Below, piece after piece: positions 1-64,000 of a stretch of 64,000 nt of DNA. The notes under the pieces were generated by a model. That model made no database searches. It saw only the letters and a program-made list of their open reading frames with translations, and was not told the DNA's origin. The translations under genes were made by a program, and so were the position numbers. This stretch comes from Spirochaetia bacterium (lineage in GTDB: Bacteria; Spirochaetota; Spirochaetia; CADAEX01): NCBI GenBank assembly GCA_017446885.1, contig JAFSOR010000009.1:1-64000 (forward strand). Direction: 5' to 3'. Positions within the stretch are counted from its first letter, which is position 1. Each line of letters opens with the position of its first letter.

Positions 1-1
1 A

Positions 2-124
2 GAAAACGGTAGGCTTGTCATGCCTGTGACCGTTCGTCTAAATCATGCAATCGCTGATGGCTATCTGGTTGCAAACGTATTTCGTCTCTTGGAACAAGAA
101 ATCAAGTCTTTCATGAAGCTCTAA
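2..124 (+). CDS. Chloramphenicol acetyltransferase family, C-terminal end (partial)
   Basis: Only the last 40 codons lie in the window; the frame is open from the left edge to a TAA. The translation contains HAIADGY, matching the HxxxDG catalytic motif of CatA-type acetyltransferases, in which this His abstracts the proton from chloramphenicol or another acyl acceptor, and it ends in the usual C-terminal helix. CAT enzymes are cytoplasmic trimers that use acetyl-CoA. The gene lies directly before a hairpin and the first 36-bp array element, so it may be a resistance-type cassette gene. Whether it acts on chloramphenicol or belongs to the wider family cannot be told from 40 residues. Confidence 0.75.
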   Translation, partial: ENGRLVMPVTVRLNHAIADGYLVANVFRLLEQEIKSFMKL

Positions 125-149
125 TCGCTAAATTCAAATTTGCACAAAT

Positions 150-178
150 AACCTCTATCCCAAAATGAGATAGAGGTT
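150..178. terminator. Hairpin after the CAT gene
   Basis: AACCTCTATC (150-159) pairs perfectly with GATAGAGGTT (169-178) over a 9-nt loop. It sits 26 bases after the CAT stop. The T-tract is poor, so it may be a weak or bidirectional terminator. Confidence 0.5.
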
Positions 179-273
179 TAAATCATTAATCTGAAAGTCT
201 ACAGAAGAAGATCTTGGAGCTATCCAGGATCTTTTTTGATGATGAACTTAAAAAAGAGACTCGTGAGAGCCTC

Positions 274-396
274 TTAATCATGTACTGTTTCAAGTTCAGC
301 TAAATACTCTTTATATCGCTTTAGCTGATATGCGTCGTCCCTATCTTCCCGACCTTCTTCACTTTGACGACCTGCTGATTTCGGAAGGTCGTAAAA
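274..396 (-). pseudogene. C-terminal coding remnant reading through repeat copy 1
   Basis: On the minus strand a frame runs through the 36-bp element (FYDLPKSAGRQ) into a charged stretch with DDAYQLKRYKEYLAEL and stops at 274-276. The composition looks like a genuine protein C-terminus, but the only possible start is a TTG just before the repeat, with no ribosome site. I read it as the broken end of a cassette gene. It may also be chance coding. Confidence 0.3.
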
Positions 397-745
397 CAAT
401 ACCTAAACTTTTCAAGTACTCTTCATACTCGTAAGGAATGCCGATATCGTATTTTTTTAAATAGTAAAGGAAATCTGTTGGAAAAAGAAAATCCCCATCA
501 CGGTAGAAGCCTGCATCTTTTATTATTGCTCCATTGAAAATATCGTGATTGAGCATCGGGGCAAGAACAAAAAATGGGAGCTCCTCTATATGCTTGATTA
601 TAACTTGCTTGTCAATCGAGTTGTGGAACTTTTTGTAGTCATCAAATGTATCATCGTATTGGTCATTATCAGACAATGCAGAGCCCTTGAATAATCCAAA
701 AAGAAGAGAGCGATCTGTACCGAATAAATTTTTAACTTCTTTCAT
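359..745 (-). CDS. Probable immunity protein of a toxin cassette
   Basis: This 128-residue, acidic, cytoplasmic-looking protein has no signal peptide. Its ATG overlaps the TGA of the upstream toxin fragment (ATGA), the tight coupling typical of polymorphic toxin-immunity pairs. A central stretch rich in aromatic and acidic residues (GFYRDGDFLFP, then YDIGIPYEYEEYL) resembles small immunity proteins generally, but I do not recognise the family. The last twelve residues (VLRPSEISRSSK) come from the 36-bp array element, so the native C-terminus has probably been replaced or defined by the element. Neutralising the neighbouring toxin is inferred from position only. Confidence 0.6.
   Translation of the reverse strand: MKEVKNLFGTDRSLLFGLFKGSALSDNDQYDDTFDDYKKFHNSIDKQVIIKHIEELPFFVLAPMLNHDIFNGAIIKDAGFYRDGDFLFPTDFLYYLKKYDIGIPYEYEEYLKSLGIVLRPSEISRSSK
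362..397 (+). repeat. 36-bp cassette-boundary element, copy 1
   Basis: Begins CTTTGACGACCTG and ends AAGGTCGTAAAAC; ACGACCT and AGGTCGT form the arms of an inverted repeat around a 12-nt loop. Identical to copies 2 and 3. The ends (CTTTGAC and GTAAAAC) partly resemble the R'' and R' boxes of integron attC sites. On the minus strand it encodes the last residues of the immunity-like protein. Confidence 0.85.
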
Positions 746-1059
746 TGCTTTTGTTTTGGATTAAAAATAAACCACTTCCCTTGGCCATATTTGCCAATAT
801 ACATTGTTCCGTTTGCTCTTACCCACAATATATCATTTGGAGTCTTAACCTCACAATTTAATGTATTGGCAAGGTTCTGAGCAAAACAATTTTCACCCTT
901 TCCTGTAGAACATGATAACAGTCTTACGCCATTTTGTCTATCAAAATCTGGCTTTGACGACCTGCTGATTTCGGAAGGTCGTAAAACTGAAAAAGGAACA
1001 AGAAACCCAATGATTAAAGAAAAGAAAATGATTGAACGGGTTAAGGGGTTATGGTATGA
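742..1059 (-). pseudogene. C-terminal polymorphic-toxin domain fragment, no start codon
   Basis: The frame is open on the minus strand from 1059, passes through repeat copy 2, and ends at a TGA overlapping the immunity gene start. After the repeat it reads VRLLSCSTGKGENCFAQ, then NLAN and a C-terminal GKWFIFNPKQKQ. The pattern SCxTG-x(5,6)-FAQxLAN is one I associate with C-terminal domains of secreted polymorphic toxins; this family assignment is from memory. No ATG, GTG or TTG precedes it. It therefore looks like an orphan toxin tip cut from a larger protein and carried with its immunity gene, as in toxin-tip reservoirs that recombine into full-length toxins. Confidence 0.5.
952..987 (+). 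repeat. 36-bp cassette-boundary element, copy 2
   Basis: Identical to copy 1 and in the same orientation. It separates the toxin/immunity unit from the tRNA-like RNA unit. Confidence 0.85.
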
Positions 1060-1060
1060 T
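1032..1060 (+). promoter_or_regulatory. Sigma70-type promoter for the tRNA-like RNA
   Basis: TTGAAC (1032-1037), 17-bp spacer, TATGAT (1055-1060), with a further TATAAT directly after. The predicted start is near 1067, exactly where the tRNA-like fold begins. Confidence 0.7.
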
Positions 1061-1066
1061 TATAAT

Positions 1067-1139
1067 AACAAGTGATTAGTTTACGAGGGAAAACGGGGCT
1101 TACAAGCTCAAATTACGGTTCAAATCCGTAACACTTGTT
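1067..1139 (+). ncRNA. tRNA-like small RNA in a cassette
   Basis: A cloverleaf can be drawn. Acceptor ACAAGTG (1068-1074) pairs with CACTTGT (1132-1138). The D-like arm is GTTT/AAAC with an 8-nt loop containing GG. The T-arm is perfect: TACGG (1114-1118), loop TTCAAAT, CCGTA (1126-1130). The anticodon arm is poor: 4 bp (GGGC/GCTC with one G-U) and a 6-nt loop TTACAA, and four bases rather than two join the acceptor to the D-arm. CCA is not encoded. It could be a decayed or non-canonical tRNA (a UAC anticodon is possible) or a tRNA mimic. A promoter and a terminator frame it exactly. Confidence 0.6.
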
Positions 1140-1141
1140 TT

Positions 1142-1172
1142 AGCCCTATCTTTTTTGGTAGGGCTTTTCTTT
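1142..1172 (+). terminator. Rho-independent terminator of the tRNA-like RNA
   Basis: AGCCCTA (1142-1148) pairs with TAGGGCT (1159-1165), followed by TTTCTTT. The T-tract overlaps the first bases of repeat copy 3. Confidence 0.85.
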
Positions 1173-1204
1173 GACGACCTGCTGATTTCGGAAGGTCGTA
1201 AAAC
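1169..1204 (+). repeat. 36-bp cassette-boundary element, copy 3
   Basis: Identical to copies 1 and 2, same orientation. It separates the RNA unit from the antitoxin/zeta-toxin unit. Confidence 0.85.
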
Positions 1205-1229
1205 TATATCTACCGAATTGAACAGCCTG

Positions 1230-1258
1230 TTGATTTTTTATTATTTGAATTGTATATT
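1230..1258 (+). promoter_or_regulatory. Promoter of the antitoxin/zeta-toxin pair
   Basis: TTGATT (1230-1235), 17-bp spacer, TATATT (1253-1258), 14 bases before the antitoxin ATG. The cassette therefore carries its own promoter, as toxin-antitoxin cassettes usually do. Confidence 0.6.
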
Positions 1259-1272
1259 ATAGTTGATGTGAT

Positions 1273-1497
1273 ATGAAAGTAACAGAAACTAAAGGTTCCC
1301 AGAAAGACAGGCAGGCTCTTTTTTCAATGGCTGGAACAATTGCTGTCCGACAAGCCGAAAACATGGGATTGCCAATAACCTGTACAGAAGGAACCCAAAT
1401 TATCAAGAGATATCCTGATGGTCACAAAGAAGTGCTGGGAATTGTGCCACCAGATATTCCTGTTACATCAAAGACCATCAAAATATCAGTAGAATGA
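1273..1497 (+). CDS. Putative antitoxin partner of zeta-like toxin
   Basis: A 74-residue protein ending in a 4-bp ATGA overlap with the toxin gene, the classic antitoxin-first arrangement. It has a predicted helical N-terminal half (QKDRQALFSMAGTIAV) and a C-terminal half with KRYPDGHKEVLG. Short proteins of this kind precede zeta-type kinases in many gut bacteria; whether it blocks the toxin directly, as epsilon does, or represses transcription is not visible. The ribosome site is weak. The role rests mainly on context. Confidence 0.65.
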   Translation: MKVTETKGSQKDRQALFSMAGTIAVRQAENMGLPITCTEGTQIIKRYPDGHKEVLGIVPPDIPVTSKTIKISVE

Positions 1498-2249
1498 TTA
1501 CAAAACGTCTTAGAATATTTGCAGGTCCTAATGGAGCGGGGAAATCATCGTTGTATTCCTATTTGCTCTTGCAGAACTATTTCCATCAATATTTCTACAT
1601 AAATGCAGATGAAATTGCACAGACCATTATATCTGGCTACAGTGTTCAGAATTGGCCAATAGAAATATCCAGAAAGGAATTCTTTACTTTTCTTATGAAA
1701 AGTTCTTTTATACATTATATAGATGCAGAAAATATAAAGAAATACTTGATTATTGAAGACAACACTTTTATATGGACTGGAGATAAAGAGAACTTGACAT
1801 ACATCTGTGCTGCAATTGCCGATTATTTGCGACAGAAAATGCTGAAAGCTGATTCTTCTTTTGCTTGCGAAACAGTATTCTCCCATCCATCAAAATTACA
1901 ATTTTTAAGGGAGGCAAGGAAAAAAGGATTCAAAATTTATCTATACTATGTTTCAACAAAAAATCCAGAAATAAATATCGAACGAGTGGAGAACCGTATT
2001 CAGAGCGGAGGACATTCAGTTCCAGAAGAAAAGATAAAAAGCAGATATGTCAAGACAATGAATAATCTATTTGATGCAGTTGTTTTGTCAGATAAAGCAT
2101 TCTTGTTCGATAATTCAGAATCAGATGAAAATCTATCCTATTTACACTTTGCCACTTACGAAAAGGCAAAACAAAGAATATCACTAACCAAAACCACATA
2201 TCCAGGCTGGTTTAAAGAATATTTCTTAGATAAAATTACTAAAAAATAA
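1494..2249 (+). CDS. Zeta-toxin family P-loop kinase
   Basis: 251 residues. The Walker A motif GPNGAGKSS lies at residues 11-19, followed by YINADEIAQ where zeta kinases bind the sugar nucleotide, FACETVFS in the middle and SGGHSVPEEKI toward the C-terminus, all features of the zeta/UDP-GlcNAc kinase family. Known zeta toxins phosphorylate UDP-N-acetylglucosamine and block peptidoglycan synthesis in the cytoplasm. Codon use is AT-rich, unlike the rest of the window. It is translationally coupled to the preceding antitoxin and followed 16 bases later by repeat copy 4, so the pair is a complete cassette. Toxin-antitoxin cassettes are thought to stabilise large arrays. Confidence 0.85.
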   Translation: MITKRLRIFAGPNGAGKSSLYSYLLLQNYFHQYFYINADEIAQTIISGYSVQNWPIEISRKEFFTFLMKSSFIHYIDAENIKKYLIIEDNTFIWTGDKENLTYICAAIADYLRQKMLKADSSFACETVFSHPSKLQFLREARKKGFKIYLYYVSTKNPEINIERVENRIQSGGHSVPEEKIKSRYVKTMNNLFDAVVLSDKAFLFDNSESDENLSYLHFATYEKAKQRISLTKTTYPGWFKEYFLDKITKK

Positions 2250-2265
2250 TCCCTTCCTATTCCGG

Positions 2266-2301
2266 CTTTGACGACCTGTTGATTTTGGAAGGTCGTAAAA
2301 A
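2266..2301 (+). repeat. 36-bp cassette-boundary element, copy 4 (diverged)
   Basis: Same orientation as the others. The two stem arms are unchanged; the loop has GTTGATTTTGG instead of GCTGATTTCGG and the final base is A. Changes confined to the loop and edge suggest selection on the hairpin. It is the last copy to the right. Confidence 0.8.
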
Positions 2302-2399
2302 AAACAAAACCAAACTTTGCTATTGTTTTTTTTAATAAGTAAATATAGAATTATGACATAAACAGCACATATTCTAAGTGCTTGAAAAGGAGTAAAAAT

Positions 2400-2768
2400 A
2401 TGGGAAAATTTGTCATTAAGACATCAGATGCTGGTTGCAGATTTAATTTGGTTGCCGGAAATGGTCAGGTAATTGGTACTTCTCAAACTTATAAGTCAAT
2501 GGATGCTTGTAAGAATGGAATTGAAAGTGTCAAGACTAATGCTGCAGTAGCTGGAATTGAGGATCAGACAAAAGAAGGATTCACAGAATTAAAAAATCCA
2601 AAATTTGAAATATATAAGGATAAAAGTGGCGAATTCAGATTCAGATTGACAGCTAAAAATGGCCAGAACATTTTAGCTTCTGAGGGATATACTCAATTAG
2701 CTGGCTGCATGAATGGAATTGAATCTGTAAAGACAAATTCTGCTGATGCTGAAATAGTTGAAAAATAA
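2400..2768 (+). CDS. DUF1508 (YegP-like) tandem-domain protein
   Basis: 122 residues made of two copies of the about 50-residue DUF1508 domain: residues 1-50 (FVIKTSDAGCRFNLVAGNGQ) and 70-118 (FEIYKDKSGEFRFRL...). Each ends with a near-identical NGIESVKTNSA-type tail. The family (UPF0339, E. coli YegP) has a small alpha/beta fold of unknown biochemical role. An AAAAGGAG site at 2385-2392 fixes the ATG at 2400 rather than an upstream in-frame TTG. It is AT-rich like the array but lies beyond the last 36-bp element, so it may be a final cassette without its element or the first non-array gene. Confidence 0.85.
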   Translation: MGKFVIKTSDAGCRFNLVAGNGQVIGTSQTYKSMDACKNGIESVKTNAAVAGIEDQTKEGFTELKNPKFEIYKDKSGEFRFRLTAKNGQNILASEGYTQLAGCMNGIESVKTNSADAEIVEK

Positions 2769-2781
2769 ATAATAAAACAAT

Positions 2782-4755
2782 ATGTGCTCTGGCTATAAGA
2801 AGAATTCTGCATTATTCTTGCTCTTAACGGTCATTATTGCTCTTTCTCTATCTTCATGTAAGAATATCGTTAAGACAGTCAGGACAAAATCAGATATCAA
2901 TCTGGCCATCGCATGGACAAACACACCTCACTCTGTCTCTTATGAGAGTACAATTATAGCTGCAAAAGAGACAGGGGCCAACGTAATACTTTTGGACATG
3001 GTTGAATCCTATGATCTTTCTTATAAAGATGGCTCTTTGACTTCTGGAAAGGACCAGCGGGGAATGCTGACCAGCGAAGCTGCAAAACTGGTCAAATGCA
3101 ACAAGGCGTTGAACTCCAATGCGGCCGATGTCATGAAAGGCATCGACTGCGTCATTATCCCCGGTGGCTGGGATATTTCGCCGACTCTGTATTACGAAGA
3201 AGAAGGCTGGCATGGAATTGAGGGTGATGGAGATTATTGCGCAGAAAGGGATGTATCGGATTATCTCCTTATTTCCTATTGCCTTGAAAAGAACATTCCT
3301 ATCTACTGCATCTGCAGGGGAATGCAGATGCTTGCCGTGGTCTCTGGAGCAAAGATGGTTCAGGACATAGGCCGCTACTACGGGCAGAAAGGGCTGGACT
3401 ACGACAATACCCACCGCGACAAAAACAAGAAAATTTTCGCATCCCATGATGTAGAAGTAATATCAAAAGACTCACTTTTATATAAAACAACCGGCAGGAC
3501 ACTCCTGGAAAAATGTCCCTCCTGGCACCATCAGATGGTGGAATCTGTCTCTGGCACCAGATTGACAGTTACCGCTGTTGCCGGGTCCGACAGCCTGCCT
3601 TTAATCGAGGCAATAGAGCGGAAAGACCAATCCTTCTGCTTAGGCGTGCAGTATCATCCCGAAATCTCGGTACGCAAAGTCAAAGAAAACTCAGAAGATG
3701 CAAATCTATATATGGATTCAGATCTGGCTATGACCGGGTTCAATGCCTTGGTGGATTATTCGCTTAATAACTTGGCAGAAAAGAAGAAAAATCAGTATGT
3801 TCTTTCTGAATACTGGACAGAAGGCTCTGTAGCATCCGAAAGCCTGAATAACTATATTCTGGCAGTTACAGATAAAAATTCACCCGACTTTATCCCTGTC
3901 GAGTCCCGCATTGCAGTATTTGACCTTGATGGAACTCTGATGTGCGAGACTTATCCATTCTGCTTTGAATATATGCTTTTTGCCGATTATGCACTGAACA
4001 GCGGGAGCGGTACAATTACAGAAGAGGTCAGGGCTGTGGCACAGGAGATCATAGATGCCGCAGGAGGAAAGAAGCCGGATGGCATGAGCTCTCGTCAGGC
4101 CGCTGCTGGAGCCATTGCCTATAAAGGAATGACAATGGACAAGCTGGCCGGGATGGTGGATCGTTTCAAGGACTCGGAAGCCTGGGGATTCTCTGGAATG
4201 AAGCGCGGCCAGGCATTCTATAAACCGATGGTTGAACTTTTCGAAAAACTTAAGCAGAATGATTTTGCCATTTACATTGTGACAGCAACAGAGCGGAATA
4301 TTGTCCGGGCAGCGATTGCTGGGACACTTGATATTCCAGCTTCCCATGTCATAGGCACAGAGTATGGGTATACACTGACAGGACAGGGGGATACACCAGA
4401 TACCGATTATACATTCCAGAGTTCAGATCAGGTTGTCTTTGATGGCAGCTACCATGGAGAGAATGCCAAGACCAGCAAGGTGGATGCCATTGTCAGGGAA
4501 ATAGGGCAGCAGCCGGTACTGGCATTTGGCAATTCCTCAGGCGATTTGGCTATGGAGATCTACACAATATCAGGAAACCGGTGGAAAAGTGCTGCATACA
4601 TGGTGATTGCAGATGACGAGGAGCGCGAATACGGCGATGCATCTGATGCAGAAAAAAAGAAAAAGACCTATTCTGAGCTTGGAATCGGCATCATCTCCAT
4701 GCGCTCTGATTTTAAGACTATTTACGGTGACGATGTACATAAAGTAGTTAAGTGA
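2782..4755 (+). CDS. Lipoprotein fusing class I glutamine amidotransferase and HAD phosphatase
   Basis: 657 residues. A hydrophobic segment ends in SLSSC (Cys26), giving a likely lipoprotein. Residues about 40-330 form a class I amidotransferase / peptidase C26 domain: IIPGG, nucleophile region CICRGMQM (Cys178), and the His-Glu pair in GVQYHPE. C26 enzymes cleave gamma-glutamyl bonds. Residues about 375-650 form a HAD hydrolase: FDLDGTL (Asp381, Asp383) and a C-terminal GNSSGDLAM. Both active sites look intact. This fusion on a secreted lipoprotein is unusual; one may release glutamate from an extracytoplasmic gamma-glutamyl compound and the other a phosphate, but no substrate can be named. 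No good ribosome site precedes the ATG. The Nif11-type peptide gene starts 18 bases after its stop. Confidence 0.8.
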   Translation: MCSGYKKNSALFLLLTVIIALSLSSCKNIVKTVRTKSDINLAIAWTNTPHSVSYESTIIAAKETGANVILLDMVESYDLSYKDGSLTSGKDQRGMLTSEAAKLVKCNKALNSNAADVMKGIDCVIIPGGWDISPTLYYEEEGWHGIEGDGDYCAERDVSDYLLISYCLEKNIPIYCICRGMQMLAVVSGAKMVQDIGRYYGQKGLDYDNTHRDKNKKIFASHDVEVISKDSLLYKTTGRTLLEKCPSWHHQMVESVSGTRLTVTAVAGSDSLPLIEAIERKDQSFCLGVQYHPEISVRKVKENSEDANLYMDSDLAMTGFNALVDYSLNNLAEKKKNQYVLSEYWTEGSVASESLNNYILAVTDKNSPDFIPVESRIAVFDLDGTLMCETYPFCFEYMLFADYALNSGSGTITEEVRAVAQEIIDAAGGKKPDGMSSRQAAAGAIAYKGMTMDKLAGMVDRFKDSEAWGFSGMKRGQAFYKPMVELFEKLKQNDFAIYIVTATERNIVRAAIAGTLDIPASHVIGTEYGYTLTGQGDTPDTDYTFQSSDQVVFDGSYHGENAKTSKVDAIVREIGQQPVLAFGNSSGDLAMEIYTISGNRWKSAAYMVIADDEEREYGDASDAEKKKKTYSELGIGIISMRSDFKTIYGDDVHKVVK

Positions 4756-4773
4756 CAAATAAAGGAGGCTGTT

Positions 4774-5013
4774 ATGCCAATTGACAAGACAAAAATAACA
4801 CAGGATATGCTTGATAAAGCAATGAAATGCCGGACTGCCGAAGAGCTTATGACACTTTGTAAGATTGAGGGCTTCGATATTACCAAAGACGAAGCAGAGT
4901 CATACATGGCAGAACTTGAGGATATTGAACTTGACGAGAAAGCTCTTGACAAAGTTGCTGGTGGTTATTGCTATGGTGACGGTGTTGATACAGACACAGT
5001 GGGGAGACCATGA
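4774..5013 (+). CDS. Nif11-type leader RiPP precursor peptide
   Basis: 79 residues preceded by a strong AAAGGAGG site. Residues 1-62 look like a Nif11-like leader: a helical acidic region with AEELMTLCKIEGFDIT, then YMAELEDIELDEKALDKVAGG. The double-glycine motif (Gly63-Gly64) marks the expected protease cleavage site. The remaining 15-residue core, YCYGDGVDTDTVGRP, has one Cys and three Thr/Ser-type residues, limited scope for thioether rings. No LanM, radical SAM or C39 transporter gene is nearby; the neighbours are the amidotransferase-HAD lipoprotein and an ABM monooxygenase. A bacteriocin or signalling role is inferred from the leader family only. Confidence 0.7.
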   Translation: MPIDKTKITQDMLDKAMKCRTAEELMTLCKIEGFDITKDEAESYMAELEDIELDEKALDKVAGGYCYGDGVDTDTVGRP

Positions 5014-5031
5014 AAAAAGATTGAGGTAACT

Positions 5032-5316
5032 ATGCTGACCTGGAATGTTACATACCACTGCAGAAGTGGACAGAGAGAAGCTTTCTACCAGGCTCTCTGC
5101 CAGCTGGGAATCAGAGATAACTCCATGGCAGAGGAAGGCAACCTGGGCTACAATTACTTTTTTGCGGCCGAGGTGCCGGATGACCTTCTGCTGGTGGAGA
5201 GCTGGACAAAACCGGAGCTGCAGCAGGCACACTGCCAGACCGAAATCTTTGCCCGGCTTCAGGAGCTCAAAGCCCAGTACTGTACCGGGGTGGAGATAGC
5301 CAAGTTCAATCTCTGA
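5032..5316 (+). CDS. ABM-family (antibiotic biosynthesis monooxygenase-like) protein
   Basis: 94 residues forming one ferredoxin-like ABM domain: the opening strand MLTWNVTYHC, a helix with REAFYQALC, then GNLGYNYF, LLLVESWTKPELQQAH and a closing strand VEIAKFNL. Family members are small cofactor-free oxygenases or quinol monooxygenases acting as dimers, but many have no known substrate. It starts 18 bases after the RiPP precursor, with GAGG before the ATG, and could be co-transcribed. A tailoring role for the peptide is only a possibility; stand-alone ABM proteins are common. Confidence 0.8.
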   Translation: MLTWNVTYHCRSGQREAFYQALCQLGIRDNSMAEEGNLGYNYFFAAEVPDDLLLVESWTKPELQQAHCQTEIFARLQELKAQYCTGVEIAKFNL

Positions 5317-5333
5317 GCAGCCTGCTGTTGATC

Positions 5334-7178
5334 TTAATTCTTTGCAGCTGTTCTATAGATTGCAATAATCAGTGCGATAAAGAGGGCGATAGAACCAATC
5401 CATCCTGCAGAGAAATAAGCGGAGATGTCAATCTTGTCTGTGATGTCCAGAACTGAGAAGACAGCAAGGATTACCCCTATTAAGCCTTCACCGGCAATAA
5501 GACCAGAGCAGAATAGGATACCCTGGCTTGATTCATTGTCCGCATTTTTGTTCTTTTTATCAACAGCAAGCCTGATAAGACCGCCGACTATGATGGCGGC
5601 AGAAACCTCAAACGGCAGGTAAATCCCCATAGCTGTGGCAAGGGCAGATGCCCCTAAAAGCCTGATTGCGACTGAAATGGATGCTCCTATGAAGATAAGT
5701 GCCCAAGGAAGATTTCCTTCCATGACACCTTCTATAACCAATTTCATCATTGTAGCCTGTGGTGCAGAAAGATTTTCTGAGCCAAAACCATAAGCTTTGT
5801 CCAGGAGGATCATGACCCAGCCTATCACAAGGGCTGCGGCAGTGATTCCTAATATTTCTCCAATCTGCTGTTTCCTGGGTGTGGCACCAAGGATATAACC
5901 TGTCTTCAAATCCTGAGATGTATCGGCTGCCATGGCTGCCGCGATACAGATGATTGTTCCTATTGCAATTGCACTCTGCATTCCATGTAATCCGACATCC
6001 CCCGCAAGTTTGAGCAATAATGTTGCAACAAGAAGTGTGGCAATTGTCATGCCGGATATCGGGTTGTTGGAGACCCCTATAAGGCCGACCATACGCGAAG
6101 AGACTGCACTGAAGAAGAAACCGAATATCACGATCAGGATGGCACCGATCAATGTGACAGGAATTGCTGGTATGAACCATATTCCCAAGATAATGACAAT
6201 GAGTGCTCCTATGACAATACGCATGTCAATATCCAAAGCTGTGCGCTCGCTGCTTGATGCCCCTGCCGATCCTATACCTTTCATAGCCTCAACAAAAGTC
6301 TTACCGATAAGTGGTAGAGTTCTGATCAGGCTGATGATACCTGCAGTCGCCACTGCACCAGCACCGATGTAGCGGATGTGGCTGGACCAGATTCCGCTGG
6401 CTCCACCTGCTGCATAGATTTCTGCGACTGTATCGTCACCAAAGAATGCAAAAGATGGGATAAGCACTAACCAGCCGATGATGCCTCCTGCAAATATCTC
6501 GGCAGCAATCTTGGGACCACAGATGTAACCGACAGAGATGAGAGCTGGATAAATCTGTGCAGAAAGCTCTGTCTTGAATGATTCGATTTTTAAGGTAATT
6601 GTACCGGGGACAACCTTGAAACCATCGGTGATAAATTTTACGACAGCCGCAATTCCCATGCCGGAGAATATAGCCTTTGCCGATGATCCACCTTTCTCGC
6701 CGGATAAAAGAACTTCGGCACAGGCAGTTCCCTCAGGATAGGGAAGAATACCATGCTCCTTTACGATAAGAGCATTCCTGAGCGGTACCATGAAAAATAC
6801 ACCAAGCAATCCACCTAAAAATGCTATAACCGTAATAGACAGAAGTGTCGGGAATCCCATGACACCTTCCCGGGCCCAGAGAAATAATGCAGGCATTGTA
6901 AAAATTGCACCTGCGGCAAGGGACTCACCGGCTGAACCGATTGTCTGTACCATATTATTCTCAAGGATGGAATCCCTTTTCATGATAATGCGGATGATTG
7001 TCATAGAAATAACGGCTGCCGGGATTGAGGCAGATACTGTCATACCCACTCTTAATCCAAGGTATGCGTTGGCAGCACCGAAAATTATTGCAAGAAGAAG
7101 ACCCAATATAATAGAAGTTAAAGTCATCTCCGAAATAACTTTGCCAGCAGGTATGTAAGGTTTGAAGTCTTTATTCAT
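5334..7178 (-). CDS. OPT family oligopeptide transporter
   Basis: 614 residues with about 14-16 hydrophobic segments. The N-terminal segment carries AYLGLRVGMTVSASIPAAV and a downstream HGILPYPEGTACAEVL; this NPEG-like motif is typical of bacterial OPT transporters, which import oligopeptides or metal chelates with protons. The length is usual for the bacterial branch. It faces the dehydrogenase gene divergently and has a perfect consensus promoter 39 bases upstream of the ATG. It converges with the ABM gene. Confidence 0.93.
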   Translation of the reverse strand: MNKDFKPYIPAGKVISEMTLTSIILGLLLAIIFGAANAYLGLRVGMTVSASIPAAVISMTIIRIIMKRDSILENNMVQTIGSAGESLAAGAIFTMPALFLWAREGVMGFPTLLSITVIAFLGGLLGVFFMVPLRNALIVKEHGILPYPEGTACAEVLLSGEKGGSSAKAIFSGMGIAAVVKFITDGFKVVPGTITLKIESFKTELSAQIYPALISVGYICGPKIAAEIFAGGIIGWLVLIPSFAFFGDDTVAEIYAAGGASGIWSSHIRYIGAGAVATAGIISLIRTLPLIGKTFVEAMKGIGSAGASSSERTALDIDMRIVIGALIVIILGIWFIPAIPVTLIGAILIVIFGFFFSAVSSRMVGLIGVSNNPISGMTIATLLVATLLLKLAGDVGLHGMQSAIAIGTIICIAAAMAADTSQDLKTGYILGATPRKQQIGEILGITAAALVIGWVMILLDKAYGFGSENLSAPQATMMKLVIEGVMEGNLPWALIFIGASISVAIRLLGASALATAMGIYLPFEVSAAIIVGGLIRLAVDKKNKNADNESSQGILFCSGLIAGEGLIGVILAVFSVLDITDKIDISAYFSAGWIGSIALFIALIIAIYRTAAKN

Positions 7179-7216
7179 GATTATATTTGCTCTATTTTTT
7201 TTGATAAATTTTCACT

Positions 7217-7245
7217 ATTATAGAAAAACATTATAAGCATGTCAA
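7217..7245 (-). promoter_or_regulatory. Consensus promoter of the OPT transporter
   Basis: On the minus strand TTGACA (7245-7240), 17-bp spacer, TATAAT (7222-7217): a perfect sigma70 consensus, giving a leader of about 30 nt. Confidence 0.85.
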
Positions 7246-7290
7246 ATTATGGTAGGACGATACCAGCATGCATTGATACATTTTATTTCC

Positions 7291-7319
7291 TTGTTTTATA
7301 TTCGATTTTAATATAGAAT
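7291..7319 (+). promoter_or_regulatory. Promoter of the Ldh2-family dehydrogenase
   Basis: TTGTTT (7291-7296), 17-bp spacer, TAGAAT (7314-7319). The -10 lies in a 12-bp tandem duplication (ATATAGAATAAG twice, about 7311-7335), so a second -10-like TAGAAT follows and the start may be heterogeneous. Confidence 0.5.
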
Positions 7320-7354
7320 AAGATATAGAATAAGACTGAAATCAGGAGGTTGCT

Positions 7355-8467
7355 ATGGCTAGAGTTATATGTTCTTGGGATTTAATCACATCATTCGTTA
7401 TCGATGCATTCAAAGGTTATGGCGTGCCGGAGGAGGATGCCAGAATCTGTGCCGATGTACTTCTGGAATCGGACCGCCGCGGTATAGAAAGCCATGGCTG
7501 CAACCGTTTCAAACCTATTTATCTTGACCGGATCAAGGCTGGAATCCAGAATCCTGTGACAAATTTCGAGGTTATAAAGGAGACCGAGACCACAGCTGTC
7601 ATCGACGGCCACGACGGCATGGGGCAGGTTATCGGATACAAAGCCATGCAGATGGCTATAGACAAGGCCAAGAAGTATGGCATGGGAATGACTGTTGTGC
7701 GCAACTCCTGCCACTATGGAATAGCTGGCTACTATGCAACCCAGGCTACAAAGCAGGGGTGCATCGGCATTACAGGCACCAATGCACGGCCATCGGTGGC
7801 TCCCACCTTCGGCGTTGATGGAATGTTCGGCACCAATCCTCTGACCATAGGAGTTCCTACCGACGAGGATTTCGACTTTATCTTGGACTGTGCCACATCA
7901 ATAACACAGAATGGAAAGCTTGAATACTATATACGCACCGGAGAGCCAATACACCAGGGTACTGTAGTTACCAAAGATGGACAGGAATACTCAGGCGATG
8001 CCGACACAGCCCTTAAGATGATACGCAAGGGCGATGCCGCACTTCTGCCTCTGGGCGGAGCAGGGGAGGCTCTGGGAGGTTACAAGGGCTATGGCTATGC
8101 CATGTTCGTGGAGCTTCTTTCTGCCATACTGCAGGATGGAGCATACGGCGAGATGCTGGTAGGAAAGGATCCTGTAGGCAAGCCTGGACCGTACCATCTG
8201 GGACATTTCTTCATGGCTATAGATACAGGTCATTTCCTGGGAGAGGAACTGGCACGGAAGAAGGCTGGCGAGATTATCCGCAAAGTACGCAATTCCACCA
8301 AGGCACCGGGGGCTGAGCACATCTTTACTGCAGGAGAGAAGGAGTGGAGAATCTGGCAGGAGAGAAAAGATGTGGGTGTACCTGTCACCGAGCCTGTTCA
8401 GAAGGAGCTTTCTGCCATCCGTGATGAGCTTAAGCTGTCACAGTATGTGTTCCCCTGGGAGAAGTAG
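7355..8467 (+). CDS. Malate/L-lactate dehydrogenase family (Ldh2-type) oxidoreductase
   Basis: 370 residues, the usual length of the Ldh2 NAD(P)-dependent family (YlbC, ComC, ureidoglycolate and malate dehydrogenases). Family features are SDRRGIESHGCNRF near residue 45 (catalytic His), VVRNSCHYGIAGYY near 113, TGTNARPSVAPTFG near 140 and GYKGYGYAM near 245. These cytoplasmic enzymes interconvert 2-hydroxy and 2-oxo acids; the exact substrate cannot be read off. AGGAGG precedes the ATG. Confidence 0.9.
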   Translation: MARVICSWDLITSFVIDAFKGYGVPEEDARICADVLLESDRRGIESHGCNRFKPIYLDRIKAGIQNPVTNFEVIKETETTAVIDGHDGMGQVIGYKAMQMAIDKAKKYGMGMTVVRNSCHYGIAGYYATQATKQGCIGITGTNARPSVAPTFGVDGMFGTNPLTIGVPTDEDFDFILDCATSITQNGKLEYYIRTGEPIHQGTVVTKDGQEYSGDADTALKMIRKGDAALLPLGGAGEALGGYKGYGYAMFVELLSAILQDGAYGEMLVGKDPVGKPGPYHLGHFFMAIDTGHFLGEELARKKAGEIIRKVRNSTKAPGAEHIFTAGEKEWRIWQERKDVGVPVTEPVQKELSAIRDELKLSQYVFPWEK

Positions 8468-8469
8468 CC

Positions 8470-9180
8470 TTACTTCCCGAATATATTCTGCAGATCTTCT
8501 CTTATAGAACTCCGCTTTGACTTAAGTGGGAACAGGAAACTGCGTTTTTCTTTAAGTTCCTCCCGGCGTTTACGCATCTGATCCTTAAGGTTCTCGTACT
8601 TGATAAGCATCTGCTTCTCCTGTGCAAACTCCCTTATTCTGGTGGATATCTTGAATGTGTAGCAGGCATCCATGGTAAAGACTCCATAGAAGAATCCGAT
8701 GACAAAGCTGAAAGTCAGGTGTCCTGTGAACCAGTAGAGCCATTCCAGTATCCTCGGATGGATAAGAAAATAGTAGATAGCACTGAGAATATACCAGTAG
8801 AATGTGTACTGGGCACAGATTATTCCCTGTATATTGAATCTGTTTCTGCTGTAGTCCCACAGCTTGATATTCATCCCTTTTATAAAGATAAGACCGGCAA
8901 TATATTCCATGAGTGTGATGCACAGTGCCATGATTATGAACAGGATAGTCTCCTGAAGCCACTTTTGCTGTACACAGGTCACCTTTATAAAGGAAAGGGA
9001 GAACAGAGTACATAGGCTTAAGCCGTACAGCGGCAGATAAGGACCGTTCAGAAAGCCCGGGTTTATCCATTTCCGCTCCGGGTTGTTCTTGGAGAAGAAC
9101 CGCCGCCAGAACACCTCAATGCCCCATCCTATAAGGCTCCCTACAAAGAAAAGGAACGCAAGTACAAGAAACACACTCAT
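8470..9180 (-). CDS. CmpB-like putative ABC-transporter type IV membrane protein
   Basis: 236 residues. The N-terminal segment FLFFVGSLIGWGIEVFW and WINPGFLNGPYLPLYG (about 38-53) are the hallmark of the ABC_trans_CmpB family; about six membrane segments are followed by a charged C-terminal tail (QMLIKYENLKDQMRKRREEL) likely to be a cytoplasmic coiled coil. Function is unknown despite the family name; there is no ATP-binding site. The -10 of a consensus promoter ends only 6 bases before the ATG, so the message may be leaderless. It converges with the dehydrogenase gene, 2 bases apart. Confidence 0.85.
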   Translation of the reverse strand: MSVFLVLAFLFFVGSLIGWGIEVFWRRFFSKNNPERKWINPGFLNGPYLPLYGLSLCTLFSLSFIKVTCVQQKWLQETILFIIMALCITLMEYIAGLIFIKGMNIKLWDYSRNRFNIQGIICAQYTFYWYILSAIYYFLIHPRILEWLYWFTGHLTFSFVIGFFYGVFTMDACYTFKISTRIREFAQEKQMLIKYENLKDQMRKRREELKEKRSFLFPLKSKRSSIREDLQNIFGK

Positions 9181-9186
9181 AGTCTG

Positions 9187-9215
9187 ATGATAGTTGCGTT
9201 CATTCTCCCTGTCAA
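9187..9215 (-). promoter_or_regulatory. Promoter placing the transcript start at the CmpB-like ATG
   Basis: TTGACA (9215-9210), 17-bp spacer, TATCAT (9192-9187) on the minus strand. The ATG begins 7 bases after the -10, where transcription would be expected to start. Confidence 0.75.
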
Positions 9216-9303
9216 TATAACAAAATTTTCATCTATTTTTCATTAACTGTTTATCCTCTTTGTCGGTTTTATGTGTGTAAATTAATTCAAAAGAGGTATA
9301 AAG

Positions 9304-9618
9304 ATGGAAAACAACAAACTTCTGTATGCAATTTTTACAATCGGCATAGTGATTCTGGTTCTGCTTGTAGTGCAGATGTTCATTATGATTCCTGCAGTTA
9401 TGCACGGTGGATACAACAGGTGTCCGCAGCCAGTCATGAGTTCTGCGCCGGCAATGCCACCTGCCCCTGCATTCGGTTGTCACCACTGGTGCCATCCGCA
9501 CAAGCACATGATGCCTCCTAAACCAGGCTTCTTCAAGGACCAGCCTAAACCAGGTGTCCAGCCTAAGGCTCCCGCAGAGCCACAGAAACCTGCAACACCT
9601 GCACCGCAGACTAAATAA
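9304..9618 (+). CDS. Small membrane protein with Pro/His/Lys-rich tail
   Basis: 104 residues, no recognised family. Residues 8-30 are one strong membrane segment (AIFTIGIVILVLLVVQMFI). The rest is low in order: MPPAPAF, then CHHWCHPHKHMM, which could bind metal through two Cys and four His, then a Pro/Lys/Ala tail (QPKPGVQPKAPAEPQKP). Orientation is probably N-in with the tail outside. An AAGAGG site precedes the ATG. It may be a membrane-anchored, periplasm- or wall-spanning protein; no function is assigned. Confidence 0.7.
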   Translation: MENNKLLYAIFTIGIVILVLLVVQMFIMIPAVMHGGYNRCPQPVMSSAPAMPPAPAFGCHHWCHPHKHMMPPKPGFFKDQPKPGVQPKAPAEPQKPATPAPQTK

Positions 9619-9625
9619 GTTGTGC

Positions 9626-9680
9626 CACACTGAGCCACGTCACACTGAACTACGTCACACTGAACTTGTTTCAGTGTGAC
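9626..9680. repeat. Triplicated 15-bp unit ending in a REP-like hairpin
   Basis: Units at 9626, 9641 and 9656 (CACACTGAGCCACGT, CACACTGAACTACGT, CACACTGAACTTGTT). The last unit pairs with TTCAGTGTG to give a hairpin (9656-9679). It lies between convergent genes, may terminate both, and supplies the last codons of the small gene on the minus strand. Confidence 0.75.
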
Positions 9681-9850
9681 ATCCTTGTCGCCCCTTGGGC
9701 TTCTGCCTCGGTTTTCTTGATAAGCTCGGCAAAGCCCTTTAAGGCGGCGAAGGGGATGAATATCTTTGCCCGCTCCTCAAGCCTCATCCTGAGCCGGCCT
9801 GGCGCCCCTTTCCAGTTGTATTCTACAATCTTTTCGTAACATTCTCTCAT
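9671..9850 (-). CDS. YolD-like small partner of the Y-family polymerase
   Basis: 59 residues. The ATG overlaps the polymerase stop (ATGA) and AGGAGG precedes it, so it is translationally coupled. The pattern YEKIVEYNWKG, RMRLEERAKIFIPFAALKGF, then AELIKKTEAE matches the small proteins often encoded next to UmuC-type polymerases in Firmicutes (RAAQFxPFAALTGY-like, grouped with YolD). Their role is unknown, though B. subtilis YolD is linked to the UvrX polymerase. The last codons (MSH) are donated by the REP-like hairpin. Confidence 0.7.
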   Translation of the reverse strand: MRECYEKIVEYNWKGAPGRLRMRLEERAKIFIPFAALKGFAELIKKTEAEAQGATRMSH

Positions 9851-11166
9851 GCTCTGTGTCCTCCTATCTGATTATTCCGTTCCCGGATGGTGGCCCCTTC
9901 TATATAATCGTCTGCCTTGAGTATGGCATTCTTGCCGAACCTGTCCTGTATACTCAGCATAGCGTTCTGCAGCGATCTTTCCTTTCTCTGGGCAGCTGTA
10001 TCGGTAAACAGGTCGGTCTGCTCCTCCTTCTGGTGCACCACTGTGTCGGCTGTGACATGCAATCGCCGTATCAGCAGCTCGGGGTCTGCAATCTGGTCAA
10101 ATATATCCAGTATTCCCTGTGTTATCCTGCGTAGTGATGCAGTGTGGCTTCCCAGGTGCACCAGGCCGTGGTCGGCTCGCGGAACCGGCGTGCTTGTCTT
10201 GTCGTACATGATATAGAGCGAAAACTGCTCAGACGCAAGCTCCTTGGCAACCAGGTCCTGGGCCAGAGATTCGGCCATCTCGCGCACCACCAGCCGTGCC
10301 TTGTCGTGTGGATAGGGATGATGCAGCACCTGGCCCGAGCACAGGCTTTTCGATGTACTCCTGTAGCTTTTTATGTGGGATATGGTGCAGCTCTCAAGCC
10401 CCCAGGCATGGTCTATAAGAATCTCGGCATCTATGCCGAAAAGCCTGTAGAATAGCGCCGAATCGTGCAGCGAGTGCAGGGCAATGTCGCCCATGGTGTG
10501 CATGCCGTACCGGGCAAGGCGTGCTGCTGTGCCTGCTCCTATGCGCCAGAAGTCGGTTATCGGCTGGTGGTCCCACAACCTCTTCCGGTAGCTTTCTACT
10601 GTAAGCTCTGCTATGCGCACACCGTACTGGTCCGGGGGCGAATGCTTGGCCACTATGTCCATGGCAACCTTGCACAGGAAGAGGTTGGGGGCAATGCCTG
10701 CAGTGGCTGTTATCCCGGTCTCGGACAGCACGCTCTTTATGACAGTGCACAAAAGGGATTTGGCATCGGTTTTATACAGCCCCAGGTATGGTGTCGCATC
10801 TATGAACACCTCGTCTATGCTGTAGACATGGATGTCGTCGGGGCTAAAGTATTTAAGGTATACGCCATAGATGCGGGCCGAGTACTCAAGGTACAGGGCC
10901 ATACGGGGCACTGCAGTTATGTACTCAAGTTTGGTGCCTGTGCGGGCCTCGACCTCGCGGGCCTTCTGGACCACCTCAAAAAGCCTGCACCTCCCTTTAA
11001 TCCCGTATGCCTTGAGAGATGGACTTACCGCCAGGCAGATAGTCTTCTCGGTCCGGGACAGGTCGGCCACCACCAGGTTGGCCTTAAGGGGGTCAAGCCC
11101 GCGCTCCACGCATTCAACCGATGCATAGAAAGATTTGAGGTCTATGGCAAAGTATACACGTTCCAT
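9847..11166 (-). CDS. dinB: Y-family DNA polymerase (DinB/UmuC type)
   Basis: 439 residues. The catalytic carboxylates are in FAIDLKSFYASVE (Asp9) and YSIDEVFID (Asp118, Glu119); a helix-hairpin-helix region RLARYGMHTMGDIA follows, then a little-finger domain. Such enzymes bypass DNA lesions and lack proofreading. The sequence is closer to the UmuC-like polymerases of Clostridia (DLSRTEKTICLAVSPSLKAYGIKGR) than to classical Pol IV, so the symbol is approximate. No UmuD is present. No obvious LexA site is visible. Confidence 0.92.
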   Translation of the reverse strand: MERVYFAIDLKSFYASVECVERGLDPLKANLVVADLSRTEKTICLAVSPSLKAYGIKGRCRLFEVVQKAREVEARTGTKLEYITAVPRMALYLEYSARIYGVYLKYFSPDDIHVYSIDEVFIDATPYLGLYKTDAKSLLCTVIKSVLSETGITATAGIAPNLFLCKVAMDIVAKHSPPDQYGVRIAELTVESYRKRLWDHQPITDFWRIGAGTAARLARYGMHTMGDIALHSLHDSALFYRLFGIDAEILIDHAWGLESCTISHIKSYRSTSKSLCSGQVLHHPYPHDKARLVVREMAESLAQDLVAKELASEQFSLYIMYDKTSTPVPRADHGLVHLGSHTASLRRITQGILDIFDQIADPELLIRRLHVTADTVVHQKEEQTDLFTDTAAQRKERSLQNAMLSIQDRFGKNAILKADDYIEGATIRERNNQIGGHRA

Positions 11167-11211
11167 GGCTCAAGGATAGAGCACATGGTGTGTCATACAG
11201 TGATACACTGG

Positions 11212-11535
11212 TTATTTTTCGTCAAAGATACCGGCGTTCCGTCTGTGCTCCACTATGCGGAAGTACAGATAGCGCATCAGCAGGGTAGAGGGAAACCAGC
11301 ACAGGGCCAAAAGCACCGTGAATATAAAGCCCTTGACCAGGATACGCATGTTTATGACAAACGATACATCGTACCCTTTGTTGAAAAGATAGAAGTAGAA
11401 GGGCTGCAGTATATGTTCCTGGCTCCAGGCCATCACCGGCGGGTATATGAAGTAGAACACACCCAGCGGCAGGACCATAAGGGCCAATGCCCAGCGGAAA
11501 TAGTGTCTGAAGTTCCTGTCCTTGAAATCTATCAA
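11212..11535 (-). CDS. Small membrane protein of unknown function
   Basis: 107 residues with two membrane segments (about 14-32, ALALMVLPLGVFYFIYPP, and about 66-88, ILVKGFIFTVLLALCWFP). The N-terminus (FKDRNFRHYFRW) and C-terminus (RIVEHRRNAGIFDEK) are charged and probably cytoplasmic. I recognise no family. It follows the VOC gene by 5 bases on the same strand and precedes dinB by about 45, so the three may share a transcript. Confidence 0.65.
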   Translation of the reverse strand: MIDFKDRNFRHYFRWALALMVLPLGVFYFIYPPVMAWSQEHILQPFYFYLFNKGYDVSFVINMRILVKGFIFTVLLALCWFPSTLLMRYLYFRIVEHRRNAGIFDEK

Positions 11536-11540
11536 TATAA

Positions 11541-11918
11541 TTAAGACTTGATATGCTGGATCAGATTGATTGCAAAGCCGGAAGCCGAAATCATTATGGC
11601 AGACCTGCTGGTTTTGGTGCTGGCAGTGCTGTCCCCATAGAAGTTCTTGAAACCGTGGGAAACAAGAAGCTTATATGCTTCGTCAAAGTTATCCACGTTC
11701 ATCCGTATAGCCACCAGGTCTTTTTCAGAGGGCATGGCATCGGGCTGGGAGATATCCAGATGGAAACCGTTTGAATCCTTAAGCCGTATGCCTGTTACAT
11801 CCATTTCGCCTATTCCTTCCTGCTTATGGCTTTTTTCAAAGCCCAGCTCACCGAAAAGCTTTACCAGGGCATCTGCATCTTTAGTTATTATCTGAGGGTT
11901 GAAAGATGTTATTTTCAT
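11541..11918 (-). CDS. VOC-superfamily (glyoxalase-like) protein
   Basis: 125 residues forming one glyoxalase/bleomycin-resistance fold: the opening strand MKITSFNPQIIT, helix DADALVKLFGELGFEKSH, IRLKDSNGFHLDIS and a closing strand GFAINLIQHI. Metal ligands are uncertain (a His in GFHLDI). The GGAGTG site selects the ATG at 11918 instead of an upstream in-frame GTG that overlaps it. VOC proteins include dioxygenases, glyoxalases and drug-binding proteins; the substrate is not predictable. Confidence 0.85.
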   Translation of the reverse strand: MKITSFNPQIITKDADALVKLFGELGFEKSHKQEGIGEMDVTGIRLKDSNGFHLDISQPDAMPSEKDLVAIRMNVDNFDEAYKLLVSHGFKNFYGDSTASTKTSRSAIMISASGFAINLIQHIKS

Positions 11919-12042
11919 GTCAATCACTCCATACTGAAACTATCATATAGAAATACTTTTCTGTCAACGCCTGCTTTCTTTTTCCTTGACAAATCGACTG
12001 GGGGGTAGAGTAAATTATAAATCTAACCGAAAAGGATATCTT

Positions 12043-12479
12043 ATGAAAATCAAAAAATTCATTATTATTCTCCTGGCTCTGTGCCTTGTATTATCTATGG
12101 CCGGCTGTGGCGGTTCCGGCGGCAGCGACGATAATGGCGGTGGCAACGGTGGAGGTGGTAGAGATGATCCTGTATCATCCGGACCGCTTTGCTTTACTGC
12201 AAACGCAGCATCAACTATCCAGATTTATACTACAACTGGTGCAAATCCTTCTTTGGAATACTCCACTGACGGTTCCACATGGCAGGCTTTCGAAATAAAT
12301 CATGATTATAACCTTGCCAGCGGAAGTAAATTTTATCTGCGTGGGATCCAGCCGATTTCTCCGAAAGTCCATGGGGTGTCGGTGTGGCTGCAACAGGAAC
12401 ATTCAAGTGCCCATCTGCTCTCCCTGCAACTTATGATACTGACCATATTCCTGCTGGCTGGACAAAAACTGATTTATAA
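12043..12479 (+). pseudogene. Decayed BspA-like surface lipoprotein (frameshift, internal deletion)
   Basis: A lipoprotein signal (Cys22 in MAGCGG) and a Gly/Asp linker lead into PLCFTANAAST and STDGSTWQAF, the first domain of treponemal BspA-like surface proteins. After about 12355 the frame changes; in the shifted frame it reads GTFKCPSALP and HIPAGWTKTDL then TAA, the standard end of these proteins. The leucine-rich repeat middle is missing. Full-length relatives are long surface lipoproteins that bind host proteins. The gene looks collapsed to its two ends with a one-base shift. A strong terminator follows. Confidence 0.75.
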
Positions 12480-12500
12480 GATTATTTTAAGCAATCTTCG

Positions 12501-12533
12501 GGCTGCCGACTTAAACCGGCAGCCTTTTTTTTT
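12501..12533 (+). terminator. Rho-independent terminator
   Basis: GGCTGCCG (12501-12508) pairs with CGGCAGCC (12517-12524), followed by nine T. Confidence 0.92.
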
Positions 12534-12582
12534 CGCTCTGGTTCCCTCTTCCAGAGCCTGGGTTAGGGCCAGCTTGAGGAAT

Positions 12583-13791
12583 TCAGGATTCATCCTGTGT
12601 CTGAACACTGCGGTACCTCCCGTCTTTGCTGAAATATGTTCCCCAGTCTTTCCAGCTGACATAATCTATATTATTTATGGTAGCGCTTATATCTCCAAGA
12701 TAGAGGATACCTCCTTTTGTCTGCTCTTGCCTAAGGCTCAAATATTTTCTTAGGTTGGCTGACATGGTGGCTTCTGTTTCCGATGAACTTTTTATTTCCA
12801 AAGCAAAAGTTTTTTTCCAGTCTGCTATGATATCTACCTCAAAGCCCTTTTGGTTACGAAAGAAAGTTAGATTAGCTTTTTTAGCAAGATTGGCTCTGCT
12901 TTTTAGCAATTCTGATACTGCAAATGTCTCTACAACAGCCCCTTTCAGCCGGTCAAGGAGAAGGTCTTTTTTTGATTCCATCCGTAAAAGATGACACAGC
13001 AGCCCTGTATCTACAAAATATAATTTAGGAGTTTTTACTAAAGTGTGCCCCAGGTTGTTTGTATCTGGTTCTAAAAAATGAATTATATAGGACTGCTCCA
13101 GAATTGAAAGCCAATTCTTGACGGTTGGTGCCGATATCCCCACTTTTTTAGCAATACTGTCCATAGAGAGCATCTGTCCGCTGTATACTGCACAGACTTG
13201 AATAAACTTCCTGAATGTTGACATATTTGATTCATTTATCTTCCCTTTGACATCCCGGGAAAGGTATGTATCAATATAGGCTTCAAACCAATCCTCTGGG
13301 ATAAAGTGTTTGTTCTTGTCATACAACGGTGGATATTGTCCTTTGAGAATGAATTCATATGGGTCATCAGGCACCAGGCCTACGTCTTGGAGTTCTTGTG
13401 TTGCAAAGGGTAGCAATGTCAGGAATACGGCTCTGCCAGAGAGGCTGTCGGACATATTCTTCTTTAACCGGAATTGGCTTGATCCTGTAAGAATATATTT
13501 GCCAGGTTTTGATTGCTCTTTATCAACAACAAGTTTTATTGCATCAAAAATTTCAGGAACTTTTTGGGCTTCATCAATAATCAAGCCGTCTGGGAATGCC
13601 CGAAGAAAATCAGATGGATTTGAAGTGGCAATTTCCCGAATATTCTTGTCATCGAATGAGACATATTGTTTGTCAGGGAATGCTTTTTTTGTAAGCGTGG
13701 TTTTCCCGCTCTGCCTTGGCCCTGTTATGCCGACTACAGGAAATTGTCCGGCTAATCGTAATAATGCCTTATTTGCAATACGGTCAATCAT
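12583..13791 (-). CDS. AAA ATPase with DUF4143 domain (1 of 3)
   Basis: 402 residues. Walker A is GPRQSGKTT (about 24-32), Walker B is GLIIDEAQK (about 69-77), and sensor I is YILTGSSQF. The C-terminal DUF4143 domain contains YFVDTGLLCHLLR and a PD-(D/E)XK-like NQKGFEVDIIADWKKTFALEIK. This family is abundant in gut anaerobes and treponemes; its job is unknown, with proposals including toxin-antitoxin-like or DNA-linked roles. It is monocistronic, with three 23-bp tandem repeats directly upstream. Confidence 0.92.
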   Translation of the reverse strand: MIDRIANKALLRLAGQFPVVGITGPRQSGKTTLTKKAFPDKQYVSFDDKNIREIATSNPSDFLRAFPDGLIIDEAQKVPEIFDAIKLVVDKEQSKPGKYILTGSSQFRLKKNMSDSLSGRAVFLTLLPFATQELQDVGLVPDDPYEFILKGQYPPLYDKNKHFIPEDWFEAYIDTYLSRDVKGKINESNMSTFRKFIQVCAVYSGQMLSMDSIAKKVGISAPTVKNWLSILEQSYIIHFLEPDTNNLGHTLVKTPKLYFVDTGLLCHLLRMESKKDLLLDRLKGAVVETFAVSELLKSRANLAKKANLTFFRNQKGFEVDIIADWKKTFALEIKSSSETEATMSANLRKYLSLRQEQTKGGILYLGDISATINNIDYVSWKDWGTYFSKDGRYRSVQTQDES

Positions 13792-13807
13792 ATCTAAAAT
13801 ATAACAT

Positions 13808-13876
13808 GGTTAAAATCAAAAGTCTATAGTGGTAAAAATATAAAGTTTTATTTGGTGAAAATATAAAGTCTTATAC
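13808..13876 (-). repeat. Three tandem 23-bp repeats upstream of the DUF4143 ATPase
   Basis: Units begin at 13808, 13831 and 13854 (plus-strand GGTTAAAATCAAAAG, GGTAAAAATATAAAG, GGTGAAAATATAAAG). Reading the minus strand, each has a core ACTTT-ATTTT-ACC. Regular spacing of about two helical turns immediately before the start suggests operator half-sites or an iteron-like array. Confidence 0.6.
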
Positions 13877-13955
13877 CCCGGCTTGCAGTACCCGCTTCGG
13901 CCAGCCAACAAAAACCTAGACATAATATAACCAGCAATCTGCTTTCGAAAAAGGC

Positions 13956-13982
13956 TTGACTCTCTCTCTCTCTCTCTATGAT
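13956..13982 (+). promoter_or_regulatory. Promoter with a (CT)9 spacer, probably phase-variable
   Basis: TTGACT (13956-13961) and TATGAT (13977-13982) are separated by 15 bp made entirely of CT repeats; the tract is (CT)9 at 13960-13977 and overlaps both boxes. One extra unit would give the optimal 17-bp spacer. Slippage of such tracts switches promoters in Haemophilus hif and Neisseria por/opc genes. The downstream gene encodes a lipoprotein, the usual kind of target. Confidence 0.75.
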
Positions 13983-14014
13983 AGGAATTACTAATAAATA
14001 CTAGGGAGGAGAAT

Positions 14015-14761
14015 ATGAAAAAATTTCTTGTTTTGATTATGGCAATTCTGCTTGTCTTTACTTTCACTGGATGCGGCGGTGGTGGCGGCGGTAGCGATGA
14101 TGATGACGATGATGATGCTACATGGCCTGTGGAGTATTATTATCAAGTCGGAGGCTCCCCTGTATCTGCTATGAGAACAGCACCTGCCACTGGAACATAT
14201 AAATATATCTATTTCTACAAAGACAATACCTATAAATCTGGCGACTTGAATGATGGTATCTTGTCAGACCCGACAGGCGAGGGCACTTACTCTGGCGGCG
14301 ACCCGCATAACAATGTGACAATCATCCTTACTGGTTCCTGGGAGGGATATACTTTAAGCGGTGAAAGTGTATCTATCAGCTCTGGATCCCTTTCAATAAA
14401 AGGAAAGACATTCTCCAGCACAGTTAACGGTTCCGGTGGTAATAATGATTCAACACCTACACCTGCAGTCATTTGGCCGGTAAGCTTCCAAGCCGATATA
14501 AGTGCTATGACAGGTGTGCCAGGAACTTTTGGATATGTTGATTTCAGAGAGGATGGAACATATATCTATGGCGATGGTATTAACGGGGTTAAGAATGACC
14601 CCGATTATGATCCTTCTGGTACCTATACTGGAATTGATCCTCATGGTGATGGAGCGATACGTGTGACTGGACATTGGACTGGTAGTGATGCTAATAATTT
14701 ACTTATTAACATTACCAGTGGGGTATTTGATTTTGGTGGAATAGATATGGTTCGCCAGTAA
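14015..14761 (+). CDS. Lipoprotein with two repeated domains, surface candidate
   Basis: 248 residues. The signal peptide ends in TFTGC (Cys20), followed by six Gly and seven Asp, a flexible acidic tether. Two homologous domains follow, about 37-130 and 152-246; both contain a WPV start, SAM, and a YIYFYKDNTYKSGD / YVDFREDGTYIYGD strand, then GTYSGGDPH / GTYTGIDPH, suggesting duplication of a beta-sandwich. The family is not recognised. A GGGAGGAG site precedes the ATG. The transcript starts at the (CT)9 promoter and ends at a good terminator, so it is a single-gene, probably on/off-switching unit. Confidence 0.85.
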   Translation: MKKFLVLIMAILLVFTFTGCGGGGGGSDDDDDDDATWPVEYYYQVGGSPVSAMRTAPATGTYKYIYFYKDNTYKSGDLNDGILSDPTGEGTYSGGDPHNNVTIILTGSWEGYTLSGESVSISSGSLSIKGKTFSSTVNGSGGNNDSTPTPAVIWPVSFQADISAMTGVPGTFGYVDFREDGTYIYGDGINGVKNDPDYDPSGTYTGIDPHGDGAIRVTGHWTGSDANNLLINITSGVFDFGGIDMVRQ

Positions 14762-14781
14762 AACTTCTTTAAGCAATTTTC

Positions 14782-14812
14782 GGGCTGCTCTTTCACGGGC
14801 AGCCCTTTTTTT
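14782..14812 (+). terminator. Rho-independent terminator of the lipoprotein gene
   Basis: GGGCTGC (14782-14788) pairs with GCAGCCC (14799-14805), followed by seven T. Confidence 0.88.
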
Positions 14813-14876
14813 GTCCCTCCAGTTTCCGCCTCCAAACCCAGTTCGAGTTTGTGTGTCATTATCCCCGTGCTTATAT

Positions 14877-15024
14877 AGGAAAAGGGATTGCAGGTCATAT
14901 AGCCGTAAAAACAACCAGCAGAAGGCCCCCCTGGCGGTATCCCTGGCCCGCAGGGAGCAGGACCACCGAGCAGGGGTGCCTTACTGCTGGTTGTTAGTAT
15001 ACTTGACCTGTAATTCCTTTTTCT
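14877..15024. repeat. 148-bp nested palindromic element (core copy A)
   Basis: It fills most of the 307-base gap before the zinc-ribbon gene. The outer arms are AGGAAAAGGGATTGCAGGTC (from 14877) against its near-complement ending at 15024; middle arms AACAACCAGCAG (14910-14921) and CTGCTGGTTGTT (14984-14995) pair perfectly; the centre folds again (TCCCTG/CAGGGA). The 67-bp core 14924-14990 recurs at 33983-34050 with about five changes. It may be a REP/MITE-like element or a structured RNA. Confidence 0.8.
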
Positions 15025-15031
15025 GTAAAAT
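15003..15031 (+). promoter_or_regulatory. Promoter of the zinc-ribbon protein gene
   Basis: TTGACC (15003-15008), 17-bp spacer, TAAAAT (15026-15031). The -35 box lies inside the right outer arm of the palindromic element, so extrusion or protein binding there could affect transcription. Confidence 0.7.
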
Positions 15032-15068
15032 ATCCAACGTTGATAATGAACATACAAAGGAGAATATA

Positions 15069-15263
15069 ATGTCAAAAGCACACAGAGGAGCAGGCGTAAG
15101 AGAACTTCCAAAGAACGGAAGAGCAGAGTGCCCAGTATGCAAGAGAACTGGAGTAAAGACTCTCTATGAAATCGAAGCCAACTCCAAGAAAGTTAAAATC
15201 TGCAAGATTTGCAAGGCTGCCATTGCCAACGGCAAGATGAAGGAGCAGGTTGCTGCCCTCTAA
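15069..15263 (+). CDS. Small zinc-ribbon protein, probably highly expressed
   Basis: 64 residues. It is basic, with a four-Cys knuckle pair, CPVC (about 21-24) and CKIC (about 45-48), fitting a zinc ribbon. The start MSKAHRGAGVRELPKNGR is, from memory, conserved among treponemes. AAAGGAG precedes the ATG. It has a strong promoter and terminator, and favours a narrow codon set (AGA, AAG, GGA, CTT), suggesting high expression. A ribosome- or RNA-associated role is plausible. It is not ribosomal L28, L31 or L32 by sequence pattern. Confidence 0.8.
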   Translation: MSKAHRGAGVRELPKNGRAECPVCKRTGVKTLYEIEANSKKVKICKICKAAIANGKMKEQVAAL

Positions 15264-15285
15264 GAGCACGCATTTTTTGTAATTG

Positions 15286-15347
15286 AAGGCAATCCTGATA
15301 AGATCCTGAAACAAGTTCAGGATGACGAAGGGGTTGCCTTTTTTTTA
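15286..15347 (+). terminator. Terminator with an embedded REP-like palindrome
   Basis: AAGGCAA (15286-15292) pairs with TTGCCTT (15334-15340) before a T-run. Inserted in the loop is ATCCTGAAAC/GTTCAGGAT (15303-15323), the same CTGAAC-TTGT-TTCAG palindrome seen at 9656 and 26071. Confidence 0.75.
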
Positions 15348-15351
15348 CCCA

Positions 15352-15380
15352 TTGCATTTTTGGTATATATAAAATATATT
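15352..15380 (+). promoter_or_regulatory. Promoter directly before the NUDIX start
   Basis: TTGCAT (15352-15357), 17-bp spacer, TATATT (15375-15380). The ATG is 9 bases on, so the message would have almost no leader; no ribosome site is visible. Confidence 0.55.
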
Positions 15381-15388
15381 CTAATAAA

Positions 15389-15811
15389 ATGGACGCACAA
15401 AACGGCATTACTTTATACATTCAGTCTGGAATCATCCCTTTCCGCCGCCAGGGTGATCACATAGAGATTCTCCTCATAACCAACAAGAAGAAGGACAAGT
15501 GGGGCATTCCCAAAGGTCTGGTGGAAGAAAGGCTTTCTGCCTCGGAGTCGGCCCAGAAGGAGGCTTTCGAGGAGGCCGGCATCTACGGCAAGATTTATAA
15601 GCCATCGTTGGGCAAGTACTCCATTAGGAAATGGGACGGCAAGTGCCGCATAAAGGTGTTTGCCATGGAGGTTACCCAGGTTCTGGACAGATGGCCCGAG
15701 GATATCCTGCGCCGCCGCCAGTGGTACTCTGTAGAAGAGGCAGCTGGCATGGTTAAGAACAAGAAGCTCAAGACCATGATTCAGGGGCTTCCTGAGTATC
15801 TGGAGGACTGA
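15389..15811 (+). CDS. NUDIX hydrolase
   Basis: 140 residues with one NUDIX domain. The box GLVEERLSASESAQKEAFEE (about 45-64), followed by AG, keeps the REXXEE core as KEAFEEAG. The N-terminal SGIIPFRRQGDHIEILLITN and WGIPKG motif are like those of diadenosine-polyphosphate/diphosphoinositol-type NUDIX enzymes, but the substrate is uncertain. hisC starts 2 bases after its stop; an outer-membrane-type gene overlaps hisC, making a three-gene operon. Confidence 0.9.
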   Translation: MDAQNGITLYIQSGIIPFRRQGDHIEILLITNKKKDKWGIPKGLVEERLSASESAQKEAFEEAGIYGKIYKPSLGKYSIRKWDGKCRIKVFAMEVTQVLDRWPEDILRRRQWYSVEEAAGMVKNKKLKTMIQGLPEYLED

Positions 15812-15813
15812 AT

Positions 15814-16911
15814 ATGGAACTTAAAGAGCTTGCAAACCAGAGTATCCTTCCTATAAAGCCTTATGTGCCTGGAAAGTCGGTAAAGCAGGCGCTGTCCGAG
15901 ATTGCCCTGCCCGAAGTCTACAAGATGGCATCCAACGAGAATCCGCGCGGTGCATCCCCCAGGGCAAAGGCAAAGTATATGGAGCTTGCAGACCAGCTGC
16001 ACATTTACCCCGAGATTTACGACCGCGAGCTTCTGGACGCATTTGCTTTAAAGCTGGGCTGTTCCAGAGATAATATCACCCTCAGTAACGGCGGAGACGG
16101 AATCATCTACAACATGGGTATGGCTGTCCTTAACCCCGGCGACGAGACCATAATCCCGGAGATTACTTTTGCAGTCTACGAGACCATAACCCGTATAATG
16201 CACGCAGTCCCGGTATTCTCGCCCATGAAGGATTTTGCCATAGACCTGGATGACATCTATTCCCGCATTACCGACAAGACCAAGATTATATTCATCTGCA
16301 ACCCGAACAATCCTACAGGGCAGTGCCTTCCTAAAGACAAGCTGATTGCTTTCCTCAAGAAGGTGCCTGAGCATATCTTCGTGTTCCTGGACGAGGCATA
16401 TATAGACTTTACCGAATCTGATTTCAATATCGGTTCTGTAGAGCTTCTCAAGGGCGGTATGAATAACCTGTTTATCCTGCGCACATTCTCAAAGGTGTAC
16501 GGTCTTGCAGGGGTACGCATAGGTTTCGGAATAGGCTCTCCTGAGCTTATATCCCTTATTTCCCGCGTCAAGCCTCCGTTCGACCTCTCTATTGTGGCCG
16601 AGAATATTGCTGCCGAGGCCCTGGCAGACGATGAATTCTACAGCCGCACCGTGACCGAGACAGCTTCCGAGAAGGAGTACTACTATGCAGAGCTTGATAA
16701 ACTGGGGCTTTCCTACTTCCGAAGCCAGACCAACTACATACTTATAAATGTGAAGATGGATGCCAAGAAGGCAGCCCAGGCTCTTATGGAGCAGGGGATA
16801 ATAGTGCGTCCTGCCGCAAGCTACGGATTCCCTACATGCATACGCATAACCATTGGACAGCACCGGGAGAATGAACTTTTTTTCAAGGCGCTTAGAAAAC
16901 TGGTGGTATGA
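15814..16911 (+). CDS. hisC: Histidinol-phosphate aminotransferase
   Basis: 365 residues, the standard length of this class II PLP aminotransferase. Motifs: SNENPRGASP near 40, SNGGDGII near 91, CNPNNPTGQ near 162, DEAYIDF near 193 and RTFSKVYGLAGVRIG with the Schiff-base Lys227. It converts imidazole-acetol phosphate and glutamate to histidinol phosphate in histidine synthesis. No other his gene is nearby, so a broader aromatic or other aminotransferase role is possible. GGAGG overlaps the end of the NUDIX gene, showing translational coupling; its own end overlaps the next start by 4 bases. Confidence 0.9.
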   Translation: MELKELANQSILPIKPYVPGKSVKQALSEIALPEVYKMASNENPRGASPRAKAKYMELADQLHIYPEIYDRELLDAFALKLGCSRDNITLSNGGDGIIYNMGMAVLNPGDETIIPEITFAVYETITRIMHAVPVFSPMKDFAIDLDDIYSRITDKTKIIFICNPNNPTGQCLPKDKLIAFLKKVPEHIFVFLDEAYIDFTESDFNIGSVELLKGGMNNLFILRTFSKVYGLAGVRIGFGIGSPELISLISRVKPPFDLSIVAENIAAEALADDEFYSRTVTETASEKEYYYAELDKLGLSYFRSQTNYILINVKMDAKKAAQALMEQGIIVRPAASYGFPTCIRITIGQHRENELFFKALRKLVV

Positions 16912-18023
16912 CGAGAAAGATACTGCTTTTATTCATCCTTCTTTTTTCTCTTTTATCTGTACCTGCTTTTGCCACGCTCCAAAGTGTAAGCGATAATACT
17001 ATAATGATGTACAACCTGACAGTGTGGGGTATGAACCTTGGTGTAGGGTACAAAGGTTTCTCGCTCCTGGAGGACAGGGACACCATACTTTGGGCTCTTT
17101 TGGGTGGCCGGGGCACCAAGCTCTCCTATTTCCGCGACATCGATGACGATGACCTTGATGTCTATATCCGCGACTATGACGATATTTCCTTCTGGTCTGC
17201 CCACCTTAACTGGGGTCTGGGCTTTTCCCAGGGGCTTATAAACGATGTCCGGAAAAGTACCGACCTTCTCTATTTCTCCATATTCTACAAAGGGGTAAGG
17301 GAATGGTACTACGAGGATCATGACGACTTTTTCAAGGGGGACAGAGCCGACAGAGAAGGGCTTCTGCAGAACTCTGTGGTGTTCGAGCTTGCCTTGGACA
17401 GCGTGCTTACCGACAGGGACTCGGGCATGAGGCGGGGCTTTTTTTCAAACGCAACCTTTGAATATGCCCCGAATGCATTTTTCAACAGCTATTTAGGCGA
17501 TGCCGATTTCCGTAAGTACTATGCCCAGTTCAAGTTCTTCATACCTATACATGACTTTGAGGATAAAACCCGTTTTGCCTGCCTCTATTTCGGAAACTCT
17601 TCAATGGTAGACTATGTCACAGGAAGCGAGATTCCTATCTATGCCCGGCATCATATAGGCTCTCTTTCTGTCTACGGCGGTCTGGGAGGGCTTGTACGTG
17701 GATACGAGACCTACCGTTTCGACTCGGGGCTTAAGCTTGCAAACCGCAGCGAGTTCCGGCTCCTTTTAAAGAAAATCCACTTTAACTCTATGTTCAACGG
17801 AAAAGCTTTCCTAAGGTGCAGCACGATCACATTCTTTGATATGGGGTACTACGGTTTCCTGGACGGTTCCGATGGCGGATTCATCTGCTCTACTGGGGTG
17901 GGTGGACTTATCTCTTTTATGGATATAATATCTCTGTCAGGATACATAGCATTCCCTTTGACAGAGGAACGGCTTGACCGCAACCGTGTGGTGCCTATCC
18001 TAGGATTCAGCTTTAAATTTTAG
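16908..18023 (+). CDS. Predicted outer-membrane beta-barrel protein
   Basis: 371 residues with a signal peptide (residues 1-22, LLLFILLFSLLSVPAFA). The mature part alternates aromatic and polar residues in short strands (YNLTVWGMNLGVGYKGFSL, FSIFYKGVREWYY, SLSVYGGLGGLVRGYETY) and ends GFSFKF with a terminal Phe, the signal for barrel insertion by BamA. It resembles Omp85/surface-antigen C-terminal barrels only generally. ATGA overlap with hisC implies co-translation. Confidence 0.7.
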   Translation: MTRKILLLFILLFSLLSVPAFATLQSVSDNTIMMYNLTVWGMNLGVGYKGFSLLEDRDTILWALLGGRGTKLSYFRDIDDDDLDVYIRDYDDISFWSAHLNWGLGFSQGLINDVRKSTDLLYFSIFYKGVREWYYEDHDDFFKGDRADREGLLQNSVVFELALDSVLTDRDSGMRRGFFSNATFEYAPNAFFNSYLGDADFRKYYAQFKFFIPIHDFEDKTRFACLYFGNSSMVDYVTGSEIPIYARHHIGSLSVYGGLGGLVRGYETYRFDSGLKLANRSEFRLLLKKIHFNSMFNGKAFLRCSTITFFDMGYYGFLDGSDGGFICSTGVGGLISFMDIISLSGYIAFPLTEERLDRNRVVPILGFSFKF

Positions 18024-18037
18024 TTTTGGAGGTTTTT

Positions 18038-19432
18038 ATGGAAAAAGGGAGAGAGACGCTGGGAAGCCGCTTAGGTTTCCTTTTCCTCTCGGCAGGATGT
18101 GCAATCGGACTGGGAAACGTATGGCGGTTCCCGTTCATCGCAGGAAAGTACGGTGGAGCAGCATTCGTGCTCATGTACCTTATATTCCTTGTAATCTTCG
18201 GCCTTCCTATCATGGCGGCAGAGTTTGCTGTAGGACGTGCATCTCGCAGAAGTGTGGCCCAGTCCTTCAAAGTGCTTGAGCCGGCCGGTACAAAATGGCA
18301 CCTGTTCGGCTATTTCGGCGTGGCTGGAAACTACCTGCTGATGATGTTCTACACCACAGTGGCAGGCTGGATGGTATATTATTTCTTCGCCACCGCATCT
18401 GGAATGCTTGCAGGTCTCAATCCTGACCAGGTAGGGGCTTTCTTCGGCGGTGTGGTATCCAATCCTTCCCTCCAGATCTCCTGGATGGTCATTGTAGTCA
18501 TTATCGGCTTTGCAGCCTGCTTCTTCGGCCTTCAGAAGGGTGTTGAGAAGATAACTAAGTTCATGATGTCCGGACTTCTGGTCATCATGCTTCTCCTGGT
18601 GTTCCGGTCAGTTACACTCAAAGGTGCGGGTGACGGTCTTGCATTCTACCTTAAGCCTGATTTCGGCAACATGGTGGAGAACGGTCTTTGGGAAGCTGTT
18701 TATGCAGCTCTGGGCCAGGCATTCTTTACCCTGAGCCTCGGAATCGGCTCCATGGCTATCTTCGGAAGCTATATCGACAAGTCCAGAAGCCTTACAGGCG
18801 AGTGTATCAACATCATCGGTCTTGATACCTTCGCAGCTCTCATGTCTGGTTTCATCATCTTCCCGGCCTGCTTTGCCTTCGGTGTTAACCCTGGTGCAGG
18901 TCCAGGTCTTATCTTTGTCACACTGCCTAACATCTTCAACCAGCTGCCAGGCGGAACCTTCTGGGGAGCTCTCTTCTTCCTGTTCATGAGCTTTGCTGCC
19001 CTTACCACTGTAGTGGCAGTATTCGAGAACATCGCGGCGTTCATGATAGACCGTGGTATTCCAAGAAAGAAGGCTGTAATCATCAATATAGTGCTTATGA
19101 TAGTTCTTTCTGTTCCATGTGCCCTGGGCTTCAACGTATGGTCCGGCTTCCAGCCTCTGGGACCTGGTACAGGCGTCCTTGACCTTGAGGACTTCTTTGT
19201 AAGCAACAACCTGCTTCCTATCGGAGCTCTGATCTATCTGGCATTCTGCTGCTCCAAGATGGGCTGGGGATGGGACAACTTCATTGCCGAGGTTGATGCA
19301 GGAAAAGGTCTTAAGTTCCCTAAAGGCAAGGCTATCCGGTTCTACCTTACCTATGTAGTGCCTGTTGTCATCATAGTTATCTTTATCGCAGGATACTGGA
19401 ACATCTTCAAACCGCTTATCATGGGTAAATGA
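18038..19432 (+). CDS. Sodium:neurotransmitter symporter family (NSS/SNF) transporter
   Basis: 464 residues with 11-12 membrane segments and the LeuT fold. The N-terminal signature GSRLGFLFLSAGCAIGLGN followed by VWRFPF is diagnostic and holds the Na+ site; SLGIGSMAIFGSYI is transmembrane 6. It imports an amino acid, probably hydrophobic or aromatic, with Na+. GGAGG before the ATG at 18038 decides against an upstream TTG in the same frame. A separate terminator follows. Confidence 0.95.
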   Translation: MEKGRETLGSRLGFLFLSAGCAIGLGNVWRFPFIAGKYGGAAFVLMYLIFLVIFGLPIMAAEFAVGRASRRSVAQSFKVLEPAGTKWHLFGYFGVAGNYLLMMFYTTVAGWMVYYFFATASGMLAGLNPDQVGAFFGGVVSNPSLQISWMVIVVIIGFAACFFGLQKGVEKITKFMMSGLLVIMLLLVFRSVTLKGAGDGLAFYLKPDFGNMVENGLWEAVYAALGQAFFTLSLGIGSMAIFGSYIDKSRSLTGECINIIGLDTFAALMSGFIIFPACFAFGVNPGAGPGLIFVTLPNIFNQLPGGTFWGALFFLFMSFAALTTVVAVFENIAAFMIDRGIPRKKAVIINIVLMIVLSVPCALGFNVWSGFQPLGPGTGVLDLEDFFVSNNLLPIGALIYLAFCCSKMGWGWDNFIAEVDAGKGLKFPKGKAIRFYLTYVVPVVIIVIFIAGYWNIFKPLIMGK

Positions 19433-19456
19433 TCAACCCTTTTTGATTGGTTTTAG

Positions 19457-19496
19457 CGGCATAGCTTGCTTTCAGCTGGTTATGCCGTTTTTTTTT
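19457..19496 (+). terminator. Rho-independent terminator of the NSS transporter
   Basis: CGGCATA (19457-19463) pairs with TATGCCG (19481-19487), followed by nine T. Confidence 0.85.
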
Positions 19497-19509
19497 GCAT
19501 TCAAAACAA

Positions 19510-19560
19510 TTGACAGCTCTAAAAAGTTAGTTTAAAATAAAGTCAACTTTAAATTAAACT
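19510..19560 (+). promoter_or_regulatory. Promoter overlapped by a 32-bp palindromic operator
   Basis: TTGACA (19510-19515), 17-bp spacer, TAAAAT (19533-19538). A near-perfect palindrome at 19529-19560, AGTTTAAAATAAAGT / ACTTTAAATTAAACT around CA (13 of 15 pairs), covers the -10 and start point, a typical repressor position. Confidence 0.65.
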
Positions 19561-19576
19561 TAAAATTGAGGCAATT

Positions 19577-20803
19577 ATGGCATATATTCACCGTTCGTTG
19601 GAAAGAAAATTCATCAAGATGAGCAGTGCTTTCAAGGTCGTTATGGTCACTGGAGCACGGCAGGTAGGCAAGTCTACTATGCTTAAGCATCTGGCGCAGG
19701 ATACAGGGCGGGCCTTTGTTTCTATGGATGACACAGATGCCAGAGAATTGGCAGAAAGGGATTCGAAACTGTTCTTCCAGATGTACAAGCCTCCGATTCT
19801 TATCGATGAAGTACAAAAAGCCCCTGGGCTATTTGAACAAATAAAGATTCTTTGTGATGAAAGTGATAAACGCGGGCAGTTCTGGCTGACCGGTTCCCAA
19901 AGCAAAAAGCTGCTTAAGCAGGCCGGTGATTCTCTTGCCGGCAGAATCTGTGTCCTTAAGATGTTCAGCCTTTCTACAAAAGAGCTTGAAGGCAGACCGG
20001 ATGATATTCTGGAAGATTATACGTTCTCATTGCTGCAGGAGCGAAGCCGAAACTATCCTGATAACAATATTCTGAATGTTTATGCCCGCATATGGGAAGG
20101 CGGTATGCCTGATATGGTTTCTATGGATGCAGAACTTCGCCGTGAATACTGGAATTCATATATTGATACCTATCTTATGAGGGACGCTGTAGATGACAAT
20201 GGAGTTCAGAATACAGAAGGGTTTAGAAAGTTTTTAAGGGCATGTGCTGCGTTTTCTGGAGAACTTATAAACTATGAAGATTTGGGTAATTCTTCCGGTG
20301 TAACAGGGATGACAGCAAAGGAATGGATCAAGGTTCTTCAGTCGATGGGGATTATCTTCTTGCTGGAGCCATATTTTAATAATGAACTTAAACGTATGGT
20401 AAAGACACCCAAACTCTATTTTTGCGATACCGGGCTATGTGCATTCTTGTCTTCCTGGACAAGCCGCGATACCCTTATGAATGGAGCGGCCTCTGGCCAT
20501 TATCTTGAGAATTATGTGGTATCTGAAATACTGCGAAATATTTCTTATGGAGAAAAAAAAGTAAATCTGAACTTCTATCGGGATACAAACCAGAAAGAGA
20601 TTGATCTAGTAGTGGAAATGGACGGAGTGCTGCATCCGTTTGAGATAAAGCGTGCTGCATCACCTGACAGAAAAAGTATCAAGAGTTTTTTGCTGCTTCA
20701 GAAAAGCAAAAAAGACATTGGTGCAGGGGGCATTATCTGCATGGCTGAAAAACCATTTCCAATCGACAGTGTAAATAGTATGATTCCAGTGAATCTGTTA
20801 TAA
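19577..20803 (+). CDS. AAA ATPase with DUF4143 domain (2 of 3)
   Basis: 408 residues. Walker A is GARQVGKST (about 25-33), Walker B is PPILIDEVQK, sensor FWLTGSQSK. The C-terminal DUF4143 part holds LYFCDTGLCAFLSSW and a nuclease-like RDTNQKEIDLVVEMDGVL followed by FEIKRA. Same architecture as the genes at 12583 and 24742 but clearly diverged. It has its own promoter with a strong palindromic operator, suggesting autoregulation. Function unknown. Confidence 0.92.
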   Translation: MAYIHRSLERKFIKMSSAFKVVMVTGARQVGKSTMLKHLAQDTGRAFVSMDDTDARELAERDSKLFFQMYKPPILIDEVQKAPGLFEQIKILCDESDKRGQFWLTGSQSKKLLKQAGDSLAGRICVLKMFSLSTKELEGRPDDILEDYTFSLLQERSRNYPDNNILNVYARIWEGGMPDMVSMDAELRREYWNSYIDTYLMRDAVDDNGVQNTEGFRKFLRACAAFSGELINYEDLGNSSGVTGMTAKEWIKVLQSMGIIFLLEPYFNNELKRMVKTPKLYFCDTGLCAFLSSWTSRDTLMNGAASGHYLENYVVSEILRNISYGEKKVNLNFYRDTNQKEIDLVVEMDGVLHPFEIKRAASPDRKSIKSFLLLQKSKKDIGAGGIICMAEKPFPIDSVNSMIPVNLL

Positions 20804-20845
20804 TCGACCAAAATAATTTTTTAGATTGATAACAGGTGGGTTTCA

Positions 20846-20941
20846 ATGTATAATTATAAGCAGATAAAGGATTTGGGGATATTCATAACAGTGCCACTCA
20901 TATTTAATGTTGTAAGTTTTTATTATGAGCGGAATTCTTAA
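20846..20941 (+). CDS. Possible 31-residue membrane peptide upstream of the HNH gene
   Basis: ATG preceded by ACAGGTGGG (ribosome-site-like). The product has one hydrophobic stretch, LGIFITVPLIFNVVSFYY, after a short basic start and ends before the HNH gene's own strong ribosome site. AT-rich like the HNH gene. It could be a toxin-like or regulatory small peptide of the same unit, or chance. Confidence 0.35.
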   Translation: MYNYKQIKDLGIFITVPLIFNVVSFYYERNS

Positions 20942-20976
20942 AAGTAGATAAATACTAGTCTTAGGAGGTCAGGCAA

Positions 20977-22578
20977 ATGGGAAATTCAAAATATCTTGAT
21001 GGACTTAATACCGACGAAAAGGCCGCTCTTGGCAAAAAACTATGGGGAATTCAGAATCATAAATGTTTTATCTGTGGAGAAGAGATTGATCTGGATATTC
21101 AGAAAACAAATATAGATCATATTAGACCGTTGGCAAATGGTGGAAAAGATGACCCTATTAATTTTGCAATTACTCATGAACACTGTAACAAGTCTAAACA
21201 AGATGCAGACCTTGAAGTCGCTAAAAAACTTTATCAACTGAGTAAGATTATTTTGGGTGCGGAAATTACAAAAGAAACACCTTCATTAAAACATGTCCTT
21301 GCTGCAAATAATGGTTCAAAATACTCATTCAAATATAAACTTGATGGAAGTCAGATTATTTATTCCTTTGATGAAATTGGGGATACTACCATCTATAAGA
21401 CAGAGGTATTCACTGACAATCTTTCTGGTGAAAAAACTGCTTTTATTAATGTGCCTCTTGAATATATTTATCATGATGATGTTATTAATCCCAGAGGAAT
21501 CAACAAGAGCATAAGCCTTCTAATTAAAGAATTCCACAAGCCAAATCCACAACTTCATTTAAGTTTGGCACGTTTAGATGGTGATAAAATTAGAATTTTT
21601 GATGGGCAACATAAGGCTGTAGCCCAAATAATGCTGGGCGTTAAAAGTATTGTTATGCGTCTATTTATTTCCCCAGATGTTGAACGTTTGATTGAAACCA
21701 ATACGAATGCAGGAAGCAAACTGAAACAAATAGCTTTTGATAAGGCAATAGTACGGCAGCTTCATGACACACTTTATACTGAAAGATTGAAAAAATATCA
21801 GGTTGATCATTGTCTAGATGAGGACAATTATTCATTCTCAGAACAAAATTTGGTTGACTATTTTAAAGGAGAACGTGGAAATATACGAGTTTATATAATC
21901 AATAGTCAAAAAAATGCGATTACACGAAGTCCTGATAATAAGCTTCAGTCATATATTAATTTTGAAGGACGTGGAACTCAACTACCACTATCTTATAGTA
22001 CTTTTGAAAAAACTTTCTTAGCTACATTTATTAATGCCAAGACCATACTGACAACTCCGATTAATTATAGAGTTGAAGAAGGTTCTAATCCTAGAATTCT
22101 TGAGAAAGAACAATTGATTCGGCTCTGTAATATTATTTCAGAAGAATTGCTTATTGGAAAGTATGATAGTGAGATAGGAACTCATCGTATTGAGAATAAC
22201 ATAGGAGAAGGGCGTGGTGACACAATACCCGATGATCATCTTATTGCGTATCGACTTTGCAAAGAGGAAATAATGTATAACTGGGTTCAGTATCTTAAAC
22301 TCTTGATTAAGAATCATTTTGCATTCGCAGGAACGAAGTATAACGAAGAAAACTTATTCCAGCAGAAACTTCCAGATCAACTTTGGGATAATATTCAGAT
22401 GTTTATTATCAATCTTAGAGAACTTCCTATTTGGAAAGATCGCTCAATGTCATTGACAATTTTCGGTGGCAAGAATAATTATGACTTCTGGGATACTGTG
22501 TTCCAAACCGCAAGGACTCCTGATGGAACAGCAGTTTTAGCTAAGCCTCTCAATGTTGCAGAGATGATAAGCCGCTAA
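20977..22578 (+). CDS. HNH endonuclease fused to a DGQHR/ParB-like domain; defence candidate
   Basis: 533 residues, AT-rich compared with its neighbours. An N-terminal HNH domain shows Cys30-x2-Cys33, NIDHIRPLANGG (Asp47-His48) and THEHCNKSK (His69), an apparently intact beta-beta-alpha-metal site. After residue about 180 comes a DGQHR-type ParB-like domain: SLARLDGDKIRIFDGQHK with the motif Asp209 to Lys213, then NTNAGSKLKQIAFDKA. DGQHR domains occur in DndB and related DNA-modification or defence proteins, and DGQ motifs also occur in DUF262/GmrSD nucleases. AGGAGG precedes the ATG. No methylase or Dnd genes are adjacent, so it would be a stand-alone effector. Confidence 0.7.
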   Translation: MGNSKYLDGLNTDEKAALGKKLWGIQNHKCFICGEEIDLDIQKTNIDHIRPLANGGKDDPINFAITHEHCNKSKQDADLEVAKKLYQLSKIILGAEITKETPSLKHVLAANNGSKYSFKYKLDGSQIIYSFDEIGDTTIYKTEVFTDNLSGEKTAFINVPLEYIYHDDVINPRGINKSISLLIKEFHKPNPQLHLSLARLDGDKIRIFDGQHKAVAQIMLGVKSIVMRLFISPDVERLIETNTNAGSKLKQIAFDKAIVRQLHDTLYTERLKKYQVDHCLDEDNYSFSEQNLVDYFKGERGNIRVYIINSQKNAITRSPDNKLQSYINFEGRGTQLPLSYSTFEKTFLATFINAKTILTTPINYRVEEGSNPRILEKEQLIRLCNIISEELLIGKYDSEIGTHRIENNIGEGRGDTIPDDHLIAYRLCKEEIMYNWVQYLKLLIKNHFAFAGTKYNEENLFQQKLPDQLWDNIQMFIINLRELPIWKDRSMSLTIFGGKNNYDFWDTVFQTARTPDGTAVLAKPLNVAEMISR

Positions 22579-22621
22579 AGCAAATAATTTTTATAAAATG
22601 AATTACCCCTTGTAGAATAAT

Positions 22622-22655
22622 AAAAAAGCCTGTATCAAGCAATACAGGCTTTTTT
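22622..22655. terminator. Bidirectional terminator
   Basis: AAAAAGCCTGTAT pairs with ATACAGGCTTTTT around CAAGCA, with T-runs on both strands; it serves the convergent HNH and AGCS genes. Confidence 0.92.
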
Positions 22656-22673
22656 ATTTATAATAAGGCAGAA

Positions 22674-24125
22674 TCAAAGCCGTCCGTTCGGATATCTGTC
22701 AAAGTAGTCCTTGGTGGTCTTTGCAACAACTCCGCTGAGTACAATCAATGATACACAGTTAGGAATTGCCATAAGGCCGTTTGTGATGTCTGCAATGGTG
22801 AATACAGCGTTAACTGTGAAGTATGGACCAATCAGAACAGCCAGGATGTAAAGCCATCTGTAAGCCTTTACCGGGCCCATATTTCCTTTGGTCAGGTACT
22901 CAAGACACTTCTCGGAGTAGTAGTCCCAGCCCAGGATAGTGGTGAATGCAAAGAAGATAAGACACATCATAAGGAAGAACTGTACGCTTACGCCGTCGCC
23001 ACCTAAAGCTGTCGAGAATGCGGCAGAGGTAAGGGCTATTCCCTTAAGTCCCTGTCCGCCGATCTCCGGGGAGTTCCACAGGTCTGCACCTGCAATTATG
23101 ATTGCAAGACCAGTCATGGTACATATGATAAGTGTGTCGATTATAGTACCGGTCATGTTGACCATTCCCTGTTCCACAGGCTCGTCGGTCTGTACAGCAG
23201 ATGCTGCGATAGGAGCAGAACCAAGTCCTGCCTCGTTTGAGAAGATACCACGTGCAATACCTTTCTGCATTGCGTCTGTAATCTGCTTGAACACAAATCC
23301 CATAGCTCCACCTGCCATTGCCTTGTAGCCGAATGCGCTCTTGAATATAAGGCCAAATGCAGCCGGAATTGCTGTAAGGTTGGCAATCAGGACAGAAAGT
23401 CCCAGGAATACATAAATTACTGCCATGAACGGAACAACTACAGATGCAACCTTTGAAATTCTTTTAAGGCCACCGATAATTACCAGGCCGGCGAAGAATG
23501 TCACAAAAAGGCCACCGATAACTGTTGCCCAGGAGTAGGAGGTTCCGGCAAACTCGAATGCGATATGGGCATTCTGAGGGTCGAATACATTGTTGATTGC
23601 AGATGTTATACCGTTGATCTGTGTCATAGTACCAATACCTAAAAGACCAGCCATAGCACCGAATACTGCAAACAGCACCGCAAGCCACTTCCATTTTGCA
23701 CCCATACCTTTCTCGATTGTGTAGAATGGGCCGCCCAGTACATGACCATCCTCTGCTACAGTACGGTATTTGATAGCAAGCATACACTCGGCATACTTGG
23801 TTGCTGTACCCAGGATAGCGGCAATCCACATCCAGAACAGGGCACCAGGACCGCCGGCTGCAATAGCAGTAGCCACACCTACGATGTTACCTGTACCTAT
23901 GGTTGCCGAAAGGGCAGTACAGAGTGCTGCAAATCCAGAAAGCTCTCCGGCATGACCTTCGGTAGCCTCTTTAAAAATCCCCTTGAATGCCATCTTGCAC
24001 TTGGTAAACTGGATACCGCGGCATGCTATGGTCATAAGAAGACCGGTTGCCAGAATCAGGACAATGGTAGGAATTCCCCATACCACGTCGTCAATCGCAT
24101 TTAAAAAAGCATCTAATCCGTTCAC
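22674..24125 (-). CDS. Sodium:alanine symporter family (AGCS) transporter
   Basis: 483 residues, about 11 membrane segments. Family features: GFAALCTALSATIGTGNIVG near 60, PGALFWMWIAAILGTATKYAE near 90, and GIFSNEAGLGSAPIAA near 300. It imports alanine or glycine with Na+. GGGAG places the start at the GTG at 24125 instead of an in-frame TTG further up that would overlap the next gene. Confidence 0.94.
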   Translation of the reverse strand: MNGLDAFLNAIDDVVWGIPTIVLILATGLLMTIACRGIQFTKCKMAFKGIFKEATEGHAGELSGFAALCTALSATIGTGNIVGVATAIAAGGPGALFWMWIAAILGTATKYAECMLAIKYRTVAEDGHVLGGPFYTIEKGMGAKWKWLAVLFAVFGAMAGLLGIGTMTQINGITSAINNVFDPQNAHIAFEFAGTSYSWATVIGGLFVTFFAGLVIIGGLKRISKVASVVVPFMAVIYVFLGLSVLIANLTAIPAAFGLIFKSAFGYKAMAGGAMGFVFKQITDAMQKGIARGIFSNEAGLGSAPIAASAVQTDEPVEQGMVNMTGTIIDTLIICTMTGLAIIIAGADLWNSPEIGGQGLKGIALTSAAFSTALGGDGVSVQFFLMMCLIFFAFTTILGWDYYSEKCLEYLTKGNMGPVKAYRWLYILAVLIGPYFTVNAVFTIADITNGLMAIPNCVSLIVLSGVVAKTTKDYFDRYPNGRL

Positions 24126-24138
24126 TTTTTTCTCCCTT

Positions 24139-24732
24139 TTAATATTTTTCAAGCTCTTTCAAAAGAGCATCAAGTTTATTTCCATAATTCTTGTCCATAG
24201 CCCAGGTTCCTGCAAGTTTCCATACAGTAGGGGCCTTCCCGCGGGGCTGCACATACTTGTAGCGGGGGTCCACCAGCTTGTTTCTAAGCTTCTTGTCCTT
24301 GGTCGCAAAGGCGTGCAGGTGCTGTATGTGGGCCCGCACTCCTACCGCCTCGGATGGAAACTTCTCGCCCGGGTTCTTCTTGTTCATGGCTCCAAGTCCG
24401 CAGTAGTTGTTGAACCAGGGCTTGACCAGCCCGCCGTAGCGCAGGAACCCGGTCTCAAGGCACATCTGGCAGAAGGCCACGTCCGAGTTTATCCCCTCAA
24501 AGCGCCCCTCGGTTACGTAGTATCCTGCAAGCCGCCTTACCTTGGCCTTGTCTGCCTTGGGGTTATGGGCCATAAAAAACTGCTCAAGCTCGTAGGTATC
24601 CTTTATTCCTATTGCCGCAATATCCCTTGAGCACACCTTGGAAAAGCTCTGTTTTGTGTTCTCGTAGGTGGCACATGAGAATAGGGCGCACAGGAAAAGG
24701 GCAAGAAGTAAGGCCTTAAGCAGTTTCAGCAT
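24139..24732 (-). CDS. Glucosaminidase-domain (FlgJ/Bax-like) lipoprotein
   Basis: 197 residues. The signal ends in CALFSC (Cys20). The mature protein has the glucosaminidase fold: FCQMCLETGFLRYGG (catalytic Glu in the ETGxLxxG context), NNYCGLGAM, GVRAHIQHL and DPRY. Such enzymes cut the peptidoglycan glycan chain; in spirochaetes related domains help flagellar rods or wall remodelling. It lies 13 bases upstream of the AGCS gene and 9 after the ATPase, so the three may be one transcript. Confidence 0.88.
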   Translation of the reverse strand: MLKLLKALLLALFLCALFSCATYENTKQSFSKVCSRDIAAIGIKDTYELEQFFMAHNPKADKAKVRRLAGYYVTEGRFEGINSDVAFCQMCLETGFLRYGGLVKPWFNNYCGLGAMNKKNPGEKFPSEAVGVRAHIQHLHAFATKDKKLRNKLVDPRYKYVQPRGKAPTVWKLAGTWAMDKNYGNKLDALLKELEKY

Positions 24733-24741
24733 AATACTCTG

Positions 24742-25944
24742 TCAAAGCTGTCCGTTCTGCAGGAAATCAAGGGCATTGCAGAACCGTATTCCCGATTCCG
24801 ATGTCCCTGTTGTCTTATCAAGCGAGATAAGCACTCTTGGGTAGAAGTCGCGTATCTGCCTGAACGGACGCAGCCGTCTGTTAAGCACCTTTGTATCCTT
24901 TACAAAAGCCTCCACCTGGATATACCAGGTCTGGCCATTCTTGGATGCCACAAAGTCTATGGTGTTGTTTCCAACCTTGCCCACGCTTATGGTATACTGC
25001 TGCCTCTTAAGCTCAAGGAACACCAGGTTCCTGAGTATAGGGTTCATCTCGGGCTTCTTGGTAAGCATGTTGCTTAAGCCCATGTCGGCCGCATAGAAGG
25101 CTGGGAGGCTCTTGAGGTTCTCCTTATCCTTTATGTCGTAGCGCCCTACCCGGTAGATAAGGCCGCATTCCTCCATGAACTGAAGATAGTTCTCGGCAGT
25201 GGGCTGAGTTGTCTTAAAGCCCATAGCAGTAAGTGTGTCGGCCAGCTTCTTAGATGAGCAGGGGATTCCTGTGTGGGTAAGCATGTAGCTCATGGCCGCA
25301 TCAAGCACCTTTATCTCCTTTATAGGGTGGATAGAGGCTATATCCTGCACGATTATTGTGTTGTAGAGCCCCATAAGATACTGGTTTATGTTCCTTGAGT
25401 TCTTGAAAAGCTGCAATGTGAAAGGCATGTTGCCGTAGCGGGCAAAGTCCATGAAATGCTGCTCCACAGTCTGGTCTGCCACAGTCTTGACCATGCTCTG
25501 CTTCTGGGCTTCCAGGTATTCTGCAAAAGAATAGGGCAGCACATTTATTAGCTGATATTCCGAAAGCCCGCTGGTAATTGCAGTCTGGTTGCTCCCGGAT
25601 ATGTAGATATCGGCATTTCCCTTTGCAAGGAGCTCTGCAAGCACTTTCTGGAAACCTGTGCACCTGTGCGCATCGTCGATGAATATGTAGTTCATCACGC
25701 CATCCTGGAGCTTTTCTACTATATAATTTTCCAGGCTCTTTGGCTCCAGAAGCCGTGCGCTTGCACTCTCGTCAAGCCGTATGAATATGATTCTGCTGTC
25801 GCTGATTCCTTTCTGCATAAGCACTTTCTGGAAAAGCTCCAGAATCACAGATTTACCGCATCCGCGGATGCCGGTAACCACCTTGATTACATGTTTGTCC
25901 GTATAACGGGCAAGCTCTTTAAGGTATTGAATTCTTCCAATCAT
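24742..25944 (-). CDS. AAA ATPase with DUF4143-type C-terminus (3 of 3)
   Basis: 400 residues. Walker A is GIRGCGKSV (about 25-33), Walker B is NYIFIDDAHR, sensor IYISGSNQ; the C-terminal region has FYAADMGLSNML and a nuclease-like ISVGKVGNNTIDFVASKNGQ with a following YIQVEAF. The branch (TGIRGCGKS) differs from the two others in the window. Function unknown; the gene may be co-transcribed with the glucosaminidase lipoprotein. Confidence 0.9.
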   Translation of the reverse strand: MIGRIQYLKELARYTDKHVIKVVTGIRGCGKSVILELFQKVLMQKGISDSRIIFIRLDESASARLLEPKSLENYIVEKLQDGVMNYIFIDDAHRCTGFQKVLAELLAKGNADIYISGSNQTAITSGLSEYQLINVLPYSFAEYLEAQKQSMVKTVADQTVEQHFMDFARYGNMPFTLQLFKNSRNINQYLMGLYNTIIVQDIASIHPIKEIKVLDAAMSYMLTHTGIPCSSKKLADTLTAMGFKTTQPTAENYLQFMEECGLIYRVGRYDIKDKENLKSLPAFYAADMGLSNMLTKKPEMNPILRNLVFLELKRQQYTISVGKVGNNTIDFVASKNGQTWYIQVEAFVKDTKVLNRRLRPFRQIRDFYPRVLISLDKTTGTSESGIRFCNALDFLQNGQL

Positions 25945-26030
25945 ACTCAGATTATATTTTGAAAATCTTTAAAAATCAAGTACTTTTAAAAATAAACTTC
26001 GATAAAAATTCATCTTTTTTAATAATCCAC

Positions 26031-26091
26031 TTGTAAACACTGGTTGTAAACACTGTTTGTAAACATCGTCATGCTGAACTTGTTTCAGCAC
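26031..26091. repeat. Tandem 13-bp repeats next to a REP-like palindrome
   Basis: TTGTAAACACTGG (26031), TTGTAAACACTGT (26044) and a diverged TTGTAAACATCG (26057) are followed by TGCTGAAC-TTGT-TTCAGCA (26072-26090). The gap 25945-26165 otherwise holds only an AT-rich promoter-like stretch before argA. Confidence 0.7.
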
Positions 26092-26165
26092 CCAGCCCTT
26101 AGACTGGTTCAGAGTTACATATATTTATACTTGAATATATGTGATAATCATTATAAGATAATGAC

Positions 26166-27491
26166 ATGGAAAATAACGAATTAAACCAGGGACAGCTCCA
26201 GGTACAGACTATCCGTGAGGTGTTCCACTACCTGCATCAGTTCAAGGGCAAATGCTTTGTCATAAAGATTGACTGCGACATCATAGACAACCCCCAGTTC
26301 CCGCTTCTTATAAGGGATGTGGTCAAGCTGCACGAGGCCGGCATACGGATTGTGCTTGTCCCCGGGGCCAAGGAGAGGATAGACGAGGTGCTCTCCGACT
26401 ACAGCATAAAGAATGAATGGATTGACGGCATGCGCGTGACAGGTCCCGATGCCATTCCTTTTGTGGAGATGGCTGCCTTTGATGTGGCTAACCGTATAAT
26501 GACAAGCCTTTCGGCCTACGAATGCCCAGCCGTAATAGGCAACTGGGTGCGGGCCCGGGGCGTCGGAGTGGTTGACGGCACCGATTATCAGCACACCGGC
26601 TATGCAGAGCGCATCCTGACCAAGGAACTCCTTAAAATCTTGGACGACGGTTTTATTCCTATTCTTCCATGCGTAGGGTGGAGCTCCATAGGAAAGCCCT
26701 ACAACCTGCTCTCCGACGACCTGGCCGTGGTTGCGGCTTCCAGGCTGGGGGCAGACAAGCTGTTCTTCATCACATCACGGCCCGCAATAATGGCAGCCGA
26801 CTATGCGCTTCCAAAGGGGGCAGTAGTGGCCACCACCGGCCGCATCAGCAACCTTAGCTTGCTGGATGTCCAGCAGTTCTTGAATAACAACCAGGGAAAG
26901 ACAGAGCTTGCACTGCTGGACAAGGCACGCCGTGCGTGCGAGGCCGGTGTCTCTAGAGTGCACATACTGGACGGCTGCTCAGACGGCGTACTCCTGCGCG
27001 AGGTGTTCTCGAACCTGGGTTCAGGCACCATGGTCTACTCAAACCAGTACAGCGGCATCCGTTCCATGCGCTACGACGAGGTGGGCGAGGTGCTCCGTGT
27101 CATGAAGCCATTTGTGGACAAGAACATACTTCTGCCGCGCACCGAGGCCATGATAGAGGAGACCCTTAACGACTTTATCGTGTTCGAGATAGATGGTGCG
27201 GTGCACGCATCATGCGCCCTGCATGTCTATCCAGAGGGGGTGGGCGAGATTGCGGCTGTGGCTGTCGATTCAAGCTATTCACACTTGGGGGTGGGCCCCA
27301 AGATGATCGAGTTCCTGTGCGAACGGGCCAAGAAGATGGGGCTTAAGAGGATATTTGTCCTGACCACCCGCACCTCCGACTGGTTCCTTGGCATGGGATT
27401 CGAGGAGGGTGTGGTGTCGGACCTGCCCGAGAAAAAGCGGACTGCCTACAATTATTCAAGGAACAGCCGCATTTTCATAAAGAATATCTGA
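26166..27491 (+). CDS. argA: N-acetylglutamate synthase
   Basis: 441 residues, the normal ArgA length. An amino-acid-kinase domain (about 1-285; VLVPGAKERIDEVLSDYSI near 62) is followed by a GNAT acetyltransferase domain (about 300-441) with GEIAAVAVDSSYSHLGVGPK, the acetyl-CoA loop, and RTSDWFLGMGF. It makes N-acetylglutamate from glutamate and acetyl-CoA, the first step of arginine synthesis, in the cytoplasm. A weak promoter (TTGAAT-15-TATAAG, 26131-26157) ends 9 bases before the ATG and no ribosome site is evident. No other arginine-synthesis gene is adjacent. Confidence 0.93.
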   Translation: MENNELNQGQLQVQTIREVFHYLHQFKGKCFVIKIDCDIIDNPQFPLLIRDVVKLHEAGIRIVLVPGAKERIDEVLSDYSIKNEWIDGMRVTGPDAIPFVEMAAFDVANRIMTSLSAYECPAVIGNWVRARGVGVVDGTDYQHTGYAERILTKELLKILDDGFIPILPCVGWSSIGKPYNLLSDDLAVVAASRLGADKLFFITSRPAIMAADYALPKGAVVATTGRISNLSLLDVQQFLNNNQGKTELALLDKARRACEAGVSRVHILDGCSDGVLLREVFSNLGSGTMVYSNQYSGIRSMRYDEVGEVLRVMKPFVDKNILLPRTEAMIEETLNDFIVFEIDGAVHASCALHVYPEGVGEIAAVAVDSSYSHLGVGPKMIEFLCERAKKMGLKRIFVLTTRTSDWFLGMGFEEGVVSDLPEKKRTAYNYSRNSRIFIKNI

Positions 27492-27500
27492 TAGCGTTCT

Positions 27501-28949
27501 ATGAATATAGTCGTAAAGCTGAAAGAGACCTGTATCTCAGTTGTTCCCATAATGGCCATAGTGCTGCTACTCAACTTTACGATTGCACCTGTGGGGGCAG
27601 GCAACCTGGCTCGGTTCCTTGTCGGTTCCCTGCTGGTTATAATTGGGTTTACCCTGTTCCAGGTGGGTGCAGACCTTGGAATAAGCCCTATAGGACAGAA
27701 GGTCGGGGCATCCCTTACTGCAAAACGGAGCCTGCCCCTGCTTATAGGTTCTGCCTTTGCCATAGGGTTTTTCATAACTGTGGCCGAGCCCGATGTTCAG
27801 GTTCTTGCCACCCAGGTGGCTGGGGTCAACCCGGCGGTGACAAAGCTTCCGTTTGTCATGATGATAGCCTTCGGGGTGGGCTTTTTCATTGTTCTGGGCC
27901 TTCTGCGCAGCGTGTTCAATATATCTTACCGGTGGCTTCTTATTATCTTTTACGGCATAGTCTTTGTATGCGCCTGGATTACAGACCCTGCTTTTGTGGC
28001 AATAGGCTTTGATGCCGGGGGTGCCACCACAGGGCCTATGACAGTGCCTTTTATAATAGCGCTGGGTGTGGGTGTGGCATCATCCAAGGGAGGTGCTGCA
28101 AACCGCGATTCAAGCTTCGGCCTTACAGGCATGGCATCCATAGGGCCTATACTTTCGGTGCTGCTCCTGGGCATTTTCCTAAGCTCCTCTGGCTCGGGAA
28201 CTGGTGCAGGCTCGCATGTGGAGTACACCGGATTCCTCTCTGTTATGCCCGATATGGCCAAGGAGATGCTGTCATCGCTCCTTCCTATGGCTGCAATGTT
28301 CATCATATTCCAATATACCCTTATCCATATGCCGCCGTACCAGGTGCGCAGGATGATACTGGGACTTATCTACACCTTCGTGGGGCTGGTTCTGTTCATG
28401 ACAGGGGTGCAGGGGGGCTTTATGCCGGTTGGAGGCATTATAGGCGGTGCAATCGGAAGCCTTTCTTTGAACTGGATCCTTATTCCTATAGGGCTGGTGC
28501 TGGGTGCTGTCGTTGTGTGCGCCGAGCCTGCTGTGTGGGTTTTGAACGGGCAGATAGAGGAGATATCCGGAGGTCATATCCGAAAGCGGTTCATGATGGT
28601 ATCGCTGTCGGCAGGAGTTGCTGTCTCCATAGCCCTTTCCATGCTAAGAATCCTTACAGGGGTAAGCCTGTGGTACTTTATAATACCAGGCTATGCCCTG
28701 GCATTGGTCCTGACATTCTTTACCCCAAAGCTGTTCACTGCCATTGCATTTGACTCTGGCGGTGTGGCATCGGGTCCCATGACCTCGACATTTATATTGT
28801 CATTTATGCTGGGGGCATCCAAAGCCAGCGGTGGAAACCCTGTTCTGGATGCCTTTGGAGTCATAGCCATGGTTGCCATGACACCTCTCATAACTATTCA
28901 GATTCTGGGCCTTGTGTTCAGCATGAAGGAGAAGCAGTATGGAAAATAA
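27501..28949 (+). CDS. DUF1538 tandem membrane protein (UmpAB-like)
   Basis: 482 residues with about 12-14 membrane segments arranged as two DUF1538 halves (about 1-235 and 245-482). Each half contains the acidic signature AEPDVQVLA / AEPAVWVL and a glycine-rich FDAGGATTGPMTVPF / FDSGGVASGPMTSTF. A UmpA/UmpB pair of this family in Halomonas was reported to act as a Na+(K+)/H+ antiporter; here the two are fused. The stop lies inside the following PII-like gene (11-base overlap), pointing to a transporter with a dedicated regulator. Confidence 0.88.
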   Translation: MNIVVKLKETCISVVPIMAIVLLLNFTIAPVGAGNLARFLVGSLLVIIGFTLFQVGADLGISPIGQKVGASLTAKRSLPLLIGSAFAIGFFITVAEPDVQVLATQVAGVNPAVTKLPFVMMIAFGVGFFIVLGLLRSVFNISYRWLLIIFYGIVFVCAWITDPAFVAIGFDAGGATTGPMTVPFIIALGVGVASSKGGAANRDSSFGLTGMASIGPILSVLLLGIFLSSSGSGTGAGSHVEYTGFLSVMPDMAKEMLSSLLPMAAMFIIFQYTLIHMPPYQVRRMILGLIYTFVGLVLFMTGVQGGFMPVGGIIGGAIGSLSLNWILIPIGLVLGAVVVCAEPAVWVLNGQIEEISGGHIRKRFMMVSLSAGVAVSIALSMLRILTGVSLWYFIIPGYALALVLTFFTPKLFTAIAFDSGGVASGPMTSTFILSFMLGASKASGGNPVLDAFGVIAMVAMTPLITIQILGLVFSMKEKQYGK

Positions 28950-29598
28950 GCTTATCTTTGCCCTGGTGGGGCGCAATTCCGGCGAGGATCTGGTCAATGC
29001 CGCCAAGAGTGCCGGTGCATGGGGTGGCACTATAATTCCGTGCCGCTCCATATCCGACAACGCACTTCTGCAGTTCTTCGGCATAGGAGAAAGCGACCAG
29101 GATGTGGTCTTGATCGTCACCGGCGATAAGTTCCTTGAGCCTATTCTTGAGGCAATGAAGAAAGCTGCCCTTGAGGACAAGAGGTTATCTGGCTTTGCCG
29201 CTGTGGCCGGAGTAGGTACTATCATGCGGTTCTTGGCAGAAAACAACAGGATGGAGACATTCAATACAGGAGAAAAAACTATGGACAGACACACTCACGA
29301 GATGATTTATGTTATAGTAAACTCAGGCTTTGCCGACGATGTTATGGCTGCCGCCCGTAAGGCAGGTGCCCACGGCGGCACTGTGCTCAATGCCCGGGGA
29401 ACCGGAAAGCAGGAGGATGTCAAGTTTTTCGGCATAACTATTGTGCCCGAGAAGGAGATTCTCCTTATTGTAGCCGAGAAAGATAAATCTTCGGACATAA
29501 TGGATGCCATAAAGGCTATGGACTGCTTTGCCACTCCCGGAAGCGGAATTGTGTTCACATCAGATGTTGACAACTTTACCATCTTGGGGAAAAAATAA
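28939..29598 (+). CDS. Double PII-like regulatory protein
   Basis: 219 residues built of two GlnB-like ferredoxin-fold domains, about 1-105 and 118-219. Each starts with a strand (KLIFALVGRNSGEDLVNAA; MIYVIVNSGFADDVMAAA), then a GAWGGTII / GAHGGTVLNARG loop, and FFGI followed by a strand (DVVLIV / ILLIVA). The usual T-loop Tyr51 uridylylation region is short or absent. PII proteins report nucleotide or carbon/nitrogen state to a transporter or enzyme; overlap with the DUF1538 gene makes that membrane protein the likely target. Ligand unknown. Confidence 0.85.
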   Translation: MENKLIFALVGRNSGEDLVNAAKSAGAWGGTIIPCRSISDNALLQFFGIGESDQDVVLIVTGDKFLEPILEAMKKAALEDKRLSGFAAVAGVGTIMRFLAENNRMETFNTGEKTMDRHTHEMIYVIVNSGFADDVMAAARKAGAHGGTVLNARGTGKQEDVKFFGITIVPEKEILLIVAEKDKSSDIMDAIKAMDCFATPGSGIVFTSDVDNFTILGKK

Positions 29599-30458
29599 TG
29601 GCAGGTGCTATGGAAAACAGTTTGAAGAAAGTTCTTATAGTTTGCAATTATAACAAAGAAGGGGCAGGCCGTATCGCCTTGGATATCGAGAAGTATCTTA
29701 TGGAGAGGGGCTACTCTGTCACTGTAATCCGCAACAGCCAGCTGGACCACTACAGGGTGGGCAGCCAGTTCTCTCTTCTGGTGACATTGGGGGGCGACGG
29801 TGCTGTGCTGGCTGCGGCCCGCAAGGCAGCTCCTTTCGATATTCCTATACTTGCGATAAACTTTGGCACCATAGGGTTTATGACCGAGGTGGAGAAAGAC
29901 CAGTGGGAAAATGCCCTGGAAAGCTTTGTATCTGGCACTTATGTATGCCGGCAGCACACCATGCTGGATGTCTCTGTAATCCGGAGCGGCGAGACTGTGG
30001 CCCATGGCCTTGTGCTTAACGAGGGGGTAATAAACTGCCCCGACACCCGTACAGTGCGCCTTACTGTGGATATTGATGATGAACAGCTGGGACGCTATAT
30101 GGCCGACGGCCTTATTGTCTCCACCACCACAGGTTCCACAGCCTATTCCTCTGCCGCAGGGGGGCCTATTGTATACCCCGATATGGACACCATAATCCTT
30201 ACTCCTATATGCCCGTACTCCTTTATTGTGCGGCCCATTGTGGTCTCGCCGGAAAAGAAGATTACCGTGACCCTTGAGGCGCGGAACAGCAACATTATCC
30301 TGGCTCTGGACGGGCAGACCACCATATCGATAAGGAACACCGACAAGATTATTTTCGAGAAAAGTGTGTGCAGGGCAAATGTAATAACCCTGCCAGGCAG
30401 CGACAAGCGGTTCTTCTTCAAGTTCAGGGAGCGGATGAGTCTCCATGGAGCTGACTGA
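29598..30458 (+). CDS. nadK: NAD kinase
   Basis: 286 residues. The GGDG catalytic motif is at 65-68, followed by NFGTIGFMTEV, a conserved NE in LNEGVIN, and TTTGSTAYSSAAGGPIV with the binding loop. It phosphorylates NAD to NADP in the cytoplasm. The ATG overlaps the PII-like stop (TAATG); an ATG four codons later with AGGTG upstream is an alternative start. The recN start overlaps its stop, so the two are co-translated, an order common in other bacteria. Confidence 0.95.
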   Translation: MAGAMENSLKKVLIVCNYNKEGAGRIALDIEKYLMERGYSVTVIRNSQLDHYRVGSQFSLLVTLGGDGAVLAAARKAAPFDIPILAINFGTIGFMTEVEKDQWENALESFVSGTYVCRQHTMLDVSVIRSGETVAHGLVLNEGVINCPDTRTVRLTVDIDDEQLGRYMADGLIVSTTTGSTAYSSAAGGPIVYPDMDTIILTPICPYSFIVRPIVVSPEKKITVTLEARNSNIILALDGQTTISIRNTDKIIFEKSVCRANVITLPGSDKRFFFKFRERMSLHGAD

Positions 30459-32116
30459 TGATTGACGAGATAGTTCTGCGGAACTTTGCTCTGGTGGAGG
30501 AGTGCACTATAAACTTCACCGAGGGGCTCAACATACTGTCGGGCGAGACAGGTTCTGGAAAATCCATCATAGCCTCATCGGTTGCCATGCTGTGCGGCTC
30601 TCGGGCCGATTCCAAGATGGTGCGGACCGGCTGCGACGAATGCCAGGTTACTGGCCGATTCTTCACCCAGAACCCCGAGGTCTTGGAGTGGCTTAAGGAA
30701 CACGATATTTCCGATGACGACGGCTCTGTTCTGGTAAGGCGGACCTTGCGCAAGAACGGCAGGGGCTCAATATCTATCCAAAAGAGCAGCGTAACCAGGG
30801 AAGAGCTTACAGAGTTTGCATCCCTTATGCTCGATATCCACGGCCAGCACGAACAGTACACCCTTATAAGCCCTGCCATCCAGATGCGCCTGTTGGACAG
30901 CTGTGCAGGCTCGGGGCAGGAACTTTCTGAGCTTAAAGCTCTTTATGGCGAGCTTTTGGCCTGCCGGCGCACAATAGCAGAGCTTGAGAAATCAGCTGCC
31001 GACCGCGAGCGGGAGCTTGAACTTTTGGCTTTTGCCATGGACGAGATTTCAAGGGCAGACCTTAAACCGGGCGAAGAAGAGGAACTTGACAACCGTATAC
31101 GCATTCTCAACAGCCACGACAAGCTGTCTCATTTTGTGGAGGATGCATCATCGCTTCTGTCTGGAAGCGGCAGCGCAGTGCAGGCTCTTAAGCAGGCCAG
31201 AATCCAAATGGAGCAGGGGGCCCACATAGACCAGAGCCTTGAGGAGCTTTCTAAGCGGCTTGATGAATCCTACTTCGAGGTTGAGGATATAGCCCAGAGC
31301 CTTAGGGAATATCTTGCACGCGACACCTACGACCCAGATGAGCTTGAGCGGTGTCAGGACAGGCTTTTCCTTATCCGGCGTCTTAAAAAGAAATATGGCC
31401 AGACTGTAGAGGCTGTGATTGCCTATGGAGAAGAGGCTAAGAAAAATTATGACAGGCTTTCTGATTTCAGCGCTAACAAGGCTGCACTCTTGAAAAAGGA
31501 GGCAGACCTTGACAGCCGGGTTCTCTCTATTGCCCGAAAGGTATCCAAAGCCCGCAAGAATGCTGCCCAGAGCCTTGAGAAGGAGATTGAGGCAATCCTT
31601 AAGGAACTGGGAATGCCCAAGGCTGTGTTCCACATATCAGTTGAGGATTCAGAGCTGTCATCCACCGGTATAGATACCATAAACTTTATGATTTCTCCAA
31701 ACAAGGGTGAGCCTTTAAGGCTTATAAGCAGCGCAGTGTCGGGTGGAGAGCTCTCAAGGATAATGCTGGCAGTCAAGAGTGCATTCGCAAGCTCAGACCC
31801 TGTGGACACCATACTGTTTGACGAGATAGATTCAGGAATAGGGGGCGAGGTCGCGGTGCAGCTGGGGCACTATCTTTCTAAGCTTTCGGACAAAAAGCAG
31901 GTGCTCTGTATAACACATCTTGCCACAATTGCAGTGAATGCCGACAACCATATACTGGTGTCAAAGCGCGTGGAAGGGGAGCGCACCTATACCCAGGCGG
32001 CACAGATTTATGGAGAAGAGCGGATTTCAGAGATTGCCCGGATGCTCTCCGGCAAGCGTGATGCCATCTCTTTGGAGCATGCTCAGTCCCTGCTTGCAAA
32101 GAAGATCAAGTCCTGA
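30458..32116 (+). CDS. recN: DNA repair ATPase RecN
   Basis: 552 residues, SMC-like. N-terminal Walker A is GETGSGKS (29-36); a Q-loop region has DIHGQHEQYTL; a central coiled coil spans about 155-390 with many Glu/Arg/Leu; the C-terminal ABC signature VSGGELSRIMLA and Walker B TILFDEIDSGIGG follow. RecN gathers broken DNA ends for recombinational repair. Its last 34 bases overlap the convergent exported-protein gene. Confidence 0.96.
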   Translation: MIDEIVLRNFALVEECTINFTEGLNILSGETGSGKSIIASSVAMLCGSRADSKMVRTGCDECQVTGRFFTQNPEVLEWLKEHDISDDDGSVLVRRTLRKNGRGSISIQKSSVTREELTEFASLMLDIHGQHEQYTLISPAIQMRLLDSCAGSGQELSELKALYGELLACRRTIAELEKSAADRERELELLAFAMDEISRADLKPGEEEELDNRIRILNSHDKLSHFVEDASSLLSGSGSAVQALKQARIQMEQGAHIDQSLEELSKRLDESYFEVEDIAQSLREYLARDTYDPDELERCQDRLFLIRRLKKKYGQTVEAVIAYGEEAKKNYDRLSDFSANKAALLKKEADLDSRVLSIARKVSKARKNAAQSLEKEIEAILKELGMPKAVFHISVEDSELSSTGIDTINFMISPNKGEPLRLISSAVSGGELSRIMLAVKSAFASSDPVDTILFDEIDSGIGGEVAVQLGHYLSKLSDKKQVLCITHLATIAVNADNHILVSKRVEGERTYTQAAQIYGEERISEIARMLSGKRDAISLEHAQSLLAKKIKS

Positions 32117-32730
32117 TTCTTAAGCTTATTTATAAAGTTGTTCGCAAAAGTACGTATATACCATTCAATGTTTTTCTTATAGAGATTCAAAGTGAAGAAC
32201 CTGGCTGCGATTCCCCTGAGCTTGCACTGGCCTGTGTAATAGAGTGTGGCTTTATCTCCCTGATGCTCAATAGATATGGTGTAGGTCAGGGTATCGATTA
32301 TCTTTTTGATTCTGCTTTCTTTTACCACATCCAGTTTTATTCCCTCTGTTCCATCATCCATAGGATTTATCGAGAACTTGATGGAGTTCTCCCAGTTCCT
32401 GAGGAACCAGAAGTTGAGGGAAAAGTAGATTCTGAACTGATTCTCTTCAGGTAGATATTCCATATTGTTCAAGGTGCAGGTAAGCTTCTTAGCCTCGGGA
32501 GAATCCCTGGTAAGACCGTCCAAAAGCCAGTTCTCGAAGTCGGCGAAGTTCCATAGGACAGCATCTATTTTCTCCTTTGTGGCAAAGAGCGATATCTGGC
32601 CATGAGTATTGTATCCTTCGGCATTTGAATAAGTTGTGACAGGCTCTGGAATATCTTCGGAGAAAGCCCCGATGGCGCAGAGTAGTAACAGAAGGACGGA
32701 AATAACTTTCTTGAGCATACTGGTCATCAT
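32083..32730 (-). CDS. Exported protein of unknown family
   Basis: 215 residues. A signal peptide (LKKVISVLLLLLCAIGAFS) precedes a soluble domain of alternating strands, with FRIYFSLNFWFLRNWENSIKF style beta structure and a C-terminal helix (IEWYIRTFANNFINKL). The pattern suggests a START/SRPBCC-like lipid-binding fold, but this is a guess. The ATG overlaps the stop of the EamA gene (ATGA); a second Met four codons later is an equally likely start. No lipobox Cys. Confidence 0.7.
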   Translation of the reverse strand: MMTSMLKKVISVLLLLLCAIGAFSEDIPEPVTTYSNAEGYNTHGQISLFATKEKIDAVLWNFADFENWLLDGLTRDSPEAKKLTCTLNNMEYLPEENQFRIYFSLNFWFLRNWENSIKFSINPMDDGTEGIKLDVVKESRIKKIIDTLTYTISIEHQGDKATLYYTGQCKLRGIAARFFTLNLYKKNIEWYIRTFANNFINKLKNQDLIFFASRD

Positions 32731-33575
32731 CCCATTTTAATCAGTACCAGGCCGGCAGTTATCAGGATTATGCCTATTATCTTCTGCCTGGTAGGCTTTT
32801 CCTTAAGCACCACAAAGCCCAGTATCGAGGCCAGGATTACAGAACATTCACGCAGTGCCACAATGTAGCTTGCATGGTTTGACAGGCTGAATGCATACAT
32901 TATTATAAGGTAGGTGCCCAGCGAACCAAGCCCTATTAAAGGGGCGTAGGGCAGGTGGTCAAGGTTCTCGCGCACAGTCTTGCCGAATCCCTTTCTGAAA
33001 GCGACAGGGTAGACGAGGATAAATGAAGTGATGCTCATGACATTGATGCATACAACAGGGTGATTGAAGCCTGCGCTCCGGCTGTCTGCCAGCGAGTATC
33101 CTGCTATGGTTATACCGGTCAGGAAGGCAAAGAGGCAGCTGGTTATATCTTCCTTGGTCATGGTGTTGGAGAGGCCTACAGTAAGGATGCCGGATACTAT
33201 GAGTATAATTCCTGTCCAGCCTGTGGCAGAGACATAATCGTGCAGCGCAAATACAGCTACTAAAGCAGTAAGGGCCACACCTGTGCCGCGGGAGATAGGG
33301 TAAGCCGCCGAAATGTCGCCGAACTTGTAGCTGTTGAACAGGGTTATGTAGTAGAAGCAGTGGAATGTGGCAGAAATAAAGATAGGAACAGCACCGTTCC
33401 AGTTGAAACCGTTCTTTGCGATTATGACTATGGTGAAAGGGAGCAGCACCAGGTTGATGCACATGGAACCCAGCCAGAATATGGGCAGGTTGCCGGAGAT
33501 TTTCTTTGATAGAAAGTTCCAGCTGGCGTGGGCCACCGCGGCCAGGAGAACCAGAAAGAATACCATTGTGCTCAT
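32727..33575 (-). CDS. EamA/DMT-superfamily transporter
   Basis: 282 residues with ten membrane segments in two five-helix EamA repeats. The first repeat opens VLLAAVAHASWNFLSKKIS; the second ends VLKEKPTRQKIIGIILITAG, typical of the family. DMT carriers export or import metabolites such as amino acids or nucleotide sugars; direction and substrate cannot be told. Translationally coupled to the exported-protein gene. Confidence 0.9.
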   Translation of the reverse strand: MSTMVFFLVLLAAVAHASWNFLSKKISGNLPIFWLGSMCINLVLLPFTIVIIAKNGFNWNGAVPIFISATFHCFYYITLFNSYKFGDISAAYPISRGTGVALTALVAVFALHDYVSATGWTGIILIVSGILTVGLSNTMTKEDITSCLFAFLTGITIAGYSLADSRSAGFNHPVVCINVMSITSFILVYPVAFRKGFGKTVRENLDHLPYAPLIGLGSLGTYLIIMYAFSLSNHASYIVALRECSVILASILGFVVLKEKPTRQKIIGIILITAGLVLIKMG

Positions 33576-33657
33576 TCTGGGTTTATTTTAATACTGCATG
33601 TTTTTGTTGTCAAATATATGCTGCACAGAGTACAAAAACATATTACTCTATACACCA

Positions 33658-34050
33658 CTGGCAATAAACACCCCTGCTTACAGTCCCTACCTCCAGATAA
33701 CACCTGGCGTGTCCCGGTACGCTCCTACAGACAGGCAAAGGGTATACAGGCCAGTAAGCGACTTTTTGCAAAAGTCATTCCGAATTTAGTTCGGAATCTG
33801 TCCCATATACCCATGCCTGTAGCTGTAGTCCGTAATGTCCACGCCAGGTGCTTCTTGCGGCGGGTACTGTCGCAGGGGCAGCTTTTGCTGGCATGGGTGG
33901 CGATGTATGAGTTTTTGCACTTTGTTTCGTACTGGTCGAGGGGCGCGCCCCAGCCTTAAGGAAAAAGTACGTGCCAAGCTGAGGGCACCCCTGGCGGTAT
34001 CCCTGGCCCGTAAGGAGCAGGACCACCGAGCAGGGGTGTCTTATTGCTGG
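33658..34050. repeat. Composite palindromic repeat region before uvrA (core copy B)
   Basis: The 594-base gap 33576-34169 has no convincing gene. CTGGCAATAAACACCCCTG (33658-33676) is the near-complement of CAGGGGTG...TTGCTGG at 34031-34050, bounding about 393 bp. Inside are a palindrome ATTCCGAA-TTTAG-TTCGGAAT (33777-33797), a long hairpin with CCCATGCC/GGCATGGG arms (33810-33897), GGGGCGCGCCCC (33940-33951), and the 67-bp core shared with 14924-14990 at 33983-34050. It looks like nested REP- or MITE-like units. Confidence 0.65.
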
Positions 34051-34169
34051 CAGCAGATTGCTTGTTTATTTCTGCCTGTGTTTTGGCGGTCAGCTGGAGC
34101 ATCTGTTCTTGCATATATAATAATTATAGGATATTCTTTACTCTGTATAACTATGTATACAGAGGTATT

Positions 34170-36995
34170 ATGAATAAAATTATTATAAAAGGAGCCAGGG
34201 AGCACAACCTTAAGAACATCGATGTCGAACTGCCCCGGGATCAGCTTGTAGTCATATCGGGCTTGAGCGGGTCCGGGAAGTCGTCCCTTGCCTTTGATAC
34301 TATATTTGCCGAGGGGCAGCGCCGCTATGTGGAGTCCCTCTCTTCCTACGCCCGTATGTTCCTGGGGCGGATGGATAAGCCAGACTTGGATTACATAGAG
34401 GGGCTTTCTCCTGCCATCTCCATAGAGCAGAAGACCACCCACAGGAACCCCAGGTCCACTGTAGGAACCGTTACAGAGATATACGACTATTTCCGTCTTC
34501 TCTTTGCACGGATCGGTGTGGTGCACTGTCCGCAGTGTGGAAGGGAGATACACGAGCAGTCGGTGGACCAGATACTTGATGTCATCTATTCATTTCCCGA
34601 CGGTACCAAGATGACAGTACTTGCCCCCATGGTGTATGGCAAGAAAGGGGAGCACGAGAAGCTTATATCGGACGCTGCCAAGGCAGGCTTTGCCCGGATA
34701 CGCCTTAACGGCGAGATACATGAGCTGTCCGAGCCCATAACGCTGGACAAGAAGAAAAAGCACTCCATCGACATAGTTGTGGACCGCATCAAAAAAAGCC
34801 AGGAGAACAAGAGCAGGATAAGTGAGGCTGTGGAGACAGCTGTGCGCACATCTGGCGGCCGTGTGATAGTCTCGGTGCTGGAGGATGGTGGGAAGAGCAG
34901 AGACTACTACTTTTCCGAAAAGAATTCATGCCCCGACTGCAATATCTCAATCCCCGAGCTGCAGCCCAGGCTGTTCTCTTTCAACAACCCGTACGGTGCC
35001 TGTCCATCCTGTGCAGGGCTTGGTATAACCATGGAGTACGACGAGCATCTTATAATGCCCGACATGAACCTCTCCTACAACGAGGGGGGTATCCTGCCGT
35101 TCACACCCAAGTCGGCATGGTACCACAGCTGGTTCGATGCCCTTGCCCAGAAGTATCATTTCTCGCTGGACACACCGCTTAAAGACTTGCCCAAGAAGAT
35201 AATGCACATCCTCTACTATGGTTCAGACTATGTGCTTCATATCTCCTACAAGAGCAGGCAGGGGGACCACACATCCGACTACAACAAGCCATTCCCCGGC
35301 ATTTTCAAGGAGCTGGAGAGGCGGCACAGAGAATCGTTCTCCGACAGCATGAGGGAATATATAGAGTCTTTCATGAGCCAGCGGGAATGCACTGCCTGCC
35401 ACGGTGCCCGGCTGCGTCCAGAGGCCCTTGCTGTGACTATTGGCGGCAAGAATATAGAAGACCTTACATCATCCTCGGTGCATGACCTTAAGGATTTCTT
35501 CGACGCCTTAGAGCTTACCGAGACCGAGGTTCAGATATCGGGCCAGATTCTTAAGGAGATAAAGGCAAGGCTCCAGTTCCTGGATTCTGTGGGGCTTGGC
35601 TACCTTACATTGAACCGTAAGGCTGCAACCCTGTCGGGGGGCGAGGCCCAGCGCATAAGGCTTGCCACCCAGATCGGAAGCTCCCTCGTGGGTGTGCTGT
35701 ATATCCTGGATGAGCCTACAATCGGGCTCCACCAGCGCGATAACGAAAAGCTCATAGACACCCTGCGGCACCTGCGGGACCTGGGCAACACCCTTATTGT
35801 GGTGGAGCACGACGAGCAGACTATACGGGCTGCCGACTATGTGGTGGAGCTTGGTCCTGGAGCCGGTGTCCACGGTGGCAATATTGTAGCCCAGGGGACT
35901 GTCAAGGAGCTTCTTAAGAACAAGAAAAGCATAACTGCGAGGTTCCTTAACGGCGATGAGAAAATAGAAATTAAAGACCGCACCAGGGTTCCCAACAACC
36001 ATTTTATAACCATAAAAGGGGCAAAGGAGCATAACCTTAAGAACATAGATGTAAAGTTCCCCCTGGGCAAGCTGGTTGTTGTAACCGGAGTGTCTGGCAG
36101 CGGCAAGTCCAGCCTGGTCAACGACATACTGTTCCCGGCCGCCTACAACCGGCTTAACAACGCCTCCGAGCCCGAGGGTGCTTATAAAAGTATATCCGGC
36201 CTTGAGCATATAGACAAAATCATAAACATAGACCAGTCGGCCATAGGGCGCACCCCGCGCTCCAACCCGGCCACCTATGTGGAGGTTTTCGGTGCCCTCC
36301 GTGAGCTTTTTGCCGAGGTGCCAGAGGCCAAGGCCAAAGGTTATAAGCCGGGCCGGTTCTCCTTTAACGTAAAAGGCGGCCGGTGCGAGAACTGCGAGGG
36401 TGGCGGCACCATCAAAATCGAGATGCACTTCCTGCCCGATGTCTACATAACCTGCGATGTATGCGGCGGAAAACGGTTCAACCGCGACACCCTGGAAATC
36501 CGCTACAAAGGCAAAAACATCTACGAGGTGCTGGAGATGACAGTGGAGGAGGCCTGCACCTTCTTCAAGAACAATCCACTCATAAGCCGCAAGATGAATG
36601 CATTGCGCGATGTAGGCCTTGGTTACATAAAGCTGGGGCAGTCTGCACTGACCCTGTCTGGGGGCGAGGCACAGCGTGTAAAGCTTGCTTTCGAGCTTTC
36701 CAAGGTAAGCACCGGAAAGACCCTCTACATACTGGATGAGCCCACCACCGGACTCCATTTTGCCGATGTCAAGCAGCTTATGGAAGTGATAGAGAAGATA
36801 GTTGCCAAAGGCAATTCCGTGATCATAATCGAGCATAACATGGATGTCATAAAAATGGCAGACTATATAATAGACTTGGGCCCGGAGGGTGGCACCGGCG
36901 GCGGCACAGTGGTGGCAACAGGCACTCCGGAGGAGATTGCATCATGCAAAGCCTCGTACACAGGGCATTTCCTTAAGGAGATGTTCAGGCTCTGA
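34170..36995 (+). CDS. uvrA: Excinuclease ABC subunit A
   Basis: 941 residues, full length. Two ABC modules: the first Walker [10 protein letters not shown] is near 31-39, the second [10 protein letters not shown] near 640. Zinc modules: CPQCGRE with a later CPDCN/CPSC pair, and CENCEGGG...CDVCGGKRF near 740-770. ABC signatures LSGGEAQR occur in both halves. It is the damage-recognition ATPase of nucleotide excision repair. The ATG at 34170, just after AGAGGT, begins the conserved [17 protein letters not shown]; longer frames upstream only run into the repeat region. Its stop overlaps the lptD-like start. Confidence 0.97.
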
Positions 36996-39900
36996 TGAAA
37001 AGACTCCTGCTCCTTCTTACAGCTTTTTTACTCTTTTCCACATTCCCTGCAATAGCTCAGGAGCAGGCGCCTAACGATAAGGACACCCTGTTTTACCGCA
37101 CTTTGGTCCGCGACATCGAGACAGCCAGTTACTCTGAGCTGGTGGAGTGGTGCCGGACTGTGGGTGTGCCGGAGAATGGCGAGGCCGACACCCTAAGGCA
37201 GCGCCTTTTGGACTATTTCGAGGTTCAGAGCCAGCCGCAGCAGAAAAAGAAAGGCGACACCTTTATAATCAGGAGCTCTGACAAGACCCGCTATTTCAAT
37301 GTAGAGAAGGCTGACGAGAACTATGTTACTATAAGCGGCGGCGTGACATTGGAGGTGAACGAGGAGGAGCAGAACATACTCCACCAGATTCAGGCCGACA
37401 AGCTGGTCTACAACCAGAAAAAGCAGCTTATGACAGCCGAGGGCAACGTAATCTACACACGCAAAGTCAAGGATAAGGAAGAAAAGTACTTCGGAGACAA
37501 GCTCTCCTTTGACCTGGACGACTGGAGCGGCGTATTCTTCCAGGGTATCTCTGAAAAGACCATAGATATGAAAGGAACCGACACCAAGTTCTTCTATTCA
37601 GGTGACAAGATATTCAAATCGGGCAAGAACGTATCTGTCATGGAGAATGCCACCATCACCTCAAACGGCGACCCCGAGACTTCCTACTACAGGCTCAAGG
37701 CCAAGAAGATATGGCTTTTGGCTCCTGGCGAGTGGGGTGTGCGTAACGCTGTGCTGTATGTGGGCAATATCCCCATGTTCTACTTCCCGTTCTTCTTCAA
37801 GCCTGGCGACCGCTTTGTGTTCCGTCCATCTGTAGGATACCATGATATAAAAGGCCACTTTATCCAGACCACCACCTATTTCAAGGGAGAACCTGCCTCA
37901 AGCGGCGAAAACCTCTCTTTCCTTGCTGCATCCGATGCCGAGGACCGGCTGTACGAGAAAGAGCTTAACGGCCTTTATCTGCGCCGCACCGAGACTCTTA
38001 AAGAAAACCCCGACGACGATTCCTTCATAAAGCTTATGGTGGATGCCTACTACAATCTGGGACTCTACGGAGCCCTGCAGGGCGACCTGAACAAGACCGA
38101 CCATATAAACGAGACCAAGTTCTACCTAGGTTTTGCCAAAACGCGCAATATATACGATTATTCCGGCTACAGCACCCCATATTACCAGTACGACGACGGA
38201 AGCCTGGATGACCACTGGAACAAAGGCTATTTCGGCAGCTCCGAGTTCCCGTTCCGGTTCGGTGCAGAGCTGAACACAGGCATTGACTTTAAATATTTCA
38301 AGTCCACACTCTCGTTCGACATCTATTCCGACCCATACCTGCTGCGCGATTTCGAGAACCGCAGCGAGAACATGAACTGGGGCAAGATACTGGGCATGGA
38401 GGATGACATAGAGGAAGAGGAAGATGAATACACCGGTGTCCGCGACCGTCTATACTGGCTCTTGCATACCGAATTTGACCCCACATTCAAGATTTTCGGC
38501 AACTACTTTGACCTGCAGGTTACCAAGCTGGACTTCTACATGAACTGGAAGAACAAGGATAGGGATATAACTGGCTTCAAAGGCCTTGACCCATCCTCTG
38601 AATATTATATCGACCAAGGCAATGCGACAGACTACTTCTTCCCCGAGTCCACTTTCTATTATCCCGAGAACTATGTGCTCCCGGACCTTGCAGTAAAGAT
38701 AGACGGCACCATATTTGACCGCACTTTCAACAGCAGCACTGCCAGGAAATCCAAACAGCAGCGACGCCAGAAGGAGCTTGAAGAAAGGCAGAAGGCAAAA
38801 GAGGCCGAAGAGTCGGAAGAGACCGAGGAGGAAATAGCCAGGAGGAAACAGCTGGCAGAACAGCTTAAAGCCAAGGTTCAGTCTCCGTTCGAAGAAGAGA
38901 AGAAAGAAGAGAAAGAGGAAATCTGGGGACTTAGGGCTCCTGATGATGTTGAAGACATCCCTATAACCCTGTATTCGGACCGCAACTTCTTTGAGCACAA
39001 CCTGGGATATCTTATAACTCCTAACTTCATCATAGATAACCGTCTTAAGGATGCCGATGTCCTTGTCCCAAGCGATGTGGATTTTGACCGCACCTATTCT
39101 GTAATGCGTACATACGGCGACGGCAAGCTTATGTATAGGGCAGGAATCCTGAACACTCTGTTCACTATAGACGAAGACCTTATATTCAGCGGCGAGTACC
39201 GTAAGCATGCCGACCGCGACGAGTCCCTGACCGACAACGAGTGGGATAATCTTAGATTCCAGGATTACACCTCATCCAGCTACCAGATAGAGAACGACCT
39301 GAGACTTAAGACTATGCCTTTGTTCATGTTCGACCGGATTTCAGAGAGCTATCTTTCTTATCAGGTGGACACAATACTGTTCAAGAAATCCTTTGACTAC
39401 ATTGATGATAATGACGACCCGGTATATACCGAGGATGTGTTCGAGTGGGAAAAGGAGTACTTCAAGAAGCATGAGTCTGAGCTTATGTTAAGCTATCTTT
39501 CAGGCTGGCGGCAGTTCCAGACAGCCCGTTTCAAGACTGTTATGGAACCGCTTAACCGCGAGTTCGAGAACGAGGAGATATTCCGCACAGGACCTTTGAC
39601 ATCTTCCATGTTCTTCAAGATGAAAGAGAATGATGATGGAGATGTGTTCTACGACCCGCTCAAGTTCACCGAACGGCTTGAATATGGCGACAGCTATCTC
39701 CAGGGAATCTACCGTCAGAACCTGCAGCACAACTATGCCCAGGATTACGAGCTTGAGGGCAAGATAAGCTTCTTCGAGGACAATCTCTATTTCAAGCAGA
39801 GCTATATGTACAATATCTACGAGGAACATCATCAGGAGGCGATATCAACCCTGAACATATGGTACCTTAACCTGATGTACAAGGCCGAGTGGATGCGCCC

Positions 39901-40495
39901 ATATTACTACGAGGAAGGTGTGGGCTGGCTGCAGGAGGATGACGAGGATTTTGTGCCGTCCAAGTTTGTGGCGACATTCAATTTCTCCAAGTACGGAAAA
40001 CCTTTCTGGCGCAACAGAATAAGGTATAAGACCGAGGTGAACATAGGGTACAATATGGACCTGCAGAGGTTCACCGACAACGCACTTACAGCAAGTTTCG
40101 GCTTCCATGCCAATGTCTACAGGCTGTTTGACATCTCGTTCAAGACCACATCGGAGAACAACAACACTTACCGTTACTCAAAGGAAAAGAGCTCCAAAGT
40201 GGGCGAGGAATACATAAATCCGTTCACAGACCTGTGGAAATCCTTCTCCTTCTGGGATAAAGACAAGCGGTACGAGTCGGGTTTCAAGCTCAAGAGCCTG
40301 GAGACCAAGCTGGTGCACCACCTTGGAGACTGGGATCTTTCATATACATACAAAGGATATCCGGAGCTCGATTCGTCGGGACAGAGGCCGGAATGGGACT
40401 GGAAGTCGGAGTTCTGCATACTGGTTCAGTGGAATCCTATACCTGAGCTCAAGACACAGGTCAGAAAGAACAAGGAAGACAGGTATTCGATGTGA
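36995..40495 (+). CDS. lptD: LptD/OstA-like outer-membrane assembly protein with SAP-like N-terminus
   Basis: 1166 residues. A signal peptide (1-21) is followed by a SAP-like helix pair (about 44-76, YSELVEWCRTVGVPENG). The OstA/LptA-like beta-jellyroll (about 85-260) has QADKLVYNQKKQLMTAEGNV, then AVLYVGNIPMFYFPFFFKPGD, the standard LptD transition to the barrel. The remaining C-terminal part is rich in aromatic strands, as in an outer-membrane barrel, interrupted by a highly charged coil (about 587-644, KELEERQKAKEAEESEE). LptD inserts LPS, yet treponemes are regarded as lacking LPS, so another glycolipid may be the cargo. T. pallidum has an LptD orthologue next to uvrA as I recall. Confidence 0.82.
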   Translation: MKRLLLLLTAFLLFSTFPAIAQEQAPNDKDTLFYRTLVRDIETASYSELVEWCRTVGVPENGEADTLRQRLLDYFEVQSQPQQKKKGDTFIIRSSDKTRYFNVEKADENYVTISGGVTLEVNEEEQNILHQIQADKLVYNQKKQLMTAEGNVIYTRKVKDKEEKYFGDKLSFDLDDWSGVFFQGISEKTIDMKGTDTKFFYSGDKIFKSGKNVSVMENATITSNGDPETSYYRLKAKKIWLLAPGEWGVRNAVLYVGNIPMFYFPFFFKPGDRFVFRPSVGYHDIKGHFIQTTTYFKGEPASSGENLSFLAASDAEDRLYEKELNGLYLRRTETLKENPDDDSFIKLMVDAYYNLGLYGALQGDLNKTDHINETKFYLGFAKTRNIYDYSGYSTPYYQYDDGSLDDHWNKGYFGSSEFPFRFGAELNTGIDFKYFKSTLSFDIYSDPYLLRDFENRSENMNWGKILGMEDDIEEEEDEYTGVRDRLYWLLHTEFDPTFKIFGNYFDLQVTKLDFYMNWKNKDRDITGFKGLDPSSEYYIDQGNATDYFFPESTFYYPENYVLPDLAVKIDGTIFDRTFNSSTARKSKQQRRQKELEERQKAKEAEESEETEEEIARRKQLAEQLKAKVQSPFEEEKKEEKEEIWGLRAPDDVEDIPITLYSDRNFFEHNLGYLITPNFIIDNRLKDADVLVPSDVDFDRTYSVMRTYGDGKLMYRAGILNTLFTIDEDLIFSGEYRKHADRDESLTDNEWDNLRFQDYTSSSYQIENDLRLKTMPLFMFDRISESYLSYQVDTILFKKSFDYIDDNDDPVYTEDVFEWEKEYFKKHESELMLSYLSGWRQFQTARFKTVMEPLNREFENEEIFRTGPLTSSMFFKMKENDDGDVFYDPLKFTERLEYGDSYLQGIYRQNLQHNYAQDYELEGKISFFEDNLYFKQSYMYNIYEEHHQEAISTLNIWYLNLMYKAEWMRPYYYEEGVGWLQEDDEDFVPSKFVATFNFSKYGKPFWRNRIRYKTEVNIGYNMDLQRFTDNALTASFGFHANVYRLFDISFKTTSENNNTYRYSKEKSSKVGEEYINPFTDLWKSFSFWDKDKRYESGFKLKSLETKLVHHLGDWDLSYTYKGYPELDSSGQRPEWDWKSEFCILVQWNPIPELKTQVRKNKEDRYSM

Positions 40496-40551
40496 TGAGT
40501 CATTCTGCCAAATGCTTGCATATATGAATATTTTAGAATAAGGTTAGGAAT

Positions 40552-42288
40552 ATGATTGATACAGGAAAACAGTTAGTAAATATAGTATACGATGCCCTTG
40601 CAGCAGTGTTCAAAGCCTCTGGGGCCGATGTTGATTTTACCCCCGATTCCATTATCCCGGGAATTCCACCCAAGCCGGAGCTTGGAGATGTGGCTTTTCC
40701 TATGTTTGCCTATGCCAAGAAGCTACGCCAGGCACCACCCAAGATAGCCTCTGATGTTGCAACCCATATCCAGGGTGTTCCGGGGCTCCAGGTGCTTACA
40801 GCAGGCCCATACGTCAACTTTAAGATAGACCGCAAGGCTGTAGCAGAAAAGACCCTGACTGCAGTGCTGGAACAGGGCGACACCTATGGCCGCACCGACA
40901 GCCTCAAGGGCAAGCGTATTATGGTCGAATTCTCGTGCCCTAACACAAACAAGCCACTCCACCTGGGGCACCTTAGGAACGACTCCTACGGCGAGAGCGT
41001 ATCCCGTATCTTTGCGGCCAACGGCGCCGAGGTCAAGAAAGTGAACCTTATAAACGACCGGGGCATACATATCTGCAAATCCATGGCTGCCTACCAGAAG
41101 TTCGGCGCCGGCACCACCCCTGAGTCAGAAAAAATCAAAGGCGACCACTTTGTTGGCGACTACTATGTAAAGTACAACACATGGTCCCAGACCGACGAGT
41201 CTGCCGAGCCTATAGCCCGGGACATGCTGGTAAAGTGGGAATCTGGAGACAGCGCCACAGTAGAGCTTTGGAAGCTTATGAACAAGTGGACAATAGACGG
41301 CATCTTCCAGACCTACAATAAGACAGGCATATCTTTCGACAAGATTTACTACGAGAGCCAGACTTACAAGCTGGGCAAGGATATTATCATGGAAGGGCTT
41401 GAGAAAGGGCTTTTCTATAAGAACGAGAAGGGGGCTGTCTGCATAGACCTTTCCGAGATTAACCTGGATACCAAGGTGCTGCTCCGCGGCGACGGCACAT
41501 CGGTCTATATAACTCAGGATATCGGCACTGCCATCTCGCGTCATAAGGACTGGCCGTTTGATGCCCTGTTCTATGTGGTGGGCTCGGAGCAGCAATACCA
41601 CTTCAAGGTGCTTTTCTACGTGCTCCAGAAGCTGGGCTTCGACTGGGCCAAAGACCTGCATCACCTTTCCTACGGTATGGTGAACCTGCCAGAGGGCAAG
41701 ATGAAGTCCAGGGAAGGGAAGGTGGTTGATGCCGACGACCTTATCGAAGAGCTTGAGAATATGGCCAAAGAAGAGATTATAGCCAAAGGAAGGGAATCTG
41801 AGATTCAGGATGTGGACAAAGCCGCAGAATCCATAGCTCTGGGCGCCCTTAATTATTTCCTCCTTTCCACAATCCCTACCAAGGATATGGTGTTCAACCC
41901 AAAAGAATCGCTCTCTTTCAACGGCAACACAGGACCGTACCTGCAGTATACAGGCGCCCGTATATGCACCATGCTGGGCAAGTACGAAGGCTCTACCGAG
42001 GCGGTGGACTACAGCCTTGCCACCAGCGATGATGAGTGGGAGATAATCAAGCTTATAGGTAACTTCGGCGAGACTGTAAAGCAGGCTGGTGCAGAGTACA
42101 ACCCTATGCTTATAGCAGTGTATCTCTACAACCTGGCAAAGCACTACAGCAAGTACTATCATGACTGCCCAATCTTAAAAAGCGAGCCAGATGTGGCCAA
42201 GGCCCGTGTAGTGCTGTCAAAGGCTGTGCTACAGGTGCTTAAGAATGGCTTTGCCTTAATAGGCATACCATTCCTTGAGGCAATGTAA
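40552..42288 (+). CDS. argS: Arginyl-tRNA synthetase
   Basis: 578 residues, class I. An N-terminal ArgRS domain (1-115) precedes FSCPNTNKPLHLGHLRND, with HLGH (137-140) as the HIGH motif. The KMSKS equivalent is GKMKSREG near 383-390. The C-terminal DALR anticodon domain ends ALIGIPFLEAM. It charges tRNA-Arg. It stands alone between lptD and a convergent thioesterase gene; TTAGGA precedes the ATG. Confidence 0.97.
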   Translation: MIDTGKQLVNIVYDALAAVFKASGADVDFTPDSIIPGIPPKPELGDVAFPMFAYAKKLRQAPPKIASDVATHIQGVPGLQVLTAGPYVNFKIDRKAVAEKTLTAVLEQGDTYGRTDSLKGKRIMVEFSCPNTNKPLHLGHLRNDSYGESVSRIFAANGAEVKKVNLINDRGIHICKSMAAYQKFGAGTTPESEKIKGDHFVGDYYVKYNTWSQTDESAEPIARDMLVKWESGDSATVELWKLMNKWTIDGIFQTYNKTGISFDKIYYESQTYKLGKDIIMEGLEKGLFYKNEKGAVCIDLSEINLDTKVLLRGDGTSVYITQDIGTAISRHKDWPFDALFYVVGSEQQYHFKVLFYVLQKLGFDWAKDLHHLSYGMVNLPEGKMKSREGKVVDADDLIEELENMAKEEIIAKGRESEIQDVDKAAESIALGALNYFLLSTIPTKDMVFNPKESLSFNGNTGPYLQYTGARICTMLGKYEGSTEAVDYSLATSDDEWEIIKLIGNFGETVKQAGAEYNPMLIAVYLYNLAKHYSKYYHDCPILKSEPDVAKARVVLSKAVLQVLKNGFALIGIPFLEAM

Positions 42289-42291
42289 GGG

Positions 42292-42645
42292 TCAGCGTAT
42301 CTGGGTTTTCTTCCCGTCTTCTCCAACTGCTGTGAAAGTTATGGTGGTGGAGAAAACTGGTTTCTTATTCTCTTCTTTATTATCCAGGATGTAGACATCA
42401 CAGCGGTAGGTGACACTGGTTTTGCCTACTTTTTCCTGCTGTGTGTCGAACCTGAGTATGGAGCCGTCGGGGATGCCACGGTTGAATGTTGTCTCTCCCA
42501 TGGCTCTTGTAACTAATTTCTTTCCTGGGAAATCTATGGCTGCTGCAATCCAGCAGAATTCATCTATCCAGCGGAGCATCTGCCCGCCGAAAAGGTGTCC
42601 GTGTTGGTTTAAATATTCTGGTCGTACAATCACATAGTTATCCAT
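42292..42645 (-). CDS. Hotdog-fold acyl-CoA thioesterase
   Basis: 117 residues, a single hotdog domain. NQHGHLFGGQMLRWIDEFCW (about 13-32) is the YciA/BACH-type acyl-CoA thioesterase signature with the central helix; ETTFNRGIPDGSILRF and SVTYRCDVYI are the following strands. It hydrolyses acyl-CoA in the cytoplasm; chain preference is not predictable. The gene is followed convergently by argS, 3 bases away. Confidence 0.9.
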   Translation of the reverse strand: MDNYVIVRPEYLNQHGHLFGGQMLRWIDEFCWIAAAIDFPGKKLVTRAMGETTFNRGIPDGSILRFDTQQEKVGKTSVTYRCDVYILDNKEENKKPVFSTTITFTAVGEDGKKTQIR

Positions 42646-42655
42646 AGTATCTCCC

Positions 42656-43423
42656 TTAGATTATGATCCTGAGGCCATCATAAGCCGGCTCTATCCCTGC
42701 AGGCAGCTCTGAAAGCAGCTTTGCGTGGTCTATGTCGTGGCACATGTGGGTAAAGTAGGTGCGCTCTGCCCCTATCTTCTTTGCTAAAGCCAGGGCCTTT
42801 TCCACTGTCAGGTGGGTAGGGTGGTCCTTGTACTTAAGGGCATCCAGCACCAGAACTTTAAGACCGTTCAGAAGATGCATAGAAGACTTCGGGATATAGC
42901 TGCAGTCTGTAAGGTATGCGAAATCACCTATCCTGTAACCGAATGTCTCAAGCTTTCCATGCAGCATAGGGACAGGAATTACCTCAAGCTTTCCCCCATC
43001 TTTAGTAGGAATATAGAAAGGCCCTTCCACAGGATTCAGCTGAATATGGGGTTTGCCGCCACCCATCTGGGTCACGTTGAAGATATAGTCAAAGCGCTTG
43101 CGTATTATGCCTACCACTTTGGTGCTGCCATAGACTGGCATAGGACTATTGAATGTCATAGGACGGATATCATCCAGGCCGTGCAGGTGGTCGGCATGGG
43201 TGTGGGTAATAAGCACGGCATCGGCAGTAGAAAGCTTTTCCCGCAGCATCTGAATCCGGAACTCAGGGGTCATATCTATGATTATGTCAGCCCCCTCGGC
43301 ACGTACATATACCGAGCAGCGGGTCCGGTTGTTCCTGGGGTCAGCCGATGTACATACAGGGCAGTCGCAGCCTATGACCGGGATGCCGTGGGATGTCCCT
43401 GTCCCTAAGAATATTACTTCCAT
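42656..43423 (-). CDS. PhnP-like metallo-beta-lactamase-fold hydrolase
   Basis: 255 residues. GTGTSHGIPVIGCDCPVCTS (about 7-26) is typical of PhnP-like phosphodiesterases with a Cys-rich zinc loop. The di-metal HxHxDH motif is HTHADHLHGLDD near 74, followed by YLTDCSYIP and THMCHDIDH. Related enzymes cleave cyclic phosphodiesters. It follows the GDPD gene by 8 bases on the same strand, so both may process phosphodiesters; the exact substrate is unknown. Confidence 0.9.
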   Translation of the reverse strand: MEVIFLGTGTSHGIPVIGCDCPVCTSADPRNNRTRCSVYVRAEGADIIIDMTPEFRIQMLREKLSTADAVLITHTHADHLHGLDDIRPMTFNSPMPVYGSTKVVGIIRKRFDYIFNVTQMGGGKPHIQLNPVEGPFYIPTKDGGKLEVIPVPMLHGKLETFGYRIGDFAYLTDCSYIPKSSMHLLNGLKVLVLDALKYKDHPTHLTVEKALALAKKIGAERTYFTHMCHDIDHAKLLSELPAGIEPAYDGLRIII

Positions 43424-43431
43424 TTCCTGCC

Positions 43432-44181
43432 TTATTTTCCGCTGCAGTAATAGTCGGCGATATTGGTGAATATATCGGTTACACCCAGCTTCTCAAGGGC
43501 AGCAAAATCGTAGTGCTTGCATGGCTCCTTGCCAGGATAGAATATCTCTTCCTCGTTCCAGACACGGATAGGAAGGTCTGTTTTCTCCCTGATATTTGGA
43601 ACATCCAGCATCTCCACATATGGATGGAGCGCATTCACTGGATACTTCTGAGAGAACTCAAGGCACAGTCTCTCGGAGTCGTAGAGGATTCCGGCGTTCA
43701 CATACGGATATTTCTGCTTAATAAGTACAATTGAGTCGGGGTTGAATGAGGAATATACAATGTACTTGTCCAATCCCCATTCCTTGACCAGTGCCACAAT
43801 CATATCCTCGATTCCCTCATAGCGCACTTCGCTGGTCTTAAGCTCTATGTTTATAAGAAGTCCTTTTGCAAGGCACACAGGCTTAAGGAGTGTGAATACC
43901 TCTTCTATGGTCGGCACCTGGGTATACTGCGGAACTCCGTTTACAGGATGGGTCTCTATCTTAAGGGCTTTGATTTCTTCCAGTGTAAAGTCCTTTACCC
44001 AGCCTGTGCCGTTTGTGGTCCTGTCCACTTTCTCGTCATGGATAACCACCATCTTGCGGTCTTTTGTAAGCTGGATATCAAGCTCGATTCCTGTTACAGG
44101 CAGCTTGCTTGCAGCCTCGAATGACTGCAGTGTATTCTCTGGCCAGGTATAACAACACCCTCTATGGGCCCAAATTTTCAT
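43432..44181 (-). CDS. Glycerophosphodiester phosphodiesterase
   Basis: 249 residues. KIWAHRGCCYTWPENTLQSF (residues 2-21) holds the catalytic His-Arg and the Glu of the PEN motif; GIELDIQLTKD and VVIHDEKVDRTTNGTG supply the remaining metal and general-acid residues. It cleaves glycerophosphodiesters to glycerol-3-phosphate and an alcohol. No signal peptide, so cytoplasmic, UgpQ-like. GGAGGCTTTT before the ATG at 44181 selects this start over one four codons upstream that would overlap the ribosome site. Confidence 0.94.
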   Translation of the reverse strand: MKIWAHRGCCYTWPENTLQSFEAASKLPVTGIELDIQLTKDRKMVVIHDEKVDRTTNGTGWVKDFTLEEIKALKIETHPVNGVPQYTQVPTIEEVFTLLKPVCLAKGLLINIELKTSEVRYEGIEDMIVALVKEWGLDKYIVYSSFNPDSIVLIKQKYPYVNAGILYDSERLCLEFSQKYPVNALHPYVEMLDVPNIREKTDLPIRVWNEEEIFYPGKEPCKHYDFAALEKLGVTDIFTNIADYYCSGK

Positions 44182-44257
44182 AAAAGCCTCCATGTTTGAG
44201 TTTTAATAACTATAGCAAATTATAGCACGGATTTTTCCTGTTGTCATTACAGGAATT

Positions 44258-45304
44258 TCATTCTGAAAAAAGGATTATGTCGTCTGGCGATACAGTAAGG
44301 CTGCATTCTGCCATATCCATATGGAAAGGGTAGGTGTCGTAGACTGTCAGCAGTCCCATAGGAGTCTGCACAGTGCAGGTGTAGAATCTTCCATAAAATA
44401 TGCGGTCTACAATTCTGCCCTTTATGATATTATCTTCTGTCCCATTTGCAGCTGTACAGCATTCAGGGCGGAAGAACAGGGTCACCCTATCCCCGGCAGA
44501 GTACTTGTAAGATCTGTTCTGCACCTTGAATATCTGCCCTTGGGTACAGCGTACTTCCACCAGGTCTCCTGCAGATGATACAGTGCCTTCAATTATGTTG
44601 GACTGCCCTACAAACTTAGCTGTGTAGAGGGTCTTGGGCTTAAAGTATATTTCCTGCGGCGTGCCGGTGCATTCTATGTTACCGCGGCGGAAAACCGAGA
44701 TACGGTCCGATATGGTCATGGCCTCCTCCTGGTCGTGGGTAACATATATGGTTGTAAGCTTGTTTTTTCTATGGGTTTCCACTATCTGTGCCTTAAGGGA
44801 TGCCTTAAGCTTCTCGTCCGCAGCACTTAAGGGCTCGTCCAGGAGCAGCAGGGCAGGGTTTACTGCAATAGCACGGGCCAGGGCAATGCGCTGTTTCTCG
44901 CCACCCGATAGTGTTTCTATCTTGCGTTTCTCGTAGCCTGGAAGCTCCACAGCCTCTAAAAGCTCCTTGGTCCTGGTCTTTATCTTGTCCTTAGGCCAGT
45001 GCTGTGTCTCGGGACCGTAGGCAATATTCTTTTCTACATTCATATTGGGAAACAGGGCATAGTCCTGGAATACTATGGATATGCTGCGTTTTTCAGGCGG
45101 CAGGTCGGTTATATCTTTTCCATCCAGGTAGATGCGCCCTGAATCGGGGGTGTTGAACCCTGCTATAATGCGGAGCAGAGTGGTCTTGCCACAGCCAGAA
45201 GGACCTAAGAATGTGTGGAATTCCCCCTGCTTAAGCTCCAGGTCTGCATTAAGAGTGAACTTGCCAGGATAGCTTATTTTTATGTTCTCAAGTTTCAGTT
45301 TCAT
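44258..45304 (-). CDS. thiQ: Thiamine ABC transporter ATP-binding protein
   Basis: 348 residues. Walker A is GPSGCGKTT (about 34-42), signature LSGGEKQRIAL near 130, Walker B LLLLDEPLSAAD, then a C-terminal TOBE-like domain (about 245-348), longer than E. coli ThiQ and more like the FbpC/PotA branch. It drives import by the permease encoded just upstream (ATGA overlap). The TPP riboswitch at the head of the operon makes thiamine or its phosphates the likely substrate. Confidence 0.9.
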   Translation of the reverse strand: MKLKLENIKISYPGKFTLNADLELKQGEFHTFLGPSGCGKTTLLRIIAGFNTPDSGRIYLDGKDITDLPPEKRSISIVFQDYALFPNMNVEKNIAYGPETQHWPKDKIKTRTKELLEAVELPGYEKRKIETLSGGEKQRIALARAIAVNPALLLLDEPLSAADEKLKASLKAQIVETHRKNKLTTIYVTHDQEEAMTISDRISVFRRGNIECTGTPQEIYFKPKTLYTAKFVGQSNIIEGTVSSAGDLVEVRCTQGQIFKVQNRSYKYSAGDRVTLFFRPECCTAANGTEDNIIKGRIVDRIFYGRFYTCTVQTPMGLLTVYDTYPFHMDMAECSLTVSPDDIILFSE

Positions 45305-46929
45305 AGGCTTACCTCTCCAAGGCGGTCAATAGCATAGAAAGCTGCTATGCAGATTAAGAGCAGCACAGTTCCCATGGCGCAGGCCTGGTAGAACCGGTAG
45401 GCTCCTATAAGACGGTATATTGCGACAGGCATGGTGGTAAAGCCTTCGGGCGACAGCATAAGGGCGCCATTAACCTCGCCGGCCGATACTGCAAATGCAA
45501 ATATACCGGCTGTGAATATGCCGTTTTTTATCATAGGGAGCTTTACTGTCCATAGAATTCTAAGAGGTCTTGCACCCAGGCTCTGGGCACACTCTATGCA
45601 TCTTCTGTTTATCCTGCTGTAGAACAGGGATACAGCTTTTATGGTAAAAGGGAGGACAGCTGCTGTATGCACAGCCACAAGAAGTATTTTGCCGTTGGGT
45701 CTGAAACCCAGCTTTGAGATAGTAAGCAGATATCCTAATCCCAGCAGTATGGAAGAGATAGCCAGGGAAGCAAAAAAGAATATCTGCACCAGAAAGGAGC
45801 CTTTAGGCCACCTGGATATGACTGCTGCAATGACCAGCGACAGCAGGACAGCACATATTACGGTAGATACTGCTATAAAGACTGTGTTAAGCACAGGGCG
45901 GTACATCACAGGCTGGGCAAAAGATGTGTACCAGTTCAAGGTAAATCCTCCACTTAAGCCCCATCTTCCATTGCCGGTGAACGAATTGAACGCTATGGTC
46001 ACCATAGGAAGTGCCACGTATAGAAGAAGGAAGAGCACATAGAGCAGGGCAGGAATGCTGTGTGCCATAGAAAGCGATTTAAGCGGCACTTCCTCATTCC
46101 TGCCTGCAGAACCTGAATATCTTTGCTCCCTATGCCCGGCTGCTGTGTAGATAGATATGAATACCAGTGCGAACAATGTCTCAAGGCCGCCCAGGGCGCA
46201 GGCTTTGGCAATATGCGAAGTAGTGCGGGCCAGCTTGTATATCTCAACCTCCATGGTGGAGTACTGGGGGCCGCCTCCAAGCACCAGCACTATGGAAAAG
46301 CTCATGAAACACTCTACAAATATCAGGGCGCAGGAGGCAACTACGGCGCTTGTTATCCAGGGCAGTGTAACAGTGTAGAACAGCCGCACTTTGCCGGCCC
46401 CCAGGCTGCGCCCTGCCTCGTACAGCGATTTAGGTATCTTTTCCCACACCGGGTATACAAACCTGATGAACAGGGGAATGTTGTAGAAGGTGTGGGCTAT
46501 AAGGATGGCCTTGAGGCTGTACAGAACCTTTAGCGGCGGTTCGGCTGCCCCTGTCAGGGCCATAAGGGCACGGTTTATTATGCCGTTGTTGCCTATAAGA
46601 AGTACTATGCCCAGCACTGCCGCTATAGGGGGCAGTACAAAAGGGACGGTAATAAGGGCCTTTAGAAAGCCTTTGCCCCTGAATGTATATTTTGCCAGGA
46701 TATATGCCCCCGGAAAGCCTATTGCTGCGCTTAAAAAGGTGCTGAGTGCCCCCTGTTCAAGGGAGAACAGGCATATCTTGCGGCAGTAGCTGTCACCCAG
46801 CACCGAAACCAGCCCCTCCTTGGAGAACCCTGTCATGAACACAGTTATCACCGGAACATAGAAGAACAGGATTAAAAGCAGAAATGGAATGAGGAATAGA
46901 AAAAGAAGGGGCAGCCGGGTCTCTTTCAT
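45301..46929 (-). CDS. thiP: Thiamine ABC transporter permease, two fused domains
   Basis: 542 residues with about 12 membrane segments in two binding-protein-dependent permease units. EAA loops: YEAGRSLGAGKVRLFYTVTL in the first half (near 168), and IECAQSLGARPLRILWTVKL in the second (near 440). This fused layout is the norm for ThiP and FbpB. Both gene ends overlap their neighbours by 4 bases, giving a tightly coupled thiB-thiP-thiQ operon. Confidence 0.92.
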   Translation of the reverse strand: MKETRLPLLFLFLIPFLLLILFFYVPVITVFMTGFSKEGLVSVLGDSYCRKICLFSLEQGALSTFLSAAIGFPGAYILAKYTFRGKGFLKALITVPFVLPPIAAVLGIVLLIGNNGIINRALMALTGAAEPPLKVLYSLKAILIAHTFYNIPLFIRFVYPVWEKIPKSLYEAGRSLGAGKVRLFYTVTLPWITSAVVASCALIFVECFMSFSIVLVLGGGPQYSTMEVEIYKLARTTSHIAKACALGGLETLFALVFISIYTAAGHREQRYSGSAGRNEEVPLKSLSMAHSIPALLYVLFLLLYVALPMVTIAFNSFTGNGRWGLSGGFTLNWYTSFAQPVMYRPVLNTVFIAVSTVICAVLLSLVIAAVISRWPKGSFLVQIFFFASLAISSILLGLGYLLTISKLGFRPNGKILLVAVHTAAVLPFTIKAVSLFYSRINRRCIECAQSLGARPLRILWTVKLPMIKNGIFTAGIFAFAVSAGEVNGALMLSPEGFTTMPVAIYRLIGAYRFYQACAMGTVLLLICIAAFYAIDRLGEVSL

Positions 46930-47951
46930 TTTGCCATGGTGCTTTTAAGCCAGCCGTCAAGCCAGCTGTCCAGATTCTTATCTATATCTTCGGCATCCAA
47001 AAGAAGCGGCTTGTCAGATACAGGGGCGCTCTTATAGGAGTCTGGCATTGGAATATCGATTACAGGATACATCCAGTTGGTAAGCGGTATCTCGGACTGA
47101 AAATCTTCGGACAGTATAAAGTCCATGAACTTTTTGGCAGCCTCCATATGCGGTGCACCTTTAAGTATTCCGACCCCTTCGGTCTGCATATAGTTGCCAT
47201 CGTCAAAAAGGACAGTCTTTATATTGTCGATTTTATCGTATTCCACATGGTAGGCAGGGCTTGTGGTGTAGCTTATTACCATGGGTGCCTCGCCGCTTGT
47301 GAAAAGGCCATAGCCCGAACTCCATCCCTCAGATACTGTAAGGATGTTGGGCATAAGTTTTTTCCAGTACTCCTTGTAGCCTTCGCCCTTGCACTTTACA
47401 GTCCACATCAGAAAGCCAAGTCCGGGGCTTGATGTACGCGGATCCATGACTATAAGGGATTTTTTGTACTCAGGTTTCAAAAGGTCATCCAGGCTTTTGG
47501 GCGGATTCTTTATCTTGTTGCTGTCATATACCAGGGCAAAGAAGCTGTAGTCGTAGGGAATAAGATGATATGTCTTGTCAAACAGGAGATCATCCTTTAC
47601 TTTCTCTATTCCTTCGGGCTTGTAAGGGACAAGGATGTCGTTCTTGAGCACAGTGGATAGAAGGTTGTTGTCTGCCCCGATTATTATGTCGGCAGTCTGA
47701 TTTTCCTTGTTCATTATGGCCAGGTTCACAATCTCGCCGGTGCTTCCTACCTGGCGGCTTTCGATTTTTATACCATACTTTTTCTCAAAGATAGGGAATA
47801 CCACAGGGGCAGGTCCCCATTCCGAAAGGAAAGAGTCGCTTGCATAAATTACAAGCTTGTCAGAATCCGATGCAGCTTTTTCCTTAGAGCCGCCGGCAAA
47901 TACAGACACAGCCATGCAGAGACAAAGAACAGTTAAAAGTGATTTTTTCAT
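46926..47951 (-). CDS. thiB: Thiamine-binding periplasmic protein
   Basis: 341 residues. A signal peptide (1-19) ends VSVFAGG, without a lipobox Cys. The mature protein follows the TbpA/ThiB type of solute-binding fold: LVIYASDSFLSEWGPAPVVF, NQTADIIIGADNNLLSTVL, DPRTSSPGLGFLMWTVK and EGWSSGYGLFTSGEAPMVIS. It captures thiamine or TMP/TPP in the periplasm for ThiPQ. It is the first gene after the TPP riboswitch, with GGGAGG before the ATG. Confidence 0.92.
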   Translation of the reverse strand: MKKSLLTVLCLCMAVSVFAGGSKEKAASDSDKLVIYASDSFLSEWGPAPVVFPIFEKKYGIKIESRQVGSTGEIVNLAIMNKENQTADIIIGADNNLLSTVLKNDILVPYKPEGIEKVKDDLLFDKTYHLIPYDYSFFALVYDSNKIKNPPKSLDDLLKPEYKKSLIVMDPRTSSPGLGFLMWTVKCKGEGYKEYWKKLMPNILTVSEGWSSGYGLFTSGEAPMVISYTTSPAYHVEYDKIDNIKTVLFDDGNYMQTEGVGILKGAPHMEAAKKFMDFILSEDFQSEIPLTNWMYPVIDIPMPDSYKSAPVSDKPLLLDAEDIDKNLDSWLDGWLKSTMAK

Positions 47952-47965
47952 GATACCTCCCGCAT

Positions 47966-48055
47966 GGGGTGGTGAGAAGAACGGTTTTCCTACGCCAGCA
48001 TTACCTGGATCAGGTCAAAGGGTATAATCTCAGAGATTCATACGAATCCCACCCC
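47966..48055 (-). promoter_or_regulatory. TPP riboswitch (THI element)
   Basis: On the minus strand P1 arms GGGGTG and CACCCC enclose the conserved CTGAGA, ACCCTTTGACCTGATC, and GGTAATGCTGGCGTAGGAAA blocks. The 3' arm ends only a few bases before the GGGAGG ribosome site of thiB, favouring control of translation. It lowers thiBPQ expression when TPP is plentiful. Confidence 0.96.
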
Positions 48056-48088
48056 AAAAAAATTAAAAGGCTGCATTGCTGCAGCCTC
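48056..48088 (-). terminator. Terminator of tRNA-Asn
   Basis: On the minus strand AGGCTGCA-GCAA-TGCAGCCT is followed by TTTTAATTTTTTT, ending at the first bases of the TPP riboswitch. Confidence 0.88.
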
Positions 48089-48093
48089 AGTTT

Positions 48094-48166
48094 CTCCCCC
48101 GGACAGACTCGAACTGCCGACCTAGTGGTTAACAGCCACCCGCTCTACCGGCTGAGCTACAGGGGA
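48094..48166 (-). tRNA. tRNA-Asn (GTT anticodon)
   Basis: 73 nt on the minus strand. Acceptor TCCCCTG pairs with CGGGGGA; D-arm AGCTCAGCCGGTAGAGC; anticodon loop CTGTTAA gives GTT; T-arm GGCAGTTCGAGTCTGTC; discriminator G. CCA is not encoded. It has its own consensus promoter and a terminator. Confidence 0.97.
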
Positions 48167-48177
48167 ATGATGAATGT

Positions 48178-48206
48178 ATCTTAATTAAATGGGCACTTTG
48201 TGTCAA
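48178..48206 (-). promoter_or_regulatory. Promoter of tRNA-Asn
   Basis: TTGACA (48206-48201), 17-bp spacer, TAAGAT (48183-48178) on the minus strand, about 12 bases before the tRNA; it overlaps the end of the NUDIX coding region. Confidence 0.85.
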
Positions 48207-48759
48207 GTGGATATTGCTTAATTATCTTTTTGCAGCCGTCGGCCAGAATAGTGTCGTGGTCAAAGGCCAGGAAACAGCCCCTGCTGTCTTTCTCAAGCAC
48301 AATATCGCCATTCTTTATAGATACTATTTCTCCATCTGAATACTTTACAGTAAACCATCGGGCATCCGATGCATCATCACCTGCTTTTATATCAAGCCTG
48401 CTCCGGTCCACCACAGTGCAGTAGGCGGCAGATACCACCCAGCCCCGGGGGTCGCGTCCAGGTGCGCTGTATACACCTAATAAGGAAGTCTCAACACCGG
48501 TAAGGCCAGTCTCTTCCTCAAGCTCCCGCGCGGCTGTCTGGGCAAGAGTCTCCCCCTTGTCGGCAAAACCGCCCGGGAATGCCCACCTGGTCATGAACGG
48601 ATGCCCTTTGCGCTGTATCAGAAGCACTTCAAGGCCAAACTTGCTGCTCAAAGAGAAAAGCACGTTGTCGGCAGTCAGACATGGTTTGGGGTATTTGTCA
48701 GAATTATACTGACGGAGGAATTCCTCCTCCGTCAGACCATTTTTATCTTTTAGTTCCAT
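48181..48759 (-). CDS. NUDIX hydrolase
   Basis: 192 residues. The NUDIX box GGFADKGETLAQTAARELEE (about 70-89) continues ETGL. An upstream VLLIQRKGHPFMTRWAFPGG and downstream LGVYSAPGRDPRGWVVSAAY are typical of ADP-ribose pyrophosphatase-like or NrtR-type NUDIX domains; there is no winged-helix C-terminus, so it is an enzyme, not an NrtR regulator. It is co-oriented with the alcohol dehydrogenase, 1 base after its stop. Confidence 0.9.
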   Translation of the reverse strand: MELKDKNGLTEEEFLRQYNSDKYPKPCLTADNVLFSLSSKFGLEVLLIQRKGHPFMTRWAFPGGFADKGETLAQTAARELEEETGLTGVETSLLGVYSAPGRDPRGWVVSAAYCTVVDRSRLDIKAGDDASDARWFTVKYSDGEIVSIKNGDIVLEKDSRGCFLAFDHDTILADGCKKIIKQYPLDTKCPFN

Positions 48760-48760
48760 A

Positions 48761-49978
48761 TCAGAAATCTACTTCTGTATCATAGTAGCAGCACTTAAGG
48801 AGTTTTTCCATCTCCTCCTGGTTAGGCTGCCGTGGGTTTGAGCCTGTGCATGCGTCTAAAATAGCATTCTTTGCAATCTCAGGAAGTCTCTCAAGGAATA
48901 TCTTCTCCGGTACAAAGCCCTGTTCTGTAGGGTAGCTGTCTGCGCCGTAGTTCTTGATGCAGTGCGGAATGTTCAGCTTGTCGTTGAAGCCTCTGATGTA
49001 TGCAATCAGGTTTGCCAGCTTCTCATCGTCGTCCTTGCCGCCCAGCTTCATGTAATCTGCGATTACGCCATAGCGCTTCTTGGCCTCGGGGTTCTTTGCG
49101 TTGTATGCGATAACCTTAGGCAGGTACATAGCGTTTGCCGCACCGTGGATTATGTGGGCGCCCAGGTCTGCGAATACTGCTCCTGTCTTATGAGCCATGG
49201 AGTGCACGATTCCCAGGAGTCCAGATGAGAATGCAATACCTGCAAGGCACTGTGCGCTGTGCATGTTGTCTCTTGCTTTCATATTGCCGTTGTAGGAGTC
49301 TACCAGATCCCGCTGGATCATCTCTATTGCATGGATTGCAGGTGCATCGGTAAAGTCGCTGTGCACTGTGGATACATAAGCTTCTACAGCGTGGGTCAGT
49401 GCATCCATTCCAGTGTGTGCAACCAGCTTCTTTGGCATAGTCTCGGCCAGGTCAGGGTCTACGATTGCAACATCAGGGGTAATCTGGAAGTCTGCGATAG
49501 GGTATTTGATGCCTTTCTGGTAGTCGGTGATGATTGAGAATGCAGTTACCTCTGTAGCTGTTCCAGATGTGGATGATACAGCGCAGAACTTAGCCTTGGT
49601 CCTGAGCTTTGGAAGGCCGAACACCTTGCACATATCTGCAAATGTTGTCTCGGGGTACTCATACTTAATCCACATAGCCTTTGCAGCATCGATAGGGGAA
49701 CCGCCGCCTATTGCAACAATCCAGTCTGGCTTGAACTCCTGCATCACTGCAGCTCCTTTCATTACTGTATCTACTGATGGGTCTGGCTCGATTCCCTCAA
49801 ACAGGGTAACTGTCATTCCAGCCTCTTCCAGGTATTTCTGTGCTCTGTCCAGGAATCCGAACTTCTTCATGCTGCCGCCGCCGACACAGATTATTGCTCT
49901 TTTTCCTTCCAGTGTCTTAAGAGCCTCAAGCGCTCCTTTGCCGTGGTAAATGTCTCTTGGATTGGTAAATCTCTGCAT
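48761..49978 (-). CDS. Iron-containing alcohol dehydrogenase
   Basis: 405 residues, type III ADH. The NAD-binding region AIICVGGGSMKKFGFLD and GGGSPIDAAKAMW (about 93-105) precede the metal ligands, VAHTGMDALTHAVEAYVS and GIVHSMAHKTGAVF with MAH, and IIHGAANAMYLP. It interconverts aldehydes and alcohols (butanol, 1,3-propanediol or ethanol type) with NAD(P)H, fitting fermentation alongside PFL. AAGGAGC precedes the ATG. Confidence 0.93.
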   Translation of the reverse strand: MQRFTNPRDIYHGKGALEALKTLEGKRAIICVGGGSMKKFGFLDRAQKYLEEAGMTVTLFEGIEPDPSVDTVMKGAAVMQEFKPDWIVAIGGGSPIDAAKAMWIKYEYPETTFADMCKVFGLPKLRTKAKFCAVSSTSGTATEVTAFSIITDYQKGIKYPIADFQITPDVAIVDPDLAETMPKKLVAHTGMDALTHAVEAYVSTVHSDFTDAPAIHAIEMIQRDLVDSYNGNMKARDNMHSAQCLAGIAFSSGLLGIVHSMAHKTGAVFADLGAHIIHGAANAMYLPKVIAYNAKNPEAKKRYGVIADYMKLGGKDDDEKLANLIAYIRGFNDKLNIPHCIKNYGADSYPTEQGFVPEKIFLERLPEIAKNAILDACTGSNPRQPNQEEMEKLLKCCYYDTEVDF

Positions 49979-50076
49979 ATTTAAATGCTCCTTATTGTGA
50001 TTTAATTCTCATTATTAAGAACCATTCCTAATTATATCTTGAAAGGGAAGAAATGTCTATAAAATAAATAAAGTAC

Positions 50077-50781
50077 TTATTTTAACAATATCCGGTTGTT
50101 CTGCAGGCTGTCACGGAGTGCTGCAAAGCTTTTCTCTTCCACATCGATATATAGCTGTTTCTTTGCAACATCATCTAGGTAGTGGGCGTCGGAATCTGAA
50201 ATTACAGGGTATTTTGCGTAATCCTTGGCATTGGCAGGGTTGAATACCTCGATAGCGGTGTAGTCGGCATCGGGTAGGAATCCCAGCTGAGATACTATGG
50301 AAAAGACTGGCTTATCCACATGGGCAGGGATAAAAAGGCCGTTCCTGAAAAACACCTCCTCCCTTACATCATCTATAGAAAGACCGCTTGCGTTTCCCAG
50401 ATACTTTTCCACCTCGCCAAGAATCTCCTCGTTCTCATCCACATAGACCTGGTCGCCGAAAACATCGGGGTTGTTCGGGACATCAGGCATGTACTTATAT
50501 ACGAACTCGGAGAACTCCAGGGCTGTCTCCACATCCTCGAACAGGCACACCAGGTGTGCCTCCTCGCTGGAGGTAACCTCCATTCCATAAATGCTCCAGA
50601 GCCCCTGCTGTGCGCAGTTGGCCTTGAATGCAGGGCAGTTAAGGGCAGTGTTGTGGTCGGTCAGCGCCACCAGGTCAAGCCCTTTCTCCTTTGCACGCTC
50701 TGCAATGGCGGCAGGGGACATCTCCAACGAGGCGCATGGAGAGACACAGGAATGAATGTGGAAATCGGCCCGTACCAGCAT
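50077..50781 (-). CDS. PHP-domain phosphoesterase
   Basis: 234 residues. The metal-binding motifs are RADFHIHSCVSPCASLEMSP (4-23), LVALTDHNTALNCPAF (about 37-52), PAHVDKP near 152 and SDSDAHYLDDV near 196. PHP proteins are polymerase-associated or stand-alone phosphoesterases. The ATG overlaps the DRTGG-gene stop, and the four genes 50077-52378 form one operon. The same set of PHP, DRTGG and histidine-kinase-type ATPase genes occurs in [FeFe] hydrogenase loci of Thermotoga and Clostridia. Confidence 0.88.
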   Translation of the reverse strand: MLVRADFHIHSCVSPCASLEMSPAAIAERAKEKGLDLVALTDHNTALNCPAFKANCAQQGLWSIYGMEVTSSEEAHLVCLFEDVETALEFSEFVYKYMPDVPNNPDVFGDQVYVDENEEILGEVEKYLGNASGLSIDDVREEVFFRNGLFIPAHVDKPVFSIVSQLGFLPDADYTAIEVFNPANAKDYAKYPVISDSDAHYLDDVAKKQLYIDVEEKSFAALRDSLQNNRILLK

Positions 50782-51113
50782 CAGCTGTTCATAGCTTTTG
50801 CAACTTTTGCAGAAGCATCAAACTGGGACTCGGCTGTCTTGAATATAGCAACGTCGTTGCCTTCGGCAGCTTCGATCATGTCGGATGGGATAGCCCGCTT
50901 GTTGCAGACCAGGATTGCCCTTATTCCAGCCAGTGTAGCCACTGCGATTGTGTTCTTATGGGCCTGGATTGTTATAAGGATGGAATCGGATGGGGCGTTG
51001 GCCATGACATCGCTCAAGAGGTCGCCAGTGTAACCGGCCTTGATTTCAAAATCTTCCATCTCTTTCTTTGTCTCTCTGGTGTAACCCAGTGCTTCTAAAT
51101 CACTTACTTTCAT
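50781..51113 (-). CDS. DRTGG-domain protein (downstream copy)
   Basis: 110 residues, one DRTGG domain: KAGYTGDLLSDVMANAPSDS (about 25-44), ILITIQAHKNTIAVATLAGI and a C-terminal helix. DRTGG domains often accompany CBS domains and probably bind nucleotides or act as adaptors. It overlaps the CBS-ATPase gene by 14 bases and the PHP gene by 1, and is paralogous to the copy at 52034. Confidence 0.85.
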   Translation of the reverse strand: MKVSDLEALGYTRETKKEMEDFEIKAGYTGDLLSDVMANAPSDSILITIQAHKNTIAVATLAGIRAILVCNKRAIPSDMIEAAEGNDVAIFKTAESQFDASAKVAKAMNS

Positions 51114-52068
51114 CTTCTTCGTTCCCTAAATTTATTTTAATTTTTACTTCCGTACCTGTAACGTCGGAAGATATCTGGAAGTCATTGCTGACCCGCTTTA
51201 CATTCGGAAGCCCCATTCCTGCGCCAAACCCCTGGGACCGTATCCATTCGCTTGCAGTGGAGAAACCGTCGGTAAGGGCTTTCTCCAGGTCTGGAATACC
51301 AGGACCTTTGTCCTGTGTCTTTATCATAATTGATTCGGGCAGAAGCTGGAATATAAGGACACCGCCATCGGAATGGACAACCAGGTTTATCTCCAGCTCA
51401 TAGGCTGCAATGGAGACACGGCGTATTATGCTCTGCTTGATTCCCCGCTCCTTAAGTATCTTTTTAATCTCGGAGGTAACCTTTCCTGCGTTCTCGAAAT
51501 CGTACTTATGGACAATGAACTGCCTGTATATTACTGTGTCGGGCCTGATGTCAGAAGGATCCGGGTCGCTTAAGCGCATGTTAAGCTTGTCGTATTTCTG
51601 GAGCTGCTTGTTTATATTGTTCAGCATGGCCGCGGTAAGGTCGCGTGCAGTGATCATGCCGGTAAGCTCTTTGTTCTTGTTGATTACGGGGAACCGCCTG
51701 AATTTGAACTTGTTAAAGTAGTTGATGGCGAAGGAGATAGGCATTTCCTCCTCCAGCATAATAACGTCGCGGGACATGTACTTGCTTACCTTGTCATCAA
51801 GGCTTCCGTTGTCGTAGCAGGCCATGATGTCATAGACGCTCAGGATTCCCGCCAGCCTGTTGCCGTCCACCACAGGGACTCCGGTAAGGCCGTTCTCTTT
51901 CATGGTATTCTTGGCATCCCGCATGGTATCATCTGGTGATACACGCATAGGATTTGCATTCATAGCCTCTTTTACACGGACAGTATAAATGCTTTCCAGA
52001 ATAACTTCGTGAGAATCGTTTACAAAAAGAAGATTATTTACATTTCCCAAGTAATTTCCCCAATTCAA
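51100..52068 (-). CDS. CBS-pair protein with anti-sigma-type ATPase domain
   Basis: 322 residues. Two CBS domains (about 28-165; VKEAMNANPMRVSPDDTMRD and VSKYMSRDVIMLEEEM) bind adenine nucleotides in many proteins. A GHKL/HATPase domain of the RsbW type follows (about 190-315): RRVSIAAYELEINLVVHSDG (N-box), TQDKGPGIPDLEKAL (G1) and GFGAGMGLPNVKRVS (G2). The C-terminus is acidic. The start overlaps the upstream DRTGG gene by 35 bases, so a later start is possible. It may sense energy state and phosphorylate or sequester a partner. Confidence 0.85.
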   Translation of the reverse strand: MNWGNYLGNVNNLLFVNDSHEVILESIYTVRVKEAMNANPMRVSPDDTMRDAKNTMKENGLTGVPVVDGNRLAGILSVYDIMACYDNGSLDDKVSKYMSRDVIMLEEEMPISFAINYFNKFKFRRFPVINKNKELTGMITARDLTAAMLNNINKQLQKYDKLNMRLSDPDPSDIRPDTVIYRQFIVHKYDFENAGKVTSEIKKILKERGIKQSIIRRVSIAAYELEINLVVHSDGGVLIFQLLPESIMIKTQDKGPGIPDLEKALTDGFSTASEWIRSQGFGAGMGLPNVKRVSNDFQISSDVTGTEVKIKINLGNEEDESK

Positions 52069-52378
52069 TGCAGGTGGTAAACATATTGTTCTTGGTGGAA
52101 ATAAGGGTAAGCCCAGATTCCTCTGCCAGGGTCTTCATGGATGTCTGAGGGCGCTTGCCGTTTATAAGGATTACTCCGCGGGCTTCCACAATGTCGGCAG
52201 TACGTACAACCTGGTCAGTTGTAAGGGCTGTAACCAAAATTCTGTTATCTTCATCTCCCACCAGAACCTCGCTCATCATGTCTCCGGCAGAAACATTCTC
52301 TATAACAGCTGTATCAAAATCATTGCCTTTGTTAATTATCTCGCAGCTTATATGCTCAACAATCTCTTTGAAAGTCAT
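52034..52378 (-). CDS. DRTGG-domain protein (upstream copy)
   Basis: 114 residues. A DRTGG-type fold with ENVSAGDMMSEVLVGDEDNR, ILVTALTTDQVVRTADIVEA, GVILINGKRP and a C-terminal helix. It is the first gene of the four-gene operon. Similar DRTGG proteins flank hydrogenase genes elsewhere; here no hydrogenase gene is in the window. Confidence 0.85.
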   Translation of the reverse strand: MTFKEIVEHISCEIINKGNDFDTAVIENVSAGDMMSEVLVGDEDNRILVTALTTDQVVRTADIVEARGVILINGKRPQTSMKTLAEESGLTLISTKNNMFTTCIELGKLLGKCK

Positions 52379-52458
52379 ATTCCCTATTGCCTCTTATAGC
52401 GTTTGGACTTATTGTAATGGCTTTATACGGAAAAAACAAGATAGTTATTTAAAATTAT

Positions 52459-53355
52459 TTATTTATTGCTTCTGGACAGTTCGGCAATCACAACCCCGCT
52501 TAAGATCAGCACAGCACCCAGCACAGCGTAGATGCTGAAAGGCTCTCCCAATATTATGGAGGACTCTATGAGTGTGAACAACGGAATCAGATAGATGAAG
52601 TTGTTGGTCTTGGCAGCACCCAGTGCCAATGTGGCCTTGCCCCAGATAGCGTATGCCATGGTGGATGCGAAAAAAGCCAGCATAAGGAGGTTGAATGCGT
52701 TCGCGGGTTTGATAAAGAGTGCAGGCTCGAAAGGAGCTTTGGTCAGAAAGTAGAGTGGCAGGATTGTAACCACAGCCCAGAAAAATGTTTTACGGGTTAT
52801 ATAAATGGCCGGGTACCTGCTATCCACCAGCTTAAGGATGATGGAGTAGAACCCCCAGGAGACCACCGATATAAGTGCCAGGAAACAGCTTGCAGGCTGA
52901 ATGTATGGCATTGCAATGCCGTTGTAAACTACCAAAAGCACCCCGGCCAGGGCTATAAGCCCGCCTATGGTTATCTGTCTGGTTATCCGCTCGCTCTTAA
53001 GGAAACGGCTTGCCAGGAATATTGTAGCCAATGGGGCAGTTGCCACTATTATAGCCACATTTGCAGGTGTTGACAGCTGGATTGCATAGGTTTCGCCTAA
53101 AAAGTAGAGCGAGCCTCCTGTTATTCCCAAAGCCAATTCCAAAAGCTCTGTCTTAAGCGATTCCGGTTTATGGAAATGAGGATAGAATGGAATAGTCAGC
53201 AGATAGGCCAGGACAAACCGGTATACAAACAGGTCTATAGGCTTGAAATCGTTCAACAGGACCTTTGTGGAGACAAATGTGGAGCTCCAGAACAGTATAG
53301 TTATCAAAATGAGTATGTAATATATGAAATTGCTGTTTTTCCCAGTGCTTCTCAT
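52459..53355 (-). CDS. EamA/DMT-superfamily transporter
   Basis: 298 residues, ten membrane segments in two EamA repeats: LFWSSTFVSTKVLLNDFKPI opens the first, SVVSWGFYSIILKLVDSRYP the second, and ESSIILGEPFSIYAVLGAVL closes it. Probably exports an amino acid or similar metabolite. It is divergent from pgi with a 70-bp shared regulatory space. Confidence 0.92.
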   Translation of the reverse strand: MRSTGKNSNFIYYILILITILFWSSTFVSTKVLLNDFKPIDLFVYRFVLAYLLTIPFYPHFHKPESLKTELLELALGITGGSLYFLGETYAIQLSTPANVAIIVATAPLATIFLASRFLKSERITRQITIGGLIALAGVLLVVYNGIAMPYIQPASCFLALISVVSWGFYSIILKLVDSRYPAIYITRKTFFWAVVTILPLYFLTKAPFEPALFIKPANAFNLLMLAFFASTMAYAIWGKATLALGAAKTNNFIYLIPLFTLIESSIILGEPFSIYAVLGAVLILSGVVIAELSRSNK

Positions 53356-53370
53356 AGCTTCTAATATGAT

Positions 53371-53427
53371 TTGACAAATATTCCGATAAGAATATTATAT
53401 ATAAAAAGGATTTAAGTCTATCGGAAT
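53371..53427 (+). promoter_or_regulatory. pgi promoter flanked by a perfect 9-bp inverted repeat
   Basis: TTGACA (53371-53376), 16-bp spacer, TATTAT (53393-53398). ATTCCGATA (53380-53388, in the spacer) and TATCGGAAT (53419-53427, over the ATG) are exact inverted copies. This suits a dimeric regulator binding both sides of the start site. There is no standard ribosome site before the ATG. Confidence 0.6.
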
Positions 53428-54985
53428 GAATTATTTTGACCTGACAGAGACAGAAGCCTACAGAAAACTGTGTGCCTACCAGAAGGAAAAACCTGAGCTC
53501 AAGAAGCTGCTTACACCCGAGGCAGTCAAAAAATATATCGCACCTGCCGGAAAGGAACTCTGGTTCAGCTATGCTGGAAAGGGCATTACACCGGAGCTTC
53601 TTGAGCTTTGCCAGAGCCTTGCGTCTGAGCAGGAGTGCATTGCCAAATACAAAGACCTCCTTGCAGGCGGCATTGCCAATAAAGGGGAAAACCGCGCTGT
53701 GATGCACCACCTTTGCCGCAGTGCAGAGGGCCTTCCTACCTCTGGCAAGTCGGCTTCCAATGCTGCTTTCTATGAAAAAGAGAAAAAATCTTTCTATGAA
53801 TTTGCGGACAAAGTCAGGTCTGGGGCTGTAAAAAGCAGCACTGGAAAGCTTTTTGATACCGTGGTGCAGGTCGGCATAGGGGGCTCGGGGCTCGGTCCCA
53901 AGGCTCTTTATCAGGGGCTTTATAACTATTGCCAGGCCGATAGAGTCACTCCTGTCCTGAAAGCATATTTTATATCCAATATAGACCCGGACGAGCCACT
54001 TTCGGTCCTTTCCGAAATAAACCCCGAGACTACGCTGTTCATTCTGGTAACCAAGAGCGGCACCACACTGGAGACCCTTTCCAACTATGCTTTTGTAAAA
54101 GAAATCATACATAAAAGATGTCCGGCCGTAACCTTGGAAAAACAGACTGTAACTGTAACTGCCATAAATTCGCCGCTGGACGATAAAGAGCAGTTCCTGG
54201 CTGTGTTCCATATAGACGACTATGTGGGTGGCCGGTTCTCTGCATCAAGCGCCTGTGCCGGAGTGCTTGTTTCTTTGGCCTTTGGGCCTGATATATTCAG
54301 CCGGTTCCTGGAAGGAGCCCACTATAGCGACATTCTTGCTTTGAATGAAAGGGCAGTTGAGAATGCTTCCCTCATGGATGCGATTCTCGATGTCATAGAT
54401 GTCAATATCCGGCACATCCCGGTAGAGGCCGTAATACCATATTCTGCAGCCCTGGCTCCTTTTGTCAGACATCTGCAGCAGCTCTATATGGAAAGCAACG
54501 GAAAGCCTGCCCCTTATGCCACATGTCCTGTGATTTTTGAGTCTGTGGGGACCGACTGCCAGCACTCATTCTTCCAGCAGCTGCATCAGGGAAAAGTGGA
54601 GATGCCTGTAGAATTCATAGGCTTTAAGCACAGCCAGCTGGGGTGCGATATTCAGTACAAAGGCTCAAGTTCCCAGAACAAGCTGAATGCAAACCTGGCT
54701 GCCCAGATAACTGCATTTGCCCTGGGGCGGAGCAGCACAGACCTTAACAAAAGCTTCCCCGGAGGCCGTGCCACATCGCTATTATATGGCGAGCGTCTTA
54801 CACCCGAGACTTTGGGCTCGCTCTTTGCCCACTTCGAGAACAAGGTTATGTTCCAGGGCTTCCTGTGGAATATAAACTCTTACGACCAGGAGGGTGTAAT
54901 GCTGGGCAAAGAGTTGGCAAAGGCTGCTCTTGATATGGATAATAACGACAGCCCGATCCTGCAGAGCTACTATTCTTTCTTCTGA
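53426..54985 (+). CDS. pgi: Glucose-6-phosphate isomerase
   Basis: 519 residues. VVQVGIGGSGLGPKALYQGL (about 147-166), LVTKSGTTLETLSNYAFVKE (about 208-227), GGRFSASSACAGVL near 270 and a catalytic-Glu region PYATCPVIFESVGTD fit the PGI family. It interconverts glucose-6-phosphate and fructose-6-phosphate in glycolysis. The end MLGKELAKAALDMDNNDSPI lies in the usual C-terminal helix. It is monocistronic. Confidence 0.96.
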   Translation: MNYFDLTETEAYRKLCAYQKEKPELKKLLTPEAVKKYIAPAGKELWFSYAGKGITPELLELCQSLASEQECIAKYKDLLAGGIANKGENRAVMHHLCRSAEGLPTSGKSASNAAFYEKEKKSFYEFADKVRSGAVKSSTGKLFDTVVQVGIGGSGLGPKALYQGLYNYCQADRVTPVLKAYFISNIDPDEPLSVLSEINPETTLFILVTKSGTTLETLSNYAFVKEIIHKRCPAVTLEKQTVTVTAINSPLDDKEQFLAVFHIDDYVGGRFSASSACAGVLVSLAFGPDIFSRFLEGAHYSDILALNERAVENASLMDAILDVIDVNIRHIPVEAVIPYSAALAPFVRHLQQLYMESNGKPAPYATCPVIFESVGTDCQHSFFQQLHQGKVEMPVEFIGFKHSQLGCDIQYKGSSSQNKLNANLAAQITAFALGRSSTDLNKSFPGGRATSLLYGERLTPETLGSLFAHFENKVMFQGFLWNINSYDQEGVMLGKELAKAALDMDNNDSPILQSYYSFF

Positions 54986-55001
54986 TTCAGGGTAAAAAAA
55001 A

Positions 55002-55040
55002 TCCTGCCGGCATTGCTACGGGGAAAAGAAGCCGGCAGGA
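55002..55040. terminator. Hairpin with a T-run on the minus strand
   Basis: TCCTGCCGGC (55002-55011) pairs with GCCGGCAGGA (55031-55040). On the minus strand it is followed by eight T; on the plus strand no T-run follows, though it may still end pgi transcripts. Confidence 0.65.
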
Positions 55041-55059
55041 AACACATAAAAGGAGGTTT

Positions 55060-55110
55060 ATGAAAAGATTTCTCATCTTTCATAAACTAAACCATCCAGA
55101 GCTTTTATAG
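55060..55110 (+). other. 16-codon ORF with strong ribosome site inside a hairpin
   Basis: AAAAGGAGG precedes ATG for the peptide MKRFLIFHKLNHPELL. The start region GTTTATGAAAAGAT pairs with ATCTTTCATAAAC just downstream, so the start codon would be masked in RNA. It may be a leader peptide, a microprotein or part of a structured RNA; it has no following gene on its strand. Confidence 0.35.
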
Positions 55111-55142
55111 TTACATCTTTTTCAAAAAATTATTCTGTTCTC

Positions 55143-55186
55143 GAAAAAAAAGAAACCTGCTGGGAAAGGAGAGAACCAGCAGGTTT
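55143..55186 (-). terminator. Terminator of cdd
   Basis: AAACCTGCTGG (55153-55163) pairs with CCAGCAGGTTT (55176-55186); reading leftward it is followed by CTTTTTTTT. It ends the minus-strand cdd transcript. Confidence 0.8.
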
Positions 55187-55274
55187 GCATTTGAATTATT
55201 GGAAGAAAACTTTTTAGTTTTTTATCGCTTTGTACTAACTAAACAATTCACCCCTTTCACAGTTACATAAAAAA

Positions 55275-55679
55275 TTAATTTTTTTTCAGATTGTGCAAAG
55301 AATCCATCGGATAAAGCTCCGATACAGGTATCTCCACAGTCTCTGAGCCTTTGCCGCAGCATATCACAACTGCATCGGGTGCGGCAAACTCTGTAATAAC
55401 CTGGCGGCAGGCTCCGCATGGCGGCAGCGGCACCTCGGAATCGGGCGAGTATACAGCCACAGCCTTTATAGCTTTAATCTCCATGGCTACAGCGTGGGCA
55501 ATCGCATTCCGCTCTGCACATATTGTAAGGCCGTAGGACCTGTTCTCCACATTGACCCCGGTATAAACATTTCCATCATCGGCCAGAATTGCAGCCCCGA
55601 CACGGAACTTGGAATAGGGGGCATAGGCCTTAAGTGCGGCTTCGGATGCTTTGGTTATAAGTTTTTCTTTGTCATTCAT
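55275..55679 (-). CDS. cdd: Cytidine deaminase
   Basis: 134 residues, the small tetrameric type. Zinc ligands and the catalytic Glu are in CAERNAIAHA (Cys54, Glu56) and PPCGACRQVITEF (Cys88, Cys91). It deaminates cytidine and deoxycytidine for pyrimidine salvage. AAGGA 7 bases before the ATG at 55679 favours this start over one five codons upstream, which itself contains the AAGGA. Confidence 0.95.
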   Translation of the reverse strand: MNDKEKLITKASEAALKAYAPYSKFRVGAAILADDGNVYTGVNVENRSYGLTICAERNAIAHAVAMEIKAIKAVAVYSPDSEVPLPPCGACRQVITEFAAPDAVVICCGKGSETVEIPVSELYPMDSLHNLKKN

Positions 55680-55728
55680 AGTGTTTTCCTTCATTGACAG
55701 TATAATACCAGTATTATAAAATTGATAT

Positions 55729-56433
55729 ATGGAAAAGAAATATTTTCTTGCTGTTCCTCTCTTTTTCCTAATCTACTCATTTCTTTTCCCTTTCAAGGGG
55801 GGTGCTGACATGCACTTTATCCCATCTGGCGGAGGCGTGGATTCCGGAATCGAGTCTTCCATAGCGCCATCCCATGTCATACAGCTTTCTGGAATGATAC
55901 AGACATGCTATGTGTCAAATAAGTGCATAACGGCGGCAGGGTTTCTGGACGGAACCATTTTAGTGGACGGAAAGCCCCTTGAGAACAGCTCTCCAGGCAA
56001 ATATAAGACTGTATATGCAATTGCAGCCTCGGATGATGGCCGGTACCTTAGTGTAATTTCAGGTGTCTATCCACGCAATCTATATGTGTATCAGAAGAAG
56101 CAGGACAGCTGGAACCAGGTGCATGTAACAGCCCTTCCTGATGATGCAAGAGGGGTTCCGTTCCTGGCAATATCGGGCAATATGCTGCTGTACGAGGATA
56201 CCGATGGGATATCGGTGCTCAATCTTGCAAAATCAAGCCATTCCAAGATGATATTCAGCGGTGTCTTGAAAGATGTCGGCTATGGACCGGACCAGGATTA
56301 TGTCTGGGTTGTCTCGGGCGATGATACAGGCCATGATCAGATTCATATGTTCCTTTACAACGGAAGCTGCGTGGCATCTGCCCGGTATGACGGCAAAGAA
56401 AGCCTTAAGGCGCTCAAGGTGGCAAAACAGTGA
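55729..56433 (+). CDS. Exported or membrane-anchored protein of unknown function
   Basis: 234 residues. An N-terminal hydrophobic segment (about 6-24, FLAVPLFFLIYSFLFPF) acts as signal or anchor. The rest looks like repeated beta strands of a propeller-like domain (YAIAASDDGRYLSVISGVYP; VPFLAISGNMLLYEDTDGIS; YVWVVSGDDTGHDQIHMFLY). I do not recognise a family. It overlaps the M23-like gene by 4 bases, and that gene overlaps DUF4954, so all three are coupled. Confidence 0.75.
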   Translation: MEKKYFLAVPLFFLIYSFLFPFKGGADMHFIPSGGGVDSGIESSIAPSHVIQLSGMIQTCYVSNKCITAAGFLDGTILVDGKPLENSSPGKYKTVYAIAASDDGRYLSVISGVYPRNLYVYQKKQDSWNQVHVTALPDDARGVPFLAISGNMLLYEDTDGISVLNLAKSSHSKMIFSGVLKDVGYGPDQDYVWVVSGDDTGHDQIHMFLYNGSCVASARYDGKESLKALKVAKQ

Positions 56434-57164
56434 TTCGCAGGCTCTTTTTCCTTTTTTGCTTTATTCTTACAGCCTCTCTTGTTGCCTCCTACGATTTCCC
56501 TGCTCCCGGCGGTAAGATAACTTCCTCATTCGGCTCCATGGGAAAAGGGCAGTTCTGCACCGGTATAGAAATCCAGACCGGCGATGTTCTTGCATCCGAA
56601 GATGGCGAGGTGCTTTTCCTGGGAGATGATTTTATAGCTTTGGCCCACGAGGATTCAATCCTGACTCTCTATTCCGACGTAGAGGCCTCTGACATGCTAA
56701 GCCGCAACATTTATGTCAAGAAAGGGCAGAATATCGGCAGGACCAGGGCAGGAACGCTTGCTTTCGCAGTCTATGACCTTGAGATGCAGCAGTATATAAA
56801 TCCGCTCCTTATGACCGAGACAGTCAAAAAGTCAGAGCTTCCAAAGATAAAGGGAATCTCCTTCGATGGCGACCAGGACAGTTTGAGCGTCTATGTGGAT
56901 GATAAAGGTTTTACAGGGCTATATCGGATACATGTTTCAATTGACGGCAAAGTGGTAAGTACTCTGGGATTCAGGACTATAAAGCGAAGTGGCGATGACC
57001 TGTTGCTGGATTCAGGCTCTTTTGAGTATGGAAAGCTTTACGGCAGGCAGGGGGCTTTTACATTCTCTGGAATCGGGCTTAAGCAGGGTAATAATAACGT
57101 TGATATAATTGTTGAAGATTTTTATGGAAAAAAAGCTGTGTTTCATGGTAGGATAACAGTATGA
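56430..57164 (+). CDS. M23/LytM-like exported protein lacking zinc ligands
   Basis: 244 residues. After a signal peptide (1-20) comes a LytM/M23-type fold (about 21-130): FPAPGGKITSSFGSMGKGQF, then CTGIEI where an active enzyme has HxGxD, so Cys43 replaces His and Glu47 replaces Asp. The later HxH position reads TLAFAV. All metal ligands appear lost. Residues about 140-244 form a second, beta-rich domain. Degenerate LytM proteins (EnvC, NlpD) activate amidases rather than cut peptidoglycan, a plausible role here. Confidence 0.75.
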   Translation: MIRRLFFLFCFILTASLVASYDFPAPGGKITSSFGSMGKGQFCTGIEIQTGDVLASEDGEVLFLGDDFIALAHEDSILTLYSDVEASDMLSRNIYVKKGQNIGRTRAGTLAFAVYDLEMQQYINPLLMTETVKKSELPKIKGISFDGDQDSLSVYVDDKGFTGLYRIHVSIDGKVVSTLGFRTIKRSGDDLLLDSGSFEYGKLYGRQGAFTFSGIGLKQGNNNVDIIVEDFYGKKAVFHGRITV

Positions 57165-59095
57165 GAGAGAAAAAGAACAGTCATAGCTATTTTAATGTAG
57201 AGTATCCAAGTAGTGGTATATTTTCAAAATTTAATTTAAAAAAGTTTAATAATGCTACACTTTTAAAAGATGAAGAAGTAAAAATCCTTGAAAATAATGG
57301 ATGCTGGGCTGAGAACTGGAAACAGATTTATGTAAAACGGCCTTTCGACCCACATCTGGTACGGAACACAGGGTTCTATGGAAATGTCTACATAGGCCGC
57401 CTTGAGAAAGGATTCATCCAGTTCCATGGTCTCTCTCATCCCATAGGAATCTACGGCTGCCAGATAACATCTTCCTGTATCGACGACTATTCAGCACTCT
57501 CAGACAGCACTATATCCGAATCTCTTATAGGGCGCAGTGTCATAATCCACAGCTGCAGCGAGATTTCCACCGAATCCGATGCCTTTAAAAATCCTGTTGT
57601 GATAGGAGCTGGCAACGAGAAAGCCGGGTGCGAGGCTGTGCTGTTTGCAGGGATAACCCTGCAGGAGATATGGATGCAGGTCTATCTTAAGGAACACCAG
57701 CTTCTTAACCAGTTCCTGGCCGAATTCACTGCACATAAGCTCAGCACTGCCTCCCCATATACTGTTATAGAAGATAACTGCGTAATAGAGAACACCAAAG
57801 CTGTGCGCAGCGTCAAACTTGGAAAGCGGGGCGTTATTTCGGGTGCTTCCAGGGTGGAAGAGTGCGTAATAGCCTCTTCCTCTGCAAACCGCACCTCCAT
57901 CTGCGACAACGCTGTTGTGCGCCAGGCCTTCATAGGAAGCGGCGTAAATATCGAGTCGGGCGCCTTTGTAGAGCAATGCTTTCTGGACAGCCATGTTACC
58001 ATAAATCAGTATGCCCGGTTAATACAGAGCGCAGTGGGGGTAGACTCCACCATAGCATGCGGCGAGGTTCAGAACTGCTTTATAGCGCCGCTTCACCAGC
58101 AGCACCACAACAGCTCGTTCCTTATTGCGGCCGGCCTGGGCGGGCAGTGCAACATAGCCTCGGGTGCCAACCTGGGCTCGAACCACAACAGCAGGGCAAA
58201 CGACGGATGCATGGTGGCTGGAAGGGGCTTCTGGGCAGGCCTAAGCACCTCGGTCAAGTATAATTCTTACTTTGCCCCGTTCACTCTTCTGGCCAAGAGC
58301 AGCTTTGCCTATGAGCTTGACATAAAGCTGCCGTTTGCCCTGGTTTCCGATAATATAAAGGAAAACTGTCTGGACATTATGCCTGCCTACTGGTGGCGTC
58401 ACAATATGTATGCCCTGTTCCGCAATAACCTTAAGTTCCAGAGCCGCCTTGGAAAGGCAGCCGGGACAATAGAGCACCGGTTCATGGCTCCTGACACAGC
58501 CGAGGATATTCAGAATGCCTTGGAAATCCTGAAAGCATATAAAAAGAAGGTTCCAGATCACGATATGGAAAATTCATCACGCAAGGTTCAGATTCTTGGC
58601 ATAGACGATGGAATCAAAGCTTATAAGGAGATGCTCCTGTGGTATGGTGTATCCACAGTTCTTGACTGGCTTAAGAGGCCTGGAGTTACCGCAGGCAAGT
58701 ACAACGATATTCCTATAGATTCCTCCAAGGGCACCTGGGGCTGGAGCAATGTGTGCGGCCACCTGGTTTGCAATGCCGACCTTAAGCAGCTGGTGCATGA
58801 TATAGAGCAGGGCGACTTTATCTCCTGGGACGACGTGGAGGAACGCTTTATGCGGTTTGACCTTGAGTATCCTAAGACCAGGTTTGCCCACGCCCTGCAT
58901 ATTCTGGCAGTTCTCTATGGAAAAAAGACATTTGACCAGGAGATGCAGGAAAAAATTCAAAAAGATTATGAAAAACTCTCTGACAAGATAAAAAAGCAGA
59001 TTGTCGCCACACGGACCAAGGATTTTGAGAATAAATTCCGCAAAAATACAGTCAAAGAGGACGACTTTCTGGTGGAAATACTCTCCACTATTTGA
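57161..59095 (+). CDS. DUF4954 left-handed beta-helix protein
   Basis: 644 residues. A long series of hexapeptide-like turns (GNVYIGRLEKGFIQFHGL; GVDSTIACGEVQNCFIAPLH) forms a left-handed beta-helix as in sugar-nucleotide transferases, followed by a helical C-terminal domain (about 410-644). DUF4954 is shared by spirochaetes and Bacteroidetes and lacks a confirmed activity; relatives are annotated as UDP-GlcNAc pyrophosphorylase-like. The first about 45 codons are much more AT-rich than the rest. It overlaps the M23-like gene by 4 bases. Confidence 0.88.
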   Translation: MREKKNSHSYFNVEYPSSGIFSKFNLKKFNNATLLKDEEVKILENNGCWAENWKQIYVKRPFDPHLVRNTGFYGNVYIGRLEKGFIQFHGLSHPIGIYGCQITSSCIDDYSALSDSTISESLIGRSVIIHSCSEISTESDAFKNPVVIGAGNEKAGCEAVLFAGITLQEIWMQVYLKEHQLLNQFLAEFTAHKLSTASPYTVIEDNCVIENTKAVRSVKLGKRGVISGASRVEECVIASSSANRTSICDNAVVRQAFIGSGVNIESGAFVEQCFLDSHVTINQYARLIQSAVGVDSTIACGEVQNCFIAPLHQQHHNSSFLIAAGLGGQCNIASGANLGSNHNSRANDGCMVAGRGFWAGLSTSVKYNSYFAPFTLLAKSSFAYELDIKLPFALVSDNIKENCLDIMPAYWWRHNMYALFRNNLKFQSRLGKAAGTIEHRFMAPDTAEDIQNALEILKAYKKKVPDHDMENSSRKVQILGIDDGIKAYKEMLLWYGVSTVLDWLKRPGVTAGKYNDIPIDSSKGTWGWSNVCGHLVCNADLKQLVHDIEQGDFISWDDVEERFMRFDLEYPKTRFAHALHILAVLYGKKTFDQEMQEKIQKDYEKLSDKIKKQIVATRTKDFENKFRKNTVKEDDFLVEILSTI

Positions 59096-59152
59096 TTTAT
59101 CTTTGAACTTCATAAAGAAAATTTATCACAAATAGAAATCATTACTATTTTT

Positions 59153-59182
59153 TTGACTTTCTCCTTTTTTCTCGGCTATTTT
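59153..59182 (+). promoter_or_regulatory. Candidate promoter of pflBA
   Basis: TTGACT (59153-59158), 17-18-bp spacer, CTATTT/TATTTT (59176-59182). It would give a short leader of about 20 nt with AAGGAGG. Confidence 0.45.
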
Positions 59183-59207
59183 GAAGTCAGAGAACAAGGA
59201 GGAAACT

Positions 59208-61424
59208 ATGAATTTTGTTTCTGGTGACTGGAACGATACAATTGATGTAAGGGATTTTATACAAAAAAACTACACCCCTTACGATGGTGATGGAGCATTC
59301 CTTACAGGCCCTACAGAACGGACTAAAAAGCTGTGGGAAGAACTTAGCGTGCTGCTCGAGAAAGAGCGCAAATCTCCAGGCAGAGTGCTGGATGCCGATA
59401 CCAAGGTTATTTCAGGTATTACTTCGCATCCGGCTGGATATATAAACAAGGATCTTGAGGTAATAGTAGGGCTTCAGACCGAAAAGCCTTTAAAGCGGGC
59501 AATTATGCCTTTCGGCGGGCTCCGTATGGTGGAGCAGGCCCTTGAGGAGCACGGATATCATCTGGATCCGGAGGTAAAGAAGATATTCAAGTACCGCAGA
59601 ACCCATAACGAGAGCGTTTTTGGAGTATATACCGACGATATAAGGGCTGCCCGCTCATCCAAGCTGCTTACAGGGCTGCCCGATGCCTACGGCCGTGGAA
59701 GAATTATAGGCGACTACCGCCGCGTGGCCCTTTATGGTGTGGACTACCTTCTTGCCAAGAAGCTTAGGGCAAAGATCAAGTTTGACCGCATGACCATGAC
59801 CGACTTTATAGTGCGCAAGAGGGAAGAGATAAACATGCAGATGGAGGCGCTGGAACAGCTTAAGGAGCTGGGTTCCATATACGGTTTCGACATCTCAAAG
59901 CCTGCAAAGGATACAAAAGAGGCTATCCAGTGGCTATATTTCGGATACCTTGCTGCAGTAAAGGAGCAGAACGGCGCTGCCATGAGTCTTGGAAGAACAT
60001 CGACATTCCTTGACATCTGGGCAGAACGGGACCTTAAAGAGGGCAGATATACCGAGCAGGAGATTCAGGAGATGGTGGACCAGTTCATAATCAAGCTGCG
60101 AATTGTCCGTTTCCTGCGTACCCTGGACTACGACAACATCTTTGCAGGCGACCCGGTATGGGTTACCGAATCTATCGGCGGCATGGGGCTTGATGGACGC
60201 CATATGGTCACCAAGATGAGCTACCGTTTCCTCCACACCCTGGAGAACCTGGGGCCTGCACCGGAGCCTAACCTGACTATACTGTGGAGCACCCGGCTGC
60301 CAGAGAACTTCAAGCGTTTTGCGACAAGCATATCTATAGAGACCAGCTCTATACAGTACGAGAACGACGACCTTATGCGTGTTGACCTGGGCGACGACTA
60401 CGGAATAGCCTGCTGTGTATCGCCTATGCGTATTGGAAAGCAGATGCAGTTCTTCGGTGCCAGGGCCAACTTGGCAAAGTGCCTTTTGTACGCTATAAAC
60501 GGCGGTGTTGACGAGATTACCGGAAAGCAGGTGGCTCCTCCATATAAGCCTATTACCAGCGAATATCTGGACTATGACGAGGTCATGGAGAAGTTTGAGT
60601 ACATGTCAAACTATCTGGCAACCGTGTATACAAAGGCTCTGTACATGATTCACTACATGCACGACAAATATAACTACGAGACCCTTGAGATGGCACTTAT
60701 GGATGAGCGTATGAAACGTACCACAGCCTGCGGTATGGCAGGGCTCAGTGTAGTTGCCGACTCATTGTCTGCCATCAAGTATGCCAAGGTAAAGCCAATA
60801 AGGAACGAGAAAGGGCTTGCCGTGGACTTCGAGATAGAGGGCGATTATCCTAAATATGGAAACAATGACGACCGTGTGGATAGAATTGCTGTAAAGGTGA
60901 CCAAGATGTTCATGAACGATATCCGCAAGAACAAGATGTACAGGGACAGCACACCGACACAGTCAATCCTGACTATAACATCCAATGTGGAATATGGAAA
61001 GAACACAGGTTCGACACCGGACGGCAGAAAGATAGGTGTTCCACTGGCACCGGGTGCAAACCCTATGCATGGCCGGGATACAAACGGAGCTCTGGCATCG
61101 CTTTTAAGCGTAGCCAAAATTCCATGGGCCGACTGCCAGGACGGTATCTCCTACACATTCTCCATGGCTCCGTCAGCCCTGGGCAAGAGCAATCAAGAGC
61201 GCAGCACAAACCTTATCACTCTTTTGGACGGCTACATGACAGCCACAGGACAGCACCTTAACGTGAATGTGCTTAACCGCGAGACACTTATGGATGCAAT
61301 GGATCATCCCGAGAAGTATCCGCAGCTTACTATCAGGGTCTCGGGCTATGCTGTAAACTTTATCAAGCTTAGCCGCGAGCAGCAGCTGGATGTTATATCC
61401 AGGACATTCCACGAGAAGATGTGA
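59208..61424 (+). CDS. pflB: Pyruvate formate-lyase
   Basis: 738 residues. [12 protein letters not shown] carries the catalytic Cys402-Cys403 pair and RVSGYAVNF near the C-terminus the glycyl-radical Gly713, both as in true PFL. It converts pyruvate and CoA to acetyl-CoA and formate without oxygen. AAGGAGG fixes the ATG at 59208; an in-frame start nine codons upstream lies before this site. pflA follows at once. Confidence 0.96.
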
Positions 61425-61435
61425 GAAAGGGCGAG

Positions 61436-62143
61436 ATGACAGGAAGAATTCATTCCTTTGAGTCATTCGGTGCAGTGGATGGGCCTGGTGTGCGCTATGT
61501 GGTGTTTTTCCAGGGCTGCCCGCTGCGCTGTATGTTCTGTCATAATCCCGACACATGGGATGCGACGGCAGGAAAGGAATACACTGCCCGGGAAGTAGTG
61601 GAGAAAATTCTTCCTTTCCGCAATTTTTACGACCACGGCGGGGGTGTCACCCTTTCGGGGGGCGAGCCGCTTATGCAGCTGGACTTTGCCACAGAGCTTC
61701 TGGGGCTTTTAAAGGGTTCTGGTCTTCATACCGCCATTGACACCTCTGCCGCAATACCGCTTGAAAAAGCACGCAAGGCAATAGATATTGCCGATATGCT
61801 GCTTTTGGATTTCAAGGCCTTTGACAGCGCCCTGTGCGAGAAAATCACAGGCAGGCCACATGTCCTTGAGCAGGAGAAGGAGTACTTGGAATACTGCCAG
61901 AGCACCGGCAAGAAGGTGTGGATACGCCACGTGATTGTCCCTGGGCTAACTCTGAACGAGGAGCATCTTAAGGGGCTTGGAAGTTATCTGCATAAGTTCT
62001 CATGCGTAGAGAAGATAGAGAGCCTTGCTTTCCACAAGATGGGGGAGTTCAAGTGGCAGAAGGATCTTTATAAGCTTGCCGGCACCGAGCCGCCATCGGA
62101 TAAGGATATGAAAAAGGTATCAGAGCTTTTAGAAAGCTATTGA
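61436..62143 (+). CDS. pflA: Pyruvate formate-lyase activating enzyme
   Basis: 235 residues, radical SAM. CPLRCMFC (Cys28, Cys32, Cys35) binds the 4Fe-4S cluster and GGGVTLSGGEPLMQ the SAM. The start MTGRIHSFESFGAVDGPGVR is conserved in PflA. It places the radical on Gly713 of PflB. AAAGGG before the ATG at 61436 decides against an upstream GTG that overlaps pflB. Its 3' end overlaps the convergent oppF by 7 bases. Confidence 0.95.
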   Translation: MTGRIHSFESFGAVDGPGVRYVVFFQGCPLRCMFCHNPDTWDATAGKEYTAREVVEKILPFRNFYDHGGGVTLSGGEPLMQLDFATELLGLLKGSGLHTAIDTSAAIPLEKARKAIDIADMLLLDFKAFDSALCEKITGRPHVLEQEKEYLEYCQSTGKKVWIRHVIVPGLTLNEEHLKGLGSYLHKFSCVEKIESLAFHKMGEFKWQKDLYKLAGTEPPSDKDMKKVSELLESY

Positions 62144-63057
62144 TATAACCAGCAGGCGCAGCTGTGATCATTTTTCTCTCCTGGTTTCAGCTGCGGATTT
62201 GCTTTTCTGCATATCTCTTTATGCACCGGGCATCTGCTGTAGAACGGGCATCCTGCTTCCATATGGATTAAATCGGGAACTTCGCCAGTTATTTTCTGCT
62301 CGAATATCCGTTTGTTCTTTCCTATCTCCGGCACAACGCTTAGCAGAAGCTTGGTATAAGGGTGCATCGGGTTTGCATACAGCTCCTGCGGTGGGGCGCT
62401 TTCAACGATATAACCGGCATACATTACCGATACTGTATCACTCATATAAAGAACTACCGCTATGTTGTGGGCTATGAATATATAAGAAATTTCCAGTTTA
62501 TCCTGAAGTTCCAGCAGCAGGTTGAGAATCTGGGACTGTATAGAGACATCAAGGGATGAAACAGGCTCATCGCATATCACTATGCCAGGCCTTGATGATA
62601 TTGCCCTTCCTATGCAGATACGCTGTCTCTGGCCTCCCGAGAACTCGTGTGGATACTTGGATCCCCAATCCTTGGGCAGACCCACCAGCTCTAAAAGGTG
62701 CTCAGCCTCATCAGGTATCTCGCTCTTTGTTATCATTTTGGCAGCCAGAAGTGGCTCTGTTATTATATCCTTGACCTGCATCTTCGGGTTAAGGGAAAGG
62801 TACGGATCCTGGAATATGTACTGCATCTTTGTTTCTTTAGGTTCAAGGGTTATGGAGCCGGAGTCGGGGTTCTGTATTCCCAGGATTGTCTTGGCCAGAG
62901 TCGATTTGCCGCAGCCCGATTCGCCTACAATGCCCAGAGTCTGCTTTTTTCCAAGGGTGAATGAGACTCCGTTAAGGGCATGGATTTTATCGGCTGAGGT
63001 GCTGAACCTGCCAGCCTTGAGAGGGTAGTGTTTTACAAGGTCTTTAACTGTAAGCAT
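62137..63057 (-). CDS. oppF: Oligopeptide ABC transporter ATP-binding protein (OppF type)
   Basis: 306 residues. Walker A is GESGCGKST (about 45-53), signature FSGGQRQRICIGRAI near 140, Walker B IVICDEPVSSLD. The C-terminal region has the OppF/DppF pattern HPYTKLLLSVVPEIGK and a Cys motif CPFYSRCPVHKEIC that binds an Fe-S cluster in some relatives. It forms the ATPase pair with the overlapping upstream gene (14 bases). Di- or oligopeptide uptake is the likely role. Confidence 0.93.
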   Translation of the reverse strand: MLTVKDLVKHYPLKAGRFSTSADKIHALNGVSFTLGKKQTLGIVGESGCGKSTLAKTILGIQNPDSGSITLEPKETKMQYIFQDPYLSLNPKMQVKDIITEPLLAAKMITKSEIPDEAEHLLELVGLPKDWGSKYPHEFSGGQRQRICIGRAISSRPGIVICDEPVSSLDVSIQSQILNLLLELQDKLEISYIFIAHNIAVVLYMSDTVSVMYAGYIVESAPPQELYANPMHPYTKLLLSVVPEIGKNKRIFEQKITGEVPDLIHMEAGCPFYSRCPVHKEICRKANPQLKPGEKNDHSCACWLYQ

Positions 63058-64000
63058 GGAAACACCTCACTTTCCGCCCATTTTTTTCTATAATCAGGGG
63101 CTTTGATTCCATGCATTCCGCAGTGCAGAATCTGCACCGCTTGGCATATGGACAGCCCTGGATAATCTGGCCCGGGTCTGGCACCTTGCCAGGGATGGCA
63201 AAAAGGGTATCCTGGCCTTTGAACATTCCTGGCTTGGGAATGGAGCGCAAAAGATCTTTTGTGTAGGGATGCATAGGGTTTGATATGACATCCCTGGCAG
63301 GCCCTTCTTCCATAAGGGAGCCGGCATACAGGATTATTATGCGGTCGCAGAAGTCCTCCACCAGAGCCAGGTCGTGGGTTATGAATATTATTGACATGCC
63401 TGTCTCTTTCTGCTTTTCCTTAAGCAGGCCTAAAATCTGTGCCTGGGTTGTCACATCCAGGGCTGTGGTGGGCTCGTCGGCAATAAGTATGTCGGGGTGG
63501 CAGGCCAGGGCCTGGGCTATCATCATGCGCTGCAGCATTCCCCCCGACATCTGGAACGGGTAGTCCTGCGCCCGCATCTTGGAATTTGGTATATGCACCT
63601 GCTCCAAAAGCTCAAGGGCTGCCTTGTATGCATCTTCCTTGCTCCCTTTTCCATGCAGGCGCAGGCTTTCGCCCACCTGGCCTCCAAGCCTGAAAAGCGG
63701 GTTGAAAGAGGCTGATGGCTCCTGGAATATCATGGATATCCGGTTGCCCCTTATCATCTCCATCTCTTTCTCAGAAAGCTTGTTAAGGTCTATATAATGG
63801 TCGCCACTTTTAAGAAGAATCTGGCTTTCGGGCAAAACCTTGCCAGGCTCGTCAATCAGTTTCATTATAGAAAGGTTTGTTACGCTTTTTCCGCTTCCAG
63901 ATTCCCCGATTATGGCCAGAATCTCATGGCTGCAAAGGCTGAACGAAAGGGAATCCACTGCAGTGACCTCACGGTCTACCATGTAAAAGCGTGTTGTAAG
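63044..64000 (-). CDS. oppD: Oligopeptide ABC transporter ATP-binding protein (OppD type), 5' partial
   Basis: At least 319 residues; the frame stays open to the right edge (LTTRFYM before the first internal Met), so the true start lies outside. Walker [11 protein letters not shown]-loop [20 protein letters not shown], signature [16 protein letters not shown], Walker [13 protein letters not shown] and the C-terminal [15 protein letters not shown] with [14 protein letters not shown] fit OppD/DppD. It pairs with OppF; the permease genes are expected further right. Confidence 0.93.

What the first reader, a model, noticed from the sequence alone, without database searches (positions are those of the whole stretch)
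13956..13982. (CT)9 tract forms the whole promoter spacer: probable phase-variable lipoprotein
TTGACT and TATGAT are 15 bp apart with only CT repeats between. Adding one CT unit would reach 17 bp. The tract overlaps both boxes so any slippage changes the spacing. The downstream gene is a single-gene lipoprotein unit. Simple-repeat spacer switching is known in Haemophilus and Neisseria; in treponemes poly-G tracts are the described case.
Basis: partly seen in the sequence, partly recalled or inferred. Interest (0 to 1): 0.78.

Follow-up and report, generated by a model that had tools for sequence, protein, structure and literature searches.

The report
CT-repeat promoter switches for surface lipoproteins
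A run of CT repeats fills the gap between the two halves of a promoter for a surface lipoprotein, the same design recurs at five or more promoters in this genome and independently in unrelated gut Bacilli, so the bacterium probably turns these genes on and off at random as the repeat gains or loses units.

Summary
Every (CT)6+ tract in the 1.75-Mb genome is of this kind: five or more promoters CTTGA(CT)9-10ATGAT, and the readable downstream genes encode lipoproteins. Four contig ends lie inside these tracts; ordinary breaks overlap by about 141 bp, these by only 18-20 bp. In the genus, promoters of related lipoproteins carry poly-G in the same spacer position; one paralog pair (71% identical over 732 aa) has CT in one and poly-G in the other. 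Poly-G spacers are widespread in the class and match T. pallidum tp0126/tprL. CT spacers occur in no other sampled member of the class, but recur in 22 of 279 genomes of one Bacilli order, usually fused to a CIRCE-like operator; there, near-identical orthologous promoters carry 7, 8 or 10 units. Length variation within this species and its effect on expression were not observed. Ten units give 17 bp (predicted ON); the assembled nine give 15 bp (predicted weak). New variant of a known kind.

The parts
13956..13961 (+). -35 box TTGACT (5/6 to TTGACA); its last two bases are the first CT unit
   Evidence: the CTTGA left flank is identical at all five CT loci of the genome with a visible left side
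13960..13977 (+). (CT)9 tract; 13962-13976 is the complete 15-bp spacer
   Evidence: expected 0.02 (CT)6 per window
13977..13982 (+). -10 box TATGAT (5/6 to TATAAT); its first T is the last base of the tract
   Evidence: ATGAT follows the tract at all three loci with a visible right side
13987..13991 (+). predicted transcription start (about 7 nt after the -10 box)
   Evidence: inference from the -10 position; not mapped
14004..14011 (+). ribosome-binding site GGGAGGAG
   Evidence: sequence
14015..14761 (+). lipoprotein gene, 248 aa, signal peptide with lipobox (FTGC), Gly/Asp-rich linker and two related ~100-aa domains; no Pfam family above cut-off
   Evidence: paralogs and homologs
14782..14812 (+). 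intrinsic-terminator-like hairpin GGGCTGC...GCAGCCC followed by T7
   Evidence: sequence
11986..12011 (+). second promoter of the same design: TTGACA, AATCGACT plus G6, TAGAGT (14-bp spacer); short, probably decayed poly-G version
   Evidence: compare the genus poly-G promoters with -10 TAGACT
12043..12480 (+). lipoprotein gene driven by the G6 promoter; C-terminal part is in another frame, so probably a deleted or frameshifted remnant
   Evidence: C-terminal homology judged by eye to proteins

Best explanation
The (CT)9 tract is a phase-variable promoter spacer. Slipped-strand mispairing during replication adds or removes CT units. Because the tract overlaps the inner ends of both boxes, each step leaves TTGACT and TATGAT intact and changes their distance by exactly 2 bp (8, 9, 10 or 11 units give 13, 15, 17 or 19 bp). 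RNA polymerase with the housekeeping sigma factor prefers 17 bp, so 10 units should be ON and 9 (the assembled state) weak or OFF. The same switch sits in front of at least four other genes in this genome, alongside poly-G versions, so a clonal population should display a random mix of surface lipoproteins. Shown here: the architecture, its repetition, its association with lipoproteins, the swap with poly-G in relatives, length differences between near-identical promoters in Bacilli, and contig breaks inside tracts. Inferred: slippage in vivo in this species, the ON and OFF lengths, and the benefit (probably immune, phage or adhesion heterogeneity).
For: Exact architecture and rarity. Six (CT)6+ places in the genome, five or more distinct promoters, all flanked by CTTGA and/or ATGAT. 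Genes following the three visible tracts are lipoproteins: the window gene, a paralog at C7:60, and a 719-aa InlB-repeat/BspA-LRR/FGE-sulfatase protein on C17. In seven genomes of the genus, 15 of 26 G9+ tracts are followed directly by a TAnnnT box (11 are TAGACT), 13 of them with a TTGA box 16-19 bp upstream, and 11 with a lipobox protein by a simple test. C17 (CT10) and C4:89539 (G9) proteins are 71% identical over 732 aa. In G003, near-identical paralogous promoters have G9 and G10. Four contig ends lie within CT tracts with 18-20 nt shared, while ordinary breaks mostly dovetail by 141 bp. Poly-G spacer promoters occur in 89 of 395 class genomes, reversed-pattern control about 2. TTGA(CT)6+ occurs in 22 of 279 genomes of a Bacilli order, control 0, with orthologous promoters at n=10, 8 and 7 on nearly identical flanks and a scaffold gap lying inside one tract. 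In this window a 17-bp spacing of promoter-like hexamers is the most enriched (21 versus 8 shuffled). T. pallidum poly-G promoters: tprL tract varies in vivo and affects reporter activity; tp0126 is optimal at 17 bp (PMC7864442).
Against: No two strains of this species could be compared, and no reads are available, so length variation at this locus is unobserved. MutS is present, so slippage is not boosted by loss of that repair gene. The contig breaks could in part reflect an assembler weakness at short repeats rather than real mixtures. Promoter activity and transcription start are predicted only.
Confidence: 0.82

Rival explanations
1. The tract is a fixed microsatellite that spread with a duplicated promoter and signal-peptide cassette; the promoter is simply weak or constitutive and does not switch at a useful rate.
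For: The CT promoters share upstream sequence (C10/C1 93% over 44 nt, C25/C10 87% over 53 nt) and similar signal peptides, so duplication contributes. MutS is intact.
Against: CT and poly-G exchange at the same position between paralogs; copies differ (9 and 10 units); contigs fail inside tracts; orthologous CT promoters in Bacilli differ in n on near-identical flanks.
Confidence: 0.1
2. The CT run is chiefly a binding site or DNA-structure element (regulator half-site GACTCTCT, or a polypurine-polypyrimidine structure) and length matters little.
For: C21:5375 and its relatives carry GACTCTCT inverted repeats in the promoter of another lipoprotein next to a possible regulator gene.
Against: The CT tract has no inverted partner, and poly-G, which shares no sequence, occupies the same place in paralogs.
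Confidence: 0.04
3. Transcription starts at another promoter further upstream and the tract is only leader or non-functional DNA.
For: The spacer of 15 bp in the assembled state is suboptimal, and the start site is unmapped.
Against: TTGA and ATGAT are strictly conserved at both tract edges at every locus, followed by a leader of ordinary length and an RBS.
Confidence: 0.04

Closest known systems
Treponema pallidum tp0126, tprL and tprE/G/J poly-G promoters
   Same: Repeat tract in the -35/-10 spacer or directly at the promoter of surface protein genes; length varies in vivo and affects transcription, 17 bp optimal for tp0126 (PMC7864442, PMC3656149). tprL has -10 TAGACA, close to TAGACT of the poly-G promoters in this genus.
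   Different: Homopolymeric G with 1-bp steps there; here a CT dinucleotide with 2-bp steps that fills the entire spacer and overlaps both boxes. Products here are lipoproteins, not Tpr/OmpW porins.
Haemophilus influenzae hifA/hifB (TA)9-11 promoter
   Same: Dinucleotide repeat, 2-bp steps, changes -10/-35 spacing; also has paralogous hifA loci with a different repeat type (A17/A12) (PMC2651432).
   Different: TA versus CT; one bidirectional fimbrial promoter region versus five or more separate one-way lipoprotein promoters in one genome.
Neisseria meningitidis porA poly-G spacer promoter
   Same: Spacer repeat between -10 and -35; one-unit changes alter transcription (PMC3899988).
   Different: Homopolymer, porin gene, single locus.
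CIRCE-(CT)n promoters of a Bacilli order (found here)
   Same: TTGA(CT)7-11, mostly followed by a -10-like box, upstream of lipoprotein, secreted and other genes.
   Different: 27 of 29 carry a CIRCE-like inverted repeat ending at the -35 box; the promoters of this genome have none. Unrelated lineage, so convergence or transfer.

Membership tests
Phase-variable promoters with a repeat tract in the -35/-10 spacer | Recognisable -35 and -10 boxes with the repeat tract between them | tested here: met
   TTGACT-15-TATGAT, spacer entirely CT
Phase-variable promoters with a repeat tract in the -35/-10 spacer | Tract far longer than chance and preferentially at promoters of surface or exported proteins | tested here: met
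Phase-variable promoters with a repeat tract in the -35/-10 spacer | Tract length varies between closely related copies | tested here: inconclusive
   9 versus 10 units among copies in this genome and 7/8/10 between orthologs in Bacilli; no second strain of this species held
Phase-variable promoters with a repeat tract in the -35/-10 spacer | Tract length varies within one population | not testable with these tools
   No reads; contig breaks inside tracts are indirect only
Phase-variable promoters with a repeat tract in the -35/-10 spacer | Transcription depends on tract length | not testable with these tools
   Needs reporter fusions or allele-resolved RNA data
T. pallidum-type poly-G spacer promoters | Homopolymeric G tract ending at the -10 box | tested here: not met
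   The window promoter at 13956 is CT, not G; other promoters of the same genome (C4:89468, C5:27404) do meet it
CIRCE/HrcA-controlled promoters | TTAGCACTC-N9-GAGTGCTAA inverted repeat (PMC7464140) | tested here: not met
   Absent at the window, C1, C10 and C25 CT promoters; CIRCE-like arms present at 27 of 29 Bacilli CT promoters

The most novel reading that the evidence does not exclude
CT-dinucleotide spacers are an independently evolved, multi-locus class of transcriptional phase switch in gut bacteria: in this spirochaete-like species they replaced poly-G switches in part of a lipoprotein repertoire, and in a Bacilli order they are fused to the CIRCE heat-shock operator, so surface proteins would be both stress-gated by HrcA and randomly switched by repeat length.
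Probability: 0.4. Interest if true: 0.75.

Novelty: new variant of a known kind. Interest (0 to 1): 0.58.

Why it matters
Repeat-spacer switching is known mainly from pathogens, usually at one or a few loci. Here it appears as a repertoire-wide design in uncultured bacteria, with the type of repeat exchangeable while its position is kept, which argues that slippage itself is what is selected. The 2-bp CT step with intact boxes makes ON and OFF states predictable from genome sequence (10 units ON, 9 or 11 weak). Raw metagenome reads could therefore measure switching in nature without culturing. The link between CT tracts and CIRCE-like operators in Bacilli suggests a combined stress and chance control not found in the papers searched.

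Tried and rejected
An exact pattern scan of viral contigs found nothing. AlphaFold without relatives failed for the lipoprotein (mean pLDDT 31), so no fold search was made. Pfam gave only a sub-threshold lipocalin-like hit (E 0.037). CIRCE as regulator of the window promoter was tested and rejected. The C21 CTTGACTCTCT site was examined and set apart: it is an inverted-repeat, operator-like site, not a tract. Literature searches for CT-spacer promoters found none; CT repeats turned up in other systems, for example H. pylori adhesins and the tprA coding sequence.

Full report
CHECK OF THE OBSERVATION. The sequence is as described. TTGACT occupies 13956-13961, nine CT units occupy 13960-13977, and TATGAT occupies 13977-13982. 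The tract supplies the last two bases of the -35 box and the first base of the -10 box, so the spacer (13962-13976, 15 bp) is nothing but CT. The RBS GGGAGGAG (14004-14011) and ATG (14015) follow. The product is a 248-aa lipoprotein (MKKFLVLIMAILLVFTFTGC...), and a terminator-like hairpin lies at 14782-14812. The gene to the left is divergent (ATPase with DUF4143), so the unit is a single gene. Even (CT)6 is expected only 0.02 times in the window, and no other dinucleotide tract of six or more units exists in it.

IT IS A MULTI-LOCUS SYSTEM. In the whole genome (1.75 Mb, 28 contigs) (CT)6+ occurs at six places. All five with a visible left side read CTTGA(CT)n: the window (n=9), C17 (n=10), C1 (10), C10 (9) and C25 (9). 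All three with a visible right side (window, C17, C7) read (CT)nATGAT, and each is followed by a lipoprotein gene. C7 begins inside a tract and may be the continuation of C1, C10 or C25, so there are at least five distinct promoters. The C7 gene is a paralog of the window gene (64%; 59% by BLAST). The C17 gene encodes a 719-aa lipoprotein with Listeria-Bacteroides repeats, BspA-type leucine-rich repeats and an FGE-sulfatase-like domain.

ASSEMBLY BREAKS. Ordinary breaks in this assembly dovetail, most of them by exactly 141 bp, which looks like the overlap length of the assembler. The four ends at CT tracts stop within the tract and share only 18-20 bp. A 20-bp repeat should not by itself break an assembly with 141-bp overlaps. 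Either the true tracts are longer than those assembled, or their length is mixed in the sample. This is inference, but it is what a length-variable tract would produce. The same is seen in Bacilli, where one scaffold (L249) has its N gap inside the tract with CT on both sides.

POLY-G SWITCHES IN THE SAME GENUS. In the seven genomes of the genus I examined all 26 G9+ tracts. Fifteen are followed immediately by a TAnnnT box (11 of them TAGACT). Thirteen of those have a TTGA box 16-19 bp upstream. Eleven of the 15 precede a protein with a lipobox by a simple pattern test. Two are in this genome outside the window (C4:89468 and C5:27404). A shorter version (TTGACA, 8 nt, G6, TAGAGT; 14-bp spacer) is at 11986-12011 of the window itself, ahead of what looks like a decayed lipoprotein gene. 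The repeat type can change while the position stays: the C17 protein (CT10) and the C4:89539 protein (G9) are 71% identical over 732 aa, and the N-terminal part of the window lipoprotein is 63% identical to a G002 lipoprotein with a G9 spacer. Near-identical paralogous promoters in G003 have G9 and G10.

BREADTH. In 395 genomes of the class, TTGACTCTCTCTCTCT occurs only in this genome. The poly-G spacer motif occurs in 89 of them, in 28 of 133 genera, with about two hits for the reversed pattern. A scan of the collection of 84,980 species for the exact CT promoter found two further records, both Bacilli, with (CT)10 and hence a 17-bp spacer, upstream of secreted-looking proteins. In the order of one of them, 22 of 279 genomes have TTGACTCTCTCTCTCT, with no hit for the reversed pattern. 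The 29 sites have 7-11 units. Twenty-seven follow CIRCE-like arms (consensus TTAGCACTC-N9-GAGTGCTAA, PMC7464140), which run straight into the -35 box. About 12 precede proteins with a signal-peptide-like or otherwise hydrophobic start. Three orthologous promoters there (L240, L263, L241) have nearly identical flanks but 10, 8 and 7 units, which is the most direct evidence held that a TTGA(CT)n tract changes length faster than its surroundings. The window promoter and the C1, C10 and C25 promoters have no CIRCE.

MECHANISM. Slippage of one CT unit changes the spacing by 2 bp without touching either box: 13, 15, 17 and 19 bp for 8, 9, 10 and 11 units. In this window 17 bp is the most enriched spacing of promoter-like hexamers (21 versus 8 in shuffles; modest evidence). 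In T. pallidum the tp0126 promoter is optimal when poly-G brings the spacing to 17, and the tprL tract varies from 7 to 11 G within isolates, with reporter activity higher at 8 than at 10 G (PMC7864442). H. influenzae hif uses (TA)9-11 in the same way and has paralogs with a different repeat type (PMC2651432). The assembled 9 units at the window locus are therefore predicted to be the weak state and 10 units the strong state. MutS is intact; the switching rate is not known.

WHAT IS NOT SHOWN. No second strain and no reads of this species were available, so within-species variation is not observed. Transcription start, promoter strength and surface exposure are predictions. The taxonomic label 'treponeme' was not established by a tool; the 16S start on C17 and the poly-G promoters fit a spirochaete (my knowledge).

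VERDICT. It is one of at least five CT-spacer switches in a lipoprotein repertoire that elsewhere in the genus uses poly-G. As a mechanism it belongs with known repeat-spacer phase variation. The CT type, its multi-locus use, its exchange with poly-G and its parallel, CIRCE-linked use in Bacilli are new as far as the searched literature shows.

Noticed in passing
L130, L131, L237-L263 (Bacilli order of L067): 29 promoters TTGA(CT)7-11, 27 with CIRCE-like (HrcA operator) arms ending at the -35 box, often ahead of lipoprotein or secreted protein genes; orthologous zinc-ribbon gene promoters L240/L263/L241 have 10/8/7 units. Possibly heat-stress gating plus phase variation.
   Followed up: partly
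window 11986-12480: Second repeat-spacer promoter (G6, 14-bp spacer, -10 TAGAGT) driving a lipoprotein gene whose end is in another frame, probably a decayed switch and gene.
   Followed up: partly
L157 (G000:C13:57140) with L134 and L156: G10 tract inside a coding sequence; relatives have a G9 version that appears to keep the frame, so this genome may hold an OFF frame of a coding phase switch.
   Followed up: no
L115 end (C20), L090 start (C23): Contigs also end in TA tracts: C20 just upstream of a lipoprotein start, C23 after TTGACA; possibly a third repeat type used as promoter spacer.
   Followed up: partly
window 33700-34037 and 14917-14978; C25, C17, C1 upstream of CT tracts: Dispersed repeat (338 bp, 93% identical between C25 and window 34k) ending in a hairpin GGCACCCCTG...CAGGGGTGCC; the hairpin lies shortly upstream of three CT promoters and its core recurs in six of seven genus genomes.
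   Followed up: partly
L061 (G000:C21:5375), L052, L057: Conserved GACTCTCT-type inverted repeats in and after a TTGACT promoter between a possible regulator gene and a lipoprotein-like gene; looks like an operator.
   Followed up: no
L105 end (C10), L095 start (C28): About 36-bp direct repeats with about 30-bp spacers at contig ends; looks like a CRISPR array breaking the assembly.
   Followed up: no
L140, L136, L160 (G002, G006, G005): Apparently orthologous intergenic poly-G/C tract of 10, 12 and 11 bases upstream of a small membrane or secreted protein gene, outside a spacer; another candidate length-variable site.
   Followed up: no
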